Part shown: piece after piece, positions 1 through 64,000 of the stretch
How the letters are laid out: each line of letters starts with the position of its first letter
Numbering within the stretch: position 1 is the first letter of the stretch
NCBI GenBank assembly: GCA_963169235.1
Contig: CAUJCX010000035.1
Location: forward strand, 186,001-250,000
Source: Actinomycetota bacterium
GTDB lineage: Bacteria > Actinomycetota > Thermoleophilia > Miltoncostaeales > Miltoncostaeaceae
Reading direction: 5' to 3'
Length of the DNA stretch: 64,000 bases
The notes under the pieces: generated by a model
The model's input: the letters and a program-made list of their open reading frames with translations, nothing else
What the model was told of the DNA's origin: nothing
Database searches by the model: none
Translations under genes and position numbers: made by a program

Positions 1-10
1 GGGCATCCCG

Positions 11-361
11 CTAGCTGACGAACGCGTCCTCGTCGTTGTCGTCGTCATCGTCCGGGCCGGGCGGGGGACGGTTGTCGCGTGCCTGGAACATGACGTCGAA
101 CTGGGCGTCGTGGTCGGGCGTCCAGAACTGGTCGCCCCACTGGTCGCGCGCGCGGCGTGAGGCCACCTCGCGCACGAGGTCGCGAATGACCTGCTCGCGC
201 TCGTCCGCGGTCATGGCCTCGAGGCGCCGCACCTGCTCCGGCGTGGCCGAGACACCGGGCACCGACGCCAGTGCGCGCAGCGGGTCCGCGATGAGGGCCT
301 CGCAGAACTCGCGGTCGGACACCGCGCGGCTCCACACTGAGATCCGTGGCGTGTCGGGCAT
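11..361 (-). CDS. Small acidic-tailed protein with an NHLP/Os1348-like leader domain
   Basis: The product is 116 residues. Residues 11-50 (REFCEALIADPLRALASV, then a PGVSATPEQ-type turn and helix) resemble the short helical domain of the nitrile-hydratase-like leader (NHLP/Os1348) clan, in which an acidic F..L..DP..AL pattern precedes a TPEE helix. A second helical stretch follows, and the tail is a run of aspartates and glutamates. The ATG at 361 was chosen because GAAAGG lies just upstream and the domain begins right after it; an earlier in-frame ATG at 598 would run through the divergent neighbour. No modifying enzyme of a RiPP pathway is adjacent, so the domain is probably used for something else. 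The function is unknown. Confidence 0.6.
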   Translation of the reverse strand: MPDTPRISVWSRAVSDREFCEALIADPLRALASVPGVSATPEQVRRLEAMTADEREQVIRDLVREVASRRARDQWGDQFWTPDHDAQFDVMFQARDNRPPPGPDDDDDNDEDAFVS

Positions 362-445
362 CGCGCGCCTTTCGCACTCGCAAAACGCCGTGCGCACACC
401 ATTGCACAGCGCGCCCGCCCCGGCCAGCGCCGCACCCCCCGGTGC

Positions 446-451
446 TAGCCT
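446..451 (+). promoter_or_regulatory. Probable -10 element TAGCCT
   Basis: TAGCCT fits the TANNNT -10 pattern that recurs in this window. A transcript starting about 7 nt later would have a leader of roughly 30 nt ending in the AGAAAGG ribosome site of the PH/GRAM-like gene. Confidence 0.45.
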
Positions 452-486
452 CGACCGGGCACGGAAACCGTCAGAAAGGCGCCTGC

Positions 487-936
487 GTGGGCGATGCCAA
501 CCGCAAGCTTCCCCGGGGGCCCCAGCCGCCGCCGCCGGACCCGTCCGAGAACGTCCGCAAGGCCGGTGGCGCCGACCTCCAGAACGGGTGGCTGGCACGG
601 CACGGGACCCTGACGCTGACCGACACCAGGGCGGTGTTCACGCCCACGCTGCTCGACCGGCTGTTGCGGGGGCGCCGCTACGCCATGCCGCTCGACGACA
701 TCACCGAGGTGGAGCGCTGGCCGGTGAGCCCCGGCCTCATCCCGCCCGGGGCCAAGCGGCCCCGCCTGCTGGTGCACACGCCGACGTGCGTGTACGAGCT
801 GATGGTGGGCGACCTCGACGGGTGGTTCGACGCGTTCGAGAAGGTCTACCACCTGCGCTCCCGGCGCGAACCCGGCGCGCACCAGCCCACGTTCACCCGT
901 GAGGGCGTCGAGAACCTGATGCTCGCGGAGGAATGA
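487..936 (+). CDS. PH/GRAM-like domain protein
   Basis: This 149-residue protein has a proline-rich N-terminus and then a single beta-rich domain (about residues 30-125) with the pattern 'GWLARHGTLTLTD..AVFTP', a basic loop RGRRYAMPLDDI, and strands ending at a DGWFDAFEKVY helix. This is the order of strands and final helix seen in bacterial PH/GRAM-like domains. It has no signal peptide or membrane segment, so it is probably cytosolic. The GTG at 487 sits 8 nt after AGAAAGG. It is divergent from the NHLP-like gene. The ligand is unknown, and assignment to the fold is by pattern only. Confidence 0.55.
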   Translation: MGDANRKLPRGPQPPPPDPSENVRKAGGADLQNGWLARHGTLTLTDTRAVFTPTLLDRLLRGRRYAMPLDDITEVERWPVSPGLIPPGAKRPRLLVHTPTCVYELMVGDLDGWFDAFEKVYHLRSRREPGAHQPTFTREGVENLMLAEE

Positions 937-1012
937 CGCCCGCCGCGGTGCCCCGGCCACTGGCCCCGGCGCGCGCGGCGCGGTAAACTTCCCGAAATGG
1001 CACAACGTTTCC

Positions 1013-1028
1013 TACCTTTCTGCGCGTG
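1013..1028 (+). promoter_or_regulatory. Leaderless promoter of the Rrf2 gene
   Basis: The -10 hexamer TACCTT (1013-1018) is followed by 7 nt and then the GTG start at 1026. There is no Shine-Dalgarno sequence, so the mRNA probably begins at the start codon. Confidence 0.5.
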
Positions 1029-1436
1029 ATCGCGGTCACCGACAAGAGCCGGGTGGCCGTCGACGCGCTCACCGAGCTGGCGCAGCGCGGCGACGCGCCC
1101 GTGCCGATCCTGGAGGTGGCGGAGGCCCGGGGCATCGCCCTGCACGTGCTCGAGCAGCTGTTCGCGTCGCTGCGGCGGGCCGGCATCCTCCAGAGCCAGC
1201 GGGGCGTAAAGGGCGGATACTCGTTCCGTGAGCGCACCACGCAGGTGACGCTGTACCAGGTGGTCGAGGCCGTGGACGGGCGTCTCGACCATCGCTACGA
1301 GGACGCGCCGACGGCGGGCGACAGCGTCTGGCAGGAGGCGTGCGAGCGTCTTCGCGCCCTTCTGAGCGACGTGACCATCGCCGACATGGTCGAGCGCGAG
1401 GCCCGCGCCCTCGACGCGCCCATGTTCCACATATGA
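1026..1436 (+). CDS. Rrf2-family transcriptional regulator (CymR-like)
   Basis: The 136-residue product carries the Rrf2 winged helix: an N-terminal helix (SRVAVDALTELAQRG), a recognition region (ILEVAEARGIALHVLEQL), the wing motif LQSQRGVKGGY, and a C-terminal dimer helix. It has only one cysteine, so it lacks the three-cysteine Fe-S cluster site of IscR/NsrR and is more like CymR, the cysteine metabolism regulator that acts with CysK. That matches its position ahead of a kinase-cysK pair. Control of cysteine genes is inferred from family and context. The GTG start at 1026 has no ribosome site and fits a leaderless transcript. Confidence 0.8.
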   Translation: MIAVTDKSRVAVDALTELAQRGDAPVPILEVAEARGIALHVLEQLFASLRRAGILQSQRGVKGGYSFRERTTQVTLYQVVEAVDGRLDHRYEDAPTAGDSVWQEACERLRALLSDVTIADMVEREARALDAPMFHI

Positions 1437-1445
1437 GTTCGTCCG

Positions 1446-1451
1446 TATCCT
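1446..1451 (+). promoter_or_regulatory. Probable -10 element TATCCT ahead of the kinase-cysK pair
   Basis: TATCCT is followed by a leader of about 50 nt that includes a short C5/G5 hairpin (1463-1479) and ends in the GGGAG ribosome site of the kinase gene. Confidence 0.4.
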
Positions 1452-1505
1452 GCACGGTCGATCCCCCAACCCGTGGGGGGCCACCGAGCGACGGGAGACG
1501 TGCAC

Positions 1506-2524
1506 GTGACAGGTAGCGACCGCGGGGACGGCGGCCCGGAGATCGTCGGCATCGGCAACGCCATCGTCGACGTGCTGAGCCATTCCGACGAGGAGTACCT
1601 CGATCGAAACGGCCTGGTCAAGGGCTCCATGACGCTGGTGGACGCGGAGCGCTCGGAGGCGATCTACCAGGGCATGGGCCGCGCGGTGGAGGTGTCGGGC
1701 GGGTCGGCCGCCAACACCATGGCCGGCGCGGCGGCCCTCGGCGCCCGCGTCGCGTACGTGGGCAAGGTGCACGACGACCACCTGGGCCACTTCTTCGCCC
1801 ACGACATCCGCGCCGCGGGCGTGCGCTTCGACGTGCCGTTCGCCGCGGAGGGGGCGCCCACGGGGCGCTGCATGATCATGGTGACGCCCGACGCGCACCG
1901 CACCATGGCCACGTACCTGGGGGCCTCGGTCGACCTGGCCCCGGACGACATCGACCGCTCGATGTTCGCGTCGGCGTCCGTCACGTACCTCGAGGGCTAC
2001 CTGTGGGACCCGCCGAAGGCCAAGGAGGCCATGCGGGTGGCGATCGCCGAGGCGATCGCGCACGACCACACGGTGGCGCTGACGCTCTCCGACTCGTTCT
2101 GCGTCGAACGCCACCGCGACGAGTTCCTCGACCTGCTCGACAACCGCCTGGGGCTGCTGTTCGCCAACGAGGCGGAGGCCCTGGCACTGGTGGGCGGGGA
2201 CGACGTCTGGGACGCCGTCGGCCGCCTCCAGGGGCGGTGCCCGGTGATCGTGGTGACGCGCAGCGATCAGGGCTGCCTGGTCATCACGCCCGACGAGGTA
2301 CTCGACATCCCGGCGCAGCCGGTGGACCGCATCGTCGACACCACCGGTGCCGGCGACCTGTTCGCGTCCGGCTTCCTGTACGGCTTCGTCCAGGGCTGGA
2401 GCCTCACCGCCTGCGCCCGCGCGGGTGGGGTCGCCGCCGCCGAGGTCATCTCACACTTCGGGGCTCGCCCCGAGACCGACCTGACACAGCTCGTGTCCGC
2501 ATTGATCCACGAGGAGGACCGCAC

Positions 2525-2528
<4 letters not shown>
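1506..2528 (+). CDS. PfkB-family carbohydrate/nucleoside kinase, adenosine kinase-like
   Basis: The 340-residue protein has the ribokinase fold signatures: an N-terminal [10 protein letters not shown] strand, the [15 protein letters not shown] glycine motif, and the [13 protein letters not shown] anion-hole motif with the catalytic aspartate near residue 281. The length and the GxGxxxVD start are closest to the adenosine kinase-like branch, but the substrate could be another nucleoside or a sugar. The GTG at 1506 lies 8 nt after GGGAG and is preferred over GTG at 1500. Its stop overlaps the GTG of cysK (GTGA), so the two are probably translationally coupled. The link to cysteine synthesis is not obvious. 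Confidence 0.85.
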
Positions 2529-3454
<926 letters not shown>

Positions 3455-3467
3455 CGGACGCCCCGGG

Positions 3468-3497
3468 GTTCCTGCGGCGCCGCGGCGCCGCAGGAAC
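3468..3497. terminator. Perfect 30-nt palindrome after cysK
   Basis: The arms GTTCCTGCGGCGCCG and CGGCGCCGCAGGAAC are exact reverse complements, starting 13 nt past the cysK stop. The fold is very stable but has no T-run after it. It is probably an intrinsic-type terminator or an mRNA 3' end, and it would work on either strand. Confidence 0.5.
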
Positions 3498-3552
3498 GGA
3501 GGGGTCGCGGGCAGAATCTTCGCCAGAATCCGACGGAACGACCGACGGCGGC

Positions 3553-3579
3553 TCAAGTCTTCCGGCACGCGGCCGAAGA
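3553..3579 (+). promoter_or_regulatory. Sigma28-type promoter (TCAA-N15-GCCGAAGA)
   Basis: TCAA at 3553-3556 and GCCGAAGA at 3572-3579 are separated by exactly 15 nt, the geometry of flagellar sigma28 promoters (enteric consensus TAAA-N15-GCCGATAA). The same pattern occurs before cheW and three other genes in this window. The site ends 54 nt before the beta-helix/collagen gene. Confidence 0.5.
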
Positions 3580-3633
3580 GGGCAAACCCGGCCGTCCCGA
3601 CACGGCGGCGGAAGACGCCTATCGGAGGTACCC

Positions 3634-4815
3634 GTGGCCCGCCACGCCCGACTGCTCGCGCTCGCCGCCCTCGGCGCGCTCGCCGCCATTCCCACCGCCG
3701 CCAACGCCCAGGCCACGAGGACCTGGATCTCCGGCGGGGGGGACGACACCAACGCGTGCTCGCGGACGTCCACGTGCAAGACGCTCGCGGGAGCCATCAG
3801 CAAGACGGCCGCGTGGGGCATCATCAACAGCCTCGATCCGGGCGGCTACGGCGCGGTGACCGTCACGAAGGCGATCACGATCGACCTCATGAGCGGCTCA
3901 CGCGGGGCGATCATGGTGCCCGCAACCCACGGTGTCACCGTCAATGCGGGCGCGACCGACGACGTGCTGTTGCGCTCGATCACCATTCAGGGCGCCGGCG
4001 ACTGCCGCGGTGCGTCGTCGCCGAACGCGGCCGCCTCCGGCGTGCGCATCATCAAGGCGCGGTCGGTCACCCTCGACGATGTCGTCATCACGAACGCCGT
4101 CGCCGGTGTGAAGGTCGAGAACACCGAGGGCAACGTCGATGTGACGGTCACGAACTCCAACTTCACGAACGTCTGCACCGGCATCCAGGTGGCGCCGACC
4201 GGGACGGGTACGGCCAACCTCCTCGTGGGCGGATCGGTGTTCGCCCATAACGTCACGGCGTTGTCGGTGGGCAGCGGCGGCACCCTGTCCATCGCCGAGT
4301 CGGCGCTGAGTTCCAACGACCTCGCGTACTCGGCCACGGGCACCGGCCGGATCACCAGCGCCGGTGGCGTCCGCCTGCTGGGCAACACGGCTGACGGCAC
4401 TCCCACGACGACGATCGCCGCGGAGGGCGTGGCCGGTCCGCAGGGCGCCGTGGGTGCCCAGGGCGCCGCCGGGGCCCCCGGCGCCGCGGGCGCGACCGGC
4501 GCGCCGGGTCCGGCAGGAGCGCCGCCCCGAGCGCCGCGGGCCGTGCTGTTGGTGGGCACGCCCACCGTGGCGCGCACCCGCGTGCGTATTCCGGTGGCCC
4601 TGTCGGCCCGGGGCAACGTCCTCGTCCAGGTGTACCGGGGCAAGCGTCAGGTCGCAACGATCCTTCAGGGCATCGCGCTCGGCCCGCGGGCCGTCACGTG
4701 GAACCGCCGCGTGAACGGCCGCCGGGCGCCACGAGGCGTGTACGCGGTGCGCATGACAGCGGTCACGCAGTCGGGCGCGACGGCGCGCGGGGTGACCCGC
4801 TTCGTCCTCCGCTAG
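3634..4815 (+). CDS. Secreted beta-helix protein with collagen-like repeat and C-terminal Ig-like domain
   Basis: This 393-residue protein begins with a signal peptide (ARHARLLALAALGALAA, cleavage near ANA-QA). Residues about 30-260 form a right-handed parallel beta-helix of the family with the pattern TWISGGGDDTNACSR..CKT..GAISKTA. Residues 265-297 are eleven uninterrupted Gly-X-Y triplets, and the last 90 residues look like a FlgD/Ig-type beta domain (LSARGNVLVQVYRGKRQVA..RGVYAVRM). The GTG at 3634 follows GGAGG by 5 nt. A sigma28-like promoter lies upstream. It is probably an exported surface or matrix protein, with no enzymatic role visible. Collagen repeats in bacteria usually form trimeric stalks, which is family knowledge. 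Confidence 0.8.
   Translation: MARHARLLALAALGALAAIPTAANAQATRTWISGGGDDTNACSRTSTCKTLAGAISKTAAWGIINSLDPGGYGAVTVTKAITIDLMSGSRGAIMVPATHGVTVNAGATDDVLLRSITIQGAGDCRGASSPNAAASGVRIIKARSVTLDDVVITNAVAGVKVENTEGNVDVTVTNSNFTNVCTGIQVAPTGTGTANLLVGGSVFAHNVTALSVGSGGTLSIAESALSSNDLAYSATGTGRITSAGGVRLLGNTADGTPTTTIAAEGVAGPQGAVGAQGAAGAPGAAGATGAPGPAGAPPRAPRAVLLVGTPTVARTRVRIPVALSARGNVLVQVYRGKRQVATILQGIALGPRAVTWNRRVNGRRAPRGVYAVRMTAVTQSGATARGVTRFVLR
4426..4524 (+). repeat. Collagen-like Gly-X-Y repeat, 11 triplets
   Basis: The codons read GVA GPQ GAV GAQ GAA GAP GAA GAT GAP GPA GAP. Nearly all X and Y positions are Ala, Pro, Gln, Val or Thr, without charged residues. Confidence 0.9.
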
Positions 4816-4824
4816 GCCGGTGCC

Positions 4825-4864
4825 GCCGGGCAGGGCGTGGCTCCCGGGTCACGCCCTACCCGGC
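4825..4864. terminator. Bidirectional hairpin between convergent genes
   Basis: GCCGGG and AGGGCGTG pair with CACGCCCT and CCCGGC around a 10-nt loop, with one unpaired base on each side. It lies between the 3' ends of the beta-helix gene and the acetyltransferase gene. Confidence 0.6.
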
Positions 4865-4870
4865 GCGCCC

Positions 4871-5563
4871 CTATGCGCGCCTGATCAGCAGCGTGCGGCC
4901 GCCCTTGTGCTGGAACCCGAGGGCGCGCAGGAACGCCTGTGCCGGCCCGTCGGCCTCGGCCAACGCCATCAGGTGCGTCCCGCGCGCGGCGCGGACGCGC
5001 TCGGCCAGCTCGGCCACCAGGGCGGTGCCGATGCCGGTGCGGCGGTGCTCGGGCACCACGCCCATCCAGTCGATGATGCCGTCCGGCAGGTCGGCGTGCG
5101 CGAAGCCCACCAGGTCGCCCCGGTGGCGGGCGATCACGAACGCGCCCTGACCCTCGCCCCACTCGTACCCGGACGGGGACCCCATCTCGCGCAGCGCCGC
5201 GGTGCCCTGAAGGGCGCGCGCCTCAGCCTTGGTGAAGCCCGCGGCCAGCACGTTCTGGTAGTCGGAGTACACCGTCGCGCCGGGGGCGGGCGGCGGACCG
5301 ATGCCGTCCACGGGGCGGGCCATCAGCGCCCCGGCGCTGTAGCGCTCGAAGCCCGCCGCCTCCAGCAGGCCCGCCAGCGGATCGCCCTCGCGTACCTCGG
5401 CGTCCCACGGCGGCTCGGGCAGCTGGGCCAAGAGCGCGTTGAGCGCCTCGGCGTCGCGGGCGCGCAGGCCGTCAAGGCGCACGGCCATGGCGGTGGAGGA
5501 CGGACGCAGCCGGCACGACGCCCCGTCGCTTGTCACGGCCGGCCCGGTCGGGGAGGTGGACAT
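4871..5563 (-). CDS. GNAT-family N-acetyltransferase
   Basis: The 230-residue product has a divergent N-terminal half and a clear C-terminal GNAT fold. This includes strand 4 with WMGVVPEHRRTGIGTALV, the acetyl-CoA pyrophosphate loop (R/Q-x-x-G-x-G/A as RRTGIG), and the final AQAFLRALGFQHKG segment. The substrate cannot be read from sequence. The ATG at 5563 lies 7 nt from a TAGGCT element, suggesting a leaderless mRNA. That element overlaps the -10 of the divergent cysE, so expression of the two may be mutually exclusive. Acetylation of a small metabolite is more likely than of ribosomal proteins, but this is a guess. Confidence 0.8.
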   Translation of the reverse strand: MSTSPTGPAVTSDGASCRLRPSSTAMAVRLDGLRARDAEALNALLAQLPEPPWDAEVREGDPLAGLLEAAGFERYSAGALMARPVDGIGPPPAPGATVYSDYQNVLAAGFTKAEARALQGTAALREMGSPSGYEWGEGQGAFVIARHRGDLVGFAHADLPDGIIDWMGVVPEHRRTGIGTALVAELAERVRAARGTHLMALAEADGPAQAFLRALGFQHKGGRTLLIRRA

Positions 5564-5576
5564 GCCCGTCAGCCTA
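5564..5576 (-). promoter_or_regulatory. Leaderless promoter of the acetyltransferase gene
   Basis: Read on the minus strand, TAGGCT (5576-5571) is followed by 7 nt and the ATG at 5563. It shares two base pairs with the cysE -10 element on the other strand. Confidence 0.5.
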
Positions 5577-5589
5577 TACTGGCCGTGTG
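5575..5589 (+). promoter_or_regulatory. Leaderless promoter of cysE
   Basis: TATACT (5575-5580), 6 nt, then GTG at 5587, with no ribosome site. The whole intergenic region is only 23 bp. Confidence 0.55.
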
Positions 5590-6381
5590 AGCAGCGATAA
5601 CACCCGGTCCCGCAGCCTCGTGTCGCGCATCGCGGGCGTCATGGCGCGCGACTTCACGGCGGTGCGCGAGCGCGACCCCGCCCTTCACTCCGCGCCCGAG
5701 CTCCTCTTGTACCAGGGGCTCCACGCCGTCTGGATGCACCGCCTTGCGCACATGCTGTACCGGGCCGACATGACGTTCCTGGCCCGCCTGGTGTCGCAGA
5801 TCTCCCGTTTCCTCACGGGTATCGAGATCCACCCGGGCGCCAAGGTGGGCCGCGGCGTGTTCATCGACCACGGCATGGGCGTCGTCATCGGCGAGACCGC
5901 GGAGGTGGGGGAGGACAGCACCATCTACCAGGGCGTCACGCTGGGCGGGACGGGCAAGCAGGGCGGCAAGCGCCACCCCACCATCGGCAAGCGCGTGGTG
6001 GTCGGCACCGGCGCCCAGGTGCTGGGCGACATCACGGTGGGCGACGACGCCAAGATCGGTGCCGGCAGCATCGTGGTGCGCGACGTGCCCGCCCGCAGCA
6101 CCGTCGTGGGCAACCCGGGGCGCCCGGTCATCGTCGACGGCCAGAAGGTCCCGGCGCCGGACGACAAGCGCGTCGAGCGGCTGCCCGACCCCGTCGCCGA
6201 CGTGTTCCGCGCGCTGATGGACTGCATCGAGCGCCTCGACAACGAGGTGGAGGCGCTGCGGGCCGGCAAGCCCGTCCCGCCCGGCGGCCCCGGCGCCGAC
6301 TGCATGGGTCGGGCCGAGGAGCGCATCCGCGCCCTCACCACCGACCAGCCGACGTTCTTCGGGGACGGCGCGCACATCTGA
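5587..6381 (+). CDS. cysE: Serine O-acetyltransferase
   Basis: CysE makes O-acetylserine from serine and acetyl-CoA, the substrate of CysK. The 264-residue protein has the N-terminal helical part (residues about 1-65) and a left-handed beta-helix with hexapeptide repeats. The conserved run HPGAKVGRGVFIDHG, then GETAEVGEDSTIYQGVTLG and a GKQGGKRHPTIG loop, are typical of CysE. The catalytic His-Asp pair is in IDHGMG. The tail of about 90 residues is longer than usual and charged, and lacks the short C-terminal isoleucine motif that inserts into CysK in enteric bacteria, although the final residue is Ile. The GTG at 5587 fits the leaderless promoter. Confidence 0.92.
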   Translation: MSSDNTRSRSLVSRIAGVMARDFTAVRERDPALHSAPELLLYQGLHAVWMHRLAHMLYRADMTFLARLVSQISRFLTGIEIHPGAKVGRGVFIDHGMGVVIGETAEVGEDSTIYQGVTLGGTGKQGGKRHPTIGKRVVVGTGAQVLGDITVGDDAKIGAGSIVVRDVPARSTVVGNPGRPVIVDGQKVPAPDDKRVERLPDPVADVFRALMDCIERLDNEVEALRAGKPVPPGGPGADCMGRAEERIRALTTDQPTFFGDGAHI

Positions 6382-6383
6382 CG

Positions 6384-6422
6384 CCCCGCCAGGGCACGCG
6401 GGGGCCCGTCGCCCGCGGGGCG
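6384..6422 (+). terminator. Hairpin after cysE
   Basis: CGCCCCGC at 6384-6391 pairs with GCGGGGCG at 6415-6422, directly after the cysE stop. There is no T-run. Confidence 0.35.
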
Positions 6423-6461
6423 CCGGGTAGTGGACCTGGTCGCGCAGGACTCGACCTCCGG

Positions 6462-6478
6462 GGAGGGGACGCCCCTCC
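6462..6478. other. Short perfect hairpin upstream of the secreted DUF11 gene
   Basis: GGAGGGG-ACG-CCCCTCC lies about 95 nt before the ATG of the next gene. It could be a leader structure or part of a terminator for cysE. Confidence 0.3.
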
Positions 6479-6573
6479 TCGCGGCGGGCAGCGGATGGGA
6501 TAAGGCGTGGCACCTTCATGTGTGTCGGCAGGCATCGGACGCCCGCCACGACCCAACGACACGGAGGTCTCCC

Positions 6574-7938
6574 ATGACCGTCGCCACCCGCCGCAACCGC
6601 GCCGCCCGCAACACCGCCGCCGTCATCGCCGGCGCCGCCCTGCTGGCAGGCACCGCGGCCACCGCCCAGGCCGCTCCCACGACGCGCGCCGACAACGGTG
6701 ACTCCGGTCTGGAACTGACGGTCTTCCGCCCCGACAACACCGCCCGCGGCGCCTGGTCGGGCACCATCTTCACGGTCATCGACGGCTCCCAGTACTCGGC
6801 GATGTGCGTTGAGCTCGCCGTGACGTACCCGGTCGGCACGCACGCCGTGACGGTGACGCCGCGGGACATGACCGACGCCGACAACCGCGCGGCGGCCTGG
6901 ATCGTCAACCACGCCGTCCCGGCCCGCTGGACGGCGCCCGCCACGGGCCCCACCGCGTCCGACGACCACGCCTCGGCCGTCGCCGCCGTCGCCGTGTGGC
7001 AGGTCACCGGCAACGTCCGCGCGACCAACCCCACCACCAGCGCCTCCATCAACACCGAGGTCGCGGCCCTGGTGGCCCGCGCCCGCGCCGCCACCGCCAC
7101 GCCCGCGTTCGTCAGCCTCTCCGCCGCCACGCCCGCGGCCGGCGTGACCACGGCCGACGTCGCCGTCACCGGTCGCCCGGGCGCCACCGTCGACCTCACC
7201 ATCGGCGCCGGCACCGGGACGTTGTCCGCCGCCTCCGTCACGCTCGACGCCTCAGGCAAGGCCACCGTCCGCCTGACCAGCGCCACCCCGGGCGCCACGA
7301 CCGTCGCGGCGGCCACCGAGGGCGACAGCACCCTGATGGACGTCCGCACCAGCACGTTCGTGAGCCAGCGCCAGGTCGTCGCGCGCCCCGACGTGGTCCG
7401 CGCCTCCACGTCGGTGACGTTCTCCCCGTCCAACGTGACGACGCCGCCCGAGGGCCCCGCGACGCCGATCCCGCCGGCCCCGCCCGCCACGCCGCCGACC
7501 GTGACCACGCCGTCCCCGTCCCTGCCCGTGGCCGTGACGGCCGCCCGTCCCGGCACCGCCTCCATGCGCCTGGTGAAGCGCGGCCCGGCCCGCGCCCGCG
7601 CCGGTGAGCGTCTCACCTACGTCCTGCTCGTGACCAACACCGGCACCGCCGCGGCGCGCAACGTCCGCGTGGCCGACGTGCTGCCCGCCGGCCTGACCGT
7701 GGCCCAGGGATCGAAGGGCCGCATCGCCGGCGGCACCGTCCGCTGGACCATCCCGAACCTGGCCCCGGGCGCCACCCGCCGCATCGTGGTCCCGGTGCGG
7801 GCCGCCGCCGGCATCACCGGCCGCCGCGTCAACACCGCCACCGCCAGCGCCGACGGCGTGGCCCGCGTCACCGCGACGGCGACCACCGTGTTCTCGGCCC
7901 CCGCCCCGCGCGCCGTGCTTCCCGCCGTCACCGGCTGA
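6574..7938 (+). CDS. Secreted protein with thioester-like N-domain and C-terminal DUF11 domain
   Basis: The 454-residue protein has a basic N-terminus and signal peptide ([19 protein letters not shown]), with cleavage near residue 35. Residues about 40-150 look like the Cys-Gln thioester adhesin domain: a MCVEL cysteine, and a late AAVAVWQVTGN motif like AVQxAIW. The glutamine that would form the thioester is replaced, so the bond is doubtful. Two Ig-like beta domains and a Pro-rich linker (about 290-325) follow, then DUF11 (YVLLVTNTGTAAARNVRVAD). No sortase signal or C-terminal membrane segment is present. It is probably a surface or matrix protein. The ATG at 6574 has a GGAGG site. Confidence 0.65.
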   Translation: MTVATRRNRAARNTAAVIAGAALLAGTAATAQAAPTTRADNGDSGLELTVFRPDNTARGAWSGTIFTVIDGSQYSAMCVELAVTYPVGTHAVTVTPRDMTDADNRAAAWIVNHAVPARWTAPATGPTASDDHASAVAAVAVWQVTGNVRATNPTTSASINTEVAALVARARAATATPAFVSLSAATPAAGVTTADVAVTGRPGATVDLTIGAGTGTLSAASVTLDASGKATVRLTSATPGATTVAAATEGDSTLMDVRTSTFVSQRQVVARPDVVRASTSVTFSPSNVTTPPEGPATPIPPAPPATPPTVTTPSPSLPVAVTAARPGTASMRLVKRGPARARAGERLTYVLLVTNTGTAAARNVRVADVLPAGLTVAQGSKGRIAGGTVRWTIPNLAPGATRRIVVPVRAAAGITGRRVNTATASADGVARVTATATTVFSAPAPRAVLPAVTG

Positions 7939-7951
7939 GCCCCGGCGACCC

Positions 7952-7996
7952 AGAGCCCCCGCCCGCCTGGCACGCCGCCGGGGGGACGGGGGCTCT
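7952..7996 (+). terminator. Hairpin terminator after the secreted DUF11 gene
   Basis: AGAGCCCCCG (7952-7961) pairs exactly with CGGGGGCTCT (7987-7996). It lies between the DUF11 gene and the pcrA promoter. Confidence 0.6.
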
Positions 7997-8011
7997 CGGC
8001 GTGCCCGCCGC

Positions 8012-8026
8012 TAGAGTGAGGAGGTG
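8012..8026 (+). promoter_or_regulatory. Leaderless promoter of pcrA
   Basis: TAGAGT (8012-8017), then GAGGAG, then GTG at 8024. The GAGGAG touches the start codon, too close to serve as a normal ribosome site, which favours a leaderless mRNA. Confidence 0.5.
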
Positions 8027-10195
8027 TCCGACCTCCTCACCGGCCTCAACCCGCCACAGGCCGAGGCGGTGCTGCACGACGAAGGGCCGCTGCTGGTGCT
8101 GGCGGGCGCGGGCAGCGGCAAGACGCGGGTGCTGACGCACCGCATCGCCCGGCTCATCGGCGAGCGGGGAGTGCCGCCCTGGGCGATCCTCGCGATCACG
8201 TTCACCAACAAGGCGGCGGGGGAGATGCGCGAGCGCATCGTCGACCTCGTCGGCCCCGTCGGACGCGAGGTCTGGGCCAGCACGTTCCACTCCGCCTGCG
8301 TGCGCCTGCTGCGGCGCGAGGCCGACGCGGCGGGCCTGCCGCGCGACTTCACCATCTACGACGCCGACGATCAGGCGCGGCTCATGCGCCAGTGCCTGGT
8401 TGACGAGGACATGGACCCCAAGCGGTTCGCGCCCCGGGCGGTGCTGGGTCAGATCTCCGACGCCAAGAACCGGCTGCGGGGGCCCGAGGAGCTGGCGGCC
8501 GAGGCGGGCTCGTTCAGCGACGAGGCGGTCGTGCGCCTGTACCGCCGCTACCAACAGCGCCTCGCGGCGGCGGGCGCCCTCGACTTCGACGACCTGCTGA
8601 TGGTCACCGTGCGCATGCTCGAGGCCGACGAGGCCACGCGCAACCGCTACCAGAGCCGCTTCCAGCACGTGATGGTGGACGAGTACCAGGACACCAACCA
8701 CGCCCAGTACCGGCTGGTGCGCCTGCTGGGTGCTCCCCAAGACAACGTGATGGCCGTGGGCGACGACGACCAGGGCATCTACTCGTGGCGCGGCGCCGAC
8801 GTGCGCAACATCCTCGACTTCGAGCGCGACTACCCCGGCGCGCACATCGTGGCGCTCGAGCAGAACTACCGCTCCACCGGCACCATCCTGCGGGCCGCCA
8901 ACGCGGTGGTGGCGCTCAACCACGACCGGCGGCCCAAGAAGCTGTGGACCGACGCGGGGGACGGGGAGCCGCTGGCCGTGGCGGGCTTCCGCGACGAGCA
9001 CGAGGAGGCCCGCGCCGTGGCCTCCGAGATCGACCGGGCGGCGGCCGAGGGCACGCGCCTCGACGAGATCGCGGTCTTCTACCGCACCAACGCGCAGAGC
9101 CGCGCCATCGAGGACCAGCTGGTGCGCCGCCGCATCCCGTACGGCGTGGTGGGCGGCCCCCGCTTCTACGAGCGGGCCGAGGTGCGCGACGCCATGGCCT
9201 ACCTGCGGGTGGTCGCCAACCCGGGCGACGTCATCGCGTTCACGCGGGCCATGGGAGCCCCCAAGCGCGGGGTCGGTCCCGGGGCGGTCGCGAAGCTCGC
9301 GGCGTTCGCCGAGACGCACGGCCTCGGCATCGCGGCGGCCGTCGCCCAGGCCGACATGGTGGACGGGCTGACGGCGGCCCAGCGGCGCGGGCTGGCGCCG
9401 GTCGGGCGCCTGCTGGCCGACCTCGACCAGGCCGCGCGCGCCGGGCTGCCGTTCGACCAGCTGGTGCGGATGGCGGTCGACGGCTCGGGCCTGCGGGCGT
9501 CGCTCGAGACCGAGGGGACGCTCGAGGCGCAGGGACGGCTCGAGAACCTCGACGAGCTCATCTCCGTGGCGGGCGAGTACCAGGCGTCGTCCGACGATCC
9601 CAGCCTCCAGGGCTTCCTCGACGAGGTCGCGCTGCAGTCCGACGCCGACACGGTCGACCAGGAGACGGGCGCCGTGACGCTGATGACGGTGCACAACGCG
9701 AAGGGCCTCGAGTTCGACGTCGTGATGATGACCGGGATGGAGGAGGGCACGTTCCCCCACTCGCGCTCCGACACCCCGGAGGCGCTCGAGGAGGAACGGC
9801 GGCTGTGTTACGTGGGCATGACCCGCGCCCGGCGCCGCCTGGGCCTCACCCACGCCGAGACCCGCGGCTTCCGCGGATCGCGCGAGTACCGCCTGCCGTC
9901 GCGGTTTCTGGCCGAGATCCCCCTGTCCGACACCCGCTCCACCGGTCGCTCCGGAGCCCGCCGCACCGAGGCGGTGATGCCCCGCTCGGCGCCCGGTAGC
10001 CGGCCGGGGCGGCAGGTCGCGGCGCCGGCGCGCTTCGACCAGGGGGACGCCGTGGTGCACGCCACGTTCGGCGAGGGCGTGGTCACGGCGGTGGAGTCAC
10101 GCGGTAGCCTCGTGCGCGTCCGCTTCGCGGACGACGGCACCGAGCGCCGGCTGATGGCGGGTGCGGCACCGATGCGAAAGGTGGAGACGGCATGA
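8024..10195 (+). CDS. pcrA: ATP-dependent 3'-5' DNA helicase, UvrD/PcrA family
   Basis: This superfamily 1A helicase unwinds DNA in repair and rolling-circle replication and removes recombinase filaments. The 723-residue chain shows the motifs in order: Q motif LNPPQAEAV, Walker [11 protein letters not shown], Ia [74 protein letters not shown]. The last 55 residues ([28 protein letters not shown]) are the Tudor-like domain by which PcrA contacts RNA polymerase. Its stop overlaps the folD start (ATGA). The GTG at 8024 is placed by the leaderless promoter. Confidence 0.93.
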
Positions 10196-11064
10196 GCGCG
10201 CGGATCATCGACGGGAGGGCGGCCGCGGCCGCGGTGCGCGCCGAGGTGGCGGACGGCGTCGCGGCGTTCACCGCCGTGCACGGCCGGGCCCCGGGGCTGG
10301 TGGGCATCCAGGTGGGCGACGACCCGGCCTCCGAGATCTACCAGGCCAACAAGGCGCGCCAGGCCGAGGAGTGCGGCATGCACTCTCGCCGCATCACGCT
10401 GCCCGCCGACACCACCCAGGCCCAGCTCGACGACATCATCGACGACCTCAACGCCGACGACGACGTGGACGGCATGCTGGTGCAGCTGCCGGTGCCCGAC
10501 CAGCTCTCCGAGCCGCTCATCGCGGCGCGCATCCATCCCGACAAGGACGTCGACGGCTTCGGCCCGGGCAACATGGGCCGCCTGATGCGCGGCGAGCCCG
10601 GCAACGTGCCGTGCACTCCGGCCGGCGTGATGCGCCTGTTGGACGACGCCGGGGTGGCGCTGGAGGGCGCCCGGGCCGTGGTGGTGGGCCGCAGCCTCAT
10701 CGTCGGCAAGCCGCAGGCGATGCTGCTTCTGGACCGCCACTGCACCGTCACCATCGCGCACTCGCGCACGCGCGACCTGCCCGGACTGTGCCGCACCGCC
10801 GACGTGCTGGTGGCGGCGGTCGGCCGGCCTGAGATGATCCGGGGCGACTGGATCGCGCCGGGCGCCGCCGTCATCGACGTCGGTATCAACCGCACGGACG
10901 ACGGTCTGCGCGGCGACGTGGCGTTCGACGAGGCGGTGGAGGTGGCGGGGTGCATCACCCCGGTGCCCGGCGGAGTCGGACCCATGACCATCGCGTACCT
11001 GCTGGCAAACACGCTGCTCGCCGCCCGTCGGCGGACGGCCGATCGATCACTCGACAAGGGGTAG
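10192..11064 (+). CDS. folD: Bifunctional methylene-THF dehydrogenase / methenyl-THF cyclohydrolase
   Basis: FolD interconverts methylene-, methenyl- and formyl-tetrahydrofolate with NADP. The 290-residue protein has the catalytic lysine in [13 protein letters not shown], the substrate motif [25 protein letters not shown], the nucleotide motif [16 protein letters not shown], and the C-terminal [18 protein letters not shown]. All signatures and the length are usual. The start overlaps the pcrA stop by four bases (ATGA), so it depends on the pcrA transcript. The gene for an F420:NADP reductase follows 2 nt downstream, forming a three-gene unit. Confidence 0.95.
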
Positions 11065-11066
11065 GA

Positions 11067-11759
11067 ATGAAGATTGCCATCTTCGGCGGCACCGGCGACC
11101 TGGGCCGCGGCCTGGCCATCTGCTTCGCAGCGGCCGGTCACGACATCGTGGTGGGCTCCCGCAGCCAGGAGCGCGCCGACCAGGCGGCCGCGAGCCTGCG
11201 GGAGGGGTATGCGGAGGGGAACTTCATCCCCATGGAGAACGCCGAGGCCGCGCAGGCCGGCGAGATGGCGATCGTCTCCATCCCGTGGGAGGGCATCGAC
11301 CAGACCATCCCGGCGCTCGCGGATGCACTGGCGGGCAAGGTCGTGGTGTCGGTGGTCAACGCGCTGAAGTTCGGCAAGGCCGGTGCCATCGCCGTGCAGG
11401 GCGCGGAGCTGCCGGGAGGGGGGCCGAGCTGTGCCCACCGCATCCAGGAGCTGGCGCCCGAGGCCAAGGTCGTGGTGGCGTACAACAACCTGCCGGCCGC
11501 GGGCCTGCAGGCGCGCCACAACCTGAACGCCGACGTGATGGTGTGCGGCAAGAGCAAGTCGGCGCGTGAGGCCGTGATCGAGCTGACCAAGGACCTCCCG
11601 GGCGCCCGCGGCCTCGACGCCGGGCCGCTGGCCAACGCCATCGTGATCGAGGGCTCCACGGCGCTCATCATCAACCTGAACAAGCGCTACGGCGGCGAGG
11701 CGAGCCTGGCCGTCACCGGGTTGGAGAACGCCCCCGAGCGTTCGGCCGCCACGCACTGA
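11067..11759 (+). CDS. npdG: NADPH:coenzyme F420 oxidoreductase-like protein
   Basis: Members of this family move hydride between NADP(H) and the deazaflavin F420. The 230-residue chain opens with the Rossmann loop FGGTGDLGRGLA and the NADP-selecting GSRSQERA, then VSIPWEGID, VVVAYNNLPA and a C-terminal GLDAGPLANA helix, as in NADPH-dependent F420 reductases. It implies that the organism makes F420, as many actinobacteria do; no F420 synthesis gene is in the window. AAGGGGTAGGA precedes the ATG. A deazaflavin partner is family knowledge, and a ferric-reductase-like relative is possible. Confidence 0.8.
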   Translation: MKIAIFGGTGDLGRGLAICFAAAGHDIVVGSRSQERADQAAASLREGYAEGNFIPMENAEAAQAGEMAIVSIPWEGIDQTIPALADALAGKVVVSVVNALKFGKAGAIAVQGAELPGGGPSCAHRIQELAPEAKVVVAYNNLPAAGLQARHNLNADVMVCGKSKSAREAVIELTKDLPGARGLDAGPLANAIVIEGSTALIINLNKRYGGEASLAVTGLENAPERSAATH

Positions 11760-11763
11760 CGCG

Positions 11764-11814
11764 GTGCGCGGGGCGCCACCGGCGGGCACGACGCCCGTCG
11801 GCCGCGCCCCGCAC
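11764..11814. terminator. Bidirectional hairpin between npdG and asparaginase
   Basis: GTGCGCGGGGCGC (11764-11776) pairs with GCGCCCCGCAC (11804-11814), with an inner CGGGC/GCCCG stem. It lies between convergent genes. Confidence 0.55.
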
Positions 11815-11833
11815 GCTCAGGGTGCTGCGGGCC

Positions 11834-12829
<996 letters not shown>

Positions 12830-12901
12830 CGCGATCAACGGTAGCGCGATCGGTACGCCCGCGGGCATCGGGCGCGGTCCGGCGACGCGTACGTCACGGG
12901 C

Positions 12902-13480
12902 TCACGCGTCGCGCCACTGCGTCACGTCGTCCACGGCCGGGCGCGGCGGGGCGGGGGGCACCGACTCGGGCTCGCCCACGTACACGAAGCCCACGATCTC
13001 GTCCTCGTCGCGGCACCCGACGTGCGCGCGCACCTCCGGCTCGTCGACGAACGCGCCGGTGCGCCAGATGGCGCCGAGCCCGTCGGCATGGGCGGCCAGC
13101 AACAGATTCTGCACCCCGGCGGCGACGGTGTCGCGGTCCTCGCGCCTGCGAACCGGGTCGTCGTCGGTGGCGCGGTGGATGCACACGATGATGTGCGGCG
13201 CCCGCCGGGTGAGCGCCCGTTGCGCCCGCATGGCCTCGTCGCTCATGCCCGGCGCCACGCGCCGGCGGGCCTGGGCGTGCGCGTCGGCGAGCGCGTCGCG
13301 GGCGGCGCCGCTTGCCACCACGAACGCGAACGGCAGGCTCAGCTTGTGGTTGGGAGCCCACAGGGCCGCCGCGATGAGCGCGTGCAGTCGCCCGCGGTCG
13401 ATGGGCGTGTCGCGCACCGCCTCCACCGACCGGCGCTGGGAGATGCACTCCTGTACGGCGTCCAGCGCGGGGTTCGTCAT
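12902..13480 (-). CDS. Nitroreductase-family flavoprotein
   Basis: The 192-residue product starts with the family's ISQRRSVEAVRDTPIDRGRL (FMN-phosphate arginines), has the ALWAPNHKLSLPFAFVV strand, and ends with AAHADGLGAIWRTGAF and a GFVYVGEP strand. These are the FMN-binding parts of NfsB/RutE-like enzymes, which act as dimers on nitro compounds or quinones with NAD(P)H. It resembles the small YdjA branch in size. Its ATG overlaps the stop of the upstream metallopeptidase (ATGA), showing translational coupling. The physiological substrate is unknown. Confidence 0.88.
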   Translation of the reverse strand: MTNPALDAVQECISQRRSVEAVRDTPIDRGRLHALIAAALWAPNHKLSLPFAFVVASGAARDALADAHAQARRRVAPGMSDEAMRAQRALTRRAPHIIVCIHRATDDDPVRRREDRDTVAAGVQNLLLAAHADGLGAIWRTGAFVDEPEVRAHVGCRDEDEIVGFVYVGEPESVPPAPPRPAVDDVTQWRDA

Positions 13481-13854
13481 CCGTACCCGAGCCGGTCGAG
13501 CTGGTCCTCGTCCATGCCGAGATGATGACCGATCTCGTGCAGCACGGTGATGCGCACCTGCTCCACCAGGTCGTCGGGGTAGGGGAAGTCCTCCATCAAC
13601 GGACGCATGTAGATCGAGATGCGCGCCGGCGGCAGCGCGTGCCACGATCCGCCGAACTGGGTGCGCGGCACCCCGTGATACAGGCCGTATGCGCGGCGCT
13701 GTCCCGGCGGGCAGTCGTCCTCCACCACCACGGCCACGGTGTCGAGCGCCTCGCGGAACTGCTCGGGCACCCGGTCGATGGCGGTCATCACGAGGGCCTC
13801 GAACTGCTCGCGGCTCACCGCCGGAGGACCGTATCCGTCGTCGCTCGAGCTCAC
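13477..13854 (-). CDS. Small zinc metallopeptidase-like protein (HExxH, zincin-like)
   Basis: This 125-residue protein belongs to the small 'metallopeptidase family' proteins. It has an EQFEALVMTAIDRVPEQFRE helix, a VAVVVEDDCPPGQ strand, GLYHGVPRT, and the zinc motif VLHEIGHHLGMDEDQL near the end. It has no signal peptide, so it is probably cytosolic. The GTG at 13854 was chosen because GGGAG lies 8 nt before it; the ATG at 13869 is the alternative. A TACAAT -10 element lies about 32 nt upstream (13892-13887). It is the first gene of a unit with the nitroreductase and perhaps the asparaginase. The proteolytic target is not known for this family. Confidence 0.8.
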   Translation of the reverse strand: MSSSDDGYGPPAVSREQFEALVMTAIDRVPEQFREALDTVAVVVEDDCPPGQRRAYGLYHGVPRTQFGGSWHALPPARISIYMRPLMEDFPYPDDLVEQVRITVLHEIGHHLGMDEDQLDRLGYG

Positions 13855-13886
13855 CTCGCACGCTCCCATCCGCCCACGTTCGCCGG

Positions 13887-13892
13887 ATTGTA
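13887..13892 (-). promoter_or_regulatory. -10 element TACAAT for the metallopeptidase unit
   Basis: TACAAT, read on the minus strand, is close to the TATAAT consensus. It gives a leader of about 25 nt carrying the GGGAG site. Confidence 0.45.
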
Positions 13893-13966
13893 GGCGGCCG
13901 GACGCAAGTGGGCCGCACTGCGCGCAAGGGGTATCGTCGGGGCAACCGGCAGCGGAGGGGAGGACC

Positions 13967-14392
13967 GTGGCGGACAACCCCGTACGACAGATGCGGCTGG
14001 TGGTGGAGGTCGACGACTTCGACGCGGCGCTCGCGTTCTACCGCGACGTGCTGGGCCTGCCCCAGGAGGCCGCGTTCGAGGGCGACGGCGACGCGCGGGT
14101 CGCGATCCTCGGCGCCGGGCGGGCCACCCTCGAGATCGTCAACGCCGGCCAGGCCGCGATGATCGACGAGGTCGAGGTGGGGCGCCGCGTGAGCCCACGG
14201 TTCCGCGTCGCGTTCGAGGTCGCCGACTCCGCCGCGATGACCGATCACCTCGCCGCCGGGGGCGCGGACGTGATCGCGGGTCCGCGCCGCACGCCGTGGC
14301 GCTCGCTCAACAGCCGCCTGGACGCGCCGGGCGCCGTGCAGCTGACGCTGTTCCAGGAGCCCCCCGCTGCGGGAGACGCCGCCCGGGACTGA
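13967..14392 (+). CDS. Glyoxalase/bleomycin resistance (VOC) family protein
   Basis: The 141-residue single-domain protein shows the VOC pattern: LVVEVDDFDAALAFYRDVLG, a central strand ending ATLEIVNAG, and a second half RVAFEVADSAAMTDHLAAGG...NSRLDAPGAVQLTLFQEP. One metal-site glutamate is visible in ATLEI, and the final histidine/glutamate sites are not typical of glyoxalase I. A small-molecule binding or dioxygenase-like role is possible; the substrate is unknown. The GTG at 13967 follows overlapping GGAGG sites, with a TATCGT -10 at 13932-13937. It is divergent from the metallopeptidase gene. Confidence 0.8.
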   Translation: MADNPVRQMRLVVEVDDFDAALAFYRDVLGLPQEAAFEGDGDARVAILGAGRATLEIVNAGQAAMIDEVEVGRRVSPRFRVAFEVADSAAMTDHLAAGGADVIAGPRRTPWRSLNSRLDAPGAVQLTLFQEPPAAGDAARD

Positions 14393-14586
14393 ACTCCCCG
14401 CGCCCGTCAGCCGCCGCGAGCGTGCCCTACGCGATGACGGTGGGCGCGTCACGCATCGTGCGCTATCCCGCGGGACGGGCGCCCCGTTCACACTGTCCGT
14501 GGCCCGGTGCGCACTAGACCCCCGCCGGGTGACGCCCATCCGATCGAGGGTGGGTGGGATCCCCCACAGGATGTTGAGTTTCCTTC

Positions 14587-16458
14587 ATGTTCCCACGCCG
14601 CCTCGTCACGCTCATCGCCGGCGCCGCCATGGCCTTCGGCCTCACGGCCGCCGTCGCCACCGCCGAGCCCGGCCGGGGTGGTGGCACATCCGCCGTCCCG
14701 GCCGCCCCGGCCACGCAGGACGTGCCCCTGTCGAGCGCGCTCGCGCAGCTCAGCTCGGGCCGCGCCACGCGCGCCGTCATCTACGGCCCGCCGTCCGCCC
14801 CGGTGCTGCGCATCACGGTGGGCGGTGCCCCGCGGGAGGCCGCGCTGACGGCCGAGATGACGCCCACGGTGCTCGCGGCCGCCCGGCGCGGCGACGTGCC
14901 GCTGCGGGTGGAACGCCCCAGCATCCAGGAGAACCTGTCGGCGGCGGCGGACGAGCCCGGCTTCAGCATCACCATGTGGTTGCAGACGTGGGGACCGATG
15001 CTGCTGCTGCTCGCGCTGGTGGCGGTGACGCTGTACGCCATCCGCCAGGTGGGCGGCGCCCGCTTCAGCCACCGCATGGAGCCCGTCGACTCGCCGGTGC
15101 GCTTCGCCGACGTGGCGGGCATCGACGAGATCCGCGACGAGGTGGCCGAGATCTCCGACGCCCTCCGCGATCCCGCCCGCTACGAGAAGGTGGGCGCCCG
15201 CCTGCCGAAGGGCGTGATCCTGCACGGCGCACCGGGCACCGGCAAGACCCTGCTGGCCCGCGCGGTGGCCGGCGAGGCCGACGTGCCGTTCTTCAGCGTG
15301 TCGGGCTCGGAGTTCGTGGAGGTGTACGCGGGCCTCGGGTCGCGCCGCATCCGGCAGCTGTTCGCCGCGGCCCGGAAGGCCGCTCCGGCCGTCGTCTACA
15401 TCGACGAGATCGACGCCATCGGCGGCAAGCGCACGGGGGAGGCGTCCGGCAACGAGCGGGAGCAGACGCTCGACCAGCTGCTGACCGAGATCGACGGCTT
15501 CCGCACGGATCCCACCAAGCCCGTGGTGGTGCTGGCCTCCACCAACCGCCTGGACGACCTGGACTCGGCGCTCACCCGCTCCGGCCGGTTCGACCGCAAG
15601 ATCGCCGTGGGGCTGCCCGACCGCCAGGCCCGCAAGGAGATCATCGACGTCCACCTGCGCACCCGTCCCGTCGCGCCCGGCGCCACGTCGGCCGGCGTCG
15701 CGGCGATGACGGCGGGGCTGGCGGGCGCCGACCTGGCCGCGTTGTGCAACGAGGCGTCCTTCGAGGCCGCGCGCCTGGGCGCCACCGAGCTCGAGATGCC
15801 GCACTTCCGCAAGGCGCTGATGCGCCTGGCGGCGGGTCCCGAGAAGCGCAGCCGCATCCTGTCGGACGAGGAGCGGCGGCTGGTGGCCTACCACGAGATC
15901 GGCCACGCGCTGGTAAGCCACCTCAGCTCGTCGTGCGACCCGGTGGAGCGCGTCACCGTCATCCCGCAGGGACAGGCGCTCGGGGTCACCATCATGCTGC
16001 CCACCGAGGACCGCTTCCTGCGCACCCGCACCGAGTGCATCGAGCGGCTGGCGGTCGCGCTGGCCGGCCGGGCCGCCGAGGAGCTGGTGTTCGGCGAGTT
16101 CACGTCCGGCGCCGCCGACGACCTCAACAAGGCCGCCGCGATGGCGCGCTGGATGGCGCGCGACGTCGCCATGTCGAGCTCGCGCACCGACGAGAGCCTG
16201 TTGGTGGGCCTGCCGGGCGCCCCGAACGGCCAGGGCGACGACGACGTCGAGAAGGCCGCGCAGAAGCTGGTGCGGGACGCGTTCCGCCGGGCCACCGAGC
16301 TGCTGGAGCGCCACCGCGACGTGCTGGAGCGGGCCGCGAAGGAGCTGCTGGCCAAGGAGGCCCTCGACGGCGAGGAGATCCAGTCGCTCCTGGGACCGCG
16401 TCCGCTGCTCAACCGCCTGTCGCCCAGCGACCTGCCGGGAGCCGCGGGATCGGCCTGA
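14587..16458 (+). CDS. ftsH: ATP-dependent membrane zinc protease
   Basis: FtsH degrades misfolded membrane and short-lived cytosolic proteins as a membrane-bound hexamer. The 623-residue protein has an N-terminal hydrophobic segment, an extracytoplasmic region, and a second membrane segment (PMLLLLALVAVTLYAIRQV). The AAA domain follows, with VAGIDEIRDEV, Walker A GAPGTGKT (214-221), Walker B VVYIDEID and the SRH region, then the M41 protease with HEIGH at 436-440 and a third zinc ligand in AADDLNKAA. The pore motif is FVEVYAG, rather than the usual FVEMFVG. The ATG at 14587 lacks a clear ribosome site. It converges on thiL with a 9-bp gap. Confidence 0.93.
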   Translation: MFPRRLVTLIAGAAMAFGLTAAVATAEPGRGGGTSAVPAAPATQDVPLSSALAQLSSGRATRAVIYGPPSAPVLRITVGGAPREAALTAEMTPTVLAAARRGDVPLRVERPSIQENLSAAADEPGFSITMWLQTWGPMLLLLALVAVTLYAIRQVGGARFSHRMEPVDSPVRFADVAGIDEIRDEVAEISDALRDPARYEKVGARLPKGVILHGAPGTGKTLLARAVAGEADVPFFSVSGSEFVEVYAGLGSRRIRQLFAAARKAAPAVVYIDEIDAIGGKRTGEASGNEREQTLDQLLTEIDGFRTDPTKPVVVLASTNRLDDLDSALTRSGRFDRKIAVGLPDRQARKEIIDVHLRTRPVAPGATSAGVAAMTAGLAGADLAALCNEASFEAARLGATELEMPHFRKALMRLAAGPEKRSRILSDEERRLVAYHEIGHALVSHLSSSCDPVERVTVIPQGQALGVTIMLPTEDRFLRTRTECIERLAVALAGRAAEELVFGEFTSGAADDLNKAAAMARWMARDVAMSSSRTDESLLVGLPGAPNGQGDDDVEKAAQKLVRDAFRRATELLERHRDVLERAAKELLAKEALDGEEIQSLLGPRPLLNRLSPSDLPGAAGSA

Positions 16459-16467
16459 CGCGCGCCC

Positions 16468-17421
16468 TCAGGGCAGGTCGTGCTGCCAGCCGAGCGCGGC
16501 GCCGCTCGGCACCCGCCCGTCCGGGGTGAACCGCACCCCGGAGCCGGGCTCCAACCGCCCGATGCACGTCAGCGGCACGTCCGCGGGCAGCGTGGCGCCG
16601 GGCGCGAACGCGGCGATCAGGGCGTAGTCCTCGCCCCCGGTGGCGGCGAACACGCCCGGGTCGGCGCCGACGGCGCGGGCGACGTCCGCCACCCCGGGGG
16701 CGGTCGGCACCGCGTCCAGGTCGACCACGGCCGCCAGGCCGGACGCGGCGGCCAGGCGGCCCACGTCGCGGGCCAGGCCGTCGGAGCAGTCGATCATGGC
16801 GCGCGCACCGGCCCGGGCCAGCGCGACGCCGTGCGCGGTCTGCGGCTCGGGGCGCCGCTGCGCGGCGCGCAGCGCGCCGTCCGGGTCGTGCGACGCGGCG
16901 GCGTGCCCCTCGAGCACCGCGAGGCCCGCGGCGGCCGCCCCCAGCGTGCCCGTGACGTACAGGGCGTCGCCCGGGCGCGCCGTGTCCCGGCGCACGGGGG
17001 CCACGTCCGTGGGGCACGCCCCGAGCACCGTCACCCCCACCACGGTAGTGGCCGACGACGACGTGTCGCCGCCCACGATGGCGCAGCCGTGGCGGCCGGC
17101 CAGTGCGGTCATCGCGTCGTACAGCGACGCGACGGCGCCGTCGCCCGACAGCGGACCGGGACCCAGCGCCAACCCAACTACGACGGCCCGGGGCTCCGCG
17201 CCCATCGCCGCCACGTCCGAGACGTTCACCGCCAGCGCCTTGTGGCCCACGTCGGCGGGGGTGGCCCACGCCCAGCGGAAGTGGACGTCCTCGACCAGCA
17301 TGTCGTGGGCCAGGATCCAGCGGCCGGAGACGACCGCGGCGTCGTCGCCGATGCCCACGTCGCCCTCGGGCACGGCGCCCGCGTGGCGCGCGATGAGGCG
17401 CACCAGATCGTCCTCGCGCAT
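16468..17421 (-). CDS. thiL: Thiamine-monophosphate kinase
   Basis: ThiL phosphorylates thiamine monophosphate to the active diphosphate with ATP. The 317-residue product has the N-terminal IGDDAAVV motif, DMLVEDVHFRW, a glycine-rich ALAVNVSDVAAMGAEP, DGLARDVGRLAAASGL preceded by AMIDCSD, and FAATGGEDYALI. This is the PurM-like fold with all expected signatures. GGGGAGG stands 5 nt before the ATG at 17421, which is preferred to the upstream start at 17520. It is divergent from cheW. No other thiamine genes are nearby. Confidence 0.93.
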   Translation of the reverse strand: MREDDLVRLIARHAGAVPEGDVGIGDDAAVVSGRWILAHDMLVEDVHFRWAWATPADVGHKALAVNVSDVAAMGAEPRAVVVGLALGPGPLSGDGAVASLYDAMTALAGRHGCAIVGGDTSSSATTVVGVTVLGACPTDVAPVRRDTARPGDALYVTGTLGAAAAGLAVLEGHAAASHDPDGALRAAQRRPEPQTAHGVALARAGARAMIDCSDGLARDVGRLAAASGLAAVVDLDAVPTAPGVADVARAVGADPGVFAATGGEDYALIAAFAPGATLPADVPLTCIGRLEPGSGVRFTPDGRVPSGAALGWQHDLP

Positions 17422-17465
17422 CGCGTTCCTCCCCGGTCGGTGGGCAACGACTTTGGCACAGCCGC

Positions 17466-17492
17466 TCAACCTTCTCGGTGAGGTGCCGATAG
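17466..17492 (+). promoter_or_regulatory. Sigma28-type promoter of cheW (TCAA-N15-GCCGATAG)
   Basis: TCAA (17466-17469), 15 nt, then GCCGATAG (17485-17492), which matches 7 of 8 bases of the enteric FliA -10 GCCGATAA. It ends 63 nt before the cheW ATG. A chemotaxis gene is the expected target of such a promoter, which supports reading the similar sites in this window as real. Confidence 0.65.
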
Positions 17493-17555
17493 TGCCAGTG
17501 AACCCGGCCCCACCCCGCACGCGGCCGAGACCGTATCCAAGGAGCGGCGAAAAGC

Positions 17556-18002
17556 ATGAGCACCGACATCGCGGCAGATCCCCAATCGCGCCAGCTGGTG
17601 GTCTTCACCCTGGGCAGCGAGGAGTACGGCGTGCCGATCACGCTGGTCCAGGAGATCATCCGGTACACGTCCCCGCGCCCGATCCCGGGCTCGCCGTCGC
17701 ACGTCGAGGGCGTGATCAACCTGCGCGGCCGCATCATCCCGGTCGTCGACCTCCGCTCCCGTTTCGGCGCCTACGGCGACCGGCCGGAGGAGGCCAAGAT
17801 CGTGATCGTGGAGCTTCCCGACAGCACGATCGGCATGACCGTCGACGAGGTGAAGGAAGTCCTCACCGTCTCGTCCGACCAGTGCGAGCCGCCGCCGGAC
17901 GGCGCCGGTGACGCCGAGTACCTCGACTCGGTCGCCAAGCTCGACGGCCGCCTCCTGGTGATGCTCGACATGCCCAAGCTGTTCGGGGACGTCGGCTACT
18001 AG
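17556..18002 (+). CDS. cheW: Chemotaxis coupling protein CheW
   Basis: CheW links methyl-accepting receptors to the CheA kinase. The 148-residue protein has the two SH3-like subdomains: QLVVFTLGSEEYGVPITLVQ, PGSPSHVEGVINLRGRIIPVVD, then a second half ending in KLDGRLLVMLDMPKLFG. The GVINLRGRIIPVVDLR core is diagnostic. It stands alone, with no che or fla gene within the window, so it probably serves a system encoded elsewhere. AAGGAGCGG precedes the ATG, and a sigma28-type promoter lies upstream. An 11-bp-stem terminator follows. Confidence 0.93.
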   Translation: MSTDIAADPQSRQLVVFTLGSEEYGVPITLVQEIIRYTSPRPIPGSPSHVEGVINLRGRIIPVVDLRSRFGAYGDRPEEAKIVIVELPDSTIGMTVDEVKEVLTVSSDQCEPPPDGAGDAEYLDSVAKLDGRLLVMLDMPKLFGDVGY

Positions 18003-18057
18003 ATCGCTCGTCGCGTCCCGGGGGTGACCCCGAGGCGCATCGCACGGCCCGCGCATC

Positions 18058-18085
18058 GGCGCCGCACCTCCATGGGTGCGGCGCC
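18058..18085 (+). terminator. Terminator hairpin after cheW
   Basis: GGCGCCGCACC (18058-18068) pairs exactly with GGTGCGGCGCC (18075-18085) around a 6-nt loop. The next bases are GTTAC. Confidence 0.6.
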
Positions 18086-18146
18086 GTTACGCGTTGGGGG
18101 AGACCACCGGCGCACCCGGTCCGGTCCCGCACGGCGGCCGGCCGCG

Positions 18147-18162
18147 TAGGCTCGGCCACGTG
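18147..18162 (+). promoter_or_regulatory. Leaderless promoter of the DUF4097 gene
   Basis: TAGGCT (18147-18152), 7 nt, then GTG at 18160; no ribosome site. Confidence 0.5.
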
Positions 18163-18852
18163 ACCCCTCGCCGCGTCATCACCCGGATCCTCATCACCAT
18201 CGCGGGGCTGTTCGTGCTGGGGGCCGTCCTGGTGCCGCTGTTGTCGCGCCACACCACCACGACGCAGCGCCTCGAGGTCGGCGTCGGCGAGCTGGTGGAC
18301 GTCCACACCGACCGCGGCGCCATCACGGTGCACCGCGGGGCGGCGGGCTTCACCGCCAAGCGGGCCTACGTCCTCAGCGCGCCGTCCGTCAGCGTGCGGC
18401 GCTCCGACGAGGGCGTCGCGGTCGACGCGACGTGCCCCGGGTGGGCGTTCGTCTCGTGCAGCACCGACATCGACCTGACCGTGCCCGAGGGCGTCAACGT
18501 CTCGGTGCGCACGGCGCGCGGTCCCATCACCGTGCGCGATGCCTCCGGCGAGGTGTTCGCGCGCAGCGACCTGGGCACCGTCAGCCTGTCGGGCGCACCC
18601 GACGTGGCGCAGGCCCGCTCGGTCGAGAACGCCATCACGCTCGACCTCAGCGCCCGCCCGCGCGAGGTGGGGGCCACCAGCGAGACCGGCAGCATCGTGG
18701 TGCGGCTGCCCGGCGGCGGTTACAAAACCGTGGACGTTGCGAGCAAAGCCGGTGCCCACACCGTCAAGGGCGTGACCGTGGACTCCGATGCCAAGGGCAC
18801 GATCGTCGTGCACTCAGGTTCCGGCGACGTGGAGGTGCAGGGCACACGCTGA
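18160..18852 (+). CDS. Membrane-anchored DUF4097-like beta protein
   Basis: The 230-residue product has a short basic N-terminus, one membrane helix (ILITIAGLFVLGAVLVPLL, residues about 8-27), then an exported beta-solenoid-like domain with short repeats (VHTDRGAITVHRG, VRTARGPITVRDASG, SETGSIVVRLPGG, VHSGSGDVEVQG). The xxxGxIxV repeat pattern is that of DUF4097, a group often annotated as putative adhesins. The GTG at 18160 fits a leaderless start. It is followed after 82 bp by the LexA-controlled gene. The role is unknown; an envelope-stress or surface function is a guess. Confidence 0.7.
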   Translation: MTPRRVITRILITIAGLFVLGAVLVPLLSRHTTTTQRLEVGVGELVDVHTDRGAITVHRGAAGFTAKRAYVLSAPSVSVRRSDEGVAVDATCPGWAFVSCSTDIDLTVPEGVNVSVRTARGPITVRDASGEVFARSDLGTVSLSGAPDVAQARSVENAITLDLSARPREVGATSETGSIVVRLPGGGYKTVDVASKAGAHTVKGVTVDSDAKGTIVVHSGSGDVEVQGTR

Positions 18853-18895
18853 TGCCGCGGCGCGTTCGCGGTGGTGCGCCGTCCGCGACACCTCC

Positions 18896-18901
18896 TAAGG
18901 T
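18896..18901 (+). promoter_or_regulatory. -10 element TAAGGT of the SOS-type gene
   Basis: TAAGGT places the transcription start near 18908, inside the LexA box that follows. A bound repressor would block initiation. Confidence 0.5.
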
Positions 18902-18903
18902 AC

Positions 18904-18917
18904 CGAACACATGTTCG
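18904..18917 (+). promoter_or_regulatory. LexA (SOS) box
   Basis: CGAAC-ACAT-GTTCG has two perfect inverted 5-bp arms with a 4-bp centre. It matches 13 of 14 positions of the Gram-positive SOS box CGAACRNRYGTTYC and the actinobacterial core GAACNNNNGTTC. It lies directly after a -10 element. I noticed no second copy in the window. Confidence 0.8.
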
Positions 18918-18934
18918 CATCGGGAGGTCAGGAC

Positions 18935-19198
18935 GTGGAACCTCAGCTGTGCTTGTTCGGAGGGGCGGATGATGTGCCGCCCCGTCCCCGCCGCCGGCGC
19001 TCGGCGTCGCGCAACGAGCGCATGGCCCAACGCGTCGACGAGCTGGTGTGGCGTCACGAGCGCCAGGCCGAGGCCTGCCGGAGGGCGGGCGACGTCATCG
19101 GCGAGCGGCGGGCCCGCGAAGAGGCCCGCGACGCCCGCCGCTCGGCCCAGATCCTGCGGGCGGGGCCGGGAGGCGTCGCGGACGTGATGGCCGCCTGA
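18935..19198 (+). CDS. Small LexA-controlled protein with N-terminal clamp-binding-like motif
   Basis: The 87-residue protein starts VEPQLCLFGG: residues 4-8 are QLCLF, one residue away from the bacterial sliding-clamp motif QL(S/D)LF. A basic stretch (RPRRRRSASRNER) and one long charged amphipathic helix (about residues 35-75, rich in Arg, Glu and Ala) follow. I do not recognise the family. GGAGG stands 7 nt before the GTG at 18935; the ATG at 18911, in the same frame, would add eight residues and lies inside the LexA box. DNA-damage induction is well supported by the box. Clamp binding, and therefore a role in replication control or repair, is inference. Confidence 0.7.
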   Translation: MEPQLCLFGGADDVPPRPRRRRSASRNERMAQRVDELVWRHERQAEACRRAGDVIGERRAREEARDARRSAQILRAGPGGVADVMAA

Positions 19199-19202
19199 GA
19201 GC

Positions 19203-19532
19203 TCAGCCCCCGTCGCCGTCCACGGGGTCGGCGGGCCAGAAGTCGGGCAGGTCCATCTCGAAGCCCCCGTCCTCGTCGGCATGCGCGGCGTGCCACGCCG
19301 TGAAATCGGGGATCGAGAAGCCGATCACCTTCAGGGAGTGCTGGTCGAGGCGCACCTGGATCTCACGCTCGGGGTCCCACACCGTGCGTCCGGCCTGAAG
19401 CGGGCCGTACGAGCAGTGGAACACGTCCTTGTCGGTGTCGTGCTGGGTGAACGTCTCGATCTGCGGCGGCTTGCCGGGAGGGCCCCCAGCGGCCGGCGGG
19501 AGGGCTGGTGGCATCGGAGGGGTGGTGGACAT
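19203..19532 (-). CDS. Hypothetical protein with Pro-rich N-terminus
   Basis: The 109-residue product starts with about 25 residues rich in Pro, Ala and Gly, then has one compact domain. The strand pattern is FHCSYGPLQAGRTVW.. EIQVRLDQHSLKVIGFS.. and then an acidic tail MDLPDFWPADPVDGDGG. The middle strands (RLDQHSLKVIGFSIPDF) loosely recall small DUF2283-like beta proteins, but I would not assign it. The ATG at 19532 has GGAGA upstream, and a TAGCCT element lies further up on the same strand. It converges on the SOS gene with a 4-bp gap, so the two transcripts must overlap. Confidence 0.6.
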   Translation of the reverse strand: MSTTPPMPPALPPAAGGPPGKPPQIETFTQHDTDKDVFHCSYGPLQAGRTVWDPEREIQVRLDQHSLKVIGFSIPDFTAWHAAHADEDGGFEMDLPDFWPADPVDGDGG

Positions 19533-19743
19533 GGCGTCTCCGTTCGTCGAATGCCGTGGGACCGTCGTTCCGCGGCCCACCCCGTAAGGCTAGCGAGGCG
19601 GGGCGCCGCCGGGGCGGGGCCGGGCCGGGATGACGGGCGCCGCCGCCCCGCGCCCCCTGCCGACGCGGGCTACCGGTTGCTCCCCGCGACAGGCATCATC
19701 CGTCCGCTGCCCACCGGCGCCACCGCCCCGACCAGAGGTCGCC

Positions 19744-20541
19744 ATGCTCGATCCGCGCACGTTGACCCGGGCCGACCTGCCGGCGGTGTTCACGCCCGAC
19801 ACCCTCCGCACGCTGCCGATGGGGGTGCTGAAGCGGCTGCGCGACCCGCGCAACGGCGTGCTGAGCCCGGACGACCAGAAGGCCTACGACGCCGCTCTGC
19901 ACCAGCTGATGGCCGACGCCGCGCAACGCATCTCGGGCCGGATGGACCCGGCGGACTGGGAGCGGATCGCCCAGCATGCCCACCGGGGCGGGGGCCGGCG
20001 CGGGGCCCGCGAGGACAAGCGCCTCCAGCGGATCGCACGCCGGTTCGGCGCCCCGGTGGAGGCGGCCGAGGAGCTCGCGCCCGGCGTCGACTGGTCGTTC
20101 GCGGCGCCCGCGGAGCTGGTGGCCCAGGCGCCGCCCACGGAGCCTCCCGCTGCGCCCGCCGAGTCGCCCGCCGAGTCGCCGTCCGCGGACGCCCTCCCCC
20201 GCGTGGACGAGGACGAGACGCTGCCGCAGTTCGAGGAGCGGATGACCGAGCAGATGCAGCTGGTCGGGATCATGGCCGACCTCGCCGAGATGAGCCACCG
20301 CACGTACGACCTCGAGCGGCAGCGCGACCGGTCGGAGACCCGCACCGTGTTCTTCGGCTTCGTGGTCTCCGTCGCGGTGCTGGTGGCGGGGTGGGCGCCG
20401 CTGGTCGCCACCCACGACTGGCCGGAGCGGCTCTGGATCGTGGGTCTCACCGTGGCCACGTGCGTGGTCGCGGGCGTCGTGTACGCGCTCACCCGTCACT
20501 GGCAGAAGCGGCAGGAGGCGGCGTCGGAGCCGGAGTCCTGA
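19744..20541 (+). CDS. Hypothetical protein with cytoplasmic helical domain and two C-terminal membrane helices
   Basis: The 265-residue protein has an N-terminal helical part with several Arg/Lys-rich stretches, a Pro/Ala-rich acidic linker (about 125-160), a coiled-coil-prone segment (FEERMTEQMQLVGIMADL and on), and two membrane helices near the end (VFFGFVVSVAVLVAGWAPL and IVGLTVATCVVAGVVYAL), with a short basic tail. This layout suggests a tail-anchored scaffold or regulator with its N-terminus in the cytoplasm. No family is recognised. The ATG at 19744 has AGAGG upstream. A hairpin (20605-20620) lies downstream. Confidence 0.65.
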   Translation: MLDPRTLTRADLPAVFTPDTLRTLPMGVLKRLRDPRNGVLSPDDQKAYDAALHQLMADAAQRISGRMDPADWERIAQHAHRGGGRRGAREDKRLQRIARRFGAPVEAAEELAPGVDWSFAAPAELVAQAPPTEPPAAPAESPAESPSADALPRVDEDETLPQFEERMTEQMQLVGIMADLAEMSHRTYDLERQRDRSETRTVFFGFVVSVAVLVAGWAPLVATHDWPERLWIVGLTVATCVVAGVVYALTRHWQKRQEAASEPES

Positions 20542-20604
20542 CGCCGTCCGCCGCCGTTCGCCGCGGCCCTGGCGCCGGTGCGACGAAAAGCGTACCGTTC
20601 CCCG

Positions 20605-20620
20605 GCCCCCGCACGGGGGC
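20605..20620 (+). terminator. Short hairpin GCCCCC-GCAC-GGGGGC before the MFS gene
   Basis: The stem is followed by TT. It could end the upstream gene or, since a TACCGT -10-like element precedes it (20593-20598), act as a leader structure of the MFS gene. Confidence 0.4.
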
Positions 20621-20650
20621 TTCCTGCCTGACGCCAGAAAGCGCACCGAC

Positions 20651-22135
20651 GTGACCCCATCCCCGAACCGGCGCTGGTTCGCGCTGGTGCTCCTGAGCCT
20701 CACGCAGTTCGTGCTCGTCATCGACGTGTCCATCGTCAACGTGGCCCTGCAGGCCATCGACGACTCGCTGAACTTCTCGGACGCCAACCTGCAGTGGATC
20801 CTCAGCGCCTACACGCTGACGTTCGGCGGCCTGCTGCTGCTGGGCGGGCGCCTGGGCGACCTCTACGGACGCCGGCGGCTCTTCCTGACGGGCCTCGTGG
20901 TCTTCATCGTGGGCTCGGCGCTGTGCGGGTTCGCGCAGAGTGAGCTGATGCTGATCCTGTCGCGCGCCCTGCAGGGGGCCGGCGCGGCGATCATCTCGCC
21001 GGTGGCGCTGTCCATCCTCACCACGATCTTCCCCGAGGGCGCCGAGCGCAACAAGGCGCTGGGCATCTGGGGCGCCATCGCCGGCATCGGCGGCGCGGTG
21101 GGGGTGCTGGCCGGCGGCCTGCTGGTGGAGTTGCTGTCGTGGCACTGGATCTTCCTGGTCAACATCCCCATCTGCCTGGCGGTGCTGGTGATGGCCCCGC
21201 GGCTGATCGACGAGAGCGTCGGCGAGGGATCGCACCACCTCGACGCGCTCGGCGCGCTGGTGGTCACGGCCGGCCAGGCCCTGTTCATCTACGGCCTCGT
21301 GCACGCCCAGACGAACGGCTGGACGACGGCGACGACCATCGCGTGCCTCGTCGTCGGCGTCCTGCTGCTGGTGTCGTTCGTGTTCATCGAGAAGCGGGTG
21401 AAGGACCCCCTGCTGCCGCTGGAGATCTTCCGCAACCGCAGCCTCCTGGGGGCCAACGTCGTCGGCTTTCTGCTGGGCGCGTCGATCTTCGCGATGTTCT
21501 TCTTCCTGTCGCTGTACATGCTGAACGTGCTGGGCTTCTCGGCGCTCGAGACCGGCGTGCGCTACCTGCTGTTCGCGGTGGTCAGCGTGCTCGCCGCGGG
21601 GGCGTCGCAGGCGCTGGTCACGCGCATCGGCGTCAAGCCCGTGCTGCTCACCGGCCTCGGCTTCCTGATGGCGGGCCTCGTGTACTTCACGTTCATCCGC
21701 GTGGAGGGCTCGTACCCGCGCGACCTCGTCCCGGGGTTCATCGTGGCGGCCATCGGCCTGGGCTTCTCGTTCGTGCCCGTGTCGATCGCGGCCCTCACCG
21801 GCGTCACCGCCCGGCTCGCGGGCGCGGCGTCGGGCCTCATCAACACGTCGCAGCAGATCGGCGGCGCCGTCGGCATCGCGATCCTGTCGACGGTGGCGTT
21901 CACGGTGAAGGACCACCGCATGGAGGACGGGCAGGCGGCCGCCCAGCAGGCCATCCAGTCCGGCGGCAACCCCGATCAGGTGATGGGGCGGCTGGCGGGC
22001 TCGGCGTTCGTGGACGGCTTCCACGCGGCGTTCTGGGTGGCCGCGTGCATGGCCGTGGTGGGCCTCGTCGCGACGATCATCCTGGTGCCCAACCTCAAGG
22101 GCGAGGCCGCGTCCGGGCACGGCGCCCCGTTGTAG
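20651..22135 (+). CDS. MFS drug efflux transporter, DHA2 (14-TM) family
   Basis: The 494-residue protein is a proton-driven exporter of the EmrB/QacA type. Visible signatures are DVSIVNVALQAI in TM1, the motif A loop GGRLGDLYGRRRLF, the RALQGAGAAIISPVALSIL motif C-like region, and about 14 hydrophobic segments, with WHWIFLVNIPI typical of DHA2. The substrates cannot be predicted. No regulator is adjacent: the gene upstream is unrelated, and the mutase follows 89 bp downstream. The GTG at 20651 has GAAAG upstream. Confidence 0.88.
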   Translation: MTPSPNRRWFALVLLSLTQFVLVIDVSIVNVALQAIDDSLNFSDANLQWILSAYTLTFGGLLLLGGRLGDLYGRRRLFLTGLVVFIVGSALCGFAQSELMLILSRALQGAGAAIISPVALSILTTIFPEGAERNKALGIWGAIAGIGGAVGVLAGGLLVELLSWHWIFLVNIPICLAVLVMAPRLIDESVGEGSHHLDALGALVVTAGQALFIYGLVHAQTNGWTTATTIACLVVGVLLLVSFVFIEKRVKDPLLPLEIFRNRSLLGANVVGFLLGASIFAMFFFLSLYMLNVLGFSALETGVRYLLFAVVSVLAAGASQALVTRIGVKPVLLTGLGFLMAGLVYFTFIRVEGSYPRDLVPGFIVAAIGLGFSFVPVSIAALTGVTARLAGAASGLINTSQQIGGAVGIAILSTVAFTVKDHRMEDGQAAAQQAIQSGGNPDQVMGRLAGSAFVDGFHAAFWVAACMAVVGLVATIILVPNLKGEAASGHGAPL

Positions 22136-22141
22136 TAGCCT
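22136..22141 (+). promoter_or_regulatory. -10 element TAGCCT ahead of the methylmalonyl-CoA mutase
   Basis: It abuts the stop codon of the MFS gene and would give a leader of about 77 nt, too short for a cobalamin riboswitch. Confidence 0.4.
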
Positions 22142-22224
22142 GGGGGCCAGTTCGGCGGGGTTCGACCGGGGGGACGCCACGCCACCATCCATCGTCCCAC
22201 CCTGCGCCCGTTTAAGGAGCCCGC

Positions 22225-24387
<2,163 letters not shown>

Positions 24388-24390
24388 GCC

Positions 24391-25377
24391 GTGGCCGCGG
24401 TCCCGGACGGCGCGCCCGGCCTTGCGCCGGGTGATCGCCGCGCCCTGGCGAAGGCCATCACGCTGGTCGAGTCGACGCGGCCGTCCGACCGCCCGGCCGC
24501 CCGGCGCCTGGTGGCGTCCGCGGCGGCGGGGTCGAGCCCGGCGGTGCGCATCGGCATCTCGGGGCCGCCCGGTGCCGGCAAGAGCACGCTCATCGAGGCC
24601 CTCGGAAACCACATACTGGACATGGGACACCGCATCGCGGTACTGGCGGTGGACCCGACGTCGACGGTCACCGGCGGCTCGATCCTGGGCGACAAGACCC
24701 GCATGGTCACGTTGGCGCGGCGGCCCGAGGCGTTCGTGCGCCCCTCACCGGCGGGCACGACCCTGGGCGGTGTCGCGCGTCGCACGCGCGAGTGCATCGT
24801 GCTGTGCGAGGCGTACGGCGCCGACGTGGTCATCGTCGAAACCGTCGGGGTGGGGCAGTCGGAGGTCGCGGTCGCCGGCATGACCGACGTGTTCGTGCTG
24901 CTCGCTCCGCCCGGCGGAGGCGACGACCTGCAGGGCATCAAGCGGGGTGTCATGGAGCTGGCCGACCTGGTGGTGGTGACGAAGTGCGATGGCGACCTGG
25001 CGGCCGCCGCCCAGCGCACCGTCGCCGACCACCGCGCGGCGGTGAGGCTACTGGCGCGTCGCGACCTGGACGTCATGCCCACCGTGCGGGCGGTGTCGGC
25101 CGTCACCGGCGAGGGAATCGCCGAGCTGTGGCAGGCCGTCATGGGCGTGCACGCGGCGCTGGAGGCGTCGGGCGCGCTGGAGGGCCGCCGCGCACGCCAG
25201 CGGGTCGCGTGGATGTGGGACGAGGTGCGCGACGCCCTGGCCGAGCGGGTCACGCGCACGGGCGCCGATGTCGCGGTGCTCGAGGCGGACGTGGCGGCCG
25301 GCGACCTCACGCCCCAGGATGGGGCCATGCGGCTGGTGCGCGACGCGTTCGCCACGCCGCCCGCGTCCGGGACTTAG
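24391..25377 (+). CDS. meaB: Methylmalonyl-CoA mutase-protecting GTPase MeaB
   Basis: MeaB is a G3E GTPase that gates cobalamin loading and ejects damaged cofactor from the mutase. The 328-residue chain has the P-loop GPPGAGKSTLIEAL, VDPTSTVTGGSILGDKTRM (switch region), DVVIVETVGVGQSEV (Walker B and switch II), and VVTKCDGD (base recognition, an NKxD variant, TKCD). It is translated from the same transcript as the mutase. Its stop codon overlaps the stop of the convergent secreted-protein gene, so the transcripts run into each other. Confidence 0.93.
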   Translation: MAAVPDGAPGLAPGDRRALAKAITLVESTRPSDRPAARRLVASAAAGSSPAVRIGISGPPGAGKSTLIEALGNHILDMGHRIAVLAVDPTSTVTGGSILGDKTRMVTLARRPEAFVRPSPAGTTLGGVARRTRECIVLCEAYGADVVIVETVGVGQSEVAVAGMTDVFVLLAPPGGGDDLQGIKRGVMELADLVVVTKCDGDLAAAAQRTVADHRAAVRLLARRDLDVMPTVRAVSAVTGEGIAELWQAVMGVHAALEASGALEGRRARQRVAWMWDEVRDALAERVTRTGADVAVLEADVAAGDLTPQDGAMRLVRDAFATPPASGT

Positions 25378-26861
25378 CGCAGGCGGGTGACGCGCACCGC
25401 GCGACCGGGCGTCTTGCCCGCCGCGTACACGCGCACCAGCGTGCGGCGCACGCCCTTGTACTGCGCCGGGAACCGCACCTTCAGGCTGAACGACCACGTC
25501 TTGCCCGGGGCGACCACGGCGGTGCGGCGCCACACGGTGTTGCCGGTGCGGACGTCGCCGCGCACCAGACGCTGCGCGATGATCACCCGGCGCGGCACCG
25601 AGATGGCGGCGGCGACGCGGCGCAGCGGCACGGTGGACGTGTTGCGCACCGTCACGCGCAGCACGCCGCGTCCACCCCGGCGGGCGGTCGTGGGCGTCGT
25701 CGCCCTCCACGTCCAGCCCGGGCTGGTCGTGCGGGTGACCGTGCCGGTGGGCGTGGCGGGGGGCGTGGGCGTCCCCGAGGGGGCGGACGTCTCGGGGCAC
25801 GTCACCTGGGTGCTACCGGTCCACGTGTTGGTCGACGCGTCGGCGTCGGAGTAGCGCCCGCTCGCATCGCCCACGGCCAGCGTGGCGGTGGACGCCAGCA
25901 CCCCGCAGTCGGCAGCGGTGGCGGTGCGCGTCGCGCGGAACGTCACGCGGGTCCCGGGCGCCACCACCGCCGGGGAGCCGGCCGCCGGGGTCAGCGGACC
26001 CAGGCGCGAATCGGTCACCGCCAGCGCGGCGAGCGGAAGGGGAGCCTGGCCGACGTTGACCACGGTGGCGTCGCGCACGATGGTGTCGCCCACCGCGTAC
26101 GCGCTGCGCTCGAAGGGGGCGATGACCTGCGCGTCCACCGAGCACGCGACCGTCACGGGGGTATGGGCGACGTTGTCGGCGGGGTTGGCGTCGGGTGCGC
26201 TCACCCGGCCGCCGAACGTCGCGGTGACGGTGGGGGCCACGGCGCCGAAGCAGTCGTCGGGCGTCACCAGCGTGCTGCCCGCAGACAGCGTCACGGCGCC
26301 GTCGCCCGGCAGCTCGTCCGGTGCCGCGATGACGGGATCGCCGATGGTGAGCCCGCCGGCGGGGTCGAGCGCCACGTCGCGCCACGGGAACCACGTCGTG
26401 CCCGCGTTGCGCAGCGTCAGCGTCCAGGCAACGGTGTCGCCAGGCCGGGCCACGGCCCGGTCGGGGCTGAGCGACGCGGCGACGTCGAAGTTGCACCGGG
26501 GCGTCGAGGCGGACGCCGTCGCGCTGGCGGCTCCGTCCAGGCGCCACGTCAGGCTGGACGTGGTGAACGGCACGCGCACCGCGATGCGGGTGGTGCCGGG
26601 AGTGAACACGCTCGGCTGCCCGCGGTCGGCGTCGCCCGTGGTGAAGTAGTTGTACGGCGACGTCTTCTGGCCGGCGGGGATCGTGACCGGGTCCGTGCCG
26701 TCCAGCGCGTAGCCGAAGTACGCCAGCGAGCCGCCCGCGGGGTTGTCGGCCACGCACGTCACCGACTCCACGGGCAGGGGCGCGGCGACTGCCGGGGAGG
26801 CCACCGCGGCGAACGCCGGCACCACCACCACCAATGCCTTACATGTTGCTCGCGCGCGCAC
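25374..26861 (-). CDS. Secreted multi-domain protein with DUF11-like repeats
   Basis: The 495-residue product has a signal peptide (KALVVVVPAFAAVASPAVA, cleavage near residue 27). Residues 28-120 are a beta domain, and two or three DUF11/CARDB-like modules follow (TVAWTLTLRNAGTTWFPW, IVRDATVVNVGQAPLP, LRVTVRNTSTVPLRRVAA), split by a Pro/Thr-rich linker (about 365-385). Single cysteines recur in each module and may form disulfides. There is no sortase signal or C-terminal anchor. The protein is probably released or wall-associated. The GTG at 26861 fits a leaderless promoter, while the region near it is AT-richer than the gene. The function is unknown. Confidence 0.7.
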   Translation of the reverse strand: MRARATCKALVVVVPAFAAVASPAVAAPLPVESVTCVADNPAGGSLAYFGYALDGTDPVTIPAGQKTSPYNYFTTGDADRGQPSVFTPGTTRIAVRVPFTTSSLTWRLDGAASATASASTPRCNFDVAASLSPDRAVARPGDTVAWTLTLRNAGTTWFPWRDVALDPAGGLTIGDPVIAAPDELPGDGAVTLSAGSTLVTPDDCFGAVAPTVTATFGGRVSAPDANPADNVAHTPVTVACSVDAQVIAPFERSAYAVGDTIVRDATVVNVGQAPLPLAALAVTDSRLGPLTPAAGSPAVVAPGTRVTFRATRTATAADCGVLASTATLAVGDASGRYSDADASTNTWTGSTQVTCPETSAPSGTPTPPATPTGTVTRTTSPGWTWRATTPTTARRGGRGVLRVTVRNTSTVPLRRVAAAISVPRRVIIAQRLVRGDVRTGNTVWRRTAVVAPGKTWSFSLKVRFPAQYKGVRRTLVRVYAAGKTPGRAVRVTRLR

Positions 26862-26873
26862 GGCGAGACCTTA
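26859..26873 (-). promoter_or_regulatory. Leaderless promoter of the secreted DUF11-like gene
   Basis: On the minus strand, TAAGGT (26873-26868), 6 nt, then GTG at 26861. Confidence 0.5.
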
Positions 26874-27076
26874 TCCCCGCCCGCGGCCCGCGGACCCTCC
26901 CCGGCGGTATAGGCCGCACCGCATGCACGTCGCGTTCTGGCGGCCTCTCCCCCGAGAAGCCCCGTGGCATGCGGGCGGGGGAGAAGCCGGGCGGGGGAGG
27001 GGCACCCGAAAAAGAGGGACCCGGGGAGGGGGTCGGAGGACTGTTGCCGGGTGCGCGGGGCGCCTATTAACCGGGC

Positions 27077-28312
27077 ATGAGCCTTTCGATCCCCTCGCTG
27101 CGGCGGGCCCTGCCGGGCACCGTCGAGGCCCTCATCCTGTTCCTCGTGATCATGATGGCCCCGTCCCCCGCGTCGGCGGCCTCGATCACGGTCGCCCCGG
27201 GCGACACGCTGGCCGGCATCGCCGGCCGCCACGGCGTCTCGGTCGCGTCGCTGGCCGCCGCCAACGGCATCCGCAACCCCAACGTGATCGTGGTGGGTGC
27301 GCACCTGACCCTGCCGGGCTCGGGCGCGACCGCGTCCACCGGCGCGGCGGCGACCGGCGGAGGCGTCCACACCGTGCGCGCCGGCGAGACGCTTGCGGGC
27401 ATCGCGTCGCGGTACGGCGTCACCGCCACCCGGCTGGCGGCCGTGAACAGCATCGCGAACCCCAACCTGGTGCGCGAGGGCACGAGGCTCAGCATCCCCG
27501 GCTCGGGAACCGCACGTACGGTGCCGGCCGTAGCCGTGGCGGGCTCGCCCGGCGTGCACGTGGTGCGCACGGGCGACACCCTGGGCGCCATCGCCGCGCG
27601 CTACGGCGTCGGCGTGACGGCGCTTGCGCGCGAGAACGGCCTCAGCAATCCCAACGTGGTGCCGGTGGGCACGCGCCTGCGGGTGCCCGGCCGCGCCGTC
27701 ACCCAGACCGTGGCCGTGACGGCCCCGGCGGGCGTCCACCGCGTGGTGGCCGGTGACACGGTGGGGTCCATCGCGGCGCGCTACGGCACCACGGCGGCGC
27801 GCGTGGCGTCGCTCAACGGGCTCGCGAACCCCAGCCTCATCACCATCGGCCAGAGCCTGCGCGTGCCCGGCAGCACCACCACATCGAGCGGCCAGGGCGC
27901 GTACATCGGCGCGCGCACGGTGCCGTCCGCCGAGGTGGTGGCGCTCATCAACAACGCGGCGGTGCGCTACGGGGTCGACCCGGCGCTGGCGCGCGCGGTG
28001 GCCTACCAGGAGAGCGGCTTCAACCACAACGTGCGGTCCCACGCGGGTGCCGTCGGCACCATGCAGCTGATGCCGGCCACGGCGCAGTGGGTCGGCCCGC
28101 TGCTGGTGGGACGCACCCTCAACCCGTACAGCGTGCGCGACAACGTCGACGGCGGCGTGGCGTACCTGGCGTGGCTCCAGCGGCGCACGCCCTCGTCGCG
28201 GCACGCGGTGGCCGGCTACTACCAGGGGCTGAACGCGCTGCGGGCCCGCGGCATGTTCGACGACACCAAGGCGTACGTGCGCTCGGTGATGGCCCACTAC
28301 GGAACCGTGTGA
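27077..28312 (+). CDS. LysM-repeat lytic transglycosylase
   Basis: The 411-residue exported enzyme is predicted to bind and cleave peptidoglycan. A signal segment (AFLILFLVIMMAP-like, ending PASAAS near residue 35) is followed by four LysM modules, each with a GDTLAGIAxRxGV...NxxxNPNxIxxGxxLxxPG pattern and spaced by Ala/Thr/Gly linkers. The C-terminal SLT domain has the catalytic glutamate in AYQESGFNHNVRSHAGA, then GTMQLMPATAQWVG and GVAYLAWLQRR. The ATG at 27077 lies 6 nt after TATTAA, so the mRNA may be leaderless. LigD starts 19 bp downstream but is functionally unrelated. Confidence 0.9.
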   Translation: MSLSIPSLRRALPGTVEALILFLVIMMAPSPASAASITVAPGDTLAGIAGRHGVSVASLAAANGIRNPNVIVVGAHLTLPGSGATASTGAAATGGGVHTVRAGETLAGIASRYGVTATRLAAVNSIANPNLVREGTRLSIPGSGTARTVPAVAVAGSPGVHVVRTGDTLGAIAARYGVGVTALARENGLSNPNVVPVGTRLRVPGRAVTQTVAVTAPAGVHRVVAGDTVGSIAARYGTTAARVASLNGLANPSLITIGQSLRVPGSTTTSSGQGAYIGARTVPSAEVVALINNAAVRYGVDPALARAVAYQESGFNHNVRSHAGAVGTMQLMPATAQWVGPLLVGRTLNPYSVRDNVDGGVAYLAWLQRRTPSSRHAVAGYYQGLNALRARGMFDDTKAYVRSVMAHYGTV

Positions 28313-28331
28313 TCGGCGTGATACTGGCGGC

Positions 28332-30728
28332 GTGACGCCGCCCGACCGACTGGACGAATACCGTCGCCGCCGTGACCCGGCGGCGACGAACGAGCCGTTC
28401 ACCGGCGACGTCCCCGACGCCTCGGGGGCGGCGCGGTTCGTGGTGCAGCGCCACGACGCCCGCGCCCTCCACTTCGACCTGCGCCTCGAGCACGACGGCG
28501 CCCTGGCGTCGTGGGCCGTGCCGAAGGGCGTCCCCCTGCGCCACGGCGTCAAGCGCCTCGCGGTCGAGACCGAGGACCACCCGCTGGCCTACCTGACGTT
28601 CGCCGGGACGATCCCCGAGGGCCAGTACGGCGCCGGCCGCATGACCGTCTGGGACCACGGCACGCTCGACGTGGTGTCGTGGGACGCGCGCGAGATCAAG
28701 GTGGTGCTGCACGGCGGCGTCGTCGACGGCGAGTACCACCTGGTGGCCACCGGCGAACGGTCCGGCAAGCGGCAGTGGCTGCTGTTCCGCGCCAAGGCGG
28801 CGCCACCGGGCCCGGACGACCCCGCGCCCGCGTTCCGGCGCATGCGGCCGATGCTGGCGACGCTGCGCGACGCGCCGTTCGACGACGACGGATGGCTGTT
28901 CGAGGTGAAGTGGGACGGGTACCGCACGCTGTGCCTGGTCACCGGGGACGGGGCCGAGCTGCGTTCGCGCACCGGGCGGGACGTGACCGGCGACTACCCG
29001 GAGCTCTCGCCGCTGCGCCGCGGTCTCCTGTGCCAGGAGGCGCTGCTCGACGGCGAGCTGTGCGTGCTCGACGACGAGGGCCGCGCCGTGTTCTCGCGCA
29101 TGCAGAACCACGATGGCGACGTGGTGCTGGTGGCGTTCGACCTGCTGTACCTCGACGGGCGGTGGCTGCTGGACACGCCGCTGCGCGAACGCCGCCGGCT
29201 GCTGGCGCAGGTGGTCAGCCCCGACCATCCGGGCCTGGTGATCGCCCCCGATCACGTCGCGGGGCAGGGCACGGGGCTGTTCGCGTCGGTGGCCGCCCGC
29301 GGCGTCGAGGGCATCGTGGCCAAGCGGGCCGGTTCGGCGTACGTCCCCGGCGCCCGCTCGGCCGACTGGCGCAAGGTGAAGTCGCGCGCCGAGGAGGCGT
29401 TCCTCATCGGGGGCTGGACCACGGGGGAGGGATCCCGCCGCGACCTGTTCGGCGCCCTGCTGGTGGGGCGACCCGCCGAGGGTGGCGGCCTGGAGTTCGC
29501 CGGGGCGGTGGGGTCGGGCCTCGACGAGGCCACCATGCGGCGCCTGTCCGCGGCCATGCGCGCGGCCGAGACGCCCGAGAGCCCGTTCGGCCGCGTCGCG
29601 GGCGTGCGCGGCACCCCGCACTACTGCACGCCCACCATGTGGGCGCGGGTGGCGTACGCCGAGGTGACCCCGGACGGGCGCCTGCGCGCTCCGGTGTACC
29701 GGGGGCTGGCCGACGGCCCGGACGATGGCGCGGACGCGGTGCCCGCCGCGGCCCCGGGGGCCGGCGACACCGAGTCCGCGGAGGTGCCGGCCGCGTCCCC
29801 CGCCCAGGCGGGTGTCGCCCCGGACGACGACCGGCGGATACTTGCCGACGGCGACCGCCGCGTCACGCTGACCAACCTCGGCAAGCTCTACTGGCCGCGC
29901 GAGGGCGTCACGAAGGGTGACCTCGTCGACCACTACCTGGCCGTCGCGCCGTGGCTGGTGCCGCACCTGGCCGGTCGGCCCATGATCCTGAAGCGCTACC
30001 CCAACGGGGTGGACGCCCCGTCGTTCTTCCAGCACAACGCGCCCGACAACACGCCGCCCTGGATGGACACGGTCCAGCTGGGTCGCAGCCCCACGTCGGG
30101 CGAGTCGAACCGCTATCTGATGGTCAACGACCCGCTGTCGCTGGCGTGGGTGGCCAACCTGGGCTGCATCGACCTCAACCCGTGGCAGAGCCTCGCCGCG
30201 ACGCCCGACGATGCCACGCACGTGCTGTTCGACGTCGACCCGCCCGAGGGCATGCCGTTCGACGCCGTGGTGGAGGCGGCGCTGGCGGTGCGCGAGGCGT
30301 TGGTGGCCACCGGCCTGCGGGGATACCCCAAGACGTCCGGCGGCAAGGGCCTGCACGTGTTCGTGCCGGTGCTGCCCGGCACGCCGTTCGCGCTCACGCG
30401 GGCGTTCGCCCAGACCGTCGGCGAGCACCTGGCCGCGACGCACCCCGACCTGCTCACCACCAGCCTGCCCAAGCGCGGCCGGCTCGGGCGCATCTACCTG
30501 GACGCCAACCAGAACGGGCGCGGGCGCAGCATCGCGAGCGTCTACTCGCTGCGGCCGCGGCCGGGCGCGCCGGTGTCGACGCCCCTGGAGTGGGACGAGG
30601 TGCGGCCGGGCCTCGACCCGCGGCAGTTCACGGCCCCGGTGGTCGCGGCCCGCCTGGCGGCCCGCGGCGACCTGTTCGCGCCCGTGCTGGACGACCCACA
30701 GGACCTCGCGGCGGCCGTCGGCGGATGA
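28332..30728 (+). CDS. ligD: Multifunctional ATP-dependent DNA ligase LigD (phosphoesterase-ligase-polymerase)
   Basis: LigD repairs double-strand breaks by end joining with Ku. The 798-residue protein has domains in the order 3'-phosphoesterase (about 8-155; FVVQRHDARALHFDLRLEH), ligase (about 165-460; catalytic lysine near 193 in EVKWDGYRTL, EGIVAKR), an acidic linker, then primase-polymerase (about 500-798; TLTNLGKLYWPREGVTKGDL, VLFDVDPPEG, YPKTSGGKGLHVFVPV). This order matches the Pseudomonas type and differs from mycobacteria (polymerase first). The GTG at 28332 lies 6 nt after GATACT. No ku gene is in the window. Confidence 0.94.
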   Translation: MTPPDRLDEYRRRRDPAATNEPFTGDVPDASGAARFVVQRHDARALHFDLRLEHDGALASWAVPKGVPLRHGVKRLAVETEDHPLAYLTFAGTIPEGQYGAGRMTVWDHGTLDVVSWDAREIKVVLHGGVVDGEYHLVATGERSGKRQWLLFRAKAAPPGPDDPAPAFRRMRPMLATLRDAPFDDDGWLFEVKWDGYRTLCLVTGDGAELRSRTGRDVTGDYPELSPLRRGLLCQEALLDGELCVLDDEGRAVFSRMQNHDGDVVLVAFDLLYLDGRWLLDTPLRERRRLLAQVVSPDHPGLVIAPDHVAGQGTGLFASVAARGVEGIVAKRAGSAYVPGARSADWRKVKSRAEEAFLIGGWTTGEGSRRDLFGALLVGRPAEGGGLEFAGAVGSGLDEATMRRLSAAMRAAETPESPFGRVAGVRGTPHYCTPTMWARVAYAEVTPDGRLRAPVYRGLADGPDDGADAVPAAAPGAGDTESAEVPAASPAQAGVAPDDDRRILADGDRRVTLTNLGKLYWPREGVTKGDLVDHYLAVAPWLVPHLAGRPMILKRYPNGVDAPSFFQHNAPDNTPPWMDTVQLGRSPTSGESNRYLMVNDPLSLAWVANLGCIDLNPWQSLAATPDDATHVLFDVDPPEGMPFDAVVEAALAVREALVATGLRGYPKTSGGKGLHVFVPVLPGTPFALTRAFAQTVGEHLAATHPDLLTTSLPKRGRLGRIYLDANQNGRGRSIASVYSLRPRPGAPVSTPLEWDEVRPGLDPRQFTAPVVAARLAARGDLFAPVLDDPQDLAAAVGG

Positions 30729-30802
30729 CGGCGCCGGCGGCGCCGCGACGAATCGCGGCCCGCAAGTAGGGGACTCGGCAACCGCGGCGAACCATCAGCA
30801 CT

Positions 30803-31651
30803 GTGACCCCTTCCGATATTCACTCCCTGCGCGACCGCCTGCGCCGCGACTATCCGAGGTTCAGTCCCGCCCAGCAGGCCCTCGCGCGTTACGTCGCCGA
30901 CCACCTGGCCGACCTGCCCGTGATGTCCGCCCACGAGGTCGCCCGGGCCGCGCACTGCAGCCCCGCGACCGTGGTGCGGTTCGCGCAGGCCCTCGGCTAT
31001 GGCGGCTACCCCGACATGCAGCAGCTGGTGCGCCGCGCGCAGCGGCCGTGGCTGCCCGCCGGGCCGGGCGAGGCCGGCGTGGGCATGTTCGGCGGCGGCG
31101 ACACGGTGCGCGCCCACCTGGCCGCCGAGCGCCACGCCCTGGACGCCACCGCGGACCGCCTGGGGCGGCGCGGCCTGACGCCGCTGGCCCAGGCCCTCGC
31201 CGGGCGCCGGCCCGTGATCGTCGCCGGTGACGGGCACGCGCGGGCTGTGATGACCGTGCTGGCCGAGCGCATGTCGCAGCTCGACATCCCCGTGGCCGTC
31301 GTCGGCTCGCTCGACCCCCGCGACCGCGCCTGGCTCACCGGCATCGCGCCGACGTCGGCCGTCGTGGCCGTCGGCATCGGCCGGGAGCCCCGCATCGCCC
31401 AGGCCGCCGTGCGCGCCGGAGACGACGCGGGCGTGCCGGTGGTGGCGCTCATCGACTCGAGCCTGTCGCCCATGGCGGGGCTGCCCCTGGCCCGCGTGGT
31501 GCCCGCCGACGTGCGGGCGGGATCACCCAGCGTGGTCGCGATGGTGGCGGTGGCGCAGGCCCTGTGCGGCATCCTCGAGGCCTCGTCGCGGCCCGCCGCC
31601 GCGCCCATGACCAACGGCGAGGTGCCGGCGCTCACCACGATGACCGCCTGA
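30803..31651 (+). CDS. RpiR/MurR-family transcriptional regulator
   Basis: The 282-residue protein has an N-terminal RpiR helix-turn-helix ([52 protein letters not shown]) and a C-terminal SIS domain (about 110-260) that normally binds a phosphosugar. The SIS domain is divergent: its ligand strands are [12 protein letters not shown] and [13 protein letters not shown] instead of the usual GxGxS motifs, so the ligand may differ. It does not adjoin a sugar operon; pdxS follows. There is no clear ribosome site at the GTG, and the regulated genes are unknown. Confidence 0.8.
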
Positions 31652-31682
31652 CCCGGGAAGGGCAGCCCGCGGCCATCCCCCG

Positions 31683-31688
31683 ATAAGC
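31683..31688 (+). promoter_or_regulatory. -10 element TAAGCT of the pdxST-yebC-ruvCAB unit
   Basis: It lies 37 nt before the pdxS GTG, which has its own GAGGAG site. No LexA box was seen here. Confidence 0.4.
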
Positions 31689-31724
31689 TGGCGGGACGGA
31701 GTCTCACCAGCACGAGGAGCCAGC

Positions 31725-32624
31725 GTGGCGCAGGACGGAAACGGGCAGGTCGGCACCCCCCGCGTGAAGGCGGGGCTGGCGCAGATGCTGAAGGGCGGCG
31801 TCATCATGGACGTCACCACACCCGACCAGGCCAAGGTGGCCGAGGAGGCGGGTGCCGCCGCCGTCATGGCGCTCGAGCGCATCCCCGCCGACATCCGCAA
31901 GGACGGCGGCGTGTCCCGCATGAGCGACCCCGAGATGATCCGGGGCATCCAGGAGGCCGTCACCATCCCGGTGATGGCCAAGTGCCGCATCGGCCACTTC
32001 GTCGAGGCGCAGGTGCTGCAGTCGCTCGAGGTGGACTACATCGACGAGTCCGAGGTGCTGACGCCCGCCGACGAGGCCAACCACGTCGACAAGCACGCGT
32101 TCACCATCCCGTTCGTGTGCGGTGCCACCGACCTGGGCGAGGCGCTGCGGCGCATCACCGAGGGCGCGGCGATGATCCGCTCCAAGGGCGAGGCGGGCAC
32201 CGGCAACGTGGTGGAGGCCGTGCGCCACATGCGCTCCATCCTGGGCGGCATCCGCCGCCTCACCACCCTGTCGGGCGAGGAGCTGTACGCCGCGGCCAAG
32301 GAACTGCGCGCGCCGTACGAGTTGGTCGCGCAGGTGGCCCGCGACGGGCGCCTGCCCGTGGTGCTCTTCACCGCCGGCGGCATCGCGACCCCCGCGGACG
32401 CCGCGCTGATGATGCAGCTGGGCGCCGAGGGCGTGTTCGTCGGCTCCGGCATCTTCAGCTCCGGCGACCCGGCGGCCCGGGCCCGCGCGATCGTCGAGGC
32501 CACGCGCCACTTCGACGACCCCGCCGTGATCGCCCGCGTCTCCACCAGCCTGGGGCCGGCGATGGTCGGCATCGAGATGGACACGCTGGCGCCGGAGGCC
32601 CTGCTGCACACGCGAGGCCTGTGA
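31725..32624 (+). CDS. pdxS: Pyridoxal 5'-phosphate synthase, PdxS (lyase) subunit
   Basis: PdxS makes PLP from ribose 5-phosphate, glyceraldehyde 3-phosphate and ammonia delivered by PdxT. The 299-residue TIM-barrel protein shows the start [18 protein letters not shown] (the imine-forming lysine is a little later), [12 protein letters not shown]-like [13 protein letters not shown], the second-site lysine in [13 protein letters not shown], DEADHxxKxxF as [17 protein letters not shown], and [19 protein letters not shown]. All is as usual. pdxT follows with a four-base overlap. Confidence 0.95.
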
Positions 32625-33274
32625 CGCACGGGCCGCTCGCCCGCCCCGTCGTGGGGGTGCTGTCGGTGCACGGTGCCGTCGCCGAGCATCTGGACGCGCT
32701 GCGCCGCGTGGGGGCCGACGCCCGCCCCGTGGGCGACGTCGACGGCCTGGGGCGCGTCGACGGCCTGGTGATCCCGGGCGGCGAGAGCACCGTGCTGCGA
32801 CTTGCGGCCGGCGACGACCTGCTGGCCGCGCTGCGGCGCCGCGTGGCGGCCGGGCTGCCGACGTTCGGCACGTGCGCCGGCCTGATCGCCCTGGCGCGCG
32901 ACATCGACGGTGGCGAGGAGCCCATCACGGGCGTGCTGGACGTCGCCGTGAACCGCAACGGCTATGGCCGCCAGGTGGCCTCGTGCGAGGCTGCGGTGCG
33001 GTACCTGCCCCCGTTCGACACCGACGGCGACGGCCTGGGGGTGTTCATCCGGGCGCCGCGCATCACGCGCGTGGGCGCGGACGTGGACGTGGTGGCCACG
33101 TGGGGCGACGACCCCGTGGCGGTACGCCAGGGCGACGTGCTCGCCACGGCGTACCACCCCGAGCTCACCGACGACGAGCGCCTGCACCGCTGGATCGTCG
33201 ACCGGGCGCGGGCCTATCATCGTGACAACGGCAACGAGGACAGAGGGGAGGGGCGCCGTGTCGGGGCACAGTAA
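32621..33274 (+). CDS. pdxT: Pyridoxal 5'-phosphate synthase, PdxT (glutaminase) subunit
   Basis: PdxT hydrolyses glutamine and channels ammonia to PdxS. The 217-residue product has the class I amidotransferase parts: [13 protein letters not shown] (family VLALQGAV), the oxyanion motif IPGGEST, the nucleophile cysteine in FGTCAGLI, and the His-Glu pair in AYHPELTDD. The tail is about 20 residues longer than usual and charged, and its last 17 bp overlap the yebC start. The GTG overlaps the pdxS stop (GTGA), so the subunits are coupled. Confidence 0.93.
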
Positions 33275-34007
33275 ATGGGCGACCATCAAGCGCAAGAAGG
33301 GCGCGGCCGACGCGAAGCGAGGCCAGCTCTTCTCCAAGCTGTCGCGGGCGATCATCGTGGCGGCCAAGGAGGGGGGAGCGGACCCCGACGCCAACGCGGC
33401 GCTGTCCGCGGCCATCCAGAAGGCGCGCGACAACTCGATGCCCAAGGACAACATCGACCGCGCCATCCAGCGCGGTGCGGGCTCGGGCGACGGTGAGGCG
33501 TACGAGGCGATGCTGTACGAGGGCTACGGCCCCGGCGGCGTGGCCGTGCTGCTGAGCATCCTCACCGACAACAAGAACCGCACGGCGGCCGACGTGCGCC
33601 ACATCTTCACCAAGCACGGCGGCTCGCTGGGCACGCCGGGAACGGTGGCGTGGCAGTTCGACCGCAAGGGCGTGCTGGTCATCGAGGCCGAGGGCGTCGA
33701 CGAGGACGCCATCATGGAGGCCGCCGTGGAGGGCGGCGCCGAGGACGTGCAGCTCGACGGCTCGGCGTGGCAGATCACCACCGACCCGTCCGACCTCATG
33801 GCGGTGCGCGAGGCGGTGGAGGGCGCGGGGTTCACCGCCGCGTCGGCCGACCTCACCATGATCCCGCAGAACACCGTGGCCCTCGAGGAGGGCGACGCGC
33901 GCAAGGTGCTGCGGCTCATCGACGCGCTCGAGGACTGCGACGACGTGCAGGACGTGTACGCCAACTTCGACATCTCCGAGGAGATGCTGGAGGCCGTCGC
34001 GGGATGA
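33258..34007 (+). CDS. yebC: YebC/PmpR-family protein
   Basis: The 249-residue product has the usual start [20 protein letters not shown], then RAGGxDPxxN-like KEGGADPDANAALSAAIQKA, the middle GYGPGGVAVLLSILTDNKNR, and the end DDVQDVYANFDI. The family was annotated as transcriptional regulators, but recent work links it to relief of ribosome stalling; which applies here is open. The GTG at 33258 has a GGGGAGG site inside the end of pdxT. It sits before ruvC, as in many bacteria, with a four-base overlap. Confidence 0.93.
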   Translation: MSGHSKWATIKRKKGAADAKRGQLFSKLSRAIIVAAKEGGADPDANAALSAAIQKARDNSMPKDNIDRAIQRGAGSGDGEAYEAMLYEGYGPGGVAVLLSILTDNKNRTAADVRHIFTKHGGSLGTPGTVAWQFDRKGVLVIEAEGVDEDAIMEAAVEGGAEDVQLDGSAWQITTDPSDLMAVREAVEGAGFTAASADLTMIPQNTVALEEGDARKVLRLIDALEDCDDVQDVYANFDISEEMLEAVAG

Positions 34008-34492
34008 TCCTCGGCGTCGACCCGGGGCTGGCCTCCACGGGATATGCCGTGGTGGGCGGCTCCCCGGGTCGGCCCCGGGTGGAGGCGTGGGGCGTCATCA
34101 CCACCGCGCCCGCCACCCCGCACGCCCGCCGGCTGCGCGAGATCCACGACCGCCTCACCGAGGTCGCGCTCGGGCACGGCGTCACCGGCGCCGCGATCGA
34201 GTCGTGGTACATCCACAAGCACTCCACGTCGGCCATGGGCATGGCCGAGGCCCGGGGCGCCGCCCAGGTGGCGCTCGCCCTGGCCGACATCGACGTCACC
34301 GAGTACTCGCCCAACACGGTCAAGCAGGCGGTGACGGGGTCCGGCCGGGCCGACAAGCAGCAGGTGCGCGTGATGGTGCACCGGCTCACGGGCGTCGACG
34401 CCCGCAGCGACCACGCGGCCGACGCCATCGCCATCGCGGTGTGCCATCTGTCCACGCAGGCGTTCGCGGGGGCCGTCCGCCGCGCGCGGTAG
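34004..34492 (+). CDS. ruvC: Holliday junction resolvase RuvC
   Basis: RuvC cuts four-way junctions after RuvAB migration. The 162-residue protein has the acidic catalytic residues D6 (ILGVDPGLASTGYAV), E66 (AAIESWYIHK), D136 and D140 (ARSDHAADAIAIA). The usual family tyrosine/phenylalanine of the (A/I)xExxF motif is tryptophan-tyrosine here. The ATG overlaps the yebC stop (ATGA), so it depends on the upstream transcript. Confidence 0.93.
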   Translation: MILGVDPGLASTGYAVVGGSPGRPRVEAWGVITTAPATPHARRLREIHDRLTEVALGHGVTGAAIESWYIHKHSTSAMGMAEARGAAQVALALADIDVTEYSPNTVKQAVTGSGRADKQQVRVMVHRLTGVDARSDHAADAIAIAVCHLSTQAFAGAVRRAR

Positions 34493-34506
34493 CCTGGGCG
34501 ACCGTG
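34490..34506 (+). promoter_or_regulatory. Possible internal promoter before ruvA
   Basis: The ruvC stop codon begins a TAGCCT element (34490-34495), 8 nt before the ruvA GTG. There is no ribosome site, so ruvAB may also be expressed from a near-leaderless transcript. Confidence 0.35.
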
Positions 34507-35109
34507 ATCCGTTCGCTGAAGGGCCTCCTGGCCTCCGTGGGGCCGGACGCCGCCGTCGTCGACGTGGCCGGCGTGGGCCTGTTGGTGCACGTCTCGGCGC
34601 AGACGCTGGGGACGCTGCCGTCGCCGGGCGCCCCCGTGGCCCTGGCCACGCACCTGGTGGTGCGCGAGGACGCGCTCGACCTGTACGGGTTCGGGTCGGA
34701 CGAGGAGCGCGAGCTCTTCCTGGCGTTCGTGGGCGTCAGCGGGGTCGGCCCGCGGCTGGCGCTGGCCCTCTGCGGTCTCGACCGTCCCGACGCGCTGCGC
34801 CACGCCCTCGCGGTGGGCGACGTGGCCCACCTGCAGCGGGCGCCGGGCGTGGGCAAGCGCACGGCCGAACGCCTGGTGGTCGAGCTGCGCGACCGGGTCG
34901 GCGCCCTCGCCACCATCGCGACACCACCCGGGGCGCGGCCCGCGGCCGGTGCGGGCGTGGGGGCCGGGCCCATGGCCGACGCACGCGAGGGCCTCATCGC
35001 GCTGGGCTTCGGGGCCGACGAGGCCGCGTACGCCCTGCGTGACGCGCCGGACGACCTGGACGCGGCCGCGCTGGTGCGGCACGGCCTCACCCGCCTGAGG
35101 CGCGGATGA
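34504..35109 (+). CDS. ruvA: Holliday junction DNA helicase subunit RuvA
   Basis: RuvA binds the junction as a tetramer and loads RuvB. The 201-residue protein has the N-terminal OB domain ([20 protein letters not shown]), the helix-hairpin-helix motifs ([15 protein letters not shown] and [19 protein letters not shown]), an Ala/Gly/Pro-rich linker (about 140-156), and the C-terminal three-helix domain that contacts RuvB ([18 protein letters not shown]). It is separated from ruvC by 11 bp and overlaps ruvB. Confidence 0.94.
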
Positions 35110-36125
35110 CCGACGAGCGCATCACCGATCCCGACGCCGCGTCCGGCGAAGAGGAGACCGACCGCGCGCTGCGTCCCCGCACGCTCGACGGCTTCGTGGG
35201 GCAGGAGACCGCCCGCCGTCAGCTGGGCATCTTCCTCGAGGCCGCCAAGAACCGCGACGAAGCGCTGGACCACGTTCTCTTAGCCGGGCCCCCCGGCCTG
35301 GGCAAGACGTCGCTGGCGCGCATCGTGGCGAACGAGATGGGCGTCGGCTTCCACCCCACCAGCGGCCCCGTGCTCGAGCGCAAGGGCGACCTGGCGGCCG
35401 TGCTCACCGCGCTCGAGCCGCGCGACGTGCTGTTCGTCGACGAGATCCACCGCCTGGGCCGCGCCATCGAGGAGGTGCTGTACCCCGCGATGGAGGACTA
35501 CGAGATCGACGTGGTGCTGGGCCAGGGGCCCGCGGCCCGCACGCTGCGGCTCGACCTGCCGCCGTTCACCCTGGTGGGCGCCACGACCCGCACGGGCCTC
35601 CTGAGCGCGCCCCTCTTGGGCCGGTTCGGCGTGGTGCAGCGGCTCGACTACTACACCCACGACGACCTGGCGCGCATCGTCACGCGCTCGGGGCGCCTCT
35701 TGGAGCTCGACGTCGACCCCGACGGCGCCGCCGCCATCGCGTCGCGGGCACGAGGCACTCCGCGCATCGTCAACCGCCTGCTGCGGCGGGTGCGCGACGT
35801 CGCCCAGGTGGAGGGCCATCCGCGCGTCACCCACGACGTCGCGATGCGCGCCCTCGACCTGTTGGAGGTCGACGCGCTGGGCCTCGAGGAGATCGACCGC
35901 CGCATCCTGCGCGCCCTGGCCGAGACGTTCGAGGGGCGCCCGGTGGGCCTCGGCACCGTGGCCGACAGCATCGGCGAGGCGCCCGACACCATCGAGGACG
36001 TGTACGAGCCGTACCTGCTGCAGGAGGGCCTCCTGGTGCGCACGCCGCGGGGCCGGGTGGCCACGCCCCGCGCGTACCGCCACCTGGGCCTCGAGCCGCC
36101 CGCCGAGGCGCCCGCGCTGTTCTGA
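35106..36125 (+). CDS. ruvB: Holliday junction branch-migration ATPase RuvB
   Basis: RuvB is the hexameric motor that drives branch migration. The 339-residue chain shows [13 protein letters not shown], Walker [18 protein letters not shown], Walker [10 protein letters not shown], sensor 1 [15 protein letters not shown] with arginine finger GRFG, and the C-terminal winged helix with [17 protein letters not shown]. It is complete. The ATG overlaps the ruvA stop (ATGA). No LexA box was found anywhere in the pdxS-ruvB unit, so SOS control here is not evident, unlike in many bacteria. Confidence 0.95.
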
Positions 36126-36165
36126 CCGCGGCCAGGCGGCCCTCGACGGCGCGGGCGCGGCTGTC

Positions 36166-36180
36166 TAGACTGGTGCCATG
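36166..36180 (+). promoter_or_regulatory. Leaderless promoter of the seven-codon leader peptide and TetR gene
   Basis: TAGACT (36166-36171), 6 nt, then ATG at 36178, the start of a tiny ORF that ends on the TetR start. Confidence 0.5.
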
Positions 36181-36201
36181 GCTGTACGAGGTACATTCTG
36201 A
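36178..36201 (+). CDS. Seven-codon leader peptide (MAVRGTF) ahead of the TetR gene
   Basis: The ATG lies exactly 6 nt after the TAGACT element, the spacing of leaderless starts in this window. The ORF reads MAVRGTF and stops with TGA, whose A is the A of the TetR ATG (TGATG). Translation of the peptide would carry ribosomes onto the regulator. No regulatory codon run is present, so it is more likely a coupling device than an attenuator. The peptide itself is too short to test by similarity. Confidence 0.45.
   Translation: MAVRGTF
36183..36195. promoter_or_regulatory. Inverted repeat TGTAC-GAG-GTACA
   Basis: A perfect 5-bp inverted repeat with a 3-bp centre sits within the leader peptide and overlaps the GAGG ribosome site of the TetR gene. 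It could be an operator for autoregulation or an mRNA hairpin hiding the ribosome site. Confidence 0.4.
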
Positions 36202-36737
36202 TGGCGCGCCGCCGTCCCCCGGGAACGCCCGCGGGCCTGGACGCCGGCCAGGTGGTCGCCGCCGCTCTCGACGTGCTGCGTCGCGACGGCGTCGAGGGGG
36301 TGTCGATGCGCGCGGTCGCGCTGCAGTTGCGGGTCGCGCCCAACGCGTTGTACGGGCATGTGGCCGGCAAGGACGCGCTGCTGGACGCCGTCACGGGTCG
36401 CCTGGTGGACGGCGTGCCCACCGACGACGACGCGGGCTGGCGCTTCCAGCTGCACTGCCTGGCCCACCACGTGTGGAACGCGCTGCGGCCCTATCCCGCG
36501 CTCGCCGCCCGCTTCCTCACGTCGCCGGCCGCGAGCGACGCGGCGCAGGGGGTGCGGGCGCACGCCGACGCGGCCCTGGCCGGCGCCAGGGTACCGGCCG
36601 AACGGCGCGACCCGCTGGTGACCGCGTTGGTGACGCTGGCCGCCGGCCTGGCATGCGCGGGCGAGCGGGCCGACCAGGCGGCGCTGGACGCGGGCCTCGC
36701 GGGCCTACTCGACTCCGTCGCCCGCAGCGCCCACTAG
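36201..36737 (+). CDS. TetR-family transcriptional regulator
   Basis: The 178-residue product has the TetR helix-turn-helix at residues about 15-60: AGQVVAAALDVLRRDGVEGV, SMRAVALQLRVAPNALYGHV, AGKDALLDAV. The tyrosine-glycine-histidine turn matches the TetR/TetR_C type. The ligand half is short (about 110 residues) and Ala/Leu-rich, with ERRDPLVTALVTLAAGLA. No efflux or enzyme gene is divergent from it: ruvB is upstream and a lipoprotein gene converges. The target is unknown; autoregulation is suggested by an inverted repeat at its start. Confidence 0.8.
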   Translation: MARRRPPGTPAGLDAGQVVAAALDVLRRDGVEGVSMRAVALQLRVAPNALYGHVAGKDALLDAVTGRLVDGVPTDDDAGWRFQLHCLAHHVWNALRPYPALAARFLTSPAASDAAQGVRAHADAALAGARVPAERRDPLVTALVTLAAGLACAGERADQAALDAGLAGLLDSVARSAH

Positions 36738-36750
36738 CGCCTACCGCCGG

Positions 36751-37314
36751 TCAGCCCACGTCCACGCGTCCGGGGCCGGGCCAGCCGTTGTCGGGCGCCG
36801 CATCGCGGGTGGCGTCGGCGTCGTCGGCCTGCGCCATCAGCGACACCCGCAGCGGGCCCGGGCCCATGGCGTCCAGCGGCACCGACAGCTCCAGTGAGTT
36901 GCCCGCCGCCCTGCCCGTGATGTCCCGGCCGGGGGAGCCGTCCTGCGGCAGCAGGCGATACAGCCACGTGCCGTCGGACACCTGCCCCATGGCCAGGTAC
37001 GCCCGCTTGCCGTCCTCGATCATCGCGCCGTACGCCATGGCGGGGCCGGCGGGGGCAGGAGGCGCCAGCATCCGCAGCGTGATCTCCAGCGTCGTGTCGG
37101 TGCGCCGTGCGGTGCCGCCCGTGATGTCGGCGGCGGCCAGCGGCACGTCGTCGGTGGCGTCGGTGATCGTGATGACCCCGGAGGCGGATGCGGGAGCGGC
37201 GGCGGTGCCGCCGGTCGTGCCGGACGCCGCCTTCTCGCTGGATCCCGAGCATCCCGCGACCAGCACGACGAGGCCGGTGAGAGCGACGACGATGGCACGG
37301 CGGATGTCGAGCAC
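36751..37314 (-). CDS. Lipoprotein of unknown function
   Basis: The 187-residue protein has a lipoprotein signal: positive start, hydrophobic AIVVALTGLVVLVAG and lipobox LVAGC with the acylated cysteine at residue 22, then a Ser/Gly/Thr/Ala linker. The mature domain (about 48-187) is beta-rich: ITITDATDDVPLAAADITGG, TLEITLRMLAPP, ELSVPLDAMG, PLRVSLMAQADD. This resembles sugar-binding or reelin-like beta-sandwich modules found in surface proteins, but the match is weak. GGAGG stands just before the GTG at 37314. It converges on the TetR gene. Confidence 0.65.
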   Translation of the reverse strand: MLDIRRAIVVALTGLVVLVAGCSGSSEKAASGTTGGTAAAPASASGVITITDATDDVPLAAADITGGTARRTDTTLEITLRMLAPPAPAGPAMAYGAMIEDGKRAYLAMGQVSDGTWLYRLLPQDGSPGRDITGRAAGNSLELSVPLDAMGPGPLRVSLMAQADDADATRDAAPDNGWPGPGRVDVG

Positions 37315-37405
37315 GGAGCCTCCGGAGGCGGGATCGCCGGGATTTCAGCGCACCCGGCGCGGGGATTCAATGTGCAGGGCGCAAAGGTCTGCCGCACCCG
37401 CCCGC

Positions 37406-37420
37406 TAGGTTCACAGAGTG
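37406..37420 (+). promoter_or_regulatory. Leaderless promoter of the LOG-family gene
   Basis: TAGGTT (37406-37411), 6 nt, then GTG at 37418; no ribosome site. Confidence 0.55.
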
Positions 37421-38626
37421 AACCCGCCGCCTTCGGCCATGCCCCCCACGCCGGTCACGCCCGAGACGTTCGCCGCGTGGCGTGCGACGGCGCGCGCATG
37501 CCGCGGGGTGACGTTCGTGAACATCGACCTGCGTCCCCACGACGCGTACCTGGCGGCGTTGCCGCAGGCCCGCCACCTGGCCGAGGCGTGCACGTTCGTC
37601 GGCTGTGCGCTGGGCCCCGCGCTGGCGGCCGCCGTGGCGGCCACGGGGGCGCTGATCGTGCCGCGCCTCGACGCCGGCGGCATCGACGCGTTCCGCACGC
37701 GCCTGTACGAGGTGGACGAGCTGTACGCGGGGTTCGATCCCGACGACCCGGCCGGGTACCGCAGCACGTTCGACTGGCGGGTGTACCGCGCGTACATGCG
37801 GGTCGACGACGAAGGCGAGCCCGTGGTGCCGCCCCAGCGGGTGCCCGTGGGGCTGGTCGAGGAGATGGCCCGGCGCCTGCACGACGGGTCCGTGACCGAC
37901 GCCCTCGAGGCGTTCCTCCAGCGCTTCCGCGCCCCGGCGGGCGCCGGGGTCGTCGCCGTGATGGGTGGTCACGACGTGCCGCGCGACGCGCCCGAATACG
38001 GGCGGGTGGCGCTGCTCGCCCGCACGCTGACGCGGCGCGGCATGCTGGTGGCTACAGGCGGCGGCCCCGGCATGATGGAGGCCGCCAACCTGGGCGGCTG
38101 GTCGGCCGCGCACGACGACGGCGTGCTGGGCCAGGCCGTCGCGCTCCTGGCCGCGGCGCCCACGTTCCGCTCACCGGGATGGGTGCGCACCGCGTGGGAC
38201 GTGCGCCACCGCTTCGGGCCGGGGCGCCCCGGCGCGGGCGTCAGCCTGGGGGTGCCCACGTGGTTCTACGGCCACGAGCCGCCCAACCTGTTCGCCAGCC
38301 ACATCGCCAAGTACTTCGAGAACAGCGTGCGCGAGGAGGGCCTCCTGGCGATCGCGACGCAGGGTGTGGTGTTCGCCCCCGGCAGGGCCGGCACCATCCA
38401 GGAGATCTTCCAGGACGCGTGTCAGAACTACTACTCGGTGTACGGCGTCCAGAGCCCCATGATCCTGTTGGGACGCGACTACTGGCAGGGGCGGCCGTAC
38501 CCGGTGTGGCCGCTGCTGGAGGCGCTGGCGGGCGACCGGTCGATGCGCGCGCACATCCACATCACCGACGACACCGACGACGTGGTGGCGATCATCGACG
38601 CGTTCGCGGCGGCCCCTCCGGGCTGA
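37418..38626 (+). CDS. LOG-family Rossmann protein with extended N-terminus
   Basis: The 402-residue protein has an N-terminal domain of about 190 residues, then a LOG (lysine-decarboxylase-like) Rossmann domain with GVVAVMGGHDVPRD, the nucleotide motif TGGGPGMMEAANLGG and the PGGxGTxxE-type motif VFAPGRAGTIQEIFQDA, in which one glycine is replaced (PGRAGT). LOG enzymes cleave nucleoside monophosphates to free the base. The long form (near 400 residues) occurs in actinobacteria and its substrate is uncertain. The GTG at 37418 fits a leaderless mRNA. It converges on the lysE-type gene with a 4-bp gap. Confidence 0.85.
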   Translation: MNPPPSAMPPTPVTPETFAAWRATARACRGVTFVNIDLRPHDAYLAALPQARHLAEACTFVGCALGPALAAAVAATGALIVPRLDAGGIDAFRTRLYEVDELYAGFDPDDPAGYRSTFDWRVYRAYMRVDDEGEPVVPPQRVPVGLVEEMARRLHDGSVTDALEAFLQRFRAPAGAGVVAVMGGHDVPRDAPEYGRVALLARTLTRRGMLVATGGGPGMMEAANLGGWSAAHDDGVLGQAVALLAAAPTFRSPGWVRTAWDVRHRFGPGRPGAGVSLGVPTWFYGHEPPNLFASHIAKYFENSVREEGLLAIATQGVVFAPGRAGTIQEIFQDACQNYYSVYGVQSPMILLGRDYWQGRPYPVWPLLEALAGDRSMRAHIHITDDTDDVVAIIDAFAAAPPG

Positions 38627-38630
38627 CGCG

Positions 38631-39230
38631 TCACATCAGGGCGAGCCGCACGGCCATCGCGAACATCACCAGGGCGACGCCGGCGTCGATCGCCCGCCAC
38701 GCCGACGGCCGCCGCACCAGGCCCGACGCGGACCGCGCCCCGAAGCCCAGCGCCGTGAACCAGGCGACGCTGGCCGTCGCGGCGCCCAGCGCGAACCACC
38801 AGCGCCCGCTGCCCGGGTGCTGGCTGCCCAGGGCACCCAGCAGGATCACGGTGTCGAGGTACACGTGGGGGTTGAGGAACGTCAGCGCCGCCGTGGTGAG
38901 CGCCACCGTACGGCGCCCGGCGGGCGGCGCCGACGAGGGGTCGAGGCCCTGGTCGCGGAACGCGCGCACCACCGCCTGGACGCCCAAGACGGTGAGGTAC
39001 GCGGCGCCCGCCCAGCGGAACACGGTGATGGCGCCGGGGTGGCGGCTCACCACGACGCCGAACCCGGCGACGCCCGCGGCGATCAACAGCGCATCGGCGG
39101 CGGCGCAGATGGCAACGCACAGGCCGACGTGGTTGCGCAGGAGGCCCTGGCGCAGCACGTACGCGTTCTGGGCGGCGATGGCGACGATGAGGGAGAGGCC
39201 GGTCAGCAGGCCGGCGATGGCGGCGTCCAC
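38631..39230 (-). CDS. argO: LysE/ArgO-family amino acid exporter
   Basis: The family exports basic amino acids such as lysine and arginine. The product (199 residues from GTG 39230; 206 from the TTG at 39251) has five or six membrane segments: IAGLLTGLSLIVAIAAQNAY, VGLCVAICAAADALLIAAGV, a third near TVFRWAGAAYLTVLGV, then after a soluble loop TTAALTFLNPHVYLDTVILLG (the conserved NPxxYLD motif) and two more. GTG at 39230 is preferred because TAGCGT lies 8 nt before it. Its usual partner, a LysR regulator of the ArgP/LysG type, lies about 830 bp away, separated by an AbiV-like gene. Confidence 0.88.
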   Translation of the reverse strand: MDAAIAGLLTGLSLIVAIAAQNAYVLRQGLLRNHVGLCVAICAAADALLIAAGVAGFGVVVSRHPGAITVFRWAGAAYLTVLGVQAVVRAFRDQGLDPSSAPPAGRRTVALTTAALTFLNPHVYLDTVILLGALGSQHPGSGRWWFALGAATASVAWFTALGFGARSASGLVRRPSAWRAIDAGVALVMFAMAVRLALM

Positions 39231-39357
39231 GGGGAGGGACGCTAGAGCCAACGGGCGCTGAAGGCCAGCGTGGGTTTCTCAGCTATCCTTAGCGAATCTT
39301 ATCCACGACGTTCTCCTCGGTGGTGCGGCGTGTGACCGCGGTTGCCATCATGCGCTG

Positions 39358-40017
39358 ATGGGAGACACGGATGGCCGGGACATCAGCGCCGACGTCGCGC
39401 GCGCCTGGTGGAGGGCGCTGATGGCGAACGCCGTCTCGCTCGTGCGGGATGCCGTTCAGCTCGCGGCCCTCGACAGCTGCGGGCGTGCGAGGACGTTGGC
39501 CGTGGTGGCGATGGAGGAACTCGCGAAGGCGCGACGTCTCTACCAGGCCGCCGAGGTGGCGTGGTCGATGCCGCTTGGCCTGTATGGCAGCCCGCCGGAG
39601 GAAGCGGCAATCGTGTGGGTGCCCGAGCCGCTGCGCGGTGACCAGGAGGCCCGAGCGTGGGTGCAGGAGGCCGAGCACTACGCCGCGGGCCTCGACGATT
39701 TCTGGGGCCGCGCGCACTGGGGGGAGGAGGGTGATCCTGTCGAGAGCGCGTCGTTCGAGGCCCTCGCGAGCCAGCGGATCGCCGAGAAGCGGGGAGGGCT
39801 CTACGTGCAGCGCACGGGGGACGCCGTCTCCTCGCCGCTCGAGGTGGAGATCGAGGATGTCCTCGGCGATCTTGAGCGCGTGTGCAAGGTGCTCCAGATG
39901 CACTTGATCGAGGACCACACGCGGCAGCAGGGCGCCTCTGATCCGACGCGGATCGACTCGGCGGAGGATCTCCATTGGGCCTTGATGAAGCTCATGGGGG
40001 CATGGCCGCCGCCGTGA
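39358..40017 (+). CDS. AbiV-family abortive infection protein (HEPN-like)
   Basis: The 219-residue protein shows the AbiV hallmark in its N-terminal third: NAVSLVRDAVQLAALD followed by GRARTLAVVAMEELAKARRL, matching the family pattern of an N-A-x-x-L helix and an A(x)EE(L/I)xKA helix (E53, E54, K57). The rest is helical with acidic patches and ends in a KVLQMHLIEDH region. AbiV proteins stop phage growth in lactococci, and the HEPN fold is family knowledge. It sits as a single gene between lysE and its LysR regulator, pairs that are usually divergent, which suggests insertion by transfer. Codon use is somewhat less G+C-biased (more GAT, ATC/GTT, CTC mixes) than its neighbours. Confidence 0.65.
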   Translation: MGDTDGRDISADVARAWWRALMANAVSLVRDAVQLAALDSCGRARTLAVVAMEELAKARRLYQAAEVAWSMPLGLYGSPPEEAAIVWVPEPLRGDQEARAWVQEAEHYAAGLDDFWGRAHWGEEGDPVESASFEALASQRIAEKRGGLYVQRTGDAVSSPLEVEIEDVLGDLERVCKVLQMHLIEDHTRQQGASDPTRIDSAEDLHWALMKLMGAWPPP

Positions 40018-40060
40018 CCTACCGGGCGCGACGTGACCACGGCGGGCGGGGGCCACATCG

Positions 40061-40924
40061 ATGACGTTCGCCCGCGATCACCTGGAGGCGCTGGCGGCCG
40101 TGGTGGACGAGGGCACGTTCGACGCCGCGGCCGGCGTGCTGCACGTCACCCCGTCGGCCGTGAGCCAGCGCATCCGGGCGCTGGAGGAGCGCCTGGGACA
40201 CGTGGTGGTGCGCCGGGCCACGCCGTGCACCGTCACGGCGGCGGGGGAGCCGGTGCTGCGCCTCGCGCGGCAGATGAGGGTGCTCGAGGCCGAGGCGCAG
40301 GCGGCGCTGGCCGCGTCGGCACCCGTCGCGCACGTGCGGGTGGCGGTCAACGCCGACTCCCTTGCGACGTGGTTCGCGCCGGTGCTGGCCGGCGTGGGGC
40401 GGCGGGGCCACCTGACGCTGCACCTGGAGGTGGAGGACCAGGCCCACTCCCGGGCCCTGCTGCGCGGCGCGGACGTGATGGCCGCCGTGACGTCGGACGC
40501 CGAGCCGGTGCAGGGGTGCCGGGTCGAGCGCCTGGGCGTGATGACGTACCGGGCGGTGGCGCTCGAGGAGCTCGCGGCGCGCCACCTGGCGGGCGGGCGC
40601 GTCGACTGGGACGCCCTGCCCGTGGTGCACTTCAACGCGAAGGACGACCTCCAGCGGCGGCTCTTGCGCGCCGTGGGCAGCCGGGGAGGGCCGTCGCACC
40701 AGGTGCCGACGTCGGAGGGCTTCCGTGACGCGGTGCGTGCGGGGCTCGGGTGGGGCCTCATCCCCGACGCGCAGCGGTCGCCGGGCGACGGACTGGTGCC
40801 GCTGGCGGGCGTGGAGCCCGTCGCGGTGCCCCTTTACTGGCAGCGCTGGCGGCTCGAGTCCGCCGTGCTGGACGAGTTGACCGCTCTGGTGCGCGACGCC
40901 GCGCGGGGCCTCGACGCGGGCTGA
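40061..40924 (+). CDS. LysR-family regulator, ArgP/LysG type
   Basis: ArgP/LysG activates the arginine/lysine exporter when basic amino acids are high. The 287-residue product has the LysR helix-turn-helix (HLEALAAVVDEGTFDAAAGV, LHVTPSAVSQRIRALEERLG) and an effector domain with VRVAVNADSLATWFAPVL, a phrase typical of the ArgP branch (NADSLATWF), then HFNAKDDLQRRLL. The natural target is the lysE-type gene 830 bp to the left. It now has the AbiV-like gene in between, so its binding site is probably near 39240-39350. The ATG at 40061 is the only reasonable start. Confidence 0.9.
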   Translation: MTFARDHLEALAAVVDEGTFDAAAGVLHVTPSAVSQRIRALEERLGHVVVRRATPCTVTAAGEPVLRLARQMRVLEAEAQAALAASAPVAHVRVAVNADSLATWFAPVLAGVGRRGHLTLHLEVEDQAHSRALLRGADVMAAVTSDAEPVQGCRVERLGVMTYRAVALEELAARHLAGGRVDWDALPVVHFNAKDDLQRRLLRAVGSRGGPSHQVPTSEGFRDAVRAGLGWGLIPDAQRSPGDGLVPLAGVEPVAVPLYWQRWRLESAVLDELTALVRDAARGLDAG

Positions 40925-40980
40925 CGCGCCCTGGTGGGACGCGACCGTGCGGCCGCGCCCCACCGGTGCCGGGGTGCTGC

Positions 40981-42657
40981 TCAGTTGCGGCGCGTCACCG
41001 CCTGCAGCGTGTTGACGATGCCCTCGCCGTACCAGCCGTTGAACCGGGCGTTGCCGTCGCAGTTGCTGGTGTACGGGTCCGGGAGGTCCGGGTAGTCGTA
41101 CACCGGCGCCGGGCAGGCCGTGTCGGTGGCGGTGCGGGTGAGGATCTTCTCGGCCTGCTGCGGGTTGAGCTTCAGGCCGCCGGTCTTCGGCTCGGGCGTG
41201 CCCCACCGCCCGACGATCTCGGCCACCACGCCGGTGGCGTGCGGCGAGGCCATCGACGTGCCCTGCAGGTACTGGTAGTACGAGCAGGCGCCGATGGTGC
41301 AGTCGCGCACCACGAACGGGGTGGTGGGCTCACCGGTGTCGGCGTCGATGTCGCCGTTGGCCAGGCCGACCGACTCCGGCATGGGCGCCAGGATCAGGTT
41401 GTCGACCGTGCGGTATCGCGGCGTGCCGTAGAAGTCACGGAACGAGCCGCCGGGAGCGGCCACGGTGATGTCCTGGGTGCCCCAGTTGGAGTAGTACGCC
41501 TTGAGGCCGCTGGGGCCGACCGACGAGATGGCCAGCACGCCGTCGCCCTGGGTGGGCATGGTGAGGCAGCTGCGGTCGACCTGGCGGTCGTACGCCATGT
41601 CCGGCGGGTAGTCGGGGCTGCCGCCGTCGAACGTCGGGTTGTCGAGGTCGGTGTTCTCGTTGCCGGCCGCCGACACCAGGGTGACGCCCTTGCGGCGCGC
41701 GTACCGCAGCGCCCGGTTGGTGGCGTCGATCACCAGCCGCTGCTGTGCCTGGGCGGCGGGCGAGTCGGCCGGGTTGGCGCGGCAGTTGTAGAGCCACGGG
41801 TCGATGTAGTAGCTCATGTTGACCACGTCGATGCCGTTGTCGGCGGCGTACGTGAGCGCGTCGACCGTGGGCTGCACGAAGAAGTACCCGGCGTCCTGGC
41901 CGGCGCGCAGGTTCACGATCTCGGCGTCGGGCGCCACCCCGGCGATGCCGATGCCGTTGATGGGCGAGGCGATGGTGCCGGCCACGTGCGTGCCGTGCCC
42001 GTCCTCGTCGACGTCGTTGGGGTCGTTGCACGACCCGTCGGGGTCGTCTTCACAGGGGCCGTCGATGATCGGGTCGTCCACCGTGAAGTTGCGGCTGAGC
42101 GCGCGGTTGAAGTTGGGCGCGATGTCCGGGTGGCTGCCGTCGACGCCGGTGTCCATGATGCCGACGCGCACACCGCGTCCGGTCTGGCCGAGGGCGTGCG
42201 CCTGGGGGGCCTGGATCATGTCCATGTCCCACTGCAGGGGCGCCAGCGGGTCGACGCCGAACTGCGGCACCGGCGTGGGCCGGGGGCCCTGGCGCAGCTG
42301 TGCGCGCTGCGCGTCGGACAGGCGCTCGACGTCGCGCTGCTTCATGTGGTCGGCCGGGGCCCGGCCCATGCTGATGTTGGCGGCGACGCCGGCGATGGCC
42401 TTCTGCTGGCGTGCGCGCGTGCCGAACGTGGCTGCGTCGGCGCGGACGGTGTAGACGCCGACGTCGGCGTTGCCCGCCACCACGGTGCCGCCGGCCTTCG
42501 CGATGGCGCTGCGCACGGATGCGTCGGCGGCGCCGTCGGTGCCCAGCACGAGGATGGTGCCGTCACCCGCCGGGATGGCGGATGCGGGGGTGGCGACAGC
42601 CGCGACGCCCACCGCGGCCGTGGCCGCGAGGGCCAGCCGCGTGACTGCTTTTCGCAT
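40981..42657 (-). CDS. Secreted subtilisin-like serine protease (S8)
   Basis: The 558-residue preproenzyme has a signal peptide (RKAVTRLALAATAAVGVAAV, cleavage near ASA-IP) and a propeptide of about 115 residues resembling inhibitor I9 (ILVLGTDGAADASVRS, GNADVGVYTVRAD). The catalytic domain holds D169 (GIMDTGVDGSHPD), H221 (DEDGHGTHVAGTIA), the oxyanion Asn in SAAGNENTD, and the serine in QGTSMASPHATG. Several cysteines suggest disulfides. GGAGG stands 6 nt before the ATG at 42657. No substrate lantibiotic or other target is adjacent; general protein breakdown is likely. Confidence 0.92.
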   Translation of the reverse strand: MRKAVTRLALAATAAVGVAAVATPASAIPAGDGTILVLGTDGAADASVRSAIAKAGGTVVAGNADVGVYTVRADAATFGTRARQQKAIAGVAANISMGRAPADHMKQRDVERLSDAQRAQLRQGPRPTPVPQFGVDPLAPLQWDMDMIQAPQAHALGQTGRGVRVGIMDTGVDGSHPDIAPNFNRALSRNFTVDDPIIDGPCEDDPDGSCNDPNDVDEDGHGTHVAGTIASPINGIGIAGVAPDAEIVNLRAGQDAGYFFVQPTVDALTYAADNGIDVVNMSYYIDPWLYNCRANPADSPAAQAQQRLVIDATNRALRYARRKGVTLVSAAGNENTDLDNPTFDGGSPDYPPDMAYDRQVDRSCLTMPTQGDGVLAISSVGPSGLKAYYSNWGTQDITVAAPGGSFRDFYGTPRYRTVDNLILAPMPESVGLANGDIDADTGEPTTPFVVRDCTIGACSYYQYLQGTSMASPHATGVVAEIVGRWGTPEPKTGGLKLNPQQAEKILTRTATDTACPAPVYDYPDLPDPYTSNCDGNARFNGWYGEGIVNTLQAVTRRN

Positions 42658-42870
42658 GTGGTTCCTCCGCTCGCTTGTGGGGGACGCGTGCGGGCCGGCC
42701 ACGTCGCCGAGGGGCATGCGACGCGCCCGCTGCGTGTTCGCGGCAAATGTCACAAGCACCGCGACGTGGGCACCCTACTCCGCGTGAAGGGGGCGTGTGC
42801 GCGGTGTTGCGGTTTCGCCTCGAGGTTTACAAAATCAACCATGGCGCGCCGGACGGGCGTCGGCACCGGG

Positions 42871-43491
42871 CTACCGTGGGCGGCGAAAGAGGACCGCGGT
42901 GTCGCGTCCGAGGGGGGCGCGCGCGAGCGCCTGCGTGAGCCGCACGCGCGGGAGGCCGTGCGTGGTGAACGCGTCCACGTCGCCACGGGTGAGCGGCCAC
43001 GGGGGACCGTCCGGGACGGGGCCGTCGGGGCGGATGCGTGCGCACACCAGCACGGTGCCCCCGGGCGCGACCGCCTCGGCCACGGCGGCGACGCCGGCGT
43101 GCACGGAGGCGGGTGGGATCGATTGGAGCGTGCGCACCTCGATCACCAGGTCGAACGCGTGGTGCCACTCCCCGGGCGGGTCGAGCAGGTCGGCGACCCG
43201 GTAGTCCACCCGCGTGGCGGGGAAGCGGCGCCGGCACCACTCCACGGCGGTCGGGGAGCGGTCGAACGCCGTGACGCGCCACCCCGCCTCCGCGGCGGCC
43301 TCGGCGTCCTCCCCGAGCCCGCACCCCACCACCAGGGCGCGTGCGCCGGGCGGCACCGGGGTGGTGCCGACGAGGGCCGCGACGGCGGGGTGGGGCTCCG
43401 AGCGCGCCCACGGCACTCGGCGGGCGTCCCCGGCGACGGACGCGTACAGGCGCTCGAACGGGTCGTCAGGAAGGTCCGGGTCGGGGCTCAT
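42871..43491 (-). CDS. Class I SAM-dependent methyltransferase, TPMT-like
   Basis: The 206-residue protein starts with DPFERLYASVAGDARRVPW, like thiopurine methyltransferase-type enzymes, then has motif I ALVVGCGLGEDAEAAAEAGW, motif II VTAFDRSPTAVEWCRRRFP, motif III-like VDYRVADLLDPP and a FDLVIEVRTLQSIPP strand. The E-V-R-T-L-Q-S phrase is common in small actinobacterial methyltransferases. The substrate is unknown. Its ATG directly follows the TGA of the upstream 70-residue gene (TGAATG), so they form an operon. Confidence 0.82.
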   Translation of the reverse strand: MSPDPDLPDDPFERLYASVAGDARRVPWARSEPHPAVAALVGTTPVPPGARALVVGCGLGEDAEAAAEAGWRVTAFDRSPTAVEWCRRRFPATRVDYRVADLLDPPGEWHHAFDLVIEVRTLQSIPPASVHAGVAAVAEAVAPGGTVLVCARIRPDGPVPDGPPWPLTRGDVDAFTTHGLPRVRLTQALARAPLGRDTAVLFRRPR

Positions 43492-43704
43492 TCAGCGCCG
43501 CCGGTACCGGTGGACGCAGTACAGCTCCATCAGTCGCGTCAACCACCTGCGCACCGGGTGGGGCCGGTCGATGTCGTCGCAGTTGGCCAGGGACATCCCG
43601 AAACGCTCGTCCCGCGTGAGTCCGTGGTGGCGCAGACGGTCGACGATTTCCTGGGCGCTCGGATACGGGTCGCCGGGGTCGCGTCCGGCTCCGTCATCTG
43701 TCAC
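43492..43704 (-). CDS. Small conserved-looking protein upstream of the methyltransferase
   Basis: The 70-residue product reads as a helix (SAQEIVDRLRHHGLTRDERF), a turn, and a basic C-terminal helix ending CVHRYRRR; Cys residues are at about 42 and 63. I do not recognise a family. GGAGG stands 6 nt before the GTG at 43704, and the stop abuts the methyltransferase ATG, so both expression signals support a real gene. A role as partner or regulator of the methyltransferase is possible but unproven. Confidence 0.55.
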   Translation of the reverse strand: MTDDGAGRDPGDPYPSAQEIVDRLRHHGLTRDERFGMSLANCDDIDRPHPVRRWLTRLMELYCVHRYRRR

Positions 43705-43951
43705 GCGTCACCTCCCTTCCGGCTACTGGTCGTGTGTCCACGTCCCGAGGACGTGCACGACGCCCGGGCGGGAAGCACTTCCTCCACCCGACGATGCGGA
43801 ATGTCGATGCGGTGCCACTCGCAGCCCTTCAGGTTGTCCGACCAGTCTCCCGCACCGCAGCGGCGTCGTGAAGGGCGCCCGGCAACGGCGACGCGACGCG
43901 GGTCGAGATGGCGGGTCGTGCAGCCGGATCAGCGCACGGGTCTCCCGCGCT

Positions 43952-44638
43952 TCAGCGACGCTCGGAGCCCGGCCGGCGTCCGTCGACCTCCACGCGCCGC
44001 GTGTCGTGCGCCCACATGGCGATCTCGACGCGGTTGCGGGCGCCGAGCTTGGACATCAACGCGGCGACGTGGGTCTTGACCGTGCTGAGGCCGACGAAGA
44101 GCTCGGCGGCGATCTCGGCGTTCGTCCGCCCCCGCGCCACCAAGGCGAGCACGTCCTCCTCTCGCTCGGTGAGCGGATGGGTGGGCTGCACCGGCGGTAC
44201 CACGGGCGCATGGTCGGCGAACGCCGCCAGCAGCCGCCGGGTGACGTTGGGGGCGATCAGCGCGTCACCCGTGGCCGCCGCGTGGATGGCCTGCACCAGC
44301 AGCTCGGGACCGGCGTCCTTGAGCAGGAAGCCGCGGGCGCCGGCGCGGAGGGCGCCGAGGACGTACTCATCGAGGTCGAAGGTGGTGATCACGACGACGG
44401 CCATGGGGTCCGCCACCCCGGGCCCGGCCAGGCGGCGCGTCACCTCGACGCCGTCGAGCCCGGGCATCCGGATGTCGACGAGGAGGACGTCGGGGCGTAG
44501 CCGCGTCGCCAGGTCGAGCGCGGAGAGCCCGTCCGCGGCCTCTCCCACGACCTCCAGGTCGGGCTGCGCGCCGAGGATCATCACCAGCCCGGCGCGCACC
44601 AGGTCCTGGTCGTCGGCCACGACGACACGGATGCTCAT
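43952..44638 (-). CDS. NarL/LuxR-family response regulator
   Basis: The 228-residue protein has a receiver domain with phosphorylation site D55 (DVLLVDIRMPGLDG), the acidic pocket ADD at 8-10, the switch residues in VVITTFDLDEYVL and the lysine in GFLLKDAGPE. A C-terminal LuxR helix-turn-helix follows (LTEREEDVLALVARGRTNAE and VGLSTVKTHVAALMSKLG). Its ATG overlaps the kinase stop (ATGA). Target genes may include the DUF6326 membrane protein divergent from the kinase. The signal is unknown. Confidence 0.92.
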   Translation of the reverse strand: MSIRVVVADDQDLVRAGLVMILGAQPDLEVVGEAADGLSALDLATRLRPDVLLVDIRMPGLDGVEVTRRLAGPGVADPMAVVVITTFDLDEYVLGALRAGARGFLLKDAGPELLVQAIHAAATGDALIAPNVTRRLLAAFADHAPVVPPVQPTHPLTEREEDVLALVARGRTNAEIAAELFVGLSTVKTHVAALMSKLGARNRVEIAMWAHDTRRVEVDGRRPGSERR

Positions 44639-45774
44639 GTGGGCGCGCCCACGGGCAGCACGGCCTCGACCACCCAGCCGCCGTCCGGCCCCGCCCCCGC
44701 CGAGAGCGATCCGCCCAGCAGCTGGGCGCGTTCGGCCATGCCACGCAGGCCGAATCCCGGCTCCGGGGCCCATCCCGGCGCGGTCTGCCCATCGTCGCGG
44801 ACGCGCAGCGTGACGACGTCGCCGTCGCGGCGCACGTCGATCGTGACGCGGGTCGCGTTGCGGGCGTGCCGGAGGGCGTTGGTCAGGGCTTCCTGCGCGA
44901 CGCGATAGAGCGCGGCGTCGACGGCGGGGTCCAGCCCCGTGAGCGCACCGTCCCGCGAGACGGTGACGGACGGCGTCCCGTCGGCCCGCACCAGAGCCGG
45001 CAGGTCGGCGACACCGGGCTGGGGGGAGTAGGCGACGGCGTCCTCGTCGCGCAGCACCCGCACCATCGACCTCATCTCCGTGAGGGTGCGGGACGCTTCG
45101 GACTCGATCGCGGCCAGCACGGTGACGGCCGTGTCGGGATGCGCGGCGGCGACCACGCGACCCGCCTGCGCCTGCACCGCGATGGCCGAGACGTGGTGGG
45201 CCACGGTGTCGTGCAGCTCGCGCGCCAGCGCCACGCGCTCCTGGTTGCGGACCTCGCGTTGCTGGCGCTGCCAGAGGTCGGCGCGGGAGCGGAACACCGC
45301 GGCGAGTGCGATGATCAGTAGCACCAGGACGCTGCCGCCGAAGGCATCGGCCCGGCCGGCCGAGGATGCCCACATCCCCAACGCGACGACCGCTGCCACG
45401 AACGCCGTGCCCACCACGATCTCGCGTCCGGAGCCCCACCGCACCAGGGAGAACAGCAGCACCAGGACGACCATCGTGGAGTAGAGGCCGAGGTCCTGCG
45501 CGTGCGTCGCCAACTGAAGCACGGACAGCAGGGCGGCGACGCCCCATCCCGCCAGGGCCGCCACGAGGGGGTGGCGGCGTCGCCCGATGAGCGGGGGCAC
45601 CAGCGCCAGGGCGAGCACCGTCACGAGGGGGCGCCACGCCACATCCGGCCGCACGATGCCCTCGACGACGGCGGCGGCCGCGAACACGCCGACCAGCAGC
45701 GCGTCGAGCCGACCGGGGGGCGGGGCGTCCGCGGGCCGGGGTTCGTGCCAGAGGGAGCGGCAGACGGTGACCAC
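44635..45774 (-). CDS. Sensor histidine kinase, HisKA_3/NarL-type
   Basis: The 379-residue kinase has five or six membrane helices in residues about 20-165 (a 7TM-like sensor without a large extracellular loop), then the dimerisation helix with phospho-acceptor H188 (ALARELHDTVAHHVSAIAVQ), and an ATPase domain (VAQEALTNALRHARNATRV, DDGQ, GFGLRGMAERAQLLGG). This is the class paired with NarL regulators, and its partner follows with a four-base overlap. The GTG at 45774 fits a leaderless promoter. It is divergent from the DUF6326 gene. Confidence 0.92.
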   Translation of the reverse strand: MVTVCRSLWHEPRPADAPPPGRLDALLVGVFAAAAVVEGIVRPDVAWRPLVTVLALALVPPLIGRRRHPLVAALAGWGVAALLSVLQLATHAQDLGLYSTMVVLVLLFSLVRWGSGREIVVGTAFVAAVVALGMWASSAGRADAFGGSVLVLLIIALAAVFRSRADLWQRQQREVRNQERVALARELHDTVAHHVSAIAVQAQAGRVVAAAHPDTAVTVLAAIESEASRTLTEMRSMVRVLRDEDAVAYSPQPGVADLPALVRADGTPSVTVSRDGALTGLDPAVDAALYRVAQEALTNALRHARNATRVTIDVRRDGDVVTLRVRDDGQTAPGWAPEPGFGLRGMAERAQLLGGSLSAGAGPDGGWVVEAVLPVGAPT

Positions 45775-45786
45775 GGCTTCAGCCTA
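45772..45786 (-). promoter_or_regulatory. Leaderless promoter of the kinase-regulator pair
   Basis: On the minus strand, TAGGCT (45786-45781), 6 nt, then GTG at 45774. Confidence 0.55.
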
Positions 45787-45937
45787 GGGGGCGGTGCGCC
45801 GGGGAGCATCGGCCGAAAGTACGAGCACCAGGCCATGCCATCGGCCGCCGATGTTCGACCTGTGGGCCGACGCGCCGGCGGCGGTGCTCCGGGATCGTGG
45901 ACCCACCGATCCCTGCACCCGACACGCGGAGCACCTG

Positions 45938-46387
45938 ATGACGACGCGCCAACCCACCACCGTCCTTGACGACCCGCCGGTCTCCGTGCGGGTGAAGCTC
46001 GCCGCCACGTGGACGAGCCTCATGTTCCTCTACGTCTACGTGGACATCCTCAACTTCTTCACGCCCGGCGTCGTCCAGCGCATCCTCGACGGCAGGGTGC
46101 ACGAGTTCGACCTGTCCCAGACGTTCTCGACCAGCGCCCTCGTCTTGATGACCGTCCCGAGCCTCATGGCGGTGGCGTCGGTGACGCTGCCGGCCCGGGC
46201 GAGCCGCATCGCGAACATCGCCGCGGCATGCCTCTTCGTCCCCGTCACGATCTTCAACATCACAGGCGAGTCGTGGCTGCTGTTCTTCGGCCTGAGCATC
46301 GTGATGGAGTTGGCGCTGCTGGGCCTCATCATGCGCATCGCCTGGACGTGGCCCCGCACCCGGACCGCAGGCGAGGCGGGTGCGTAG
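45938..46387 (+). CDS. DUF6326-like four-helix membrane protein
   Basis: The 149-residue protein has four membrane segments: KLAATWTSLMFLYVYVDILN, ALVLMTVPSLMAVASVTLP, IANIAAACLFVPVTIFNIT, and FFGLSIVMELALLGLIMRIA. The pattern (WTSLMFLYxYxD, then a helix with P-S-L-M, R-x-x-N-I) matches the family called DUF6326. The function is unknown. It is divergent from the sensor kinase and may be its target. GGAG is 6 nt before the ATG. Confidence 0.75.
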   Translation: MTTRQPTTVLDDPPVSVRVKLAATWTSLMFLYVYVDILNFFTPGVVQRILDGRVHEFDLSQTFSTSALVLMTVPSLMAVASVTLPARASRIANIAAACLFVPVTIFNITGESWLLFFGLSIVMELALLGLIMRIAWTWPRTRTAGEAGA

Positions 46388-46406
46388 GGCCGGGGAGTCA
46401 CCGCGC

Positions 46407-46438
46407 CCGTGGACGCGCCTGCGCGCGTGTCCACGGGG
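46407..46438. terminator. Long inverted repeat after the DUF6326 gene
   Basis: CCGTGGACGCGC and GCGCGTGTCCACGG pair with one mismatch around a short loop. It lies at the end of a degraded VapC fragment on the other strand and may end both transcripts. Confidence 0.5.
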
Positions 46439-46658
46439 TAGGTCTCGGCGAGGGCGTGCCCGCACACGATGGGAGTGCGTCCCATCGCCCAGCGGCTGAC
46501 CCACGGGTGCGCCTCCTGGGAGGCGACGAGGAGCGGAGCGGCAGCACGCCAGCTCCGTCGCGGGAGATGTCGACCTTGGTGCCTGGGGCCAGGCCCAGCG
46601 CGTCACGGAGCGCCTTCGGCAGCGACAGCCGCCCACGCGAGTCGATGGTCGCCTGCAT
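46432..46658 (-). pseudogene. VapBC-type toxin-antitoxin remnant
   Basis: Starting at ATG 46658 the frame reads MQATIDSRGRLSLPKALRDA and on to TKVDISRDGAG, an AbrB/VapB antitoxin N-terminus. After a shift, another frame encodes EAHPWVSRWAMGRTPIVCG followed by HALAETYPV, the middle of a PIN-domain VapC toxin (pattern G-H-A-L-A-E-T-Y). The C-terminal half of the antitoxin, the start of the toxin and its end are missing. The unit therefore looks like a deletion-fused remnant with no function. The DNA between the parts shows no ribosome site. Confidence 0.7.
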
Positions 46659-46686
46659 GGGGAAAGATCGCCACGGGAGTCCCATC

Positions 46687-47145
46687 CTACGTGGGGGGCG
46701 TCGTATCCCGAGCCTCGAACGCCGCGATCTCGGCCACCCTGGGGCCGTAGCTCCCGGAGGGATCGTGCCGCAGGCCCAGCCACACGTCGACCAGCGCCCA
46801 CGCGGCGGGAGGGGCGATGACGTTCTGGCCCATGCACAGCACCTGGGCGTCGTAGTTCTCCACCGAGCCGCGCACCGTGACCAGGTCGTGGGCCGTCGCC
46901 GCGCGCACCCCGGCGACCTTGTTCGCGGCGATCGCGGTGCCCACGCCGGTGCCGCAGATGAGGATGCCGCGGTCGGCGCCGCCGCCGGCGATGGCCTGGG
47001 CGGCCTGGAACGACACGTCGGGGTACGAGATGTCCGGCGCGGACAGGTCGACCACCGCGGTCACACGATCATCGGCCTCCAGGTGCGCCTTGAGGGCGTC
47101 CTTGAGGGCCGCCCCGTTGCCGGGCGCCCCGATCACGATCTTCAT
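46687..47145 (-). CDS. rpiB: RpiB/LacAB-family sugar-phosphate isomerase
   Basis: The 152-residue product has the RpiB/LacAB fold: MKIVIGAPGNGAALKDALKA, YPDVSFQAAQAI, the active cysteine in GILICGTGVGTAIAANK, RAATAHD, and the C-terminal NYDAQVLCMGQNVI..WALVDVWL. The family interconverts ribose/ribulose 5-phosphate or related sugars. The start differs from RpiB proper (GxDHxG becomes GAPGNG), suggesting a relative with other sugar specificity. GGGAGG stands before the ATG at 47145. A decayed partial copy is found at 48588-48760. Confidence 0.85.
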   Translation of the reverse strand: MKIVIGAPGNGAALKDALKAHLEADDRVTAVVDLSAPDISYPDVSFQAAQAIAGGGADRGILICGTGVGTAIAANKVAGVRAATAHDLVTVRGSVENYDAQVLCMGQNVIAPPAAWALVDVWLGLRHDPSGSYGPRVAEIAAFEARDTTPPT

Positions 47146-47403
47146 GTCCGCCTCCCGCTGACGTCCCGCCCCGAGTGGTGCACCCAATGGTAGGGGGTAC
47201 ATGGTCACGAGATTGGCGTCAGTGGCTGGGGGGTGTGGTCGGCGAGCGTGGCGGCGGGTGCCGGCTGTCGGGAGCGTGCGCGCTCATCGTTGGCGCAGCG
47301 CGAAGGTCATCATGAGCGCCCCGACACGGTGCTGGATCGTACTGCGACGTCGTCAGCCACGCTGTTGGCGGGGTTGACGGTGAGGGCCCCCTGAGGTGCT
47401 GTG

Positions 47404-47586
47404 GACCTGAGCTTCGCTGAGACGCTGGCGCTCGAGGGCATCGCCGCCTCGATCGGATCGATCCGCGCCGCCGCCGACTACCCGCTCGCCGACTCCACCC
47501 TCGGCGACCTCCCGCCCGAAGAGTTCGAGACCGCGTACTGCGCTGACCACGAAACGCCATCCCACCCGGTGCCGGCACCCGCATAA
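47404..47586 (+). mobile_element. IS3-family transposase (OrfB) remnant
   Basis: The translation contains ETLALEGIAASIGSI, which matches the IS3 OrfB phrase (L..GI.ASIGSVGD), followed by YPLADSTLGDLPPEEFETAY, in which the LA(E)STLG segment of the core is joined to the C-terminal LGxLxPxEFExxYY segment. The part between is deleted and the DDE residues are lost. Only about 60 codons remain. A stop (TAA) follows. No terminal repeats could be placed. Confidence 0.6.
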
Positions 47587-47626
47587 GAGGGGCAGAGAAC
47601 CGGGGACGGTTAATGACCCCTTACAC

Positions 47627-48505
47627 CTAGCAGCGGTCCCAGTCGATGGCGACCATCGCCGGGTTCTCGCGCAAGTAGCGCACGGGGAGCGTGGCCCCGT
47701 TCACCAGCACGTGTGACTTGCCATCGGGCACGCGCACGACGACTTGCTGCGTCTCGTCGCCCGACGGGCCGGCGAAGGCGATCGTCACCTGCACCAGCGC
47801 GTCGTTGGCGAGGTTCGGTTCAAGGCCCTGCATGAACTGGCCGGCGACCATGCCGGTGGGCGCGACGGAGAGCAGCCGGCCGCGCGCAGGCACCCCGCGC
47901 GCGACGACGTCGGCCGCACTGACCGTGTGCACCTGAGGCATGCCTTGGCCCATGGGCATGCCTTGACCCATTCGCATGCCCTGGGCCATCGACAGCGCCT
48001 GAGCCAGCGCGTTGGGGTCCATCCCGGCCATGCCGCCTGCCGAGGCCCCCGTGCCGCTCGGCTGCTGGCCGGCACGGGTGCGGTCGTACGCGAGCTTGCT
48101 GTGGTCCTTGGGGTTGATCAGCAGGGGGATCGTCATGCCCGGCTGCAGTGCACCCCACTGCGTACGCCCGAGCGGGACCCTGACCTTCCCCGTGAACGGG
48201 GCGATGCCCTCGGCGGTGACCGCCACCGTGGCCTCGACGATCAGGTTCACGTTGTTCTGAATGACGCCGGTATCGCGGACGGCGGTGATCTGGCCGACCC
48301 CGGGAATCCCGTTCCTCATACCGGTCGGTGCCCCAAGGCGGCCGGCCCACCAGGCCGCGGCGAGAAGGAGGATCCCGGTGACCACGAGCGACAGCGCGGC
48401 CCCGCGGACGCCGGTGGGGCCGTCGCGGAAGTACCACGCCCCTGCCAGGCCCCCGACGGTAAGCACTACGCCAAAGAACCCAAGTAGTGCCTGCGTGACA
48501 CGCAT
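47627..48505 (-). CDS. Hypothetical membrane protein with Met/Gly/Gln-rich linker
   Basis: The 292-residue protein has two membrane helices (ALLGFFGVVLTVGGLAGAWYF and ALSLVVTGILLLAAAWWAG), a beta-rich domain (ITAVRDTGVIQNNVNLIVEA, VTAEGIAPFTGKVRVPL), a linker with repeats of QGMxMGQGMP (about residues 185-205), and a second beta domain with the same GxxxVAPTG..NLANDALVQVTIAFAG layout. It resembles a duplicated small beta module. GGGAGGGG precedes the ATG, with TACTAT at 48552-48547 as -10. It stands intact in a decayed neighbourhood, so it may be recent or under selection. Confidence 0.6.
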   Translation of the reverse strand: MRVTQALLGFFGVVLTVGGLAGAWYFRDGPTGVRGAALSLVVTGILLLAAAWWAGRLGAPTGMRNGIPGVGQITAVRDTGVIQNNVNLIVEATVAVTAEGIAPFTGKVRVPLGRTQWGALQPGMTIPLLINPKDHSKLAYDRTRAGQQPSGTGASAGGMAGMDPNALAQALSMAQGMRMGQGMPMGQGMPQVHTVSAADVVARGVPARGRLLSVAPTGMVAGQFMQGLEPNLANDALVQVTIAFAGPSGDETQQVVVRVPDGKSHVLVNGATLPVRYLRENPAMVAIDWDRC

Positions 48506-48587
48506 CCTCGATCCCCTCCCGGGAGTCCGTCTCGAGCGGTGTCGAAATAGTAGCCAAAAGCGGCGATTCGGAGTGCGGATCGTGTTA

Positions 48588-48760
48588 TGCCATGCGATAC
48601 GCACCCAGGCGCTGGCGGTGCCAGAGGTCCACCAACGCCCACGCGACGGGCAGCGCCACGACGTTTTCGCCCATGACAGCACCTGCGCGTCGTGGTTCTC
48701 CACCGACCCGCGCGCCGCCATGATCTGCCCGGGGGACAGCCCCTCCAGGCCGACCTTCAT
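48588..48760 (-). pseudogene. Partial, frameshifted second copy of the RpiB-type gene
   Basis: The minus strand encodes AARGSVENHDAQVL, then after a one-base deletion (CTGTCATGGG instead of CTGTGCATGGG) MGENVVALPVAWALVDLWHR. Both segments align with the functional gene at 46687-47145 (RGSVENYDAQVLCMGQNVIA and AAWALVDVWL). The first two-thirds of the gene are absent. Confidence 0.7.
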
Positions 48761-49089
48761 GCACAGGAAGCCGGCGCCCAGACCAGGGGCAGCAGCATGA
48801 ACTGCACGGCCGTCGGAATGCGCAGGGTCATGGGTGCGCTCTGACGATCAGGCGTTGACGTGGACGCGACGGAATCGCGCGGACGTCACGCATGACGACC
48901 TTGGCACCGCGCACGCAGAGCTTGCGCCCGTTGAGGCGGCCCGAACCGGCATGCCGACCGCAGATCGCCGATGACCGCCGTCTGCGACATCGTGATCGAT
49001 GGTTGCCGTGTCGGGCAGCGCAGCATCTGAATCGGTCATCTCGCGGCACACCGCTCCGCGTCGCCCGACGACGCAGATGCGTCTGCTCA
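48761..49089. other. Region without a recognisable gene
   Basis: No reading frame has a ribosome site, a known domain or sustained codon bias. Short fragments look like decayed coding DNA between the RpiB and YchF remnants. Confidence 0.5.
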
Positions 49090-49153
49090 CGCCAGGTTGC
49101 CCGAGCGCCGTCCAAACCTTGCCGATGATCCAGGCCCGCGACTCCTGCGGCCG
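49090..49153 (-). pseudogene. Fragment of a ychF-like gene
   Basis: The minus strand reads PQESRAWIIGKVWTALGQPG, which aligns with the YchF segment PKESRAWTIGKGWTAPMAAG encoded at about 50080-50150 in the intact gene. Only about 20 codons remain. It sits 3 bp past the end of the broken hepT. Confidence 0.6.
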
Positions 49154-49156
49154 ACG

Positions 49157-49492
49157 TCACTGCTCCGCGAGGTGGCGTCGCAGCACCTCGGCAAGCAGGG
49201 GGAGGTGGGCGTTCACGACATCGCGGATGATGTCCGCGTCGACCCCGAAGTACCGGTGGACGAGGATGTTGCGGAAGCCTCGGATCTGCGGCCAGGCGAT
49301 CTCCGGGTACGCGTCGGTGATCTCGTGAGGGAGGTGGTTTTACCGCTTCGCCGATGATCTGAGGTTGCGCTCGATCGCATCCTCCGCCATCTCTGCCACG
49401 TCCGCATCGCGCTCGAGGGCGGCGACGTACCGCTGACATCGCTCAGTCGCCTCGAGAACATCAGCGATGCGCTCGGCAGGGTCGCGACTCAC
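49157..49492 (-). pseudogene. HepT-type HEPN toxin gene, disrupted by two offsetting indels
   Basis: The frame starts with GTG at 49492 overlapping the mntA stop (GTGA). It encodes a DUF86/HepT protein of 111 codons: DPAERIADVLEATERCQRYV, DAIERNL, then HEITDAYPEIAWPQIRGF and the HEPN RX4H motif RNILVH (codons 74-79). Between codons 44 and 52 a base is missing (CTCAG for CTCCAG) and one is gained (AAAACC), so the expected IIGEAVK is out of frame and TAA appears as codon 51 (49342-49340). The toxin is therefore probably not made unless frameshifting occurs. Sequencing error would need two independent mistakes. Confidence 0.75.
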
Positions 49493-49818
49493 AGCGCAAC
49501 CGCGTCGGCAAGCACCGACGCCGAGATCGGCTTCTTGAGCAACTGAATCGGGAACACGTCGATGTCATCCCTGCCGAACAACGCCCGGGTCTCCTCCATC
49601 AGCCCGGAGGCCCGCATCAGCAGGTTGCCATCCGCGGGATCCATCTCGACGAGGATGTCGATGTCCGACCCCGCCTGGGCGGTGCCGCGCGCGACGGAGC
49701 CGAACAGCTTCGGGCTCGCCGCGCGGTACCGGTCGAGGAGTACTTGGAAGTCGTCCCGGCGGGCGGCGAGCAGCTCGCGGAGGGCGAGCGTCTCCGGCGT
49801 CATCGTCACCTCAGCCAT
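49489..49818 (-). CDS. mntA: MntA-type minimal nucleotidyltransferase (antitoxin of HepT)
   Basis: MntA antitoxins block HepT, in studied cases by AMPylating it. The 109-residue protein has the nucleotidyltransferase signature GSVARGTAQAGSDIDILVE (GS at 40-41, D52 and D54) and a VFPIQLLKKPIS tail. It is complete while its toxin partner is broken. The start is ATG 49818 or 49803; a TATCCT element lies 5 nt upstream of the first. Codon use is less G+C-biased than in flanking genes, consistent with transfer. Confidence 0.82.
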   Translation of the reverse strand: MAEVTMTPETLALRELLAARRDDFQVLLDRYRAASPKLFGSVARGTAQAGSDIDILVEMDPADGNLLMRASGLMEETRALFGRDDIDVFPIQLLKKPISASVLADAVAL

Positions 49819-49901
49819 GCCTCAGGATAAGCGGCGGCGGTCCACCCGAGGCGCAACGTGGACGACGCAACACCCGCGGGTCTCCGATGAGGCCCCGCGC
49901 C

Positions 49902-50987
49902 TCAGACGTTGAACCGGAACTCGACCACGTCGCCGTCGTGCATCGCGTACTCCTTGCCCTCCATGCGGACGCGGCCGCGGGCCTTGGCCTCGGCCATCGA
50001 GCCGGCGTCGGTGAGGTCGTCGAACGACACCACCTCGGCCTTGATGAAGCCCCGCTGGAAGTCGGTGTGGATGACCCCGGCGGCCATGGGCGCGGTCCAG
50101 CCCTTGCCGATGGTCCACGCGCGCGACTCCTTGGGGCCGGCGGTCAGGTACGTCTGCAGGCCCAGGGTGTCGAAGCCCACCCGGGCCAGCTGGTGGAGGC
50201 CCGGCTCGGTGATGCCCGCGGCGTCCAGCATGTCGGCGGCGTCGGCCTCGTCCAGCTCGGTCAGCTCCATCTCGAGCTTCGCGTCCAGGAAGATCGCCTC
50301 CGCGGGGGCCACCAGCGCGCGCATCTCGTCCTTGAGGGCCTCGTCGCCCAGCTCGTCCTCGTCCACGTTGAACACGTAGATGAACGGCTTGGTGGTGAGC
50401 AGCTGCAGCTCCTTGGCCAGGCCCATGTCGAGGCCGTCGGCCTCGGCCGCGTGGAACACCGTGTCGCCGCGCTCCAGCACCGCGTTGACGGCGCGGGCGT
50501 TGTCGAGGGCCGGCTGGTTCTCCTTGTGGGTGCGCGCCTCCTTCTCGAGGCGCGGGATGGCCTTCTCCATCGTCTGGAGGTCGGCCAGGATCAGCTCGGT
50601 GTTGATGGTCTCGATGTCGTCCCGGGGTGACACCTTGCCGTCCACGTGCACCACGTTCTCGTCGGTGAACGCACGGATCACCTGGCAGATGGCGTCGGCC
50701 TCGCGGATGTTGGCCAGGAACTTGTTGCCCAGCCCCTCGCCCTCGGACGCGCCGCGCACGATGCCGGCGATGTCGACGAACGACACGGTGGCGGGCAGGA
50801 TGCGCTCCGAGCCGAAGATCTCGGCCAGCCGCTCCAGGCGCGGGTCGGGCAGGGGCACCACGCCGACGTTGGGCTCGATGGTGGCGAACGGGTAGTTCGC
50901 CGCGAGCACGTCGTTGCGGGTGAGGGCGTTGAAAAGCGTGGACTTGCCCACGTTGGGCAGGCCGACGATGCCGATGGTGAGGGCCAC
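49902..50987 (-). CDS. ychF: Redox-/stress-linked GTPase-fold ATPase YchF (OLA1 family)
   Basis: YchF is a universally conserved P-loop protein that prefers ATP and binds ribosomes. The 361-residue product has GIVGLPNVGKSTLFNALTRN, NYPFATIEPNVGVVPLPD, the switch II region FVDIAGIVRGASEGEGLGNKF (written as two parts around I-V-R-G), the NVDEDE base motif of the family, a coiled-coil insertion, and the C-terminal TGS-like domain (GVIHTDFQRGFIKAEVVS). The GTG at 50987 lies 8 nt after TATGCT, so the mRNA may be near-leaderless. A 20-codon copy lies at 49090-49153. Confidence 0.94.
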   Translation of the reverse strand: MALTIGIVGLPNVGKSTLFNALTRNDVLAANYPFATIEPNVGVVPLPDPRLERLAEIFGSERILPATVSFVDIAGIVRGASEGEGLGNKFLANIREADAICQVIRAFTDENVVHVDGKVSPRDDIETINTELILADLQTMEKAIPRLEKEARTHKENQPALDNARAVNAVLERGDTVFHAAEADGLDMGLAKELQLLTTKPFIYVFNVDEDELGDEALKDEMRALVAPAEAIFLDAKLEMELTELDEADAADMLDAAGITEPGLHQLARVGFDTLGLQTYLTAGPKESRAWTIGKGWTAPMAAGVIHTDFQRGFIKAEVVSFDDLTDAGSMAEAKARGRVRMEGKEYAMHDGDVVEFRFNV

Positions 50988-51111
50988 GGCACGGGAGCAT
51001 AGAGACCGGCTGCCGGTCGCGCCGATCGGGTCGGCCAGCCCGCGTGGGTCCCGATCGCGCGGCTCGGGCCCGGCCGCTCGCGGGTTGCATCCTCCCGGCG
51101 CTCGGCGTCAT

Positions 51112-51131
51112 ACTGCACCATATGGTTCAGT
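51112..51131. promoter_or_regulatory. ArsR-type operator overlapping the start of the ArsR gene
   Basis: A 20-bp imperfect palindrome (one mismatched pair) of the form ACTG-n-ACCATATGGT-n-CAGT covers the predicted transcription start and the ATG at 51122. The -35/-10 pair TTGCAT (51085) and CATACT (51109), 18 bp apart, lies just upstream. Confidence 0.6.
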
Positions 51132-51472
51132 GTGAGATCAGCCCCCTCGATGCGTCGTTCGCGGCGCTCTCCGACGCGACCCGGCGGGGTGTGCTGGAGC
51201 GCCTCAGCCGCGCCGACGCGTCCATCACCGACCTGGCCGACGCGTTCCGCATGACGCTCACGGGCATGCGGAAGCACGTCCGCGTGCTCGAAGACGCCGG
51301 GCTCGTCACCACGCAGAAAGTGGGACGGGTGCGCATGTGCCGGCTCGGCGTCGGCCGCCTCGACGACGAGGCGATGTGGATCGAGCGCCATCGCCGTCTG
51401 TGGGAGGCGCGCTTCGACGCACTGGACCAGGTGGTCGACGAACTGACATCCAAGGAGAGAGCCGATGACTGA
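51122..51472 (+). CDS. ArsR-family winged-helix regulator
   Basis: The 116-residue protein has the ArsR fold: SFAALSDATRRGVLERLSRA, ITDLADAFRMTLTGMRKHVR (recognition helix), VLEDAGLVTTQKVGRVRMC (wing). No metal-binding cysteine cluster is seen in the helix, so it belongs to the metal-free group often paired with SRPBCC/AHSA1 proteins. It probably represses its own operon through the palindrome at its start. The SRPBCC gene overlaps it by 8 bp. Confidence 0.88.
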   Translation: MVQCEISPLDASFAALSDATRRGVLERLSRADASITDLADAFRMTLTGMRKHVRVLEDAGLVTTQKVGRVRMCRLGVGRLDDEAMWIERHRRLWEARFDALDQVVDELTSKERADD

Positions 51473-51974
51473 GGGAGAGGCCCATCAGGCCCGTGCGGCG
51501 CACCGGATGACGACGGAGCGCGCGTCGGACCGCGAGCTGGTCGTGACGCGCACGGTCGACGCCCCACCGGACGTTGTGTGGAAGGCATGGACGAACGCCG
51601 ACCTGTTCCGCCGCTGGTGGGTGCCGAAGTCGCTGGGCCTCACGCTGACCGCGTGCGAGCTCGACGTGCGCGAGGGAGGCTCATACCGCCTGGTATTCGA
51701 GCACCCGGCTGCTCCCGACGGCATGGTGTTCCACGGCCGCTACGTCGAGGTGACGCCGCCGTCACGCCTGGTCTGGACGAACGACGAGGCGGGCGCCGAC
51801 GGGCAGGTGACCACGGTCACGTTCAAGGAGGACGCCGGGCGGACGCGGGTGGTGGTGCGCGATCTGTATCCCACCAAGCGCGCGCTCGACGAAGCCCTTG
51901 AATCGGGGTCGACGGGATGGAACGACGAGTCGTTCGCTCAGCTCGAGGACGTTCTCTCCGGCGCGGCGGGGTGA
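51465..51974 (+). CDS. SRPBCC/AHSA1-like (START-fold) protein
   Basis: The 169-residue protein is a helix-grip fold with the AHSA1 signatures VVTRTVDAPPDVVWKAWTNA, FRRWWVPKSLGLTLTACELD, VREGGSYRLVF, and VTPPSRLVWTNDE. Such proteins bind hydrophobic ligands; many are encoded behind an ArsR repressor, as here. The ATG lies within the end of the ArsR gene, with AAGGAGAGA upstream. The ligand is unknown. Confidence 0.88.
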   Translation: MTEGEAHQARAAHRMTTERASDRELVVTRTVDAPPDVVWKAWTNADLFRRWWVPKSLGLTLTACELDVREGGSYRLVFEHPAAPDGMVFHGRYVEVTPPSRLVWTNDEAGADGQVTTVTFKEDAGRTRVVVRDLYPTKRALDEALESGSTGWNDESFAQLEDVLSGAAG

Positions 51975-52076
51975 GGTGCGTGCGGTCGGCGGGCCCGGCC
52001 GCGTCGCGTCACGCATGCGGGTGACGGTCCGGGGGAAGCACCCCCGCACCGTCACCGCGCGCGCACGGGGCGCCGT

Positions 52077-52457
52077 CTAGTTGACGCCCAGGAGGTCGAC
52101 CACGAACACCAGCGTCTCGTTGGGCTTGATGACGCCGGGAGCCCCGCGCATGCCGTAGCCCAGGTGCGGCGGGATGGTGAGCTTGCGGCGACCGCCCACC
52201 TTCATGCCGGCGACGCCCTGGTCCCAGCCCTTGATGACCATGCCCTGGCCCAGCACGAAGCCCGAGAACGACTCGCCGCGGTTCCACGACGCGTCGAACT
52301 CCTTGCCGGTCGACCACGACACGCCGACGTAGTGCATGTCGGGGCGGCATCCGGGCGTGGCCTCGTCGCCGTCACCCACCACGATGTCCTCCACCACCAG
52401 GTCGGTGGGCGGGTCGCCGTCGGGGATGGTGATCTCGGGCTTGCTGATGTCGCTCAT
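52077..52457 (-). CDS. FKBP-type peptidyl-prolyl isomerase
   Basis: The 126-residue single-domain enzyme catalyses proline isomerisation in protein folding. It has VEDIVVGDGDEA, MHYVGVSWSTGKEFDASW, FSGFVLGQGMVIKGWDQGV, MKVGGRRKLTIPPHLGYG and NETLVFVVDLLGV, all standard FKBP strands. It has no signal peptide, so it is cytosolic. AAGGAG precedes the ATG. It follows the glycosyltransferase gene by 13 bp on the same strand and may share its transcript. Confidence 0.92.
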   Translation of the reverse strand: MSDISKPEITIPDGDPPTDLVVEDIVVGDGDEATPGCRPDMHYVGVSWSTGKEFDASWNRGESFSGFVLGQGMVIKGWDQGVAGMKVGGRRKLTIPPHLGYGMRGAPGVIKPNETLVFVVDLLGVN

Positions 52458-52470
52458 GCGGCTCCTTGTG

Positions 52471-53676
52471 TCAGGGCGTCGGTGACGCGGTGGGACGGCG
52501 GGAAAGCACGAAGTCGTCGGCGGGGCCGCGGCGCCCGTCGAGCACCTCGCGGTACAGATGGTCGATGTCGGCGGCGACGGCGGGCCACGCGTAGCGCTCC
52601 TCGGCCACCACCCGGCCCCGGGCGCCCCACTCGGCGCACAGCGCGGGGTCGTCCAGCACCTCGCCCAGGCCGCGGGCAAGGGCCTCGGCCGACCCGCCGG
52701 TGACGAACCGTCCCGGCGCGCCGTCGCGGATGACCTGGCGGAACCCGACGTTGTCGGCGGCCACCACCGGGATGCCGCTGGCGAACGCCTCCAACAGCAC
52801 CACCCCGAACGACGCCAGCGTGCACGGCGCCGCCAGCACCGTGGCCTGCCGGTACAGGCGCGGGCGCTCGTCCTTCAGAAGACCCAGCCACTCCAGCCGG
52901 TCCCACACGCCCGCGCGGCGCGCCTGCATCTCGTAGCGGGGGCGCAGGGGCCCGTCGCCCACGATCTGCACCCGGAACTCGCGTCCCGCCTCGGCCAGGA
53001 TGCGCGTCGCCTCGATCAGGGTGTGCAGGCCGTTGCGGGGATCGAACCGCCCCATGAACAGGATGCGCGGCACACCCGGGTCGCGGTCGCCGGGCGCGGC
53101 CAGCGGGGTGAACTGCGTACAGTCGATGCCGTTGGGGATGATGTCGTACGTGCCGGGGAAGTACTGCTCGAGCGAGTCGACGCACACCTGCGACACCGCG
53201 ATGCGCCGGTCGAGCTTGCCCAGGTAGTGGTTCAGCACCCGCCGGAACGCGCGATAGCCCACGTTGCCGTCCTCGACGTACGTGTGGAACGTGCCCACCG
53301 TGCACGGCGCCCGCGACACCTGGCACGCCGCCAGGCCCAGCACCGGGCCGGCGAGGCCCTGCGCGTGCACCACGTCGGCGTGGGCGATGGCGCGCCGCAC
53401 CTCGCCCAGCAGCGTGACCCCCGCGGTGATGCGGGCGATCGAGCCGTTGGCGGGGACGGGCACCGACGTGCCCACCCGCACGGTGCGGTAACCGTCCTCG
53501 CGCCGCGCCTGCGCGTCCCACTCGGCGGCCTGGCGGCGCGTGGGACGCGGAGCGCGGCTGGTGACCACGGTGACGTCGTGGCCGCGGTGCACGAGCTCGC
53601 GGCTGAGGTGGTGGACGTGCTCGCTGATGCCGCCGAGCACGGGGTACGCGTACTCGGTGACCATGGCGATGCGCAA
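52471..53676 (-). CDS. Glycosyltransferase family 4
   Basis: The 401-residue GT-B enzyme starts RIAMVTEYAYPVLGGISEHV, has an acceptor domain to about 175, and a donor domain with VPRILFMGRFDPRNGLHTLI, QIVGDGPLRPRYE, and the sugar-nucleotide motif ASFGVVLLEAFASGIPVVAA (EX7E type). It probably adds a sugar to a lipid such as phosphatidylinositol or to a glycan. TTG at 53676 was chosen because it yields the usual MRIAMVTE start; ATG at 53664 is the alternative. It lies 8 bp after a PAP2-type gene, which may act on the same lipid pathway. Confidence 0.85.
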   Translation of the reverse strand: MRIAMVTEYAYPVLGGISEHVHHLSRELVHRGHDVTVVTSRAPRPTRRQAAEWDAQARREDGYRTVRVGTSVPVPANGSIARITAGVTLLGEVRRAIAHADVVHAQGLAGPVLGLAACQVSRAPCTVGTFHTYVEDGNVGYRAFRRVLNHYLGKLDRRIAVSQVCVDSLEQYFPGTYDIIPNGIDCTQFTPLAAPGDRDPGVPRILFMGRFDPRNGLHTLIEATRILAEAGREFRVQIVGDGPLRPRYEMQARRAGVWDRLEWLGLLKDERPRLYRQATVLAAPCTLASFGVVLLEAFASGIPVVAADNVGFRQVIRDGAPGRFVTGGSAEALARGLGEVLDDPALCAEWGARGRVVAEERYAWPAVAADIDHLYREVLDGRRGPADDFVLSRRPTASPTP

Positions 53677-53684
53677 GGGGGCGG

Positions 53685-54479
53685 TCAGGGGGGCGATGCC
53701 TCGTGATCGTGGGTGGTCCGGCGGCTCCAGGTGCGCGGCATCGCCGCAGGCAGCACCATCGCAGCGATGCCGCCGGCCGCGGCCATCACCGCGATACCGC
53801 CGGCACCGTCGAGCCAGAAGTGGTTCGCGGTCGCCATCGTGACCCACACCAGCGTGGCGGGCCAGAGCCAGACTAGCCATCGCGCCGCGTGGCCGCGCAG
53901 CAGCAGGGTGAGCACCGCAGCGAAGAAGAATGTGTAGCCCATGTGCAGCGACGGCATGGCCGCGTACTCGTTGCGGAACTGCTGGAACCAGTCGAGGGCG
54001 CCGCCCGCCTTCAACGCGTCGCGCGTGGGGTCCTTGAGCGTCACGTCCAGCAGGCGGGGCGGGGCCATCGGATACAGCCAGAACACGACCACCGCCACCG
54101 CGTGGCCCAGCCAGAACCAGTTGCGCACGAACGGGTAGCGGCTGCGCCACAACCACCACACCAGCGCGAAGAACGCGATGAAACCGGGGGTGTGGGCATA
54201 CGCGTACCACGTCGTGGTGAACCACTCGCCGCCGGGCATGTCGTGGGTGAGCCGCTGCACGTCGCCCTCCACGGCCAGGCCCACGGCGCGCTCGATGTCG
54301 ACGACGCGGGTGGCGTTGCCGAGGGCGGTGCCGATGGCGCCGTCGCCCTGCGGTCGCACCGCCCAGCGGGCCACCTCGTACACGGCGGTGAGCACCGCGA
54401 ACAGCGCCACCTCCCACCAGCCGCGCCATCGGGCCCAGAGGGCGGCGTGCGCGAGACGGGGAAGGGGGGGCGCGGGCAT
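53685..54479 (-). CDS. PAP2/inositol-phosphorylceramide-synthase-like membrane phosphatase
   Basis: The 264-residue protein has six membrane helices with the acid phosphatase motifs spread over them: a loop KDPTRDALKAGG, then NEYAAMPSLHMGYTFFFAAV (the SLH-type motif, S-L-H-M), and a last motif MATANHFWLDGAGGIAV (H and D of the third motif). This arrangement is that of PAP2-type inositolphosphotransferases of actinobacteria. It may make or modify a glycolipid together with the adjacent GT4. The ATG at 54479 is chosen since the long upstream extension is low-complexity. Confidence 0.83.
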   Translation of the reverse strand: MPAPPLPRLAHAALWARWRGWWEVALFAVLTAVYEVARWAVRPQGDGAIGTALGNATRVVDIERAVGLAVEGDVQRLTHDMPGGEWFTTTWYAYAHTPGFIAFFALVWWLWRSRYPFVRNWFWLGHAVAVVVFWLYPMAPPRLLDVTLKDPTRDALKAGGALDWFQQFRNEYAAMPSLHMGYTFFFAAVLTLLLRGHAARWLVWLWPATLVWVTMATANHFWLDGAGGIAVMAAAGGIAAMVLPAAMPRTWSRRTTHDHEASPP

Positions 54480-54568
54480 CGGCGGCGGCACGCTATCAGC
54501 GCCCGTCCCGCGGGCCGGGACGGCGGCCACCGGGCGACGCCCGCGGCCGTGCGGGAGATGGGCTCTGC

Positions 54569-54574
54569 TAAGGT
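54569..54574 (+). promoter_or_regulatory. -10 element TAAGGT of yajC-secDF
   Basis: It gives a leader of about 30 nt that includes GGAAGGG before the yajC GTG. Confidence 0.45.
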
Positions 54575-54612
54575 CCCGCGGATTCGCCCGCACACGGAAG
54601 GGTGCCCCGCCT

Positions 54613-54927
54613 GTGGACTCGTTCGGCGCGCTGCTGCTGCCGCTCATCGTCATTGCCGTCTTCTTGCTGCTCATGATCCCGCAGCGCCGTGCCCAACAGC
54701 GTCATCGCACGTTGGTCTCCCAGCTGAAGGCGGGGGACGACGTGGTCACCATGGGTGGCGTGTACGGCACGATCACCGAGGTCGAGGACGATGAGACCGT
54801 CCTGCTGGAGATCGCCGAGGACACCGACATCCGCGTGGCCAAGGCGTCGATCGGCCGCGTGATCGCATCGCGTCCCGCGGAGCCTGCCGACGACCCGGCT
54901 CCGGCCGGCGACGTCACGCCGGAGTAG
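54613..54927 (+). CDS. yajC: Preprotein translocase subunit YajC
   Basis: YajC joins SecDF at the Sec channel. The 104-residue protein has one N-terminal membrane helix (FGALLLPLIVIAVFLLLM), a basic IPQRRAQQRHR, and a small cytosolic beta domain with LVSQLKAGDDVVTMGGVYGTI and VLLEIAEDTDIRVAKASIGRV, the usual YajC pattern. The start is the GTG at 54613 after GGAAGGG. secDF follows after 4 bp. Confidence 0.93.
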   Translation: MDSFGALLLPLIVIAVFLLLMIPQRRAQQRHRTLVSQLKAGDDVVTMGGVYGTITEVEDDETVLLEIAEDTDIRVAKASIGRVIASRPAEPADDPAPAGDVTPE

Positions 54928-54931
54928 CGCC

Positions 54932-57829
54932 GTGCACCACGGGCGTCGCCCCCTCTTCATGCTGCTGATCGTGCTGGCCCTCACGGTCGCATCGATCGCA
55001 GCGGTGCTGACCAAGCCCGCGGTGCTGGGGCTCGACCTGCAGGGCGGCGTCGAGGTGATCCTCGAGGGCAGGCCGACCGCCGAGGCGGCGGTCAACAACG
55101 AGTCGCTCGAGAAGGCCGTCGAGGTCATCCGCAAGCGCGTCGACACGTTCGGCGTGTCCGAGCCCGAGATCCAGACGCAGGGCAACAACCAGATCGTGGT
55201 CGCGCTGCCGGGCGAGAAGGACTCGCAAACGGTGGTGAAGGACCTCATCCGGCCGGCGCAGCTGGCGTTCTACGACTTCGAGGCCAACGTCGTCGGCGCA
55301 CCGTCCGACGACCTGTACGCCACCGTGCTGCGCGCTCAGGACAAGGTGACGGTGAGCAACCCCGACAAGGGTGCCGCCACGCTGTACGCGTTCCTCACCA
55401 GCACCAAGAAGCTGGTGGCGGGGCCCGCGGTGGTCGAGGAGGGCAAGGCCGCGGCGTCGCGGGCCGAGCTGATGCAGTCGGTGCGCGACGCGGGCGTGCT
55501 CCCGAAGAACGTCACCGTGGTGCGGGTACCCAAGGGCCTCGTGGTCGTCCACGAGACCGAGCCGGTGCTGGCCAGCCGCCCCGACGGACCGAAGAAGACC
55601 CAGTACTACATCCTGCAGGACAACCCGGGGCTGACGGGTAACGACATCTCCCGGGCGGCGTCCATCCGCGACGTCGGCTCCGGCGGCAGCGGCGAGCCCA
55701 TGGTGACGATGGACTTCACCAGCGCCGGCGGCGACAAGTTCAAGGACGTCACGTACCAGCTGGCCTTGCGCGGCGAGACGCAGCAGCAGGTGCAGAGCTT
55801 CGCGGTGGTGCTGGACGGCGAGATGATCTCCCGGCCCACCATCGACTACAAGGAGCTGCCGTTCGGCATCGACGGCGGCGCGGCTCGCATCATCGGCAAC
55901 TTCACGCCCGAGTCGGCCCGCACCCTGGCCGACCAGCTGAACTCCGGCGCCATCCCCATCCGCCTCGTGACCGTCAGCCTCAAGCAGGTCGACGCCACCA
56001 TCGGTGCCCAGGCGCTGCGCCAGGGCATCATCGCCGGCGTGCTGGGCCTGGCCCTGGTGATGGTGTTCCTGGTGGCCTACTACCGCGTGCTGGGCTTGGT
56101 GGCCGCCGTGGGCCTGCTGATCTACGCGGCCCTGTACTACGCGGCGATGGTGCTGGTACCCATCACGCTGACGCTGCCAGGTATCGCCGGTGTCATTCTG
56201 ACCATCGGCGTCGCAGCAGATGCAAACATCGTCATCTTTGAACGAATACGAGAAGAGGGGCGTGCGGGCAAGAGCCCCGCCACCGCCCTGGCCATCGGCT
56301 ATCGCAAGGGCATCGCGGCGATCATCGACGCCAACGTCGTGACGCTGGCGACCGCGCTGATCGTGTTCCTGTTCGCCACGGGCGGCCCCCGCGGGTTCGC
56401 CTTCACGCTGGCCATCGGCGTCGTGCTGTCGCTGTTCACCGCCGTGGTCGCGACCCGCGCCATCTTCGGCGTCATGCTCGACTCGAAGTTCCTGCGCGAG
56501 GACAAGTACATGGGCCTGCGCCGGGGCCGGGTGCCGAAGTTCGACTGGGTAGGCCACTGGAAGCTGTGGGCGGCGCTGACCGTCATCCCCATGCTGTTCG
56601 GTCTCGGGTGGCTGGGCGTGGCCGGCCTCAACATGGGCCTCGACTTCGAGAGCGGCACCAGCATCACGACGTCGTACACCAAGCCGGTCACCGAGCAGCA
56701 GGTGCGCACGGTGATGTCGAAGGCGGGCTTCCCCGACGCCCGCATCCAGGGCACCAGCCAGACCATCGAGGGCCGGCAGGTGGACGGCTTCCAGATCCGC
56801 ACCGAGACGCTGACGCCCAAGGACGAGCAGCCGGTGCTGGACGGCCTGCAGAAGGAGCTTGGGCTCAAGATCCTGACCCGTGACGACGTGGGCCCCACGT
56901 TCGGTCGTCAGATCATCCGCAACGCGATCCAGGCGATCATCTTCAGCTTCATCGTGGTCGCGCTCTACCTGATCATGCGGTTCGAGTACCGCCTGGCCAT
57001 CCCGGCGATGGTGTCGGTGATCCACGACGTGCTGCTGTCAGTGGGCATCTACGCGGTGCTGGGGCACGAGGTGACCAGCGCCACGGTCGCCGCCATGCTG
57101 ACCATCCTGGGTTACTCGCTGTACGACGTGGTGATCGTGTTCGACCGCATCCGCGAGAACGTGCCGTTCATGCGCGGCCATCGCTACCGCGACATCGTCA
57201 ACCTGTCGGTGAACGAGACGTTCACCCGGTCGCTGATGACGTCGATGACCACGCTGGTGCCCGTGCTGGCCCTGTTCTTCTTCGGCGGATCGACGCTGAA
57301 GGACTTCTCGCTGGCCCTGCTGGTCGGCATCCTGGCCGGTGGCATCTCGTCGATCATCATCGCCGCGCCGCTGGCCTCGTACTGGAAGGAACGGGCCCCC
57401 AACGAGCGCCGCCTGAAGGCCCGGCAGGACAAGCGCTCCAGCCTGGCGCAGATGGACTCGGACGTGGTGGACGTGGGCGTGCTGGCCCGGGCCGAGGCCG
57501 CCCTCGACCGGGGTCCGGGCGCGCAGGGCCAGCGACTGGCGCTGCCCGCGGACACGGCTCCGGGCGAGCGCATCGATCCGCTGGAGGGCACCGGCGACGG
57601 CCCCGTGGGCGTGGTGGAGGACATCCCGGAGGACGGCGACGACCCGCCCGGCGACACCGTCACGACCGACGCGGTGGACGAGGCCCCCGCGGGCGGCGAC
57701 GCCGAGGCAGATCCGTCGCAGGACGACGCGCAAGGCGATGACGGGGACTCCAAGCGCGAGCCCGGCAGCCACCGTCCCGACCGCCAGCGCCGTCACCGCA
57801 AGATCCAGGAGCGCCGCCGGGGCCGCTGA
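54932..57829 (+). CDS. secDF: Protein translocase SecDF, single-chain fusion
   Basis: SecDF uses the proton gradient to pull exported proteins through the Sec channel. The 965-residue chain joins SecD (about 1-520; LGLDLQGGVEVILE, six membrane helices, GVAADANIVIFERIREE) and SecF (about 525-840; GLNMGLDFESGTSI, ILGYSLYDVVIVFDRIRENV). An unusual acidic then basic tail of about 120 residues (to RHRKIQERRRGR) is not part of the family. Codons around 56180-56265 are strikingly AT-rich (GCA, GAT, TTT, GAA, CGA, ATA) compared with the rest. It lies behind yajC, in the place where actinobacteria often have ruvCAB upstream. Confidence 0.95.
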   Translation: MHHGRRPLFMLLIVLALTVASIAAVLTKPAVLGLDLQGGVEVILEGRPTAEAAVNNESLEKAVEVIRKRVDTFGVSEPEIQTQGNNQIVVALPGEKDSQTVVKDLIRPAQLAFYDFEANVVGAPSDDLYATVLRAQDKVTVSNPDKGAATLYAFLTSTKKLVAGPAVVEEGKAAASRAELMQSVRDAGVLPKNVTVVRVPKGLVVVHETEPVLASRPDGPKKTQYYILQDNPGLTGNDISRAASIRDVGSGGSGEPMVTMDFTSAGGDKFKDVTYQLALRGETQQQVQSFAVVLDGEMISRPTIDYKELPFGIDGGAARIIGNFTPESARTLADQLNSGAIPIRLVTVSLKQVDATIGAQALRQGIIAGVLGLALVMVFLVAYYRVLGLVAAVGLLIYAALYYAAMVLVPITLTLPGIAGVILTIGVAADANIVIFERIREEGRAGKSPATALAIGYRKGIAAIIDANVVTLATALIVFLFATGGPRGFAFTLAIGVVLSLFTAVVATRAIFGVMLDSKFLREDKYMGLRRGRVPKFDWVGHWKLWAALTVIPMLFGLGWLGVAGLNMGLDFESGTSITTSYTKPVTEQQVRTVMSKAGFPDARIQGTSQTIEGRQVDGFQIRTETLTPKDEQPVLDGLQKELGLKILTRDDVGPTFGRQIIRNAIQAIIFSFIVVALYLIMRFEYRLAIPAMVSVIHDVLLSVGIYAVLGHEVTSATVAAMLTILGYSLYDVVIVFDRIRENVPFMRGHRYRDIVNLSVNETFTRSLMTSMTTLVPVLALFFFGGSTLKDFSLALLVGILAGGISSIIIAAPLASYWKERAPNERRLKARQDKRSSLAQMDSDVVDVGVLARAEAALDRGPGAQGQRLALPADTAPGERIDPLEGTGDGPVGVVEDIPEDGDDPPGDTVTTDAVDEAPAGGDAEADPSQDDAQGDDGDSKREPGSHRPDRQRRHRKIQERRRGR
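56180..56265 (+). other. Codon-anomalous island in secD
   Basis: Over about 28 codons spanning the conserved GVAADANIVIFERIREE helix, codons end in A or T much more than elsewhere in the gene (CCA GGT, GGT, ATT, GCA GCA GAT GCA, TTT GAA CGA ATA CGA GAA). The gene otherwise almost always uses G or C in the third position. Confidence 0.7.
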
Positions 57830-57852
57830 CGGCGCCCCGGCCCCCTCCGCGT

Positions 57853-57879
57853 TCAAGGCCCCGCGCCGGCACCCGATAA
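57853..57879 (+). promoter_or_regulatory. Sigma28-type promoter before the first unrecognised-family gene (TCAA-N15-CCCGATAA)
   Basis: TCAA (57853-57856), 15 nt, then CCCGATAA (57872-57879). It differs from the enteric GCCGATAA by one base. It ends 46 nt before the ATG at 57926. Confidence 0.5.
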
Positions 57880-57890
57880 CAGAGGGTGTG

Positions 57891-57909
57891 CCCCCGCATG
57901 ACGCGGGGG
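57891..57909 (+). terminator. Hairpin CCCCCGC-ATGAC-GCGGGGG
   Basis: It lies after secDF and before the AAGGAGG ribosome site of the next gene. It may end the secDF transcript or, downstream of the sigma28-type promoter, shield the ribosome site. Confidence 0.4.
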
Positions 57910-57925
57910 AAGGCAAGGAGGCCGG

Positions 57926-58252
57926 ATGAGCGACGGGTGCCCTGCGGACGACAGGCGCGGTGACGGGCAGGCGGTGAACGGGGCGTTCACGCTCAGCGGC
58001 CTGGCGGGAGCGGGGGGCGACCTGGCCTTCGGCCCGGTGGTGTTCGCGCGGCGTCTGGACGAGGCGCCCGACCCGGGCAGCGTGACGCTCACCGTCGACG
58101 CGGCCGAGAACGTCCCGGACGGCGGCGTCGCGGTCATGGGCGACGGGGGCTTCGCTCCCAGCGCGGAGGGCATGACGCTGGTGATCGCCGCCAACGCACC
58201 GGGCCGGTTCGTCGTGCGTGGCCGCTACGTCGTGACGTCCTCCTCTCAGTAA
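57926..58252 (+). CDS. Unrecognised-family protein A: single C-terminal-type domain
   Basis: The 108-residue product is soluble, with no signal peptide or membrane helix. Residues about 18-108 align with the C-terminal domains of the next two genes: NGAFTLSGLAG, then VTLTVDAAENVPDGG, GGFAPSAEGMTLVIAANAPG and RFVVRGRYV. The shared pattern is G-x-F-x-x-x-G-x-A near the start, a V-x-L-x-V-(D/E) strand, (G/x)FAPSxxGxTVxV, then GPF/GRF..GxF/GRY. It lacks the NCD triplet that the other two share. I know no family with this pattern. AAGGAGG precedes the ATG, and a sigma28-type promoter lies upstream. Confidence 0.7.
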   Translation: MSDGCPADDRRGDGQAVNGAFTLSGLAGAGGDLAFGPVVFARRLDEAPDPGSVTLTVDAAENVPDGGVAVMGDGGFAPSAEGMTLVIAANAPGRFVVRGRYVVTSSSQ

Positions 58253-58272
58253 CGCCGCCGAACTGCCGATCA
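58246..58272 (+). promoter_or_regulatory. Sigma28-type promoter before the second unrecognised-family gene (TCAG-N15-GCCGATCA)
   Basis: TCAG (58246-58249) lies at the end of gene A, followed by 15 nt and GCCGATCA (58265-58272). It ends 106 nt before the ATG at 58379. Confidence 0.5.
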
Positions 58273-58320
58273 CGAAGACAGCGGGCGCTGCTTGCGCGCG
58301 TTCCACCCCACCATGTGAAA

Positions 58321-58335
58321 GCGCCCTGCGGGCGC
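58321..58335 (+). terminator. Hairpin GCGCCC-TGC-GGGCGC before gene B
   Basis: The stem is 6 bp with a 3-nt loop and no T-run. It could be a leader structure of gene B rather than a terminator. Confidence 0.3.
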
Positions 58336-58378
58336 ACGAGGCTCGCCTGGACGTCGGGCCTGACGGAGGACTCTTTCA

Positions 58379-60106
58379 ATGATGATGAACCTGGTCCTTG
58401 CCATCGCCGCCGTGGGCGCCCTGATGCTGCTGCTGGTGTTGCGGCGCAAGCAGGCTGCCGCGGGCGCGTCGGACAAGGGGGCCAAGGCCAAGGCGCCGAA
58501 GCCCGCCAAGGCGGCGAAGGCCTCGAAGGTGAAGGCCTCTCGGGTGAAGGCCACGAAGGAGAAGGCCCCGAAAGAGAAGTCGGGCCGCCGGTTTGGACGC
58601 CGTGGTGGGGCGGACTCCGGCGACGACATCGCGGACACCGTGGACGTCGCCCCCGTCATGACCCCCGTGGTGGGCGTCGCCCCCCTGCCCGCCGAGACGG
58701 AGCCCGCCTCCGCCCTCGCGTTCGCCCAGGAGAGCGGTGACGAGCCGGACTGGGACACCATGCGCGCCGAGATGATGGGGCTGGAGCCCCAGGCCGAGCC
58801 CGCGCTGGCGACGGCCGAGTCGGCCGCTGCGGTCGCGCCGGTGGCGCCGGAGGCGGAGGCCCCCGTCCAGACGTGGGACGACGACCTCATCACCGAGCCC
58901 GGCTGGCCCATCCCTGGCGATCAGGATCCGAGCTGGGCCGAGGCGCACGCCGTCGGCGCTGCGGGCGCGCCCGCGGAGACCATCGGCGCGCCGTCCGAGC
59001 CGCCGATGCTGGGCGCCGACCCGGGCGACCAGCCCACCGGCACGTTCGAGTGGCCGTCCGCGGACCAGCAGTGGCAGGCCGCGAGCGAGACCGCGGACGA
59101 GGCGGACGCCGCCGCGCCGGCGTTCGACGACGCCCAGGACACCGGTGCCATCGGCTTCATGGACTTCGCGGCCGTGAACGCGTCCCCGGAGGCCGAGCCG
59201 GCCGCCGAGCTCGCGCCGGTGGAGGAGCCGGTGCAGGAGTTCGCTCCGGCTCCCGAGTTCGCTCCCGCTCCCGAGTTCGCCCCGGTGGAGGCCCCGGTGC
59301 AGGAGTTCGCCCCGGCCCCCGAGTTCGCTCCGGCTCCCGAGTTCGCTCCGGCCCCTGAGTTCGCTGCCGCTGCGGAGCTCGCTCCGGTGGCGGAGCCGGT
59401 GCAGGAGTTCGCCCCGGCCCCCGAGTTCGCTCCGGCTCCCGAGTTCGCCGCCGCTGCGGAGCTTGCTCCGGTGGCGGATCCCGTGCAGGAGTTCGCTGCG
59501 GCCCCCGAGTTCGCTCCGGCCGCTGAGTTTGCTGCCTCCCCCGAGTTCGCCCCGGTGGCCGACACGGCCCCGGAGTTCGCTGCCCCCCCCGAGTTCGCCC
59601 CCGTGGCGGAGATCGCCCCGGTCGAGGCGTTCGCTCCCTCGGCGGTGCAGGAGTTCGCCGCGGTGTCGGCTCCCGAGGACGCGCCGGCGCTGGCGCCGCC
59701 CGCGGACGTGGCACCCGTCGCGGCGTTCGACTGGGCGCCCGCCGAGACGCCGGCTCCCGTCGATCCCCCCGCGAGCGCCGCGATGCCGCTCGACGACGCG
59801 CTCACCGGGCGCTTCGCGATCGGTGGCATGGCCCTCGACGGCGGGCACGAGGCCCTCACGCGGGTCGCGTTCCGGGCCCCGCTGGTGGGTGACGTGCCCA
59901 CGGCCTGGGGCCGTCGCCACGACGCCGACCTCGCCTCCGGCACCATCGTGCTGCAGGTGGAGGCCGTGATGAACTGCGACGCCTCCAGCCTCGAGGTGAT
60001 GCTCGACCCGGGCTTCGCCCCCACGCGCGACGGCTTCTCGGTGCGGCTGGCATCGGTGGCCAAGGGTCCGTTCGCGGCCAGCGGCACGTTCTGGGTGGTG
60101 CCGTAG
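58379..60106 (+). CDS. Unrecognised-family protein B: membrane anchor, basic stretch, EFAPAP repeats, C-terminal domain
   Basis: The 575-residue protein starts with a membrane helix (LVLAIAAVGALMLLLVL, residues 5-21), then a lysine-rich, histone H1-like stretch (about 23-75; KAKAPKPAKAAKASK), acidic and Pro/Ala-rich regions, and a repeat (285-427) of EFAPAP units broken by ELAPVAEPVQ. The C-terminal domain (about 474-575) has TGRFAIGGMA, IVLQVEAVMNCDASS, FAPTRDGFSVRLASVAKGPF. The charge after the helix puts the rest in the cytoplasm by the positive-inside rule. Three ATG codons in a row follow GGAGG at 9 nt. The function is unknown; the repeat suggests a flexible stalk or spacer. Confidence 0.7.
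   Translation: MMMNLVLAIAAVGALMLLLVLRRKQAAAGASDKGAKAKAPKPAKAAKASKVKASRVKATKEKAPKEKSGRRFGRRGGADSGDDIADTVDVAPVMTPVVGVAPLPAETEPASALAFAQESGDEPDWDTMRAEMMGLEPQAEPALATAESAAAVAPVAPEAEAPVQTWDDDLITEPGWPIPGDQDPSWAEAHAVGAAGAPAETIGAPSEPPMLGADPGDQPTGTFEWPSADQQWQAASETADEADAAAPAFDDAQDTGAIGFMDFAAVNASPEAEPAAELAPVEEPVQEFAPAPEFAPAPEFAPVEAPVQEFAPAPEFAPAPEFAPAPEFAAAAELAPVAEPVQEFAPAPEFAPAPEFAAAAELAPVADPVQEFAAAPEFAPAAEFAASPEFAPVADTAPEFAAPPEFAPVAEIAPVEAFAPSAVQEFAAVSAPEDAPALAPPADVAPVAAFDWAPAETPAPVDPPASAAMPLDDALTGRFAIGGMALDGGHEALTRVAFRAPLVGDVPTAWGRRHDADLASGTIVLQVEAVMNCDASSLEVMLDPGFAPTRDGFSVRLASVAKGPFAASGTFWVVP
59231..59660 (+). repeat. EFAPAP repeat array in gene B
   Basis: Short units E-F-A-(P/A)-(A/V)-P recur about 20 times, grouped into longer units that begin with V-Q-E-F-A and contain A-E-L-A-P-V. 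The DNA repeats are imperfect, with mixed GCC/GCT and GTG/GTC codons, so the array is old rather than recently expanded. Confidence 0.85.
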
Positions 60107-60149
60107 CAGGCACACGCGGCGCGGGAGGGGCGTTCGGTCCGTCCCGCGC

Positions 60150-60176
60150 TCAAGTGGCGTTGACAACTGCCGATGA
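60150..60176 (+). promoter_or_regulatory. Sigma28-type promoter before the third unrecognised-family gene (TCAA-N15-GCCGATGA)
   Basis: TCAA (60150-60153), 15 nt, then GCCGATGA (60169-60176), ending 33 nt before the GTG at 60210. AACTGCCGAT is identical, 10 nt long, to the same region before gene B. Confidence 0.55.
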
Positions 60177-60209
60177 GGCGGACGACCCGTAACGCTCGTC
60201 CGTGAGGCA

Positions 60210-61103
60210 GTGGTGTTCAAGACGCTTCGAAACGTGTTCCTGCTCGCCGCCGGCATCTACATCGCGCTGCGCTGGCTGCGGCGCTCCAACGCCCGTGCGA
60301 TCGCCCGCACGGCGGCGGCAAACCAGGCGATCCCGCCGGCTGCGCCGGCGCCCGCGCCCGAGCCCGTCGCCACGCCCGTGCCGGCCGCGCCCGAGCCCGC
60401 CGCGGAGGTCGCTGCGGTGCCTGCGTCGCCGTCCGTGCCGCTCGCCGCGCCGGTCATGGTCGCTCCCGAGGTCGAGCCCGAGCCCGTGGCCATGCCGGTG
60501 ACGGCGGGCGCCGAGGTGGCCGCCACCACCGTCGCCCCGGTGGCCCGCGGCAACGTGGCACCCCGCGACCATGCGTCGGTGTTCGACGCGCACATCTGCT
60601 CCGCTCCCGCGATCGAGCCCGTGCTGGACGGTCCGGTGGACGACGCCCCGGCGCGCGCCGTGCTCGAGCAGCTGACGGCCGCGCTGCGGGAGGTCGGGGA
60701 CGGCACCTGGATGGTGGGCGACGACGCCGCGGACGAGCCGGACGTCGACGCGCCCTCCGCCGCGACACCTGCCCAGACGCCCGCCCCCGCGCCGGACGGC
60801 GCGGTGAGCGGCACGTTCGTGGTCAGCGGCATCGCCTCCGGGCCCCGCCAGGTGATGATGGGCGTGGTGGCGTTCCCCCGCACGCTTGCGCTGGCGCCGA
60901 CCGACTGGCAGCGCGGTGGCGCGGCCCCGTCCGGTGTGCTGGTGCTCGACGTCGACAACACGGCCAACTGCGATCCCGAGACCGTGGGCGTGGTGTTCGT
61001 CAACGGCTATGCGCCGTCCACCGACGGTTTCACCGTGCGGGTGGTCAGCGCAGCGGCCGGGCCGTTCACGGCCGGCGGGCGTTTCACCTTCGCCGACGGC
61101 TGA
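60210..61103 (+). CDS. Unrecognised-family protein C: membrane anchor, Pro/Ala linker, C-terminal domain
   Basis: The 297-residue protein has a membrane helix (NVFLLAAGIYIALRWL, residues 8-23) followed by basic RRSNARAIAR, a Pro/Ala/Val-rich linker (about 45-130), a short helical stretch (VLEQLTAALREVGDGTWMVG), and the shared C-terminal domain (about 196-297; VSGTFVVSGIAS, VLVLDVDNTANCDPET, GYAPSTDGFTVRVVSAAAG, PFTAGGRFTF). It shares NCD and GFT/GFS..AAxGPF with gene B. The start is the GTG at 60210 or 60213. It is likely to work with genes A and B, but nothing shows how. Confidence 0.68.
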   Translation: MVFKTLRNVFLLAAGIYIALRWLRRSNARAIARTAAANQAIPPAAPAPAPEPVATPVPAAPEPAAEVAAVPASPSVPLAAPVMVAPEVEPEPVAMPVTAGAEVAATTVAPVARGNVAPRDHASVFDAHICSAPAIEPVLDGPVDDAPARAVLEQLTAALREVGDGTWMVGDDAADEPDVDAPSAATPAQTPAPAPDGAVSGTFVVSGIASGPRQVMMGVVAFPRTLALAPTDWQRGGAAPSGVLVLDVDNTANCDPETVGVVFVNGYAPSTDGFTVRVVSAAAGPFTAGGRFTFADG

Positions 61104-61125
61104 CCGCCCGGCCGCCGGGCGCTGG

Positions 61126-61140
61126 TAGCCTCGGCACGTG
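61126..61140 (+). promoter_or_regulatory. Leaderless promoter of the UbiB-type kinase gene
   Basis: TAGCCT (61126-61131), 6 nt, then GTG at 61138; no ribosome site. Confidence 0.55.
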
Positions 61141-62772
61141 ATGTGGACGGGGCGGCGAGAGAACCTGGGGCGGGTCCGCGAGATCGGCCAGGTGGCCGCG
61201 CGGCACGGCTTCGGATGGGCGTTCGGGCGCACGATCCCCGGCGAGACCCGCGACCCGCGCACGCGCGGGCGGCGCCTGCGCGCCATGCTCGACGAACTGG
61301 GCCCGACGTTCGTGAAATTCGGCCAGCTGCTGTCCACGCGCCCGGATCTGCTTCCCCCTGACGTGGTGTCAGAGCTGCGCACGCTTCAGGACCACGCCCG
61401 TCCGGTGCCGTTCGACGCGATCCGGGGCGTGGTGGAGACCGAGCTGGGGTGCGCGCTCGAGGACGCGTTCGCCGAGTTCAGCACCGAGCCGCTGGCGGCC
61501 GCATCCATCGGCCAGGTGCACACCGCCCGCCTCGTCGGCGGGGCGGAGGTGGTGGTGAAGGTGCAGCGCCCCGGGGCCGAGCGCACCGTGCAGGCCGACG
61601 TCGCCCTGATGTACCAGCTCGCCGGGATGCTGGGGGAGCGGGTGCGGCGACTGCGGTTCGTCGACCTGGCCGCCCTGGTGGGCGAGTTCGACGCCAGCCT
61701 GCGGCGCGAGCTCGACTACGGGGTCGAGGGGCGGGCGCTCGAGCTCTTCCGCGAGAGCTTCCGGTCGAGCGACAACGTACGGGTACCCGCGGTGCACTGG
61801 GACCAGTCCACCACCCGCGTGCTGGTGATGGAGCGCCTGCCGGGCACGCCGCTGTCGCAGCTGGACCTCGCCCCGTGGAGCGACGCCGACCGCCGCACGC
61901 TGGCCGCGCGCATCTCGCACACGTGGCTCGAGATGGTGTTCGAGCACGGGCACTTCCACGCCGACCCGCACCCGGCCAACATCATCGTGGAGGGCCCCGA
62001 CCGCATCGGCCTGATCGACTTCGGCATGGTGGGGCAGCTGTCCGCGCGCGATCGCGAGGCCGCCATCCGCCTGCTGGTGGACGTGATGGACGGCAACGCG
62101 GAGGCCCTGCCACGCCGGCTGCGCGCCCTGGGCGTGCGCTATCCGCAGGCCCGCGAGCAGGAGCTGGCCGACCACCTGGGCATCGTGCTGCGCCGCTACG
62201 CCGACCAGGCCATGGGCGACATCGACGCCCGTGCGCTGGTGTCGGAGATCTTCGCCACCGTCTACTCGCTGGACGTGACGCTGCCGAGCCACTGGATGCT
62301 GCTCGACAAGACGCTGGCGACCCTTGCCGGCGTGGCGCTGGAGGTGTCGCCCGCGTTCGACGTGTTCGCGCTGGCCCGGCCGTACGCCACCCGGGTGATG
62401 GCCCACCGCCTGCGTCCCGACCGCCTGCTGATGCAGGCCTACGACGACGCCGAGCGCTACGCCGGAGCGTTCCGCGAGTACCCGTTCCAGGTCGCCGACG
62501 TGCTCGAGGGCGTCACCAGCGGCACGCTGGAGGGCACGGTGCACATCGCCGAGCTCGACTCTGCGGCGCACCACGCGCAGGCCAGCATCAACCGCGTCGC
62601 CCTGGCCATCGTCAGCGCGTCGCTGTTCGTGTCGTCCGCCATGATCGCCACACTCGCACGAGGAGGTCCCGACGTCGCGGGCCTCGCGTTGGCCGCGGGC
62701 CCGCCGTTCGTCGTCGCCGCGGTGCTGGCGGGCTGGGTGGCGGCGGGGGTCGTGCGATCGCGGCGCTGGTGA
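61138..62772 (+). CDS. ubiB: UbiB/ABC1-family atypical kinase
   Basis: The family aids quinone synthesis or lipid trafficking through an atypical ATPase. The 544-residue protein has KFGQLLSTRPDLLPPDVV (the KxGQ motif), the Ala-rich loop AAASIGQVHTARL in place of a P-loop, VVVKVQRPG, FHADPHPANIIVEG and LIDFGMVGQL (the DFG-like metal motif), and two C-terminal membrane helices (ALAIVSASLFVSSAMIATLA and PFVVAAVLAGWVAAGVV). The GTG at 61138 or ATG at 61141 begins it. It is probably not part of the upstream family and may act in menaquinone formation, which is inference. Confidence 0.9.
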   Translation: MMWTGRRENLGRVREIGQVAARHGFGWAFGRTIPGETRDPRTRGRRLRAMLDELGPTFVKFGQLLSTRPDLLPPDVVSELRTLQDHARPVPFDAIRGVVETELGCALEDAFAEFSTEPLAAASIGQVHTARLVGGAEVVVKVQRPGAERTVQADVALMYQLAGMLGERVRRLRFVDLAALVGEFDASLRRELDYGVEGRALELFRESFRSSDNVRVPAVHWDQSTTRVLVMERLPGTPLSQLDLAPWSDADRRTLAARISHTWLEMVFEHGHFHADPHPANIIVEGPDRIGLIDFGMVGQLSARDREAAIRLLVDVMDGNAEALPRRLRALGVRYPQAREQELADHLGIVLRRYADQAMGDIDARALVSEIFATVYSLDVTLPSHWMLLDKTLATLAGVALEVSPAFDVFALARPYATRVMAHRLRPDRLLMQAYDDAERYAGAFREYPFQVADVLEGVTSGTLEGTVHIAELDSAAHHAQASINRVALAIVSASLFVSSAMIATLARGGPDVAGLALAAGPPFVVAAVLAGWVAAGVVRSRRW

Positions 62773-62835
62773 GCGGCGCCTGACGCGCGTCGCGGCGCGG
62801 CGACCCGTGTCACAGTGGGTGGTGGGGGGTGACGG

Positions 62836-64000
62836 ATGGGCTGGCGCACATCGCGGGTGAGCTACGACGACGTGCTGCGGGTGCGCGACGCCCTCGGATG
62901 CCCCGAGATGCTGGCGTTCGCGCTGGTGCGCCGCGGCCTCGGCGACCCGGACGCGGCGCGCGAGTTCATCGCGGCCGACGGGCCGCTGGAGCCCCCCGAG
63001 ACCATCGCCGGCATCGGGGACGCCGCCACCCGGCTGGAGGCGGCGCTCGCGCGCGGTGAGCGCGTCGCCGTCCACGGCGATTACGACTGCGACGGCGTCT
63101 GCTCCACCGCCGTGCTGGCCGCCTACCTGCGCGGGCGCGGGGGAGACGTCACCACGTTCCTGCCGTCCCGCTTCACCGACGGCTACGGCGTGCACGAGGG
63201 CACGGTCGACGCGCTGGCCGACGATGGCGTCCGCGTGCTGGTGTGCGTCGACTGCGGTACCACGGCCGTGGAGCCGCTCCAGCGGGCCGTGGAGCGCGGC
63301 ATGGACGTCATCGTGCTCGACCACCACCTGGCGGCCGGCCTGCGTCCGCCCGGCATCATCGCCAACCCGGCACTGGGCCCGCAGCGCGACGACGCCCCCG
63401 CCGCCGTCGGCGTGGTGTTCGCGCTGGTGCGCGCCATGGGCGCGCGTCAGCCCCACCTGACGCTGGGCGCGGATCCCGATGGATTCATCGATCTCGCCGC
63501 TCTGGCCACCGTGGCCGACGCGGTGCCGCTGGTGGGCCAGAACCGGCGCATCGTCGCCCGCGGCCTCGCAGAGATGCGGCGCAACCCCCGTCCCGGCATC
63601 CAGGCGCTGTGCCGCGTCGCCGGCATCGACCCGCGCACGCTCGACGCCCGCCATCTGGGCTACTCGCTGGGACCCAGCATCAACGCCGCGGGACGCCTCA
63701 CCAGCGCCACGGAGGCGCTCAGCCTGGTGCTGGCCGACGACGTCGACGCCGCGCTGCCGCTGGCGGAGCGGCTGTGGACGCTCAACGTGGAGCGCCGCGA
63801 CATCGAGCGCCGCATCACCGAGGAGGCCATCGCCCAGGTGGAGGCGTCGCCCGACCACATCCGCGACGCCGACGTCATCGTGGCGTACGGCGACGGCTGG
63901 CACGAGGGCGTCGTCGGCATCGTCGCGTCGCGCCTGGTGGAGCGCTTCGGGCGGCCCGCCATCGTGCTGTGCCGCGACGGCGACGACGCGAAGGGATCGG
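62836..64000 (+). CDS. recJ: Single-stranded-DNA exonuclease RecJ (3' end outside the window)
   Basis: RecJ degrades single-stranded DNA 5' to 3' in recombination and mismatch repair. The 388 codons here hold the DHH phosphoesterase motifs: VHGDYDCDGVCSTAVLAAYL (D-Y-D-x-D-G), VLVCVDCGTTA, VIVLDHHLAAG (DHH), then SLGPSINAAGRLTSATEAL, and the start of the DHHA1 part (IVAYGDGWHEGVVGIVASRL). The family is about 560 residues or more, so roughly a third is missing. GGGGGGTGACGG precedes the ATG at 62836. RecJ often lies downstream of secDF, as here, though genes A-C and the UbiB gene intervene. Confidence 0.93.
   Translation, partial: MGWRTSRVSYDDVLRVRDALGCPEMLAFALVRRGLGDPDAAREFIAADGPLEPPETIAGIGDAATRLEAALARGERVAVHGDYDCDGVCSTAVLAAYLRGRGGDVTTFLPSRFTDGYGVHEGTVDALADDGVRVLVCVDCGTTAVEPLQRAVERGMDVIVLDHHLAAGLRPPGIIANPALGPQRDDAPAAVGVVFALVRAMGARQPHLTLGADPDGFIDLAALATVADAVPLVGQNRRIVARGLAEMRRNPRPGIQALCRVAGIDPRTLDARHLGYSLGPSINAAGRLTSATEALSLVLADDVDAALPLAERLWTLNVERRDIERRITEEAIAQVEASPDHIRDADVIVAYGDGWHEGVVGIVASRLVERFGRPAIVLCRDGDDAKGS

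What the first reader, a model, noticed from the sequence alone, without database searches (positions are those of the whole stretch)
3634..4815. Beta-helix, collagen repeat and Ig-like domain in one exported protein under a sigma28-type promoter
A beta-helix head, an 11-triplet Gly-X-Y stalk and a C-terminal beta domain form an unusual order, with the stalk in the middle. The flagellar-type promoter suggests a link to motility, surface attachment or a cell appendage.
Basis: partly seen in the sequence, partly recalled or inferred. Interest (0 to 1): 0.5.

Follow-up and report, generated by a model that had tools for sequence, protein, structure and literature searches.

The report
Flagellar-regulon collagen-stalk beta-helix surface protein
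A flagellated actinobacterium encodes an exported protein made of a beta-helix, a short collagen-like stretch and an Ig-like tail, and its promoter is of the kind that switches on flagellum, chemotaxis and other surface genes, so it may belong to the coat of the swimming cell.

Summary
Window 3634-4815 encodes a 393-aa protein: signal peptide, right-handed beta-helix (residues 27-261, VIA Z 21.4), 11 unbroken Gly-X-Y triplets (265-297; 100,000 shuffles reached at most 8) and an Ig-like tail (304-392, Z 11.8). The sigma28-type promoter TCAAGT-N13-GCCGA (3553-3576) passes every sequence test I could run. The genome has 20 such sites against 1 for the reversed pattern, and 18 of 20 sit within 100 nt of a same-strand gene start. 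Targets include FliS, a chemoreceptor, two wall-hydrolase-like proteins, four GGDEF proteins, a response regulator, a prepilin and exported proteins. Most flagellin genes examined carry the motif. The same-genus ortholog keeps both boxes (11/11 bases) where flanks are 43% identical. The only sigma factor over the FliA/WhiG cut-off is WhiG-like. 'Unusual order' is not supported: collagen between two domains is the usual prokaryotic layout, and this build recurs in 9 of 79 related loci, Thermoleophilia as far as I can place them. A convincing promoter is found only in this genus. Trimerisation, anchoring, adhesion and transcription are untested; some relatives have 4-7 triplets, so the stretch may be a linker. 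New member of a known kind, in an interesting regulon.

The parts
3468..3497 (+). Perfect hairpin (14-bp arms, 2-nt loop) after cysK, possibly its terminator
   Evidence: the same-genus genome has a different perfect hairpin (11-bp arms, 9-nt loop) in the same place (L065:2858-2888). The consensus scan found no terminator-like site with a T-run, so the role is inferred
3553..3558 (+). -35-like box TCAAGT of the sigma28/WhiG-class promoter
   Evidence: conserved in the G001 ortholog
3572..3577 (+). -10-like box GCCGAA (GCCGA in the pattern), 13-nt spacer
   Evidence: G001 has GCCGAT at the same spacing
3624..3628 (+). Ribosome-binding site GGAGG, 5 nt before GTG
   Evidence: read by eye
3634..4815 (+). 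Gene for the 393-aa exported three-part protein
   Evidence: ortholog in G001 about 60% identical in the same gene order
3634..3708 (+). Signal peptide, residues 1-25 (cleavage ANA|QA by eye)
   Evidence: sequence, by eye; helical in the model
3712..4416 (+). Right-handed parallel beta-helix head, residues 27-261
   Evidence: AlphaFold2; VIA Z 21.4 to 6kfn, rmsd 2.8, 215 aligned
4426..4524 (+). 11 Gly-X-Y triplets, residues 265-297
   Evidence: Pfam Collagen E 6.3e-5, below cut-off; low pLDDT as a monomer
4543..4812 (+). C-terminal Ig-like domain, residues 304-393
   Evidence: AlphaFold2 pLDDT 94.6 for residues 299-393; VIA Z 11.8 to 8jmw, rmsd 2.2, 93 aligned; Foldseek E 1.1e-4
60150..60173 (+). 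Second site of the same motif in the window
60210..61103 (+). Putative regulon gene of unknown family, 297 aa, 36 nt after the motif
   Evidence: no Pfam match at E 0.1

Best explanation
The gene belongs to the FliA/WhiG-class (sigma28-type) regulon of a flagellated Thermoleophilia species. The genome's WhiG-like sigma factor transcribes it together with flagellar, chemotaxis, GGDEF and other exported-protein genes. The product is exported by its signal peptide and works outside the cell as a surface or matrix protein: the beta-helix head faces a surface or glycan, the Gly-X-Y stretch is a spacer that may trimerise, and the Ig-like tail packs against the cell or other proteins. It would be made when the cell is in its swimming or dispersal state. 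Shown by sequence: promoter motif, set of sites and targets, conservation, and folds as predicted models. Inferred: transcription by this sigma factor, location, trimerisation, binding, timing.
For: 20 sites in the genome against 1 for the reversed pattern, all with spacer 13 or 14 although 12-15 was allowed. In 18 of 20 an ORF of at least 80 aa starts within 100 nt downstream on the same strand and is the long or only frame; one more (L006) precedes a 69-aa exported-looking ORF read by eye. Targets by Pfam: FliS, MCP, CHAP, glucosaminidase (below cut-off), 4 GGDEF, response regulator, N_methyl prepilin, and proteins with Vgb_lyase, RCC1 and Big_8/DUF11 domains. 12 of 17 flagellin upstream regions score at least 10/12 for the motif; of 5 further loci reported, two score 11/12 and one 10/12; the host's own flagellin-like gene scores 10/12. 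The ortholog keeps both boxes, 11 of 11 bases, against 43% identity in 134 flanking columns, and the gene order pfkB-cysK-gene-GNAT-cysE. One sigma over the FliA/WhiG cut-off in a 96%-complete genome. Rod/hook-type proteins present (PF06429, 6 matches, 5 over cut-off). Folds.
Against: No transcription data. No LPXTG or other anchor seen in the sequence. Homologs outside the genus lack the motif: 6 of 79 loci reach 10/12 or better but so do 5 of 79 reversed controls, and only the G001 ortholog is convincing; G055 and G040 lack the motif although they have a sigma over the FliA/WhiG cut-off. So the protein family as such is not flagellar. The motif is also enriched in some genomes without flagellin (G007 18:6, G011 11:2, G016 6:0). 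5 of 17 flagellin regions did not reach 10/12, and 2 of 5 had no hit at 9/12. Gly-X-Y runs shrink to 4-7 triplets in 6 of 9 relatives with the same build. Beta-helix folds serve enzymes as well as adhesins.
Confidence: 0.55

Rival explanations
1. The protein is a secreted polysaccharide-acting enzyme (lyase, esterase or epimerase type beta-helix) released by motile cells to loosen matrix or to feed; the Gly-X-Y and Ig parts are a linker and a binding or packing domain.
For: The closest folds to the head include alginate and pectate lyases and capsule depolymerases; a carbohydrate-binding module and GbpA are among the matches of the tail.
Against: Of positions where D, E, H, K, R, N, Q, Y, W or C is shared by 70% or more of 53 sequences, 18 lie in residues 26-114 (N-terminal cap and first coils) and only three asparagine positions (228, 246, 251) beyond (Ser/Thr not counted), so no conserved catalytic group is evident in the body of the helix. 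The same match list holds the adhesin PfbA (Z 17.8).
Confidence: 0.2
2. The Gly-X-Y stretch is a flexible linker, the protein is a monomer, and there is no collagen stalk.
For: Only 11 triplets with 5 prolines in 22 X/Y positions (sequence); 8 of the 9 relatives with this build have 4 to 9 triplets at the same place; Pfam Collagen below cut-off.
Against: The register is unbroken for 33 residues here, and the ortholog at about 60% identity also has 11 triplets, which a mere linker would not need.
Confidence: 0.4
3. The promoter match is a chance hit of a short motif in a GC-rich genome.
For: The -10 box reads GCCGAA, not the full GCCGATAA; no TSS data exist.
Against: 20:1 genome enrichment, coherent targets, conservation of the boxes at the ortholog.
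Confidence: 0.03

Closest known systems
Prokaryotic collagen-like proteins (Scl1/Scl2, BclA, Bacillus amyloliquefaciens collagen-like proteins)
   Same: Exported protein with a Gly-X-Y stretch flanked by N- and C-terminal domains; a motility link has a precedent, as two of four B. amyloliquefaciens collagen-like proteins are reported in flagella with a role in motility (review PMC8968730, passages).
   Different: Only 11 triplets (50 in an Scl1, 79 in an Scl2, same passages); beta-helix head; no LPXTG seen; triple helix not shown.
Secreted right-handed beta-helix proteins (compare Pfam Beta_helix, PF13229) of Bradyrhizobium, Sphingomonas, Lysobacter, Acidobacteria and others
   Same: The head with its conserved ATRTW..GVGDDANPCSRTAPCKT start.
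   Different: Of the 70 loci outside the nine with this build, 69 have no Gly-X-Y run of 4 or more and one (L123) has a 4-triplet match inside the helix.
FlgD Ig-like domain (PF13860) and other bacterial Ig/Fn3-like domains
   Same: Ig-like fold and a sequence trace: 4 of 8 relatives scanned match FlgD_ig.
   Different: All below the curated cut-off of 27 bits; no match for the window protein itself.
WhiG-(c-di-GMP)-RsiG switch of Rubrobacter and Thermoleophilia
   Same: A WhiG-like sigma, flagellar-type promoters, several GGDEF targets and a prepilin target, as described for Rubrobacter pili and DGC/PDE genes (PMC8325347, passages).
   Different: Here flagellar and chemotaxis genes are among the targets; no RsiG with the exact motif was found.

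Membership tests
Prokaryotic collagen-like protein | Uninterrupted Gly-X-Y repeats beyond chance | tested here: met
   11 triplets; 0 of 100,000 shuffles reached 9
Prokaryotic collagen-like protein | Passes the curated Pfam Collagen cut-off | tested here: not met
   23.1 bits against 27.2; ortholog 24.7
Prokaryotic collagen-like protein | Forms a triple helix / trimer | not testable with these tools
   only single-chain prediction is offered; the stretch has low pLDDT
LPXTG-anchored collagen-like adhesin (Scl type) | C-terminal LPXTG sorting signal and membrane helix | tested here: not met
   none in the sequence (by eye); NCBIfam SclA/SclB far below cut-off, 16.4 of 400 and 14.5 of 325 bits
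Right-handed parallel beta-helix proteins | Beta-helix fold of the head | tested here: met
   AlphaFold2 model, VIA Z 21.4. Pfam Beta_helix is over cut-off in 5 of 8 relatives scanned (L068 of the nine was not scanned) but does not match the window protein at E 1
FlgD Ig-like domain | Passes the Pfam FlgD_ig cut-off | tested here: not met
   best 21.4 bits against 27 in relatives; no match in the window protein. The Ig-like fold itself is supported
Sigma28 (FliA/WhiG) promoter | -35 and -10 boxes close to TAAA / GCCGATAA at flagellar spacing | tested here: met
   TCAAGT-N13-GCCGAA; like motif at most flagellins examined; consensus from PMC8325347 passages. The exact spacing of the classical consensus is recalled
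Sigma28 (FliA/WhiG) promoter | Transcription start at the site, dependent on the sigma factor | not testable with these tools
   no expression data
WhiG-RsiG-c-di-GMP switch | Single-motif RsiG, E(X)3S(X)2R(X)3Q(X)3D | tested here: inconclusive
   the exact-motif DNA pattern gave 6 places in G000 and 2 in G001, none a small RsiG-like ORF; a diverged motif would be missed
FlgM-controlled FliA | FlgM anti-sigma factor | tested here: inconclusive
   PF04316 matched 0 of 4 genomes at E 0.1; short diverged proteins can be missed

The most novel reading that the evidence does not exclude
In this flagellated Thermoleophilia genus a single WhiG-type sigma factor, probably gated by c-di-GMP, drives one 'swimmer' programme that joins flagellum completion and chemotaxis to a dedicated exported coat, of which this beta-helix/collagen/Ig protein is one trimeric, stalked member. 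I saw no such coat programme of motile actinobacterial cells in the listings of my literature searches, which cover only an open-access library.
Probability: 0.3. Interest if true: 0.6.

Novelty: new member of a known kind. Interest (0 to 1): 0.42.

Why it matters
It gives a concrete, testable flagellar-type regulon for a poorly studied actinobacterial class. By my reading 12 of its 20 sites in the host genome precede exported or pilin-like proteins (8) or GGDEF proteins (4) rather than flagellar genes. That offers a way to ask how swimming cells of this group change their surface, and whether the old WhiG sigma factor first served motility. The protein itself adds a beta-helix-headed collagen-like build that recurs in Thermoleophilia.

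Tried and rejected
A general link of the protein family to sigma28 was tested on 79 loci and rejected: 6 hits at 10/12 or better against 5 for reversed sequence, the only convincing one being the same-genus ortholog. RsiG by exact motif: 6 places in G000 and 2 in G001; the motif as peptide was found in only two frames, one a GGDEF-EAL-like protein and one an unrelated ORF. FlgM: 0 of 4 genomes. Pfam, NCBIfam and PDB sequence searches of the protein itself gave only the weak collagen match, NosD and Scl traces far below cut-off, and one chance antibody hit at E 0.66. A search with the tail profile in 10 genomes (9 with a match) found, beyond the family itself, weaker matches in other proteins (best E 1.4e-9; tails of three, L201, L202 and L214, looked at). 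This neither supports nor excludes a shared anchor role. Literature: the one paper that holds both 'collagen-like' and 'Thermoleophilia' is a review on microbes of fruit and vegetables, seen as a listing only; the other searches listed nothing on this build. In the first flagellin scan I gave the script 9 loci and it reported 5, because its text filter missed the rest: L036 and L040 11/12, L038 10/12, L037 and L044 no hit at 9/12. L039, the host's, was tested; L041, L042 and L043 (weaker flagellin-domain matches) were not tested. In one search, 12 of 17 regions reached 10/12, 5 did not; G019 and G022 share two identical sites, so the 12 are not all independent, and the start codons used for distances were picked by rule. 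The script picked wrong frames for two targets (L163, L164); the response regulator was then taken and scanned, and the small ORF of L006/L163 was read by eye.

Full report
What is there. Window 3634-4815 (+) encodes 393 aa from a GTG start with GGAGG five bases before it (by eye). The sequence begins with a signal peptide (by eye; no predictor run). AlphaFold2 on a 53-sequence alignment (mean pLDDT 87.3) gives a beta-helix at residues 27-261, low confidence at about 261-300 and an all-beta domain at about 304-392. Against solved structures the head aligns to right-handed beta-helices (6kfn alginate lyase Z 21.4, rmsd 2.8, 215 aligned; tailspikes, pectate lyases and the adhesin PfbA are also listed). 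The tail, modelled alone (residues 299-393, pLDDT 94.6), aligns to Ig-like domains (8jmw Z 11.8, rmsd 2.2, 93 aligned; Foldseek E 1.1e-4). Residues 265-297 are 11 unbroken Gly-X-Y triplets; 100,000 shuffles of residues 27-393 gave at most 8. Pfam scores collagen at 23.1 bits, below its cut-off of 27.2.

The promoter. TCAAGT-N13-GCCGA lies at 3553-3576. The published flagellar consensus is TAAA / GCCGATAA (PMC8325347, passages). In the window two sites are found against 0.05 expected; in the whole genome 20 against 1 for the reversed pattern. All 20 have a 13- or 14-base spacer though 12-15 was allowed. In 18 of 20 cases an ORF of at least 80 aa that is the long or only frame starts within 100 nt downstream on the same strand. 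Of the other two, L006 precedes a 69-aa exported-looking ORF (read by eye), and L010/L167 has a short 83-aa frame 9 nt away and the long frame 187 nt away, perhaps a broken or mis-assembled gene.

The regulon. The 20 sites precede: FliS; a methyl-accepting chemotaxis protein; a CHAP protein; a glucosaminidase (27.4 bits, below its cut-off of 30.2); four GGDEF proteins; a response regulator; a protein with a type IV prepilin leader; proteins with a Vgb_lyase propeller, RCC1 repeats and Big_8/DUF11 domains; two Ig_2-like paralogs (below cut-off); three proteins without a Pfam match (L158, L172, window 60210-61103); the small ORF of L006 (not scanned); and the gene studied. In the same-genus genome G001 the motif occurs 14 times against 1. 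Targets shared by BLASTP are the CHAP protein (71% identity), the Vgb protein (44% over 252), a GGDEF protein (59%), an MCP (51% over 138 residues only), a second GGDEF pair (28%) and the window gene (58%). Both genomes also have a response-regulator target (alike by eye). G001 adds PilZ, CAP and globin-MCP targets. Five of the 14 G001 sites gave no trustworthy downstream frame by my script (L148, L149, L151, L156, L157).

Is it flagellar? Flagellin is found in 13 of 61 genomes and a sigma over the FliA/WhiG cut-off in 43 of 61. Motif counts exceed the control more in the 13 (126:45 in sum) than in the 48 others (280:212); Mann-Whitney p = 0.0007 on differences, 0.004 on log ratios, 0.02 within the own family (relatedness not corrected for). 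Against a purely flagellar role, some genomes without flagellin are also enriched (G007 18:6, G011 11:2, G016 6:0), and one genome with flagellin is not (G003 2:5). Upstream of flagellins 12 of 17 regions reach 10/12 for TCAAGT / GCCGAT and 5 do not (a frequent form is TCAAGT-N13-TCCGAT). Of five further loci two reach 11/12, one 10/12 and two have no hit. The host's own flagellin-like gene has TCAAGC-N13-TCCGAT 205 nt upstream. The host has rod/hook-type proteins (PF06429) and one sigma over the FliA/WhiG cut-off. That sigma is closest to 6pfj and 6pfv (4.5e-82 and 7e-82), ahead of FliA (6pmi, 2.1e-53). The table names 6pfj only 'RNA polymerase sigma factor'; that it is Streptomyces WhiG is recalled. 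The chain labelled WhiG (7lq4, Rubrobacter, 198 residues) gives 4.4e-34.

Conservation at this gene. The G001 ortholog (60% identity) lies in the same order, pfkB-cysK-gene-GNAT-cysE. Between cysK and the gene the two genomes are 43% identical over 134 flanking columns, yet all 11 box bases are the same (about 8e-5 at that identity if bases were independent). Each has a different perfect hairpin after cysK, so the gene probably has its own transcript.

Relatives. A scan of species genomes with two conserved N-terminal peptides gave 493 relatives of the head; the best 79 distinct loci were kept, so what follows concerns those only. The three-part build with 4 to 11 triplets occurs in 9 of 79 (L065-L072, L075). 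L123 has a 4-triplet match inside the helix. In the other 69 (Bradyrhizobium, Sphingomonas, Lysobacter, Acidobacteria and others) there is no run of 4 triplets. Homologs in genomes without flagellin (G055, G024 with two copies, G040) have no motif in the loci fetched; G055 and G040 do have a sigma over cut-off, G024 does not. So a convincing promoter is seen only in this genus; the family is not flagellar as such.

Host. The same-genus contig (41,769 bases) has the length and match of record JAGQUM010000024.1, 'Thermoleophilia bacterium isolate HKST-UBA59'. A survey found flagellar gene clusters in 41-91% of species of the basal actinobacterial classes, Thermoleophilia among them (PMC10746217, passages).

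Mechanism. Shown by sequence: the folds (as models), the Gly-X-Y run, the motif, its targets and its conservation. Inferred: that the WhiG-like sigma transcribes the gene; that the protein sits on the surface or in matrix; that the head binds a surface or glycan. Conserved charged, amide, aromatic or cysteine residues of the head lie in residues 26-114, apart from three asparagine positions, which speaks for structure rather than catalysis but does not exclude an enzyme. In Rubrobacter a WhiG gated by RsiG and c-di-GMP drives pili and DGC/PDE genes (PMC8325347, passages). Four GGDEF genes and a prepilin under the motif here suggest the same logic, but no RsiG was found with the exact motif and no FlgM.

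Known or new. A collagen-like region between two other domains is the usual prokaryotic layout, and collagen-like proteins in flagella of B. amyloliquefaciens are reported (PMC8968730, passages). By sequence the protein is a new member of that kind, though below the curated collagen cut-off; triple-helix formation was not testable. The regulon is the more interesting part.

Noticed in passing
window 60150-61103: A second site of the same motif 36 nt before a 297-aa ORF without Pfam match; its C-terminal part looks (by eye) paralogous to that of the preceding ORF 58379-60106.
   Followed up: partly
window 6574-7938: An exported-looking protein with a thioester domain (PF08341, 22.2 bits, cut-off 22.0) and DUF11: a possible covalent surface adhesin near the gene studied.
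   Followed up: partly
G000:C8:2949-3626 (L175): The WhiG/FliA-class sigma gene lies beside phosphotransferase-like and M23 peptidase-like ORFs (by eye), with no flagellar gene recognised in the 9 kb looked at.
   Followed up: partly
G000 loci L159, L162, L171, L173: Four GGDEF proteins stand directly behind the flagellar-type motif, hinting at c-di-GMP feedback as proposed for Rubrobacter.
   Followed up: partly
L159 and L167: The reading frames change character part-way (L159, low third-position GC) or lack a near start (L167); frame breaks or assembly errors are possible.
   Followed up: no
L039 (G000:C51): The only flagellin-domain match in the host is divergent and on a 4-kb contig; another flagellin may be missing from the assembly.
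   Followed up: no
L072: A record titled Bifidobacterium breve carries a Thermoleophilia-type locus and has the contig length of G024:C50; the label looks wrong.
   Followed up: no
G007, G011, G016: The motif is enriched in relatives without flagellin, which suggests non-flagellar WhiG regulons there.
   Followed up: no

Follow-up and report, generated by a model that had tools for sequence, protein, structure and literature searches.

A protein family of the Miltoncostaeaceae with a predicted H-type lectin fold, a probably cytoplasmic location and likely sigma28 control

Three adjacent genes of a Miltoncostaeaceae genome, here termed A, B and C, encode proteins that end in the same type of domain and belong to an undescribed protein family without a described function. 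We tentatively propose, at somewhat less than an even chance, that these proteins are membrane-tethered, oligomeric scaffolds in the cytoplasm that serve the surface-motility machinery and are made together with the sigma28 regulon.

Results

The stretch of DNA that was analysed, referred to as the window, comprises 64,000 nucleotides (G000:C35:186001-250000, where G000 is the window's genome; G001 denotes a sister species in the same genus). On its + strand, which also carries all features of A, B and C given below, A, B and C follow one another consecutively; they lie between secDF (54932-57829) and a ubiB/ABC1 kinase gene (61138-62772). The three open reading frames have the positions and lengths that a first-pass annotation had assigned to them: gene A (57926-58252) encodes 108 aa, gene B (58379-60106) encodes a protein of 575 aa without Pfam or NCBIfam matches, and gene C (60210-61103), which has a GTG start, encodes 297 aa. 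In this window, SecD and SecF form a single fused protein of 965 aa, whose C-terminal tail is long and acidic.

A PAP2-secDF-A-B-(C)-ubiB locus is kept across most of the Miltoncostaeaceae (Thermoleophilia); as far as contig ends permit, nearly every relative examined shows this gene order for PAP2, secDF, A, B and ubiB. The survey of related genomes that the annotation had suggested hence finds A and B conserved between secDF and ubiB in most of the family. Gene C is confined to two genomes, both of the window's genus, and since the tree in addition places it on the B side (100/100 for C; 99/97 for A versus B+C), it is best explained as a B duplicate. The core of the locus is therefore two genes, A and B; the set of three that had originally been described holds for the window's genus but not elsewhere.

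The C-terminal domains of A (57971-58249), B (59798-60103) and C (60798-61100) are homologous and 93-101 residues long. Their pairwise local alignment scores of 111, 119 and 159 compare with shuffled means of 29-33 (z 14-24; reached in 0 of 1000 shuffles), and a profile built from the three sequences retrieved 22 further domains in relatives (E 1e-12 to 1e-35), which bears out the annotated common domain. Across the resulting alignment of 25 domains, Gly, Ala and Asn positions are invariant and a GFAPxxxGF core is conserved. The domain is present in 18 of 399 genomes of the class, every one of them in the Miltoncostaeaceae; none was detected in other families among 396 genomes of the phylum, nor in g9, a reduced and well-sampled genus of the Miltoncostaeaceae. 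The named relatives in a GTDB scan with a B-only alignment are Thermoleophilia and Miltoncostaeaceae metagenome assemblies. Searches of Pfam, NCBIfam, PHROGs and the PDB with single sequences and the profile returned nothing significant for the domain, neither A, B and C nor any of the 25 domains had a Pfam match at E up to 1, and the viral contigs searched held no close relative of C.

The domain had been called unrecognised, which is true of the sequence databases but not of its fold. AlphaFold models of the A and C domains are all-beta (pLDDT 95.5 and 96.5, respectively) and show the six-stranded antiparallel beta-sandwich of the H-type lectin fold. In the PDB, both find discoidin II as their best structural match (A: Z 9.1, 84 residues, 2.3 A; C: Z 8.5, 82 residues, 2.2 A); as Z values of 7 to 8 are common for unrelated models, the weight of this result rests on the consistency of the match list. 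Among the best 20 or so matches of each model, nearly all are domains of the H-type lectin fold or tailspike ends, namely the C-terminal domains of discoidin I and II, Helix agglutinins, SLL-2, R-pyocin fibre tips and the ends of phage tailspikes; unrelated folds start near Z 4.7. For several of the viral matches, the annotation names an H-type lectin domain or a tail fibre. The annotation had pointed to a lack of structural agreement between the domains as a possible objection; it does not apply to A and C, whose models share their fold, and the B domain is 38-39% identical to that of C.

Membership of the domain in the Pfam family H_lectin (PF09458) is not supported by its sequence. Even with E values up to 10 allowed, the window's genome had no PF09458 match, and the profile-profile comparison that had been recommended (hhalign against a small H-lectin alignment of HPA, checked against PDB 2ccv, an SLL-2 fragment and three actinobacterial PF09458 loci) gave a local match of 16 columns at a probability of 6%, which is not significant. 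Overall, the domain is predicted with high confidence to adopt the H-type lectin fold, while common descent with the lectins is unproven.

Protein B starts with a hydrophobic anchor (58379-58441), predicted from its charges to be oriented N-out, and continues with a basic stretch rich in Lys, Arg and Ala (58442-58609). No Lys or Arg precedes the anchor, whereas five are found in the next 15 residues and ten in the next 30. The pattern holds for a set of ten B proteins, in which a hydrophobic segment of 16-23 residues is preceded by 0-1 basic residue and followed by 4-7 basic residues in 15 and 5-14 in 30. In C, a short hydrophobic segment (60231-60269), a probable anchor, also precedes basic residues; in C and the anchored A proteins, the segments are shorter and the charge bias is weaker. 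The A proteins of the window's genome, G015 and G020, which represent three genera, lack any hydrophobic start, anchor or signal peptide. The annotation of A as the bare domain hence applies to the window's species but not to its sister species G001, whose anchored orthologue carries a long linker behind a hydrophobic segment at its N-terminus. B of G015 and A of G004 seem at first to have lost the anchor, but their hydrophobic segment is present in another frame; this looks like a frameshift in the assemblies and was discounted.

According to the positive-inside rule, the charge pattern of the B proteins would place their linker and domain in the cytoplasm, and together with the A proteins that lack a signal it argues against a location on the surface. 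The family is therefore probably cytoplasmic and most of its members are probably tethered to the membrane, B in an N-out/C-in orientation, which makes the surface assembly originally envisaged unlikely. The proposed coexistence of soluble and tethered forms of one domain is supported, and that they form an interacting set is plausible.

B linkers differ greatly in length between relatives; the one in the window contains a motif common to some of them (EPDWDTMRAEMMG; 58742-58780), the sequence ITEPGWPIPG (58889-58918) and a region of Pro/Ala/Glu/Phe repeats with EFAPAP-type units (59205-59638). The second of these usually takes the form TEPGWPxPGxxDxxW, and all 11 B linkers retain its core P[GA]WPx[PA], where shuffling predicts 0.61 of 11. 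In several genera, the A-type linkers have LAEW-type repeats. By their sequence, the motifs of both linker types look like partner-binding peptides.

Each of the three genes had been assigned a sigma28-type promoter of its own, and a motif search agrees. Sigma28/WhiG-type boxes lie before A (57853-57879; TCAA-N15-CCCGATAA), where the box is conserved in relatives, before B (58246-58272; TCAG-N15-GCCGATCA) and before C (60150-60176; TCAA-N15-GCCGATGA), and they correspond to the sigma28 regulon promoter TAAA-N15-GCCGATAA or a close variant. The pattern TMAR-N15-SCCGATNA has exactly three matches in the 64 kb (57853, 58246 and 60150). Shuffles predict 0.03 matches and the genome-wide rate of four relatives about 0.3-0.6; three boxes, each just upstream of one of the genes, are therefore far above chance. 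A looser pattern gave 12-23 matches in each of four non-flagellate genomes per 2.1-2.6 Mb, many of them probably within coding sequence.

The strict pattern TMAR-N15-SCCGATAR occurs at six, five and seven sites in G000, G001 and G012, respectively, with none in the reversed control; three non-flagellate genomes show a small excess (5, 3 and 2 versus 1, 2 and 0 in the control). Downstream of the strict boxes are cheW, cheR, cheY and A in G000, and flagellin, fliJ, fliM, cheA and both A and B in G012, with CheW identified by Pfam and the other motility genes named from reading their translations. Most relatives have a box in front of A, B or both, among them G007 and G020, which are non-flagellate. 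A FliA/WhiG-family sigma factor is encoded in the window's genome (G000:C8; E 7.9e-84, above the TIGR02479 cut-off), and such factors exceed the cut-off in 19 of the 22 genomes outside g9 and in none of g9, the genus that also lacks the domain; they are present in most genomes that carry the domain. It is thus likely, judging from these sequence motifs, that a sigma28 (FliA/WhiG-type) factor drives the expression of A, B and C along with that of flagellar and chemotaxis genes. A previous study reports that flagellar and WhiG sigma factors have the common consensus TAAA / GCCGATAA and that three Thermoleophilia encode single-motif RsiG homologues beside WhiG (PMC8325347).

Several other genes stand behind strict boxes as well. 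Within the window, TCAACCTTCTCGGTGAGGTGCCGATAG (17466-17492) lies upstream of a cheW gene (17556-17999). In both species of the window's genus, a box precedes the gene of an RpoD-like sigma factor divergent from pilT (L079, G000:C15:58699; L093, G001:C50:6954). Of two further boxes, one precedes a protein that combines a signal-like segment at its N-terminus with RCC1-like repeats (L094, G000:C39:94420), and the other precedes, in a non-flagellate genome, a probably exported 221-aa protein rich in Thr, Ser and Ala (L081, G020:C114:8344).

With respect to motility genes, PilT is found in 17 of the 18 domain-bearing genomes and flagellar rod proteins (PF00460) in 11 of 18, with none in g2, g7 and g8. 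Two genomes outside g9 lack PilT, of which G005 has no domain and G002 one weak copy. Fisher tests of co-occurrence with the domain ranked pili first (9e-8), ahead of sigma28 (3e-5) and flagella (7e-5), but these values ignore kinship and most negatives belong to one genus, so that the co-occurrence is confounded by descent. A purely flagellar role was rejected, as the domain also occurs in g2, g7 and g8, where rod genes are missing; the data are compatible with a function in pili, chemosensory arrays or flagella. No flagellar rod gene was found in g2, g5, g7, g8 and g11, most of which keep a FliA/WhiG-type sigma factor above the cut-off, so the sigma factor outlives the flagella in this lineage.

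Discussion

The reading of A, B and C as cytoplasmic scaffolds for motility machinery draws on the homology of the proteins, their one conserved locus, the boxes shared with flagellar and chemotaxis genes, the co-occurrence with the sigma factor and with PilT, the H-type lectin fold of the A and C models, the positive-inside pattern of the B proteins, the signal-less A proteins and the linker motif kept in all 11 B linkers. By analogy with H-type lectin modules, which are usually trimers, we infer that the C-terminal module would oligomerise, possibly as a trimer. B, and in the window's genus also C, could hold this module at the cytoplasmic side of the membrane through the N-out/C-in anchor and the basic stretch, from where the long disordered linker would project it and offer the conserved PGWPxPG peptide to a putative partner. 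A, soluble or anchored depending on the species, might mix with the oligomers or cap them, and the resulting multivalent membrane scaffold may position or tune type IV pili, chemosensory arrays or flagella. It counts against this proposal that the lectin fold normally acts outside cells and binds glycans, that C and the anchored A proteins show the charge bias less clearly, and that linkers bearing such motifs could bind anything, the division machinery included.

The fold itself raises the question whether the proteins are surface lectins after all, anchored in the membrane with a Pro/Ala linker that crosses the wall and a tip that binds polysaccharide, thereby helping motile cells to attach or detach. 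The length of the Pro/Ala linkers, the control by sigma28 and the adjacent secDF would all suit such lectins, yet the strongly basic stretch follows rather than precedes the B anchor, A has no signal in three genera and the PF09458 sequence match is missing, and we consider this explanation unlikely. The layout of the B proteins recalls ZipA, the membrane anchor of FtsZ, which consists of an N-out anchor, a basic stretch, a Pro-rich linker and a cytoplasmic C-terminal domain. The B proteins have these parts in the same order, with a topology assigned by the charge rule only, and add a conserved linker peptide; they could accordingly be adaptors that link the membrane to the division machinery or to another cytoskeletal polymer and are produced when sigma28 switches the lifestyle of the cell. 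However, the FtsZ-binding C-terminal domain of ZipA was not detected (Pfam, E up to 1) and the A and C models have another fold, the promoters are of a type common to motility genes, and the absence of the domain from g9 and from the other families of the class shows that it is not a general division factor, all of which makes a ZipA-like role quite improbable. Lastly, one could imagine ligand sensors whose cytoplasmic module binds a small molecule, such as a sugar nucleotide or a second messenger, and thereby adjusts motility or the sigma switch. The fold often binds ligands, one domain occurs in soluble and tethered forms under sigma28 control, and WhiG is controlled by c-di-GMP in related actinobacteria (PMC8325347). 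But the most conserved residues are mainly structural Gly, Phe and Pro, a polar pocket is not obvious from the sequence and no signalling domain is attached, and we regard sensing as very unlikely.

Among known systems, the H-type lectins (PF09458; Helix pomatia agglutinin, the discoidin C-terminal domain, SLL-2) resemble the predicted fold over the whole A and C domains. Unlike them, the present family is membrane-tethered and probably cytoplasmic, and its likeness to lectins is one of predicted structure, with no significant match in sequence. The tips of R-type pyocin fibres and the phage tailspikes (LKA1 gp49, Sf6, Kp32gp38) share the fold as well, but the locus between secDF and ubiB has no phage genes beside it and its products are not fibres. 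As to regulation, the promoter class (TAAA / GCCGATAA) is the same as that of the c-di-GMP regulon of WhiG/RsiG in Rubrobacter, a switch proposed to control type IV pili there, while PilT co-occurs with the domain here; the excerpts of that work describe no lectin-fold membrane target (PMC8325347).

Taken together, the Miltoncostaeaceae harbour an undescribed family whose fold can be predicted and whose locus is conserved. Its likely regulator is a sigma28 factor; in this lineage, the flagellar sigma factor survives where flagella do not. One could speculate, with considerable doubt, that this bacterial family has moved a fold of lectins and tail-fibre tips into the cytoplasm, as the oligomerising head of scaffolds for sigma28-controlled motility machinery, also in genera that lost their flagella. 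Species of Miltoncostaea are in culture, which makes the A/B/C family directly testable. If true, it would be unexpected for the H-type lectin fold to be used in the cytoplasm on a membrane tether, and the family could reveal targets of sigma28 in Actinobacteria without flagella, in addition to the type IV pili that have been reported in Rubrobacter.
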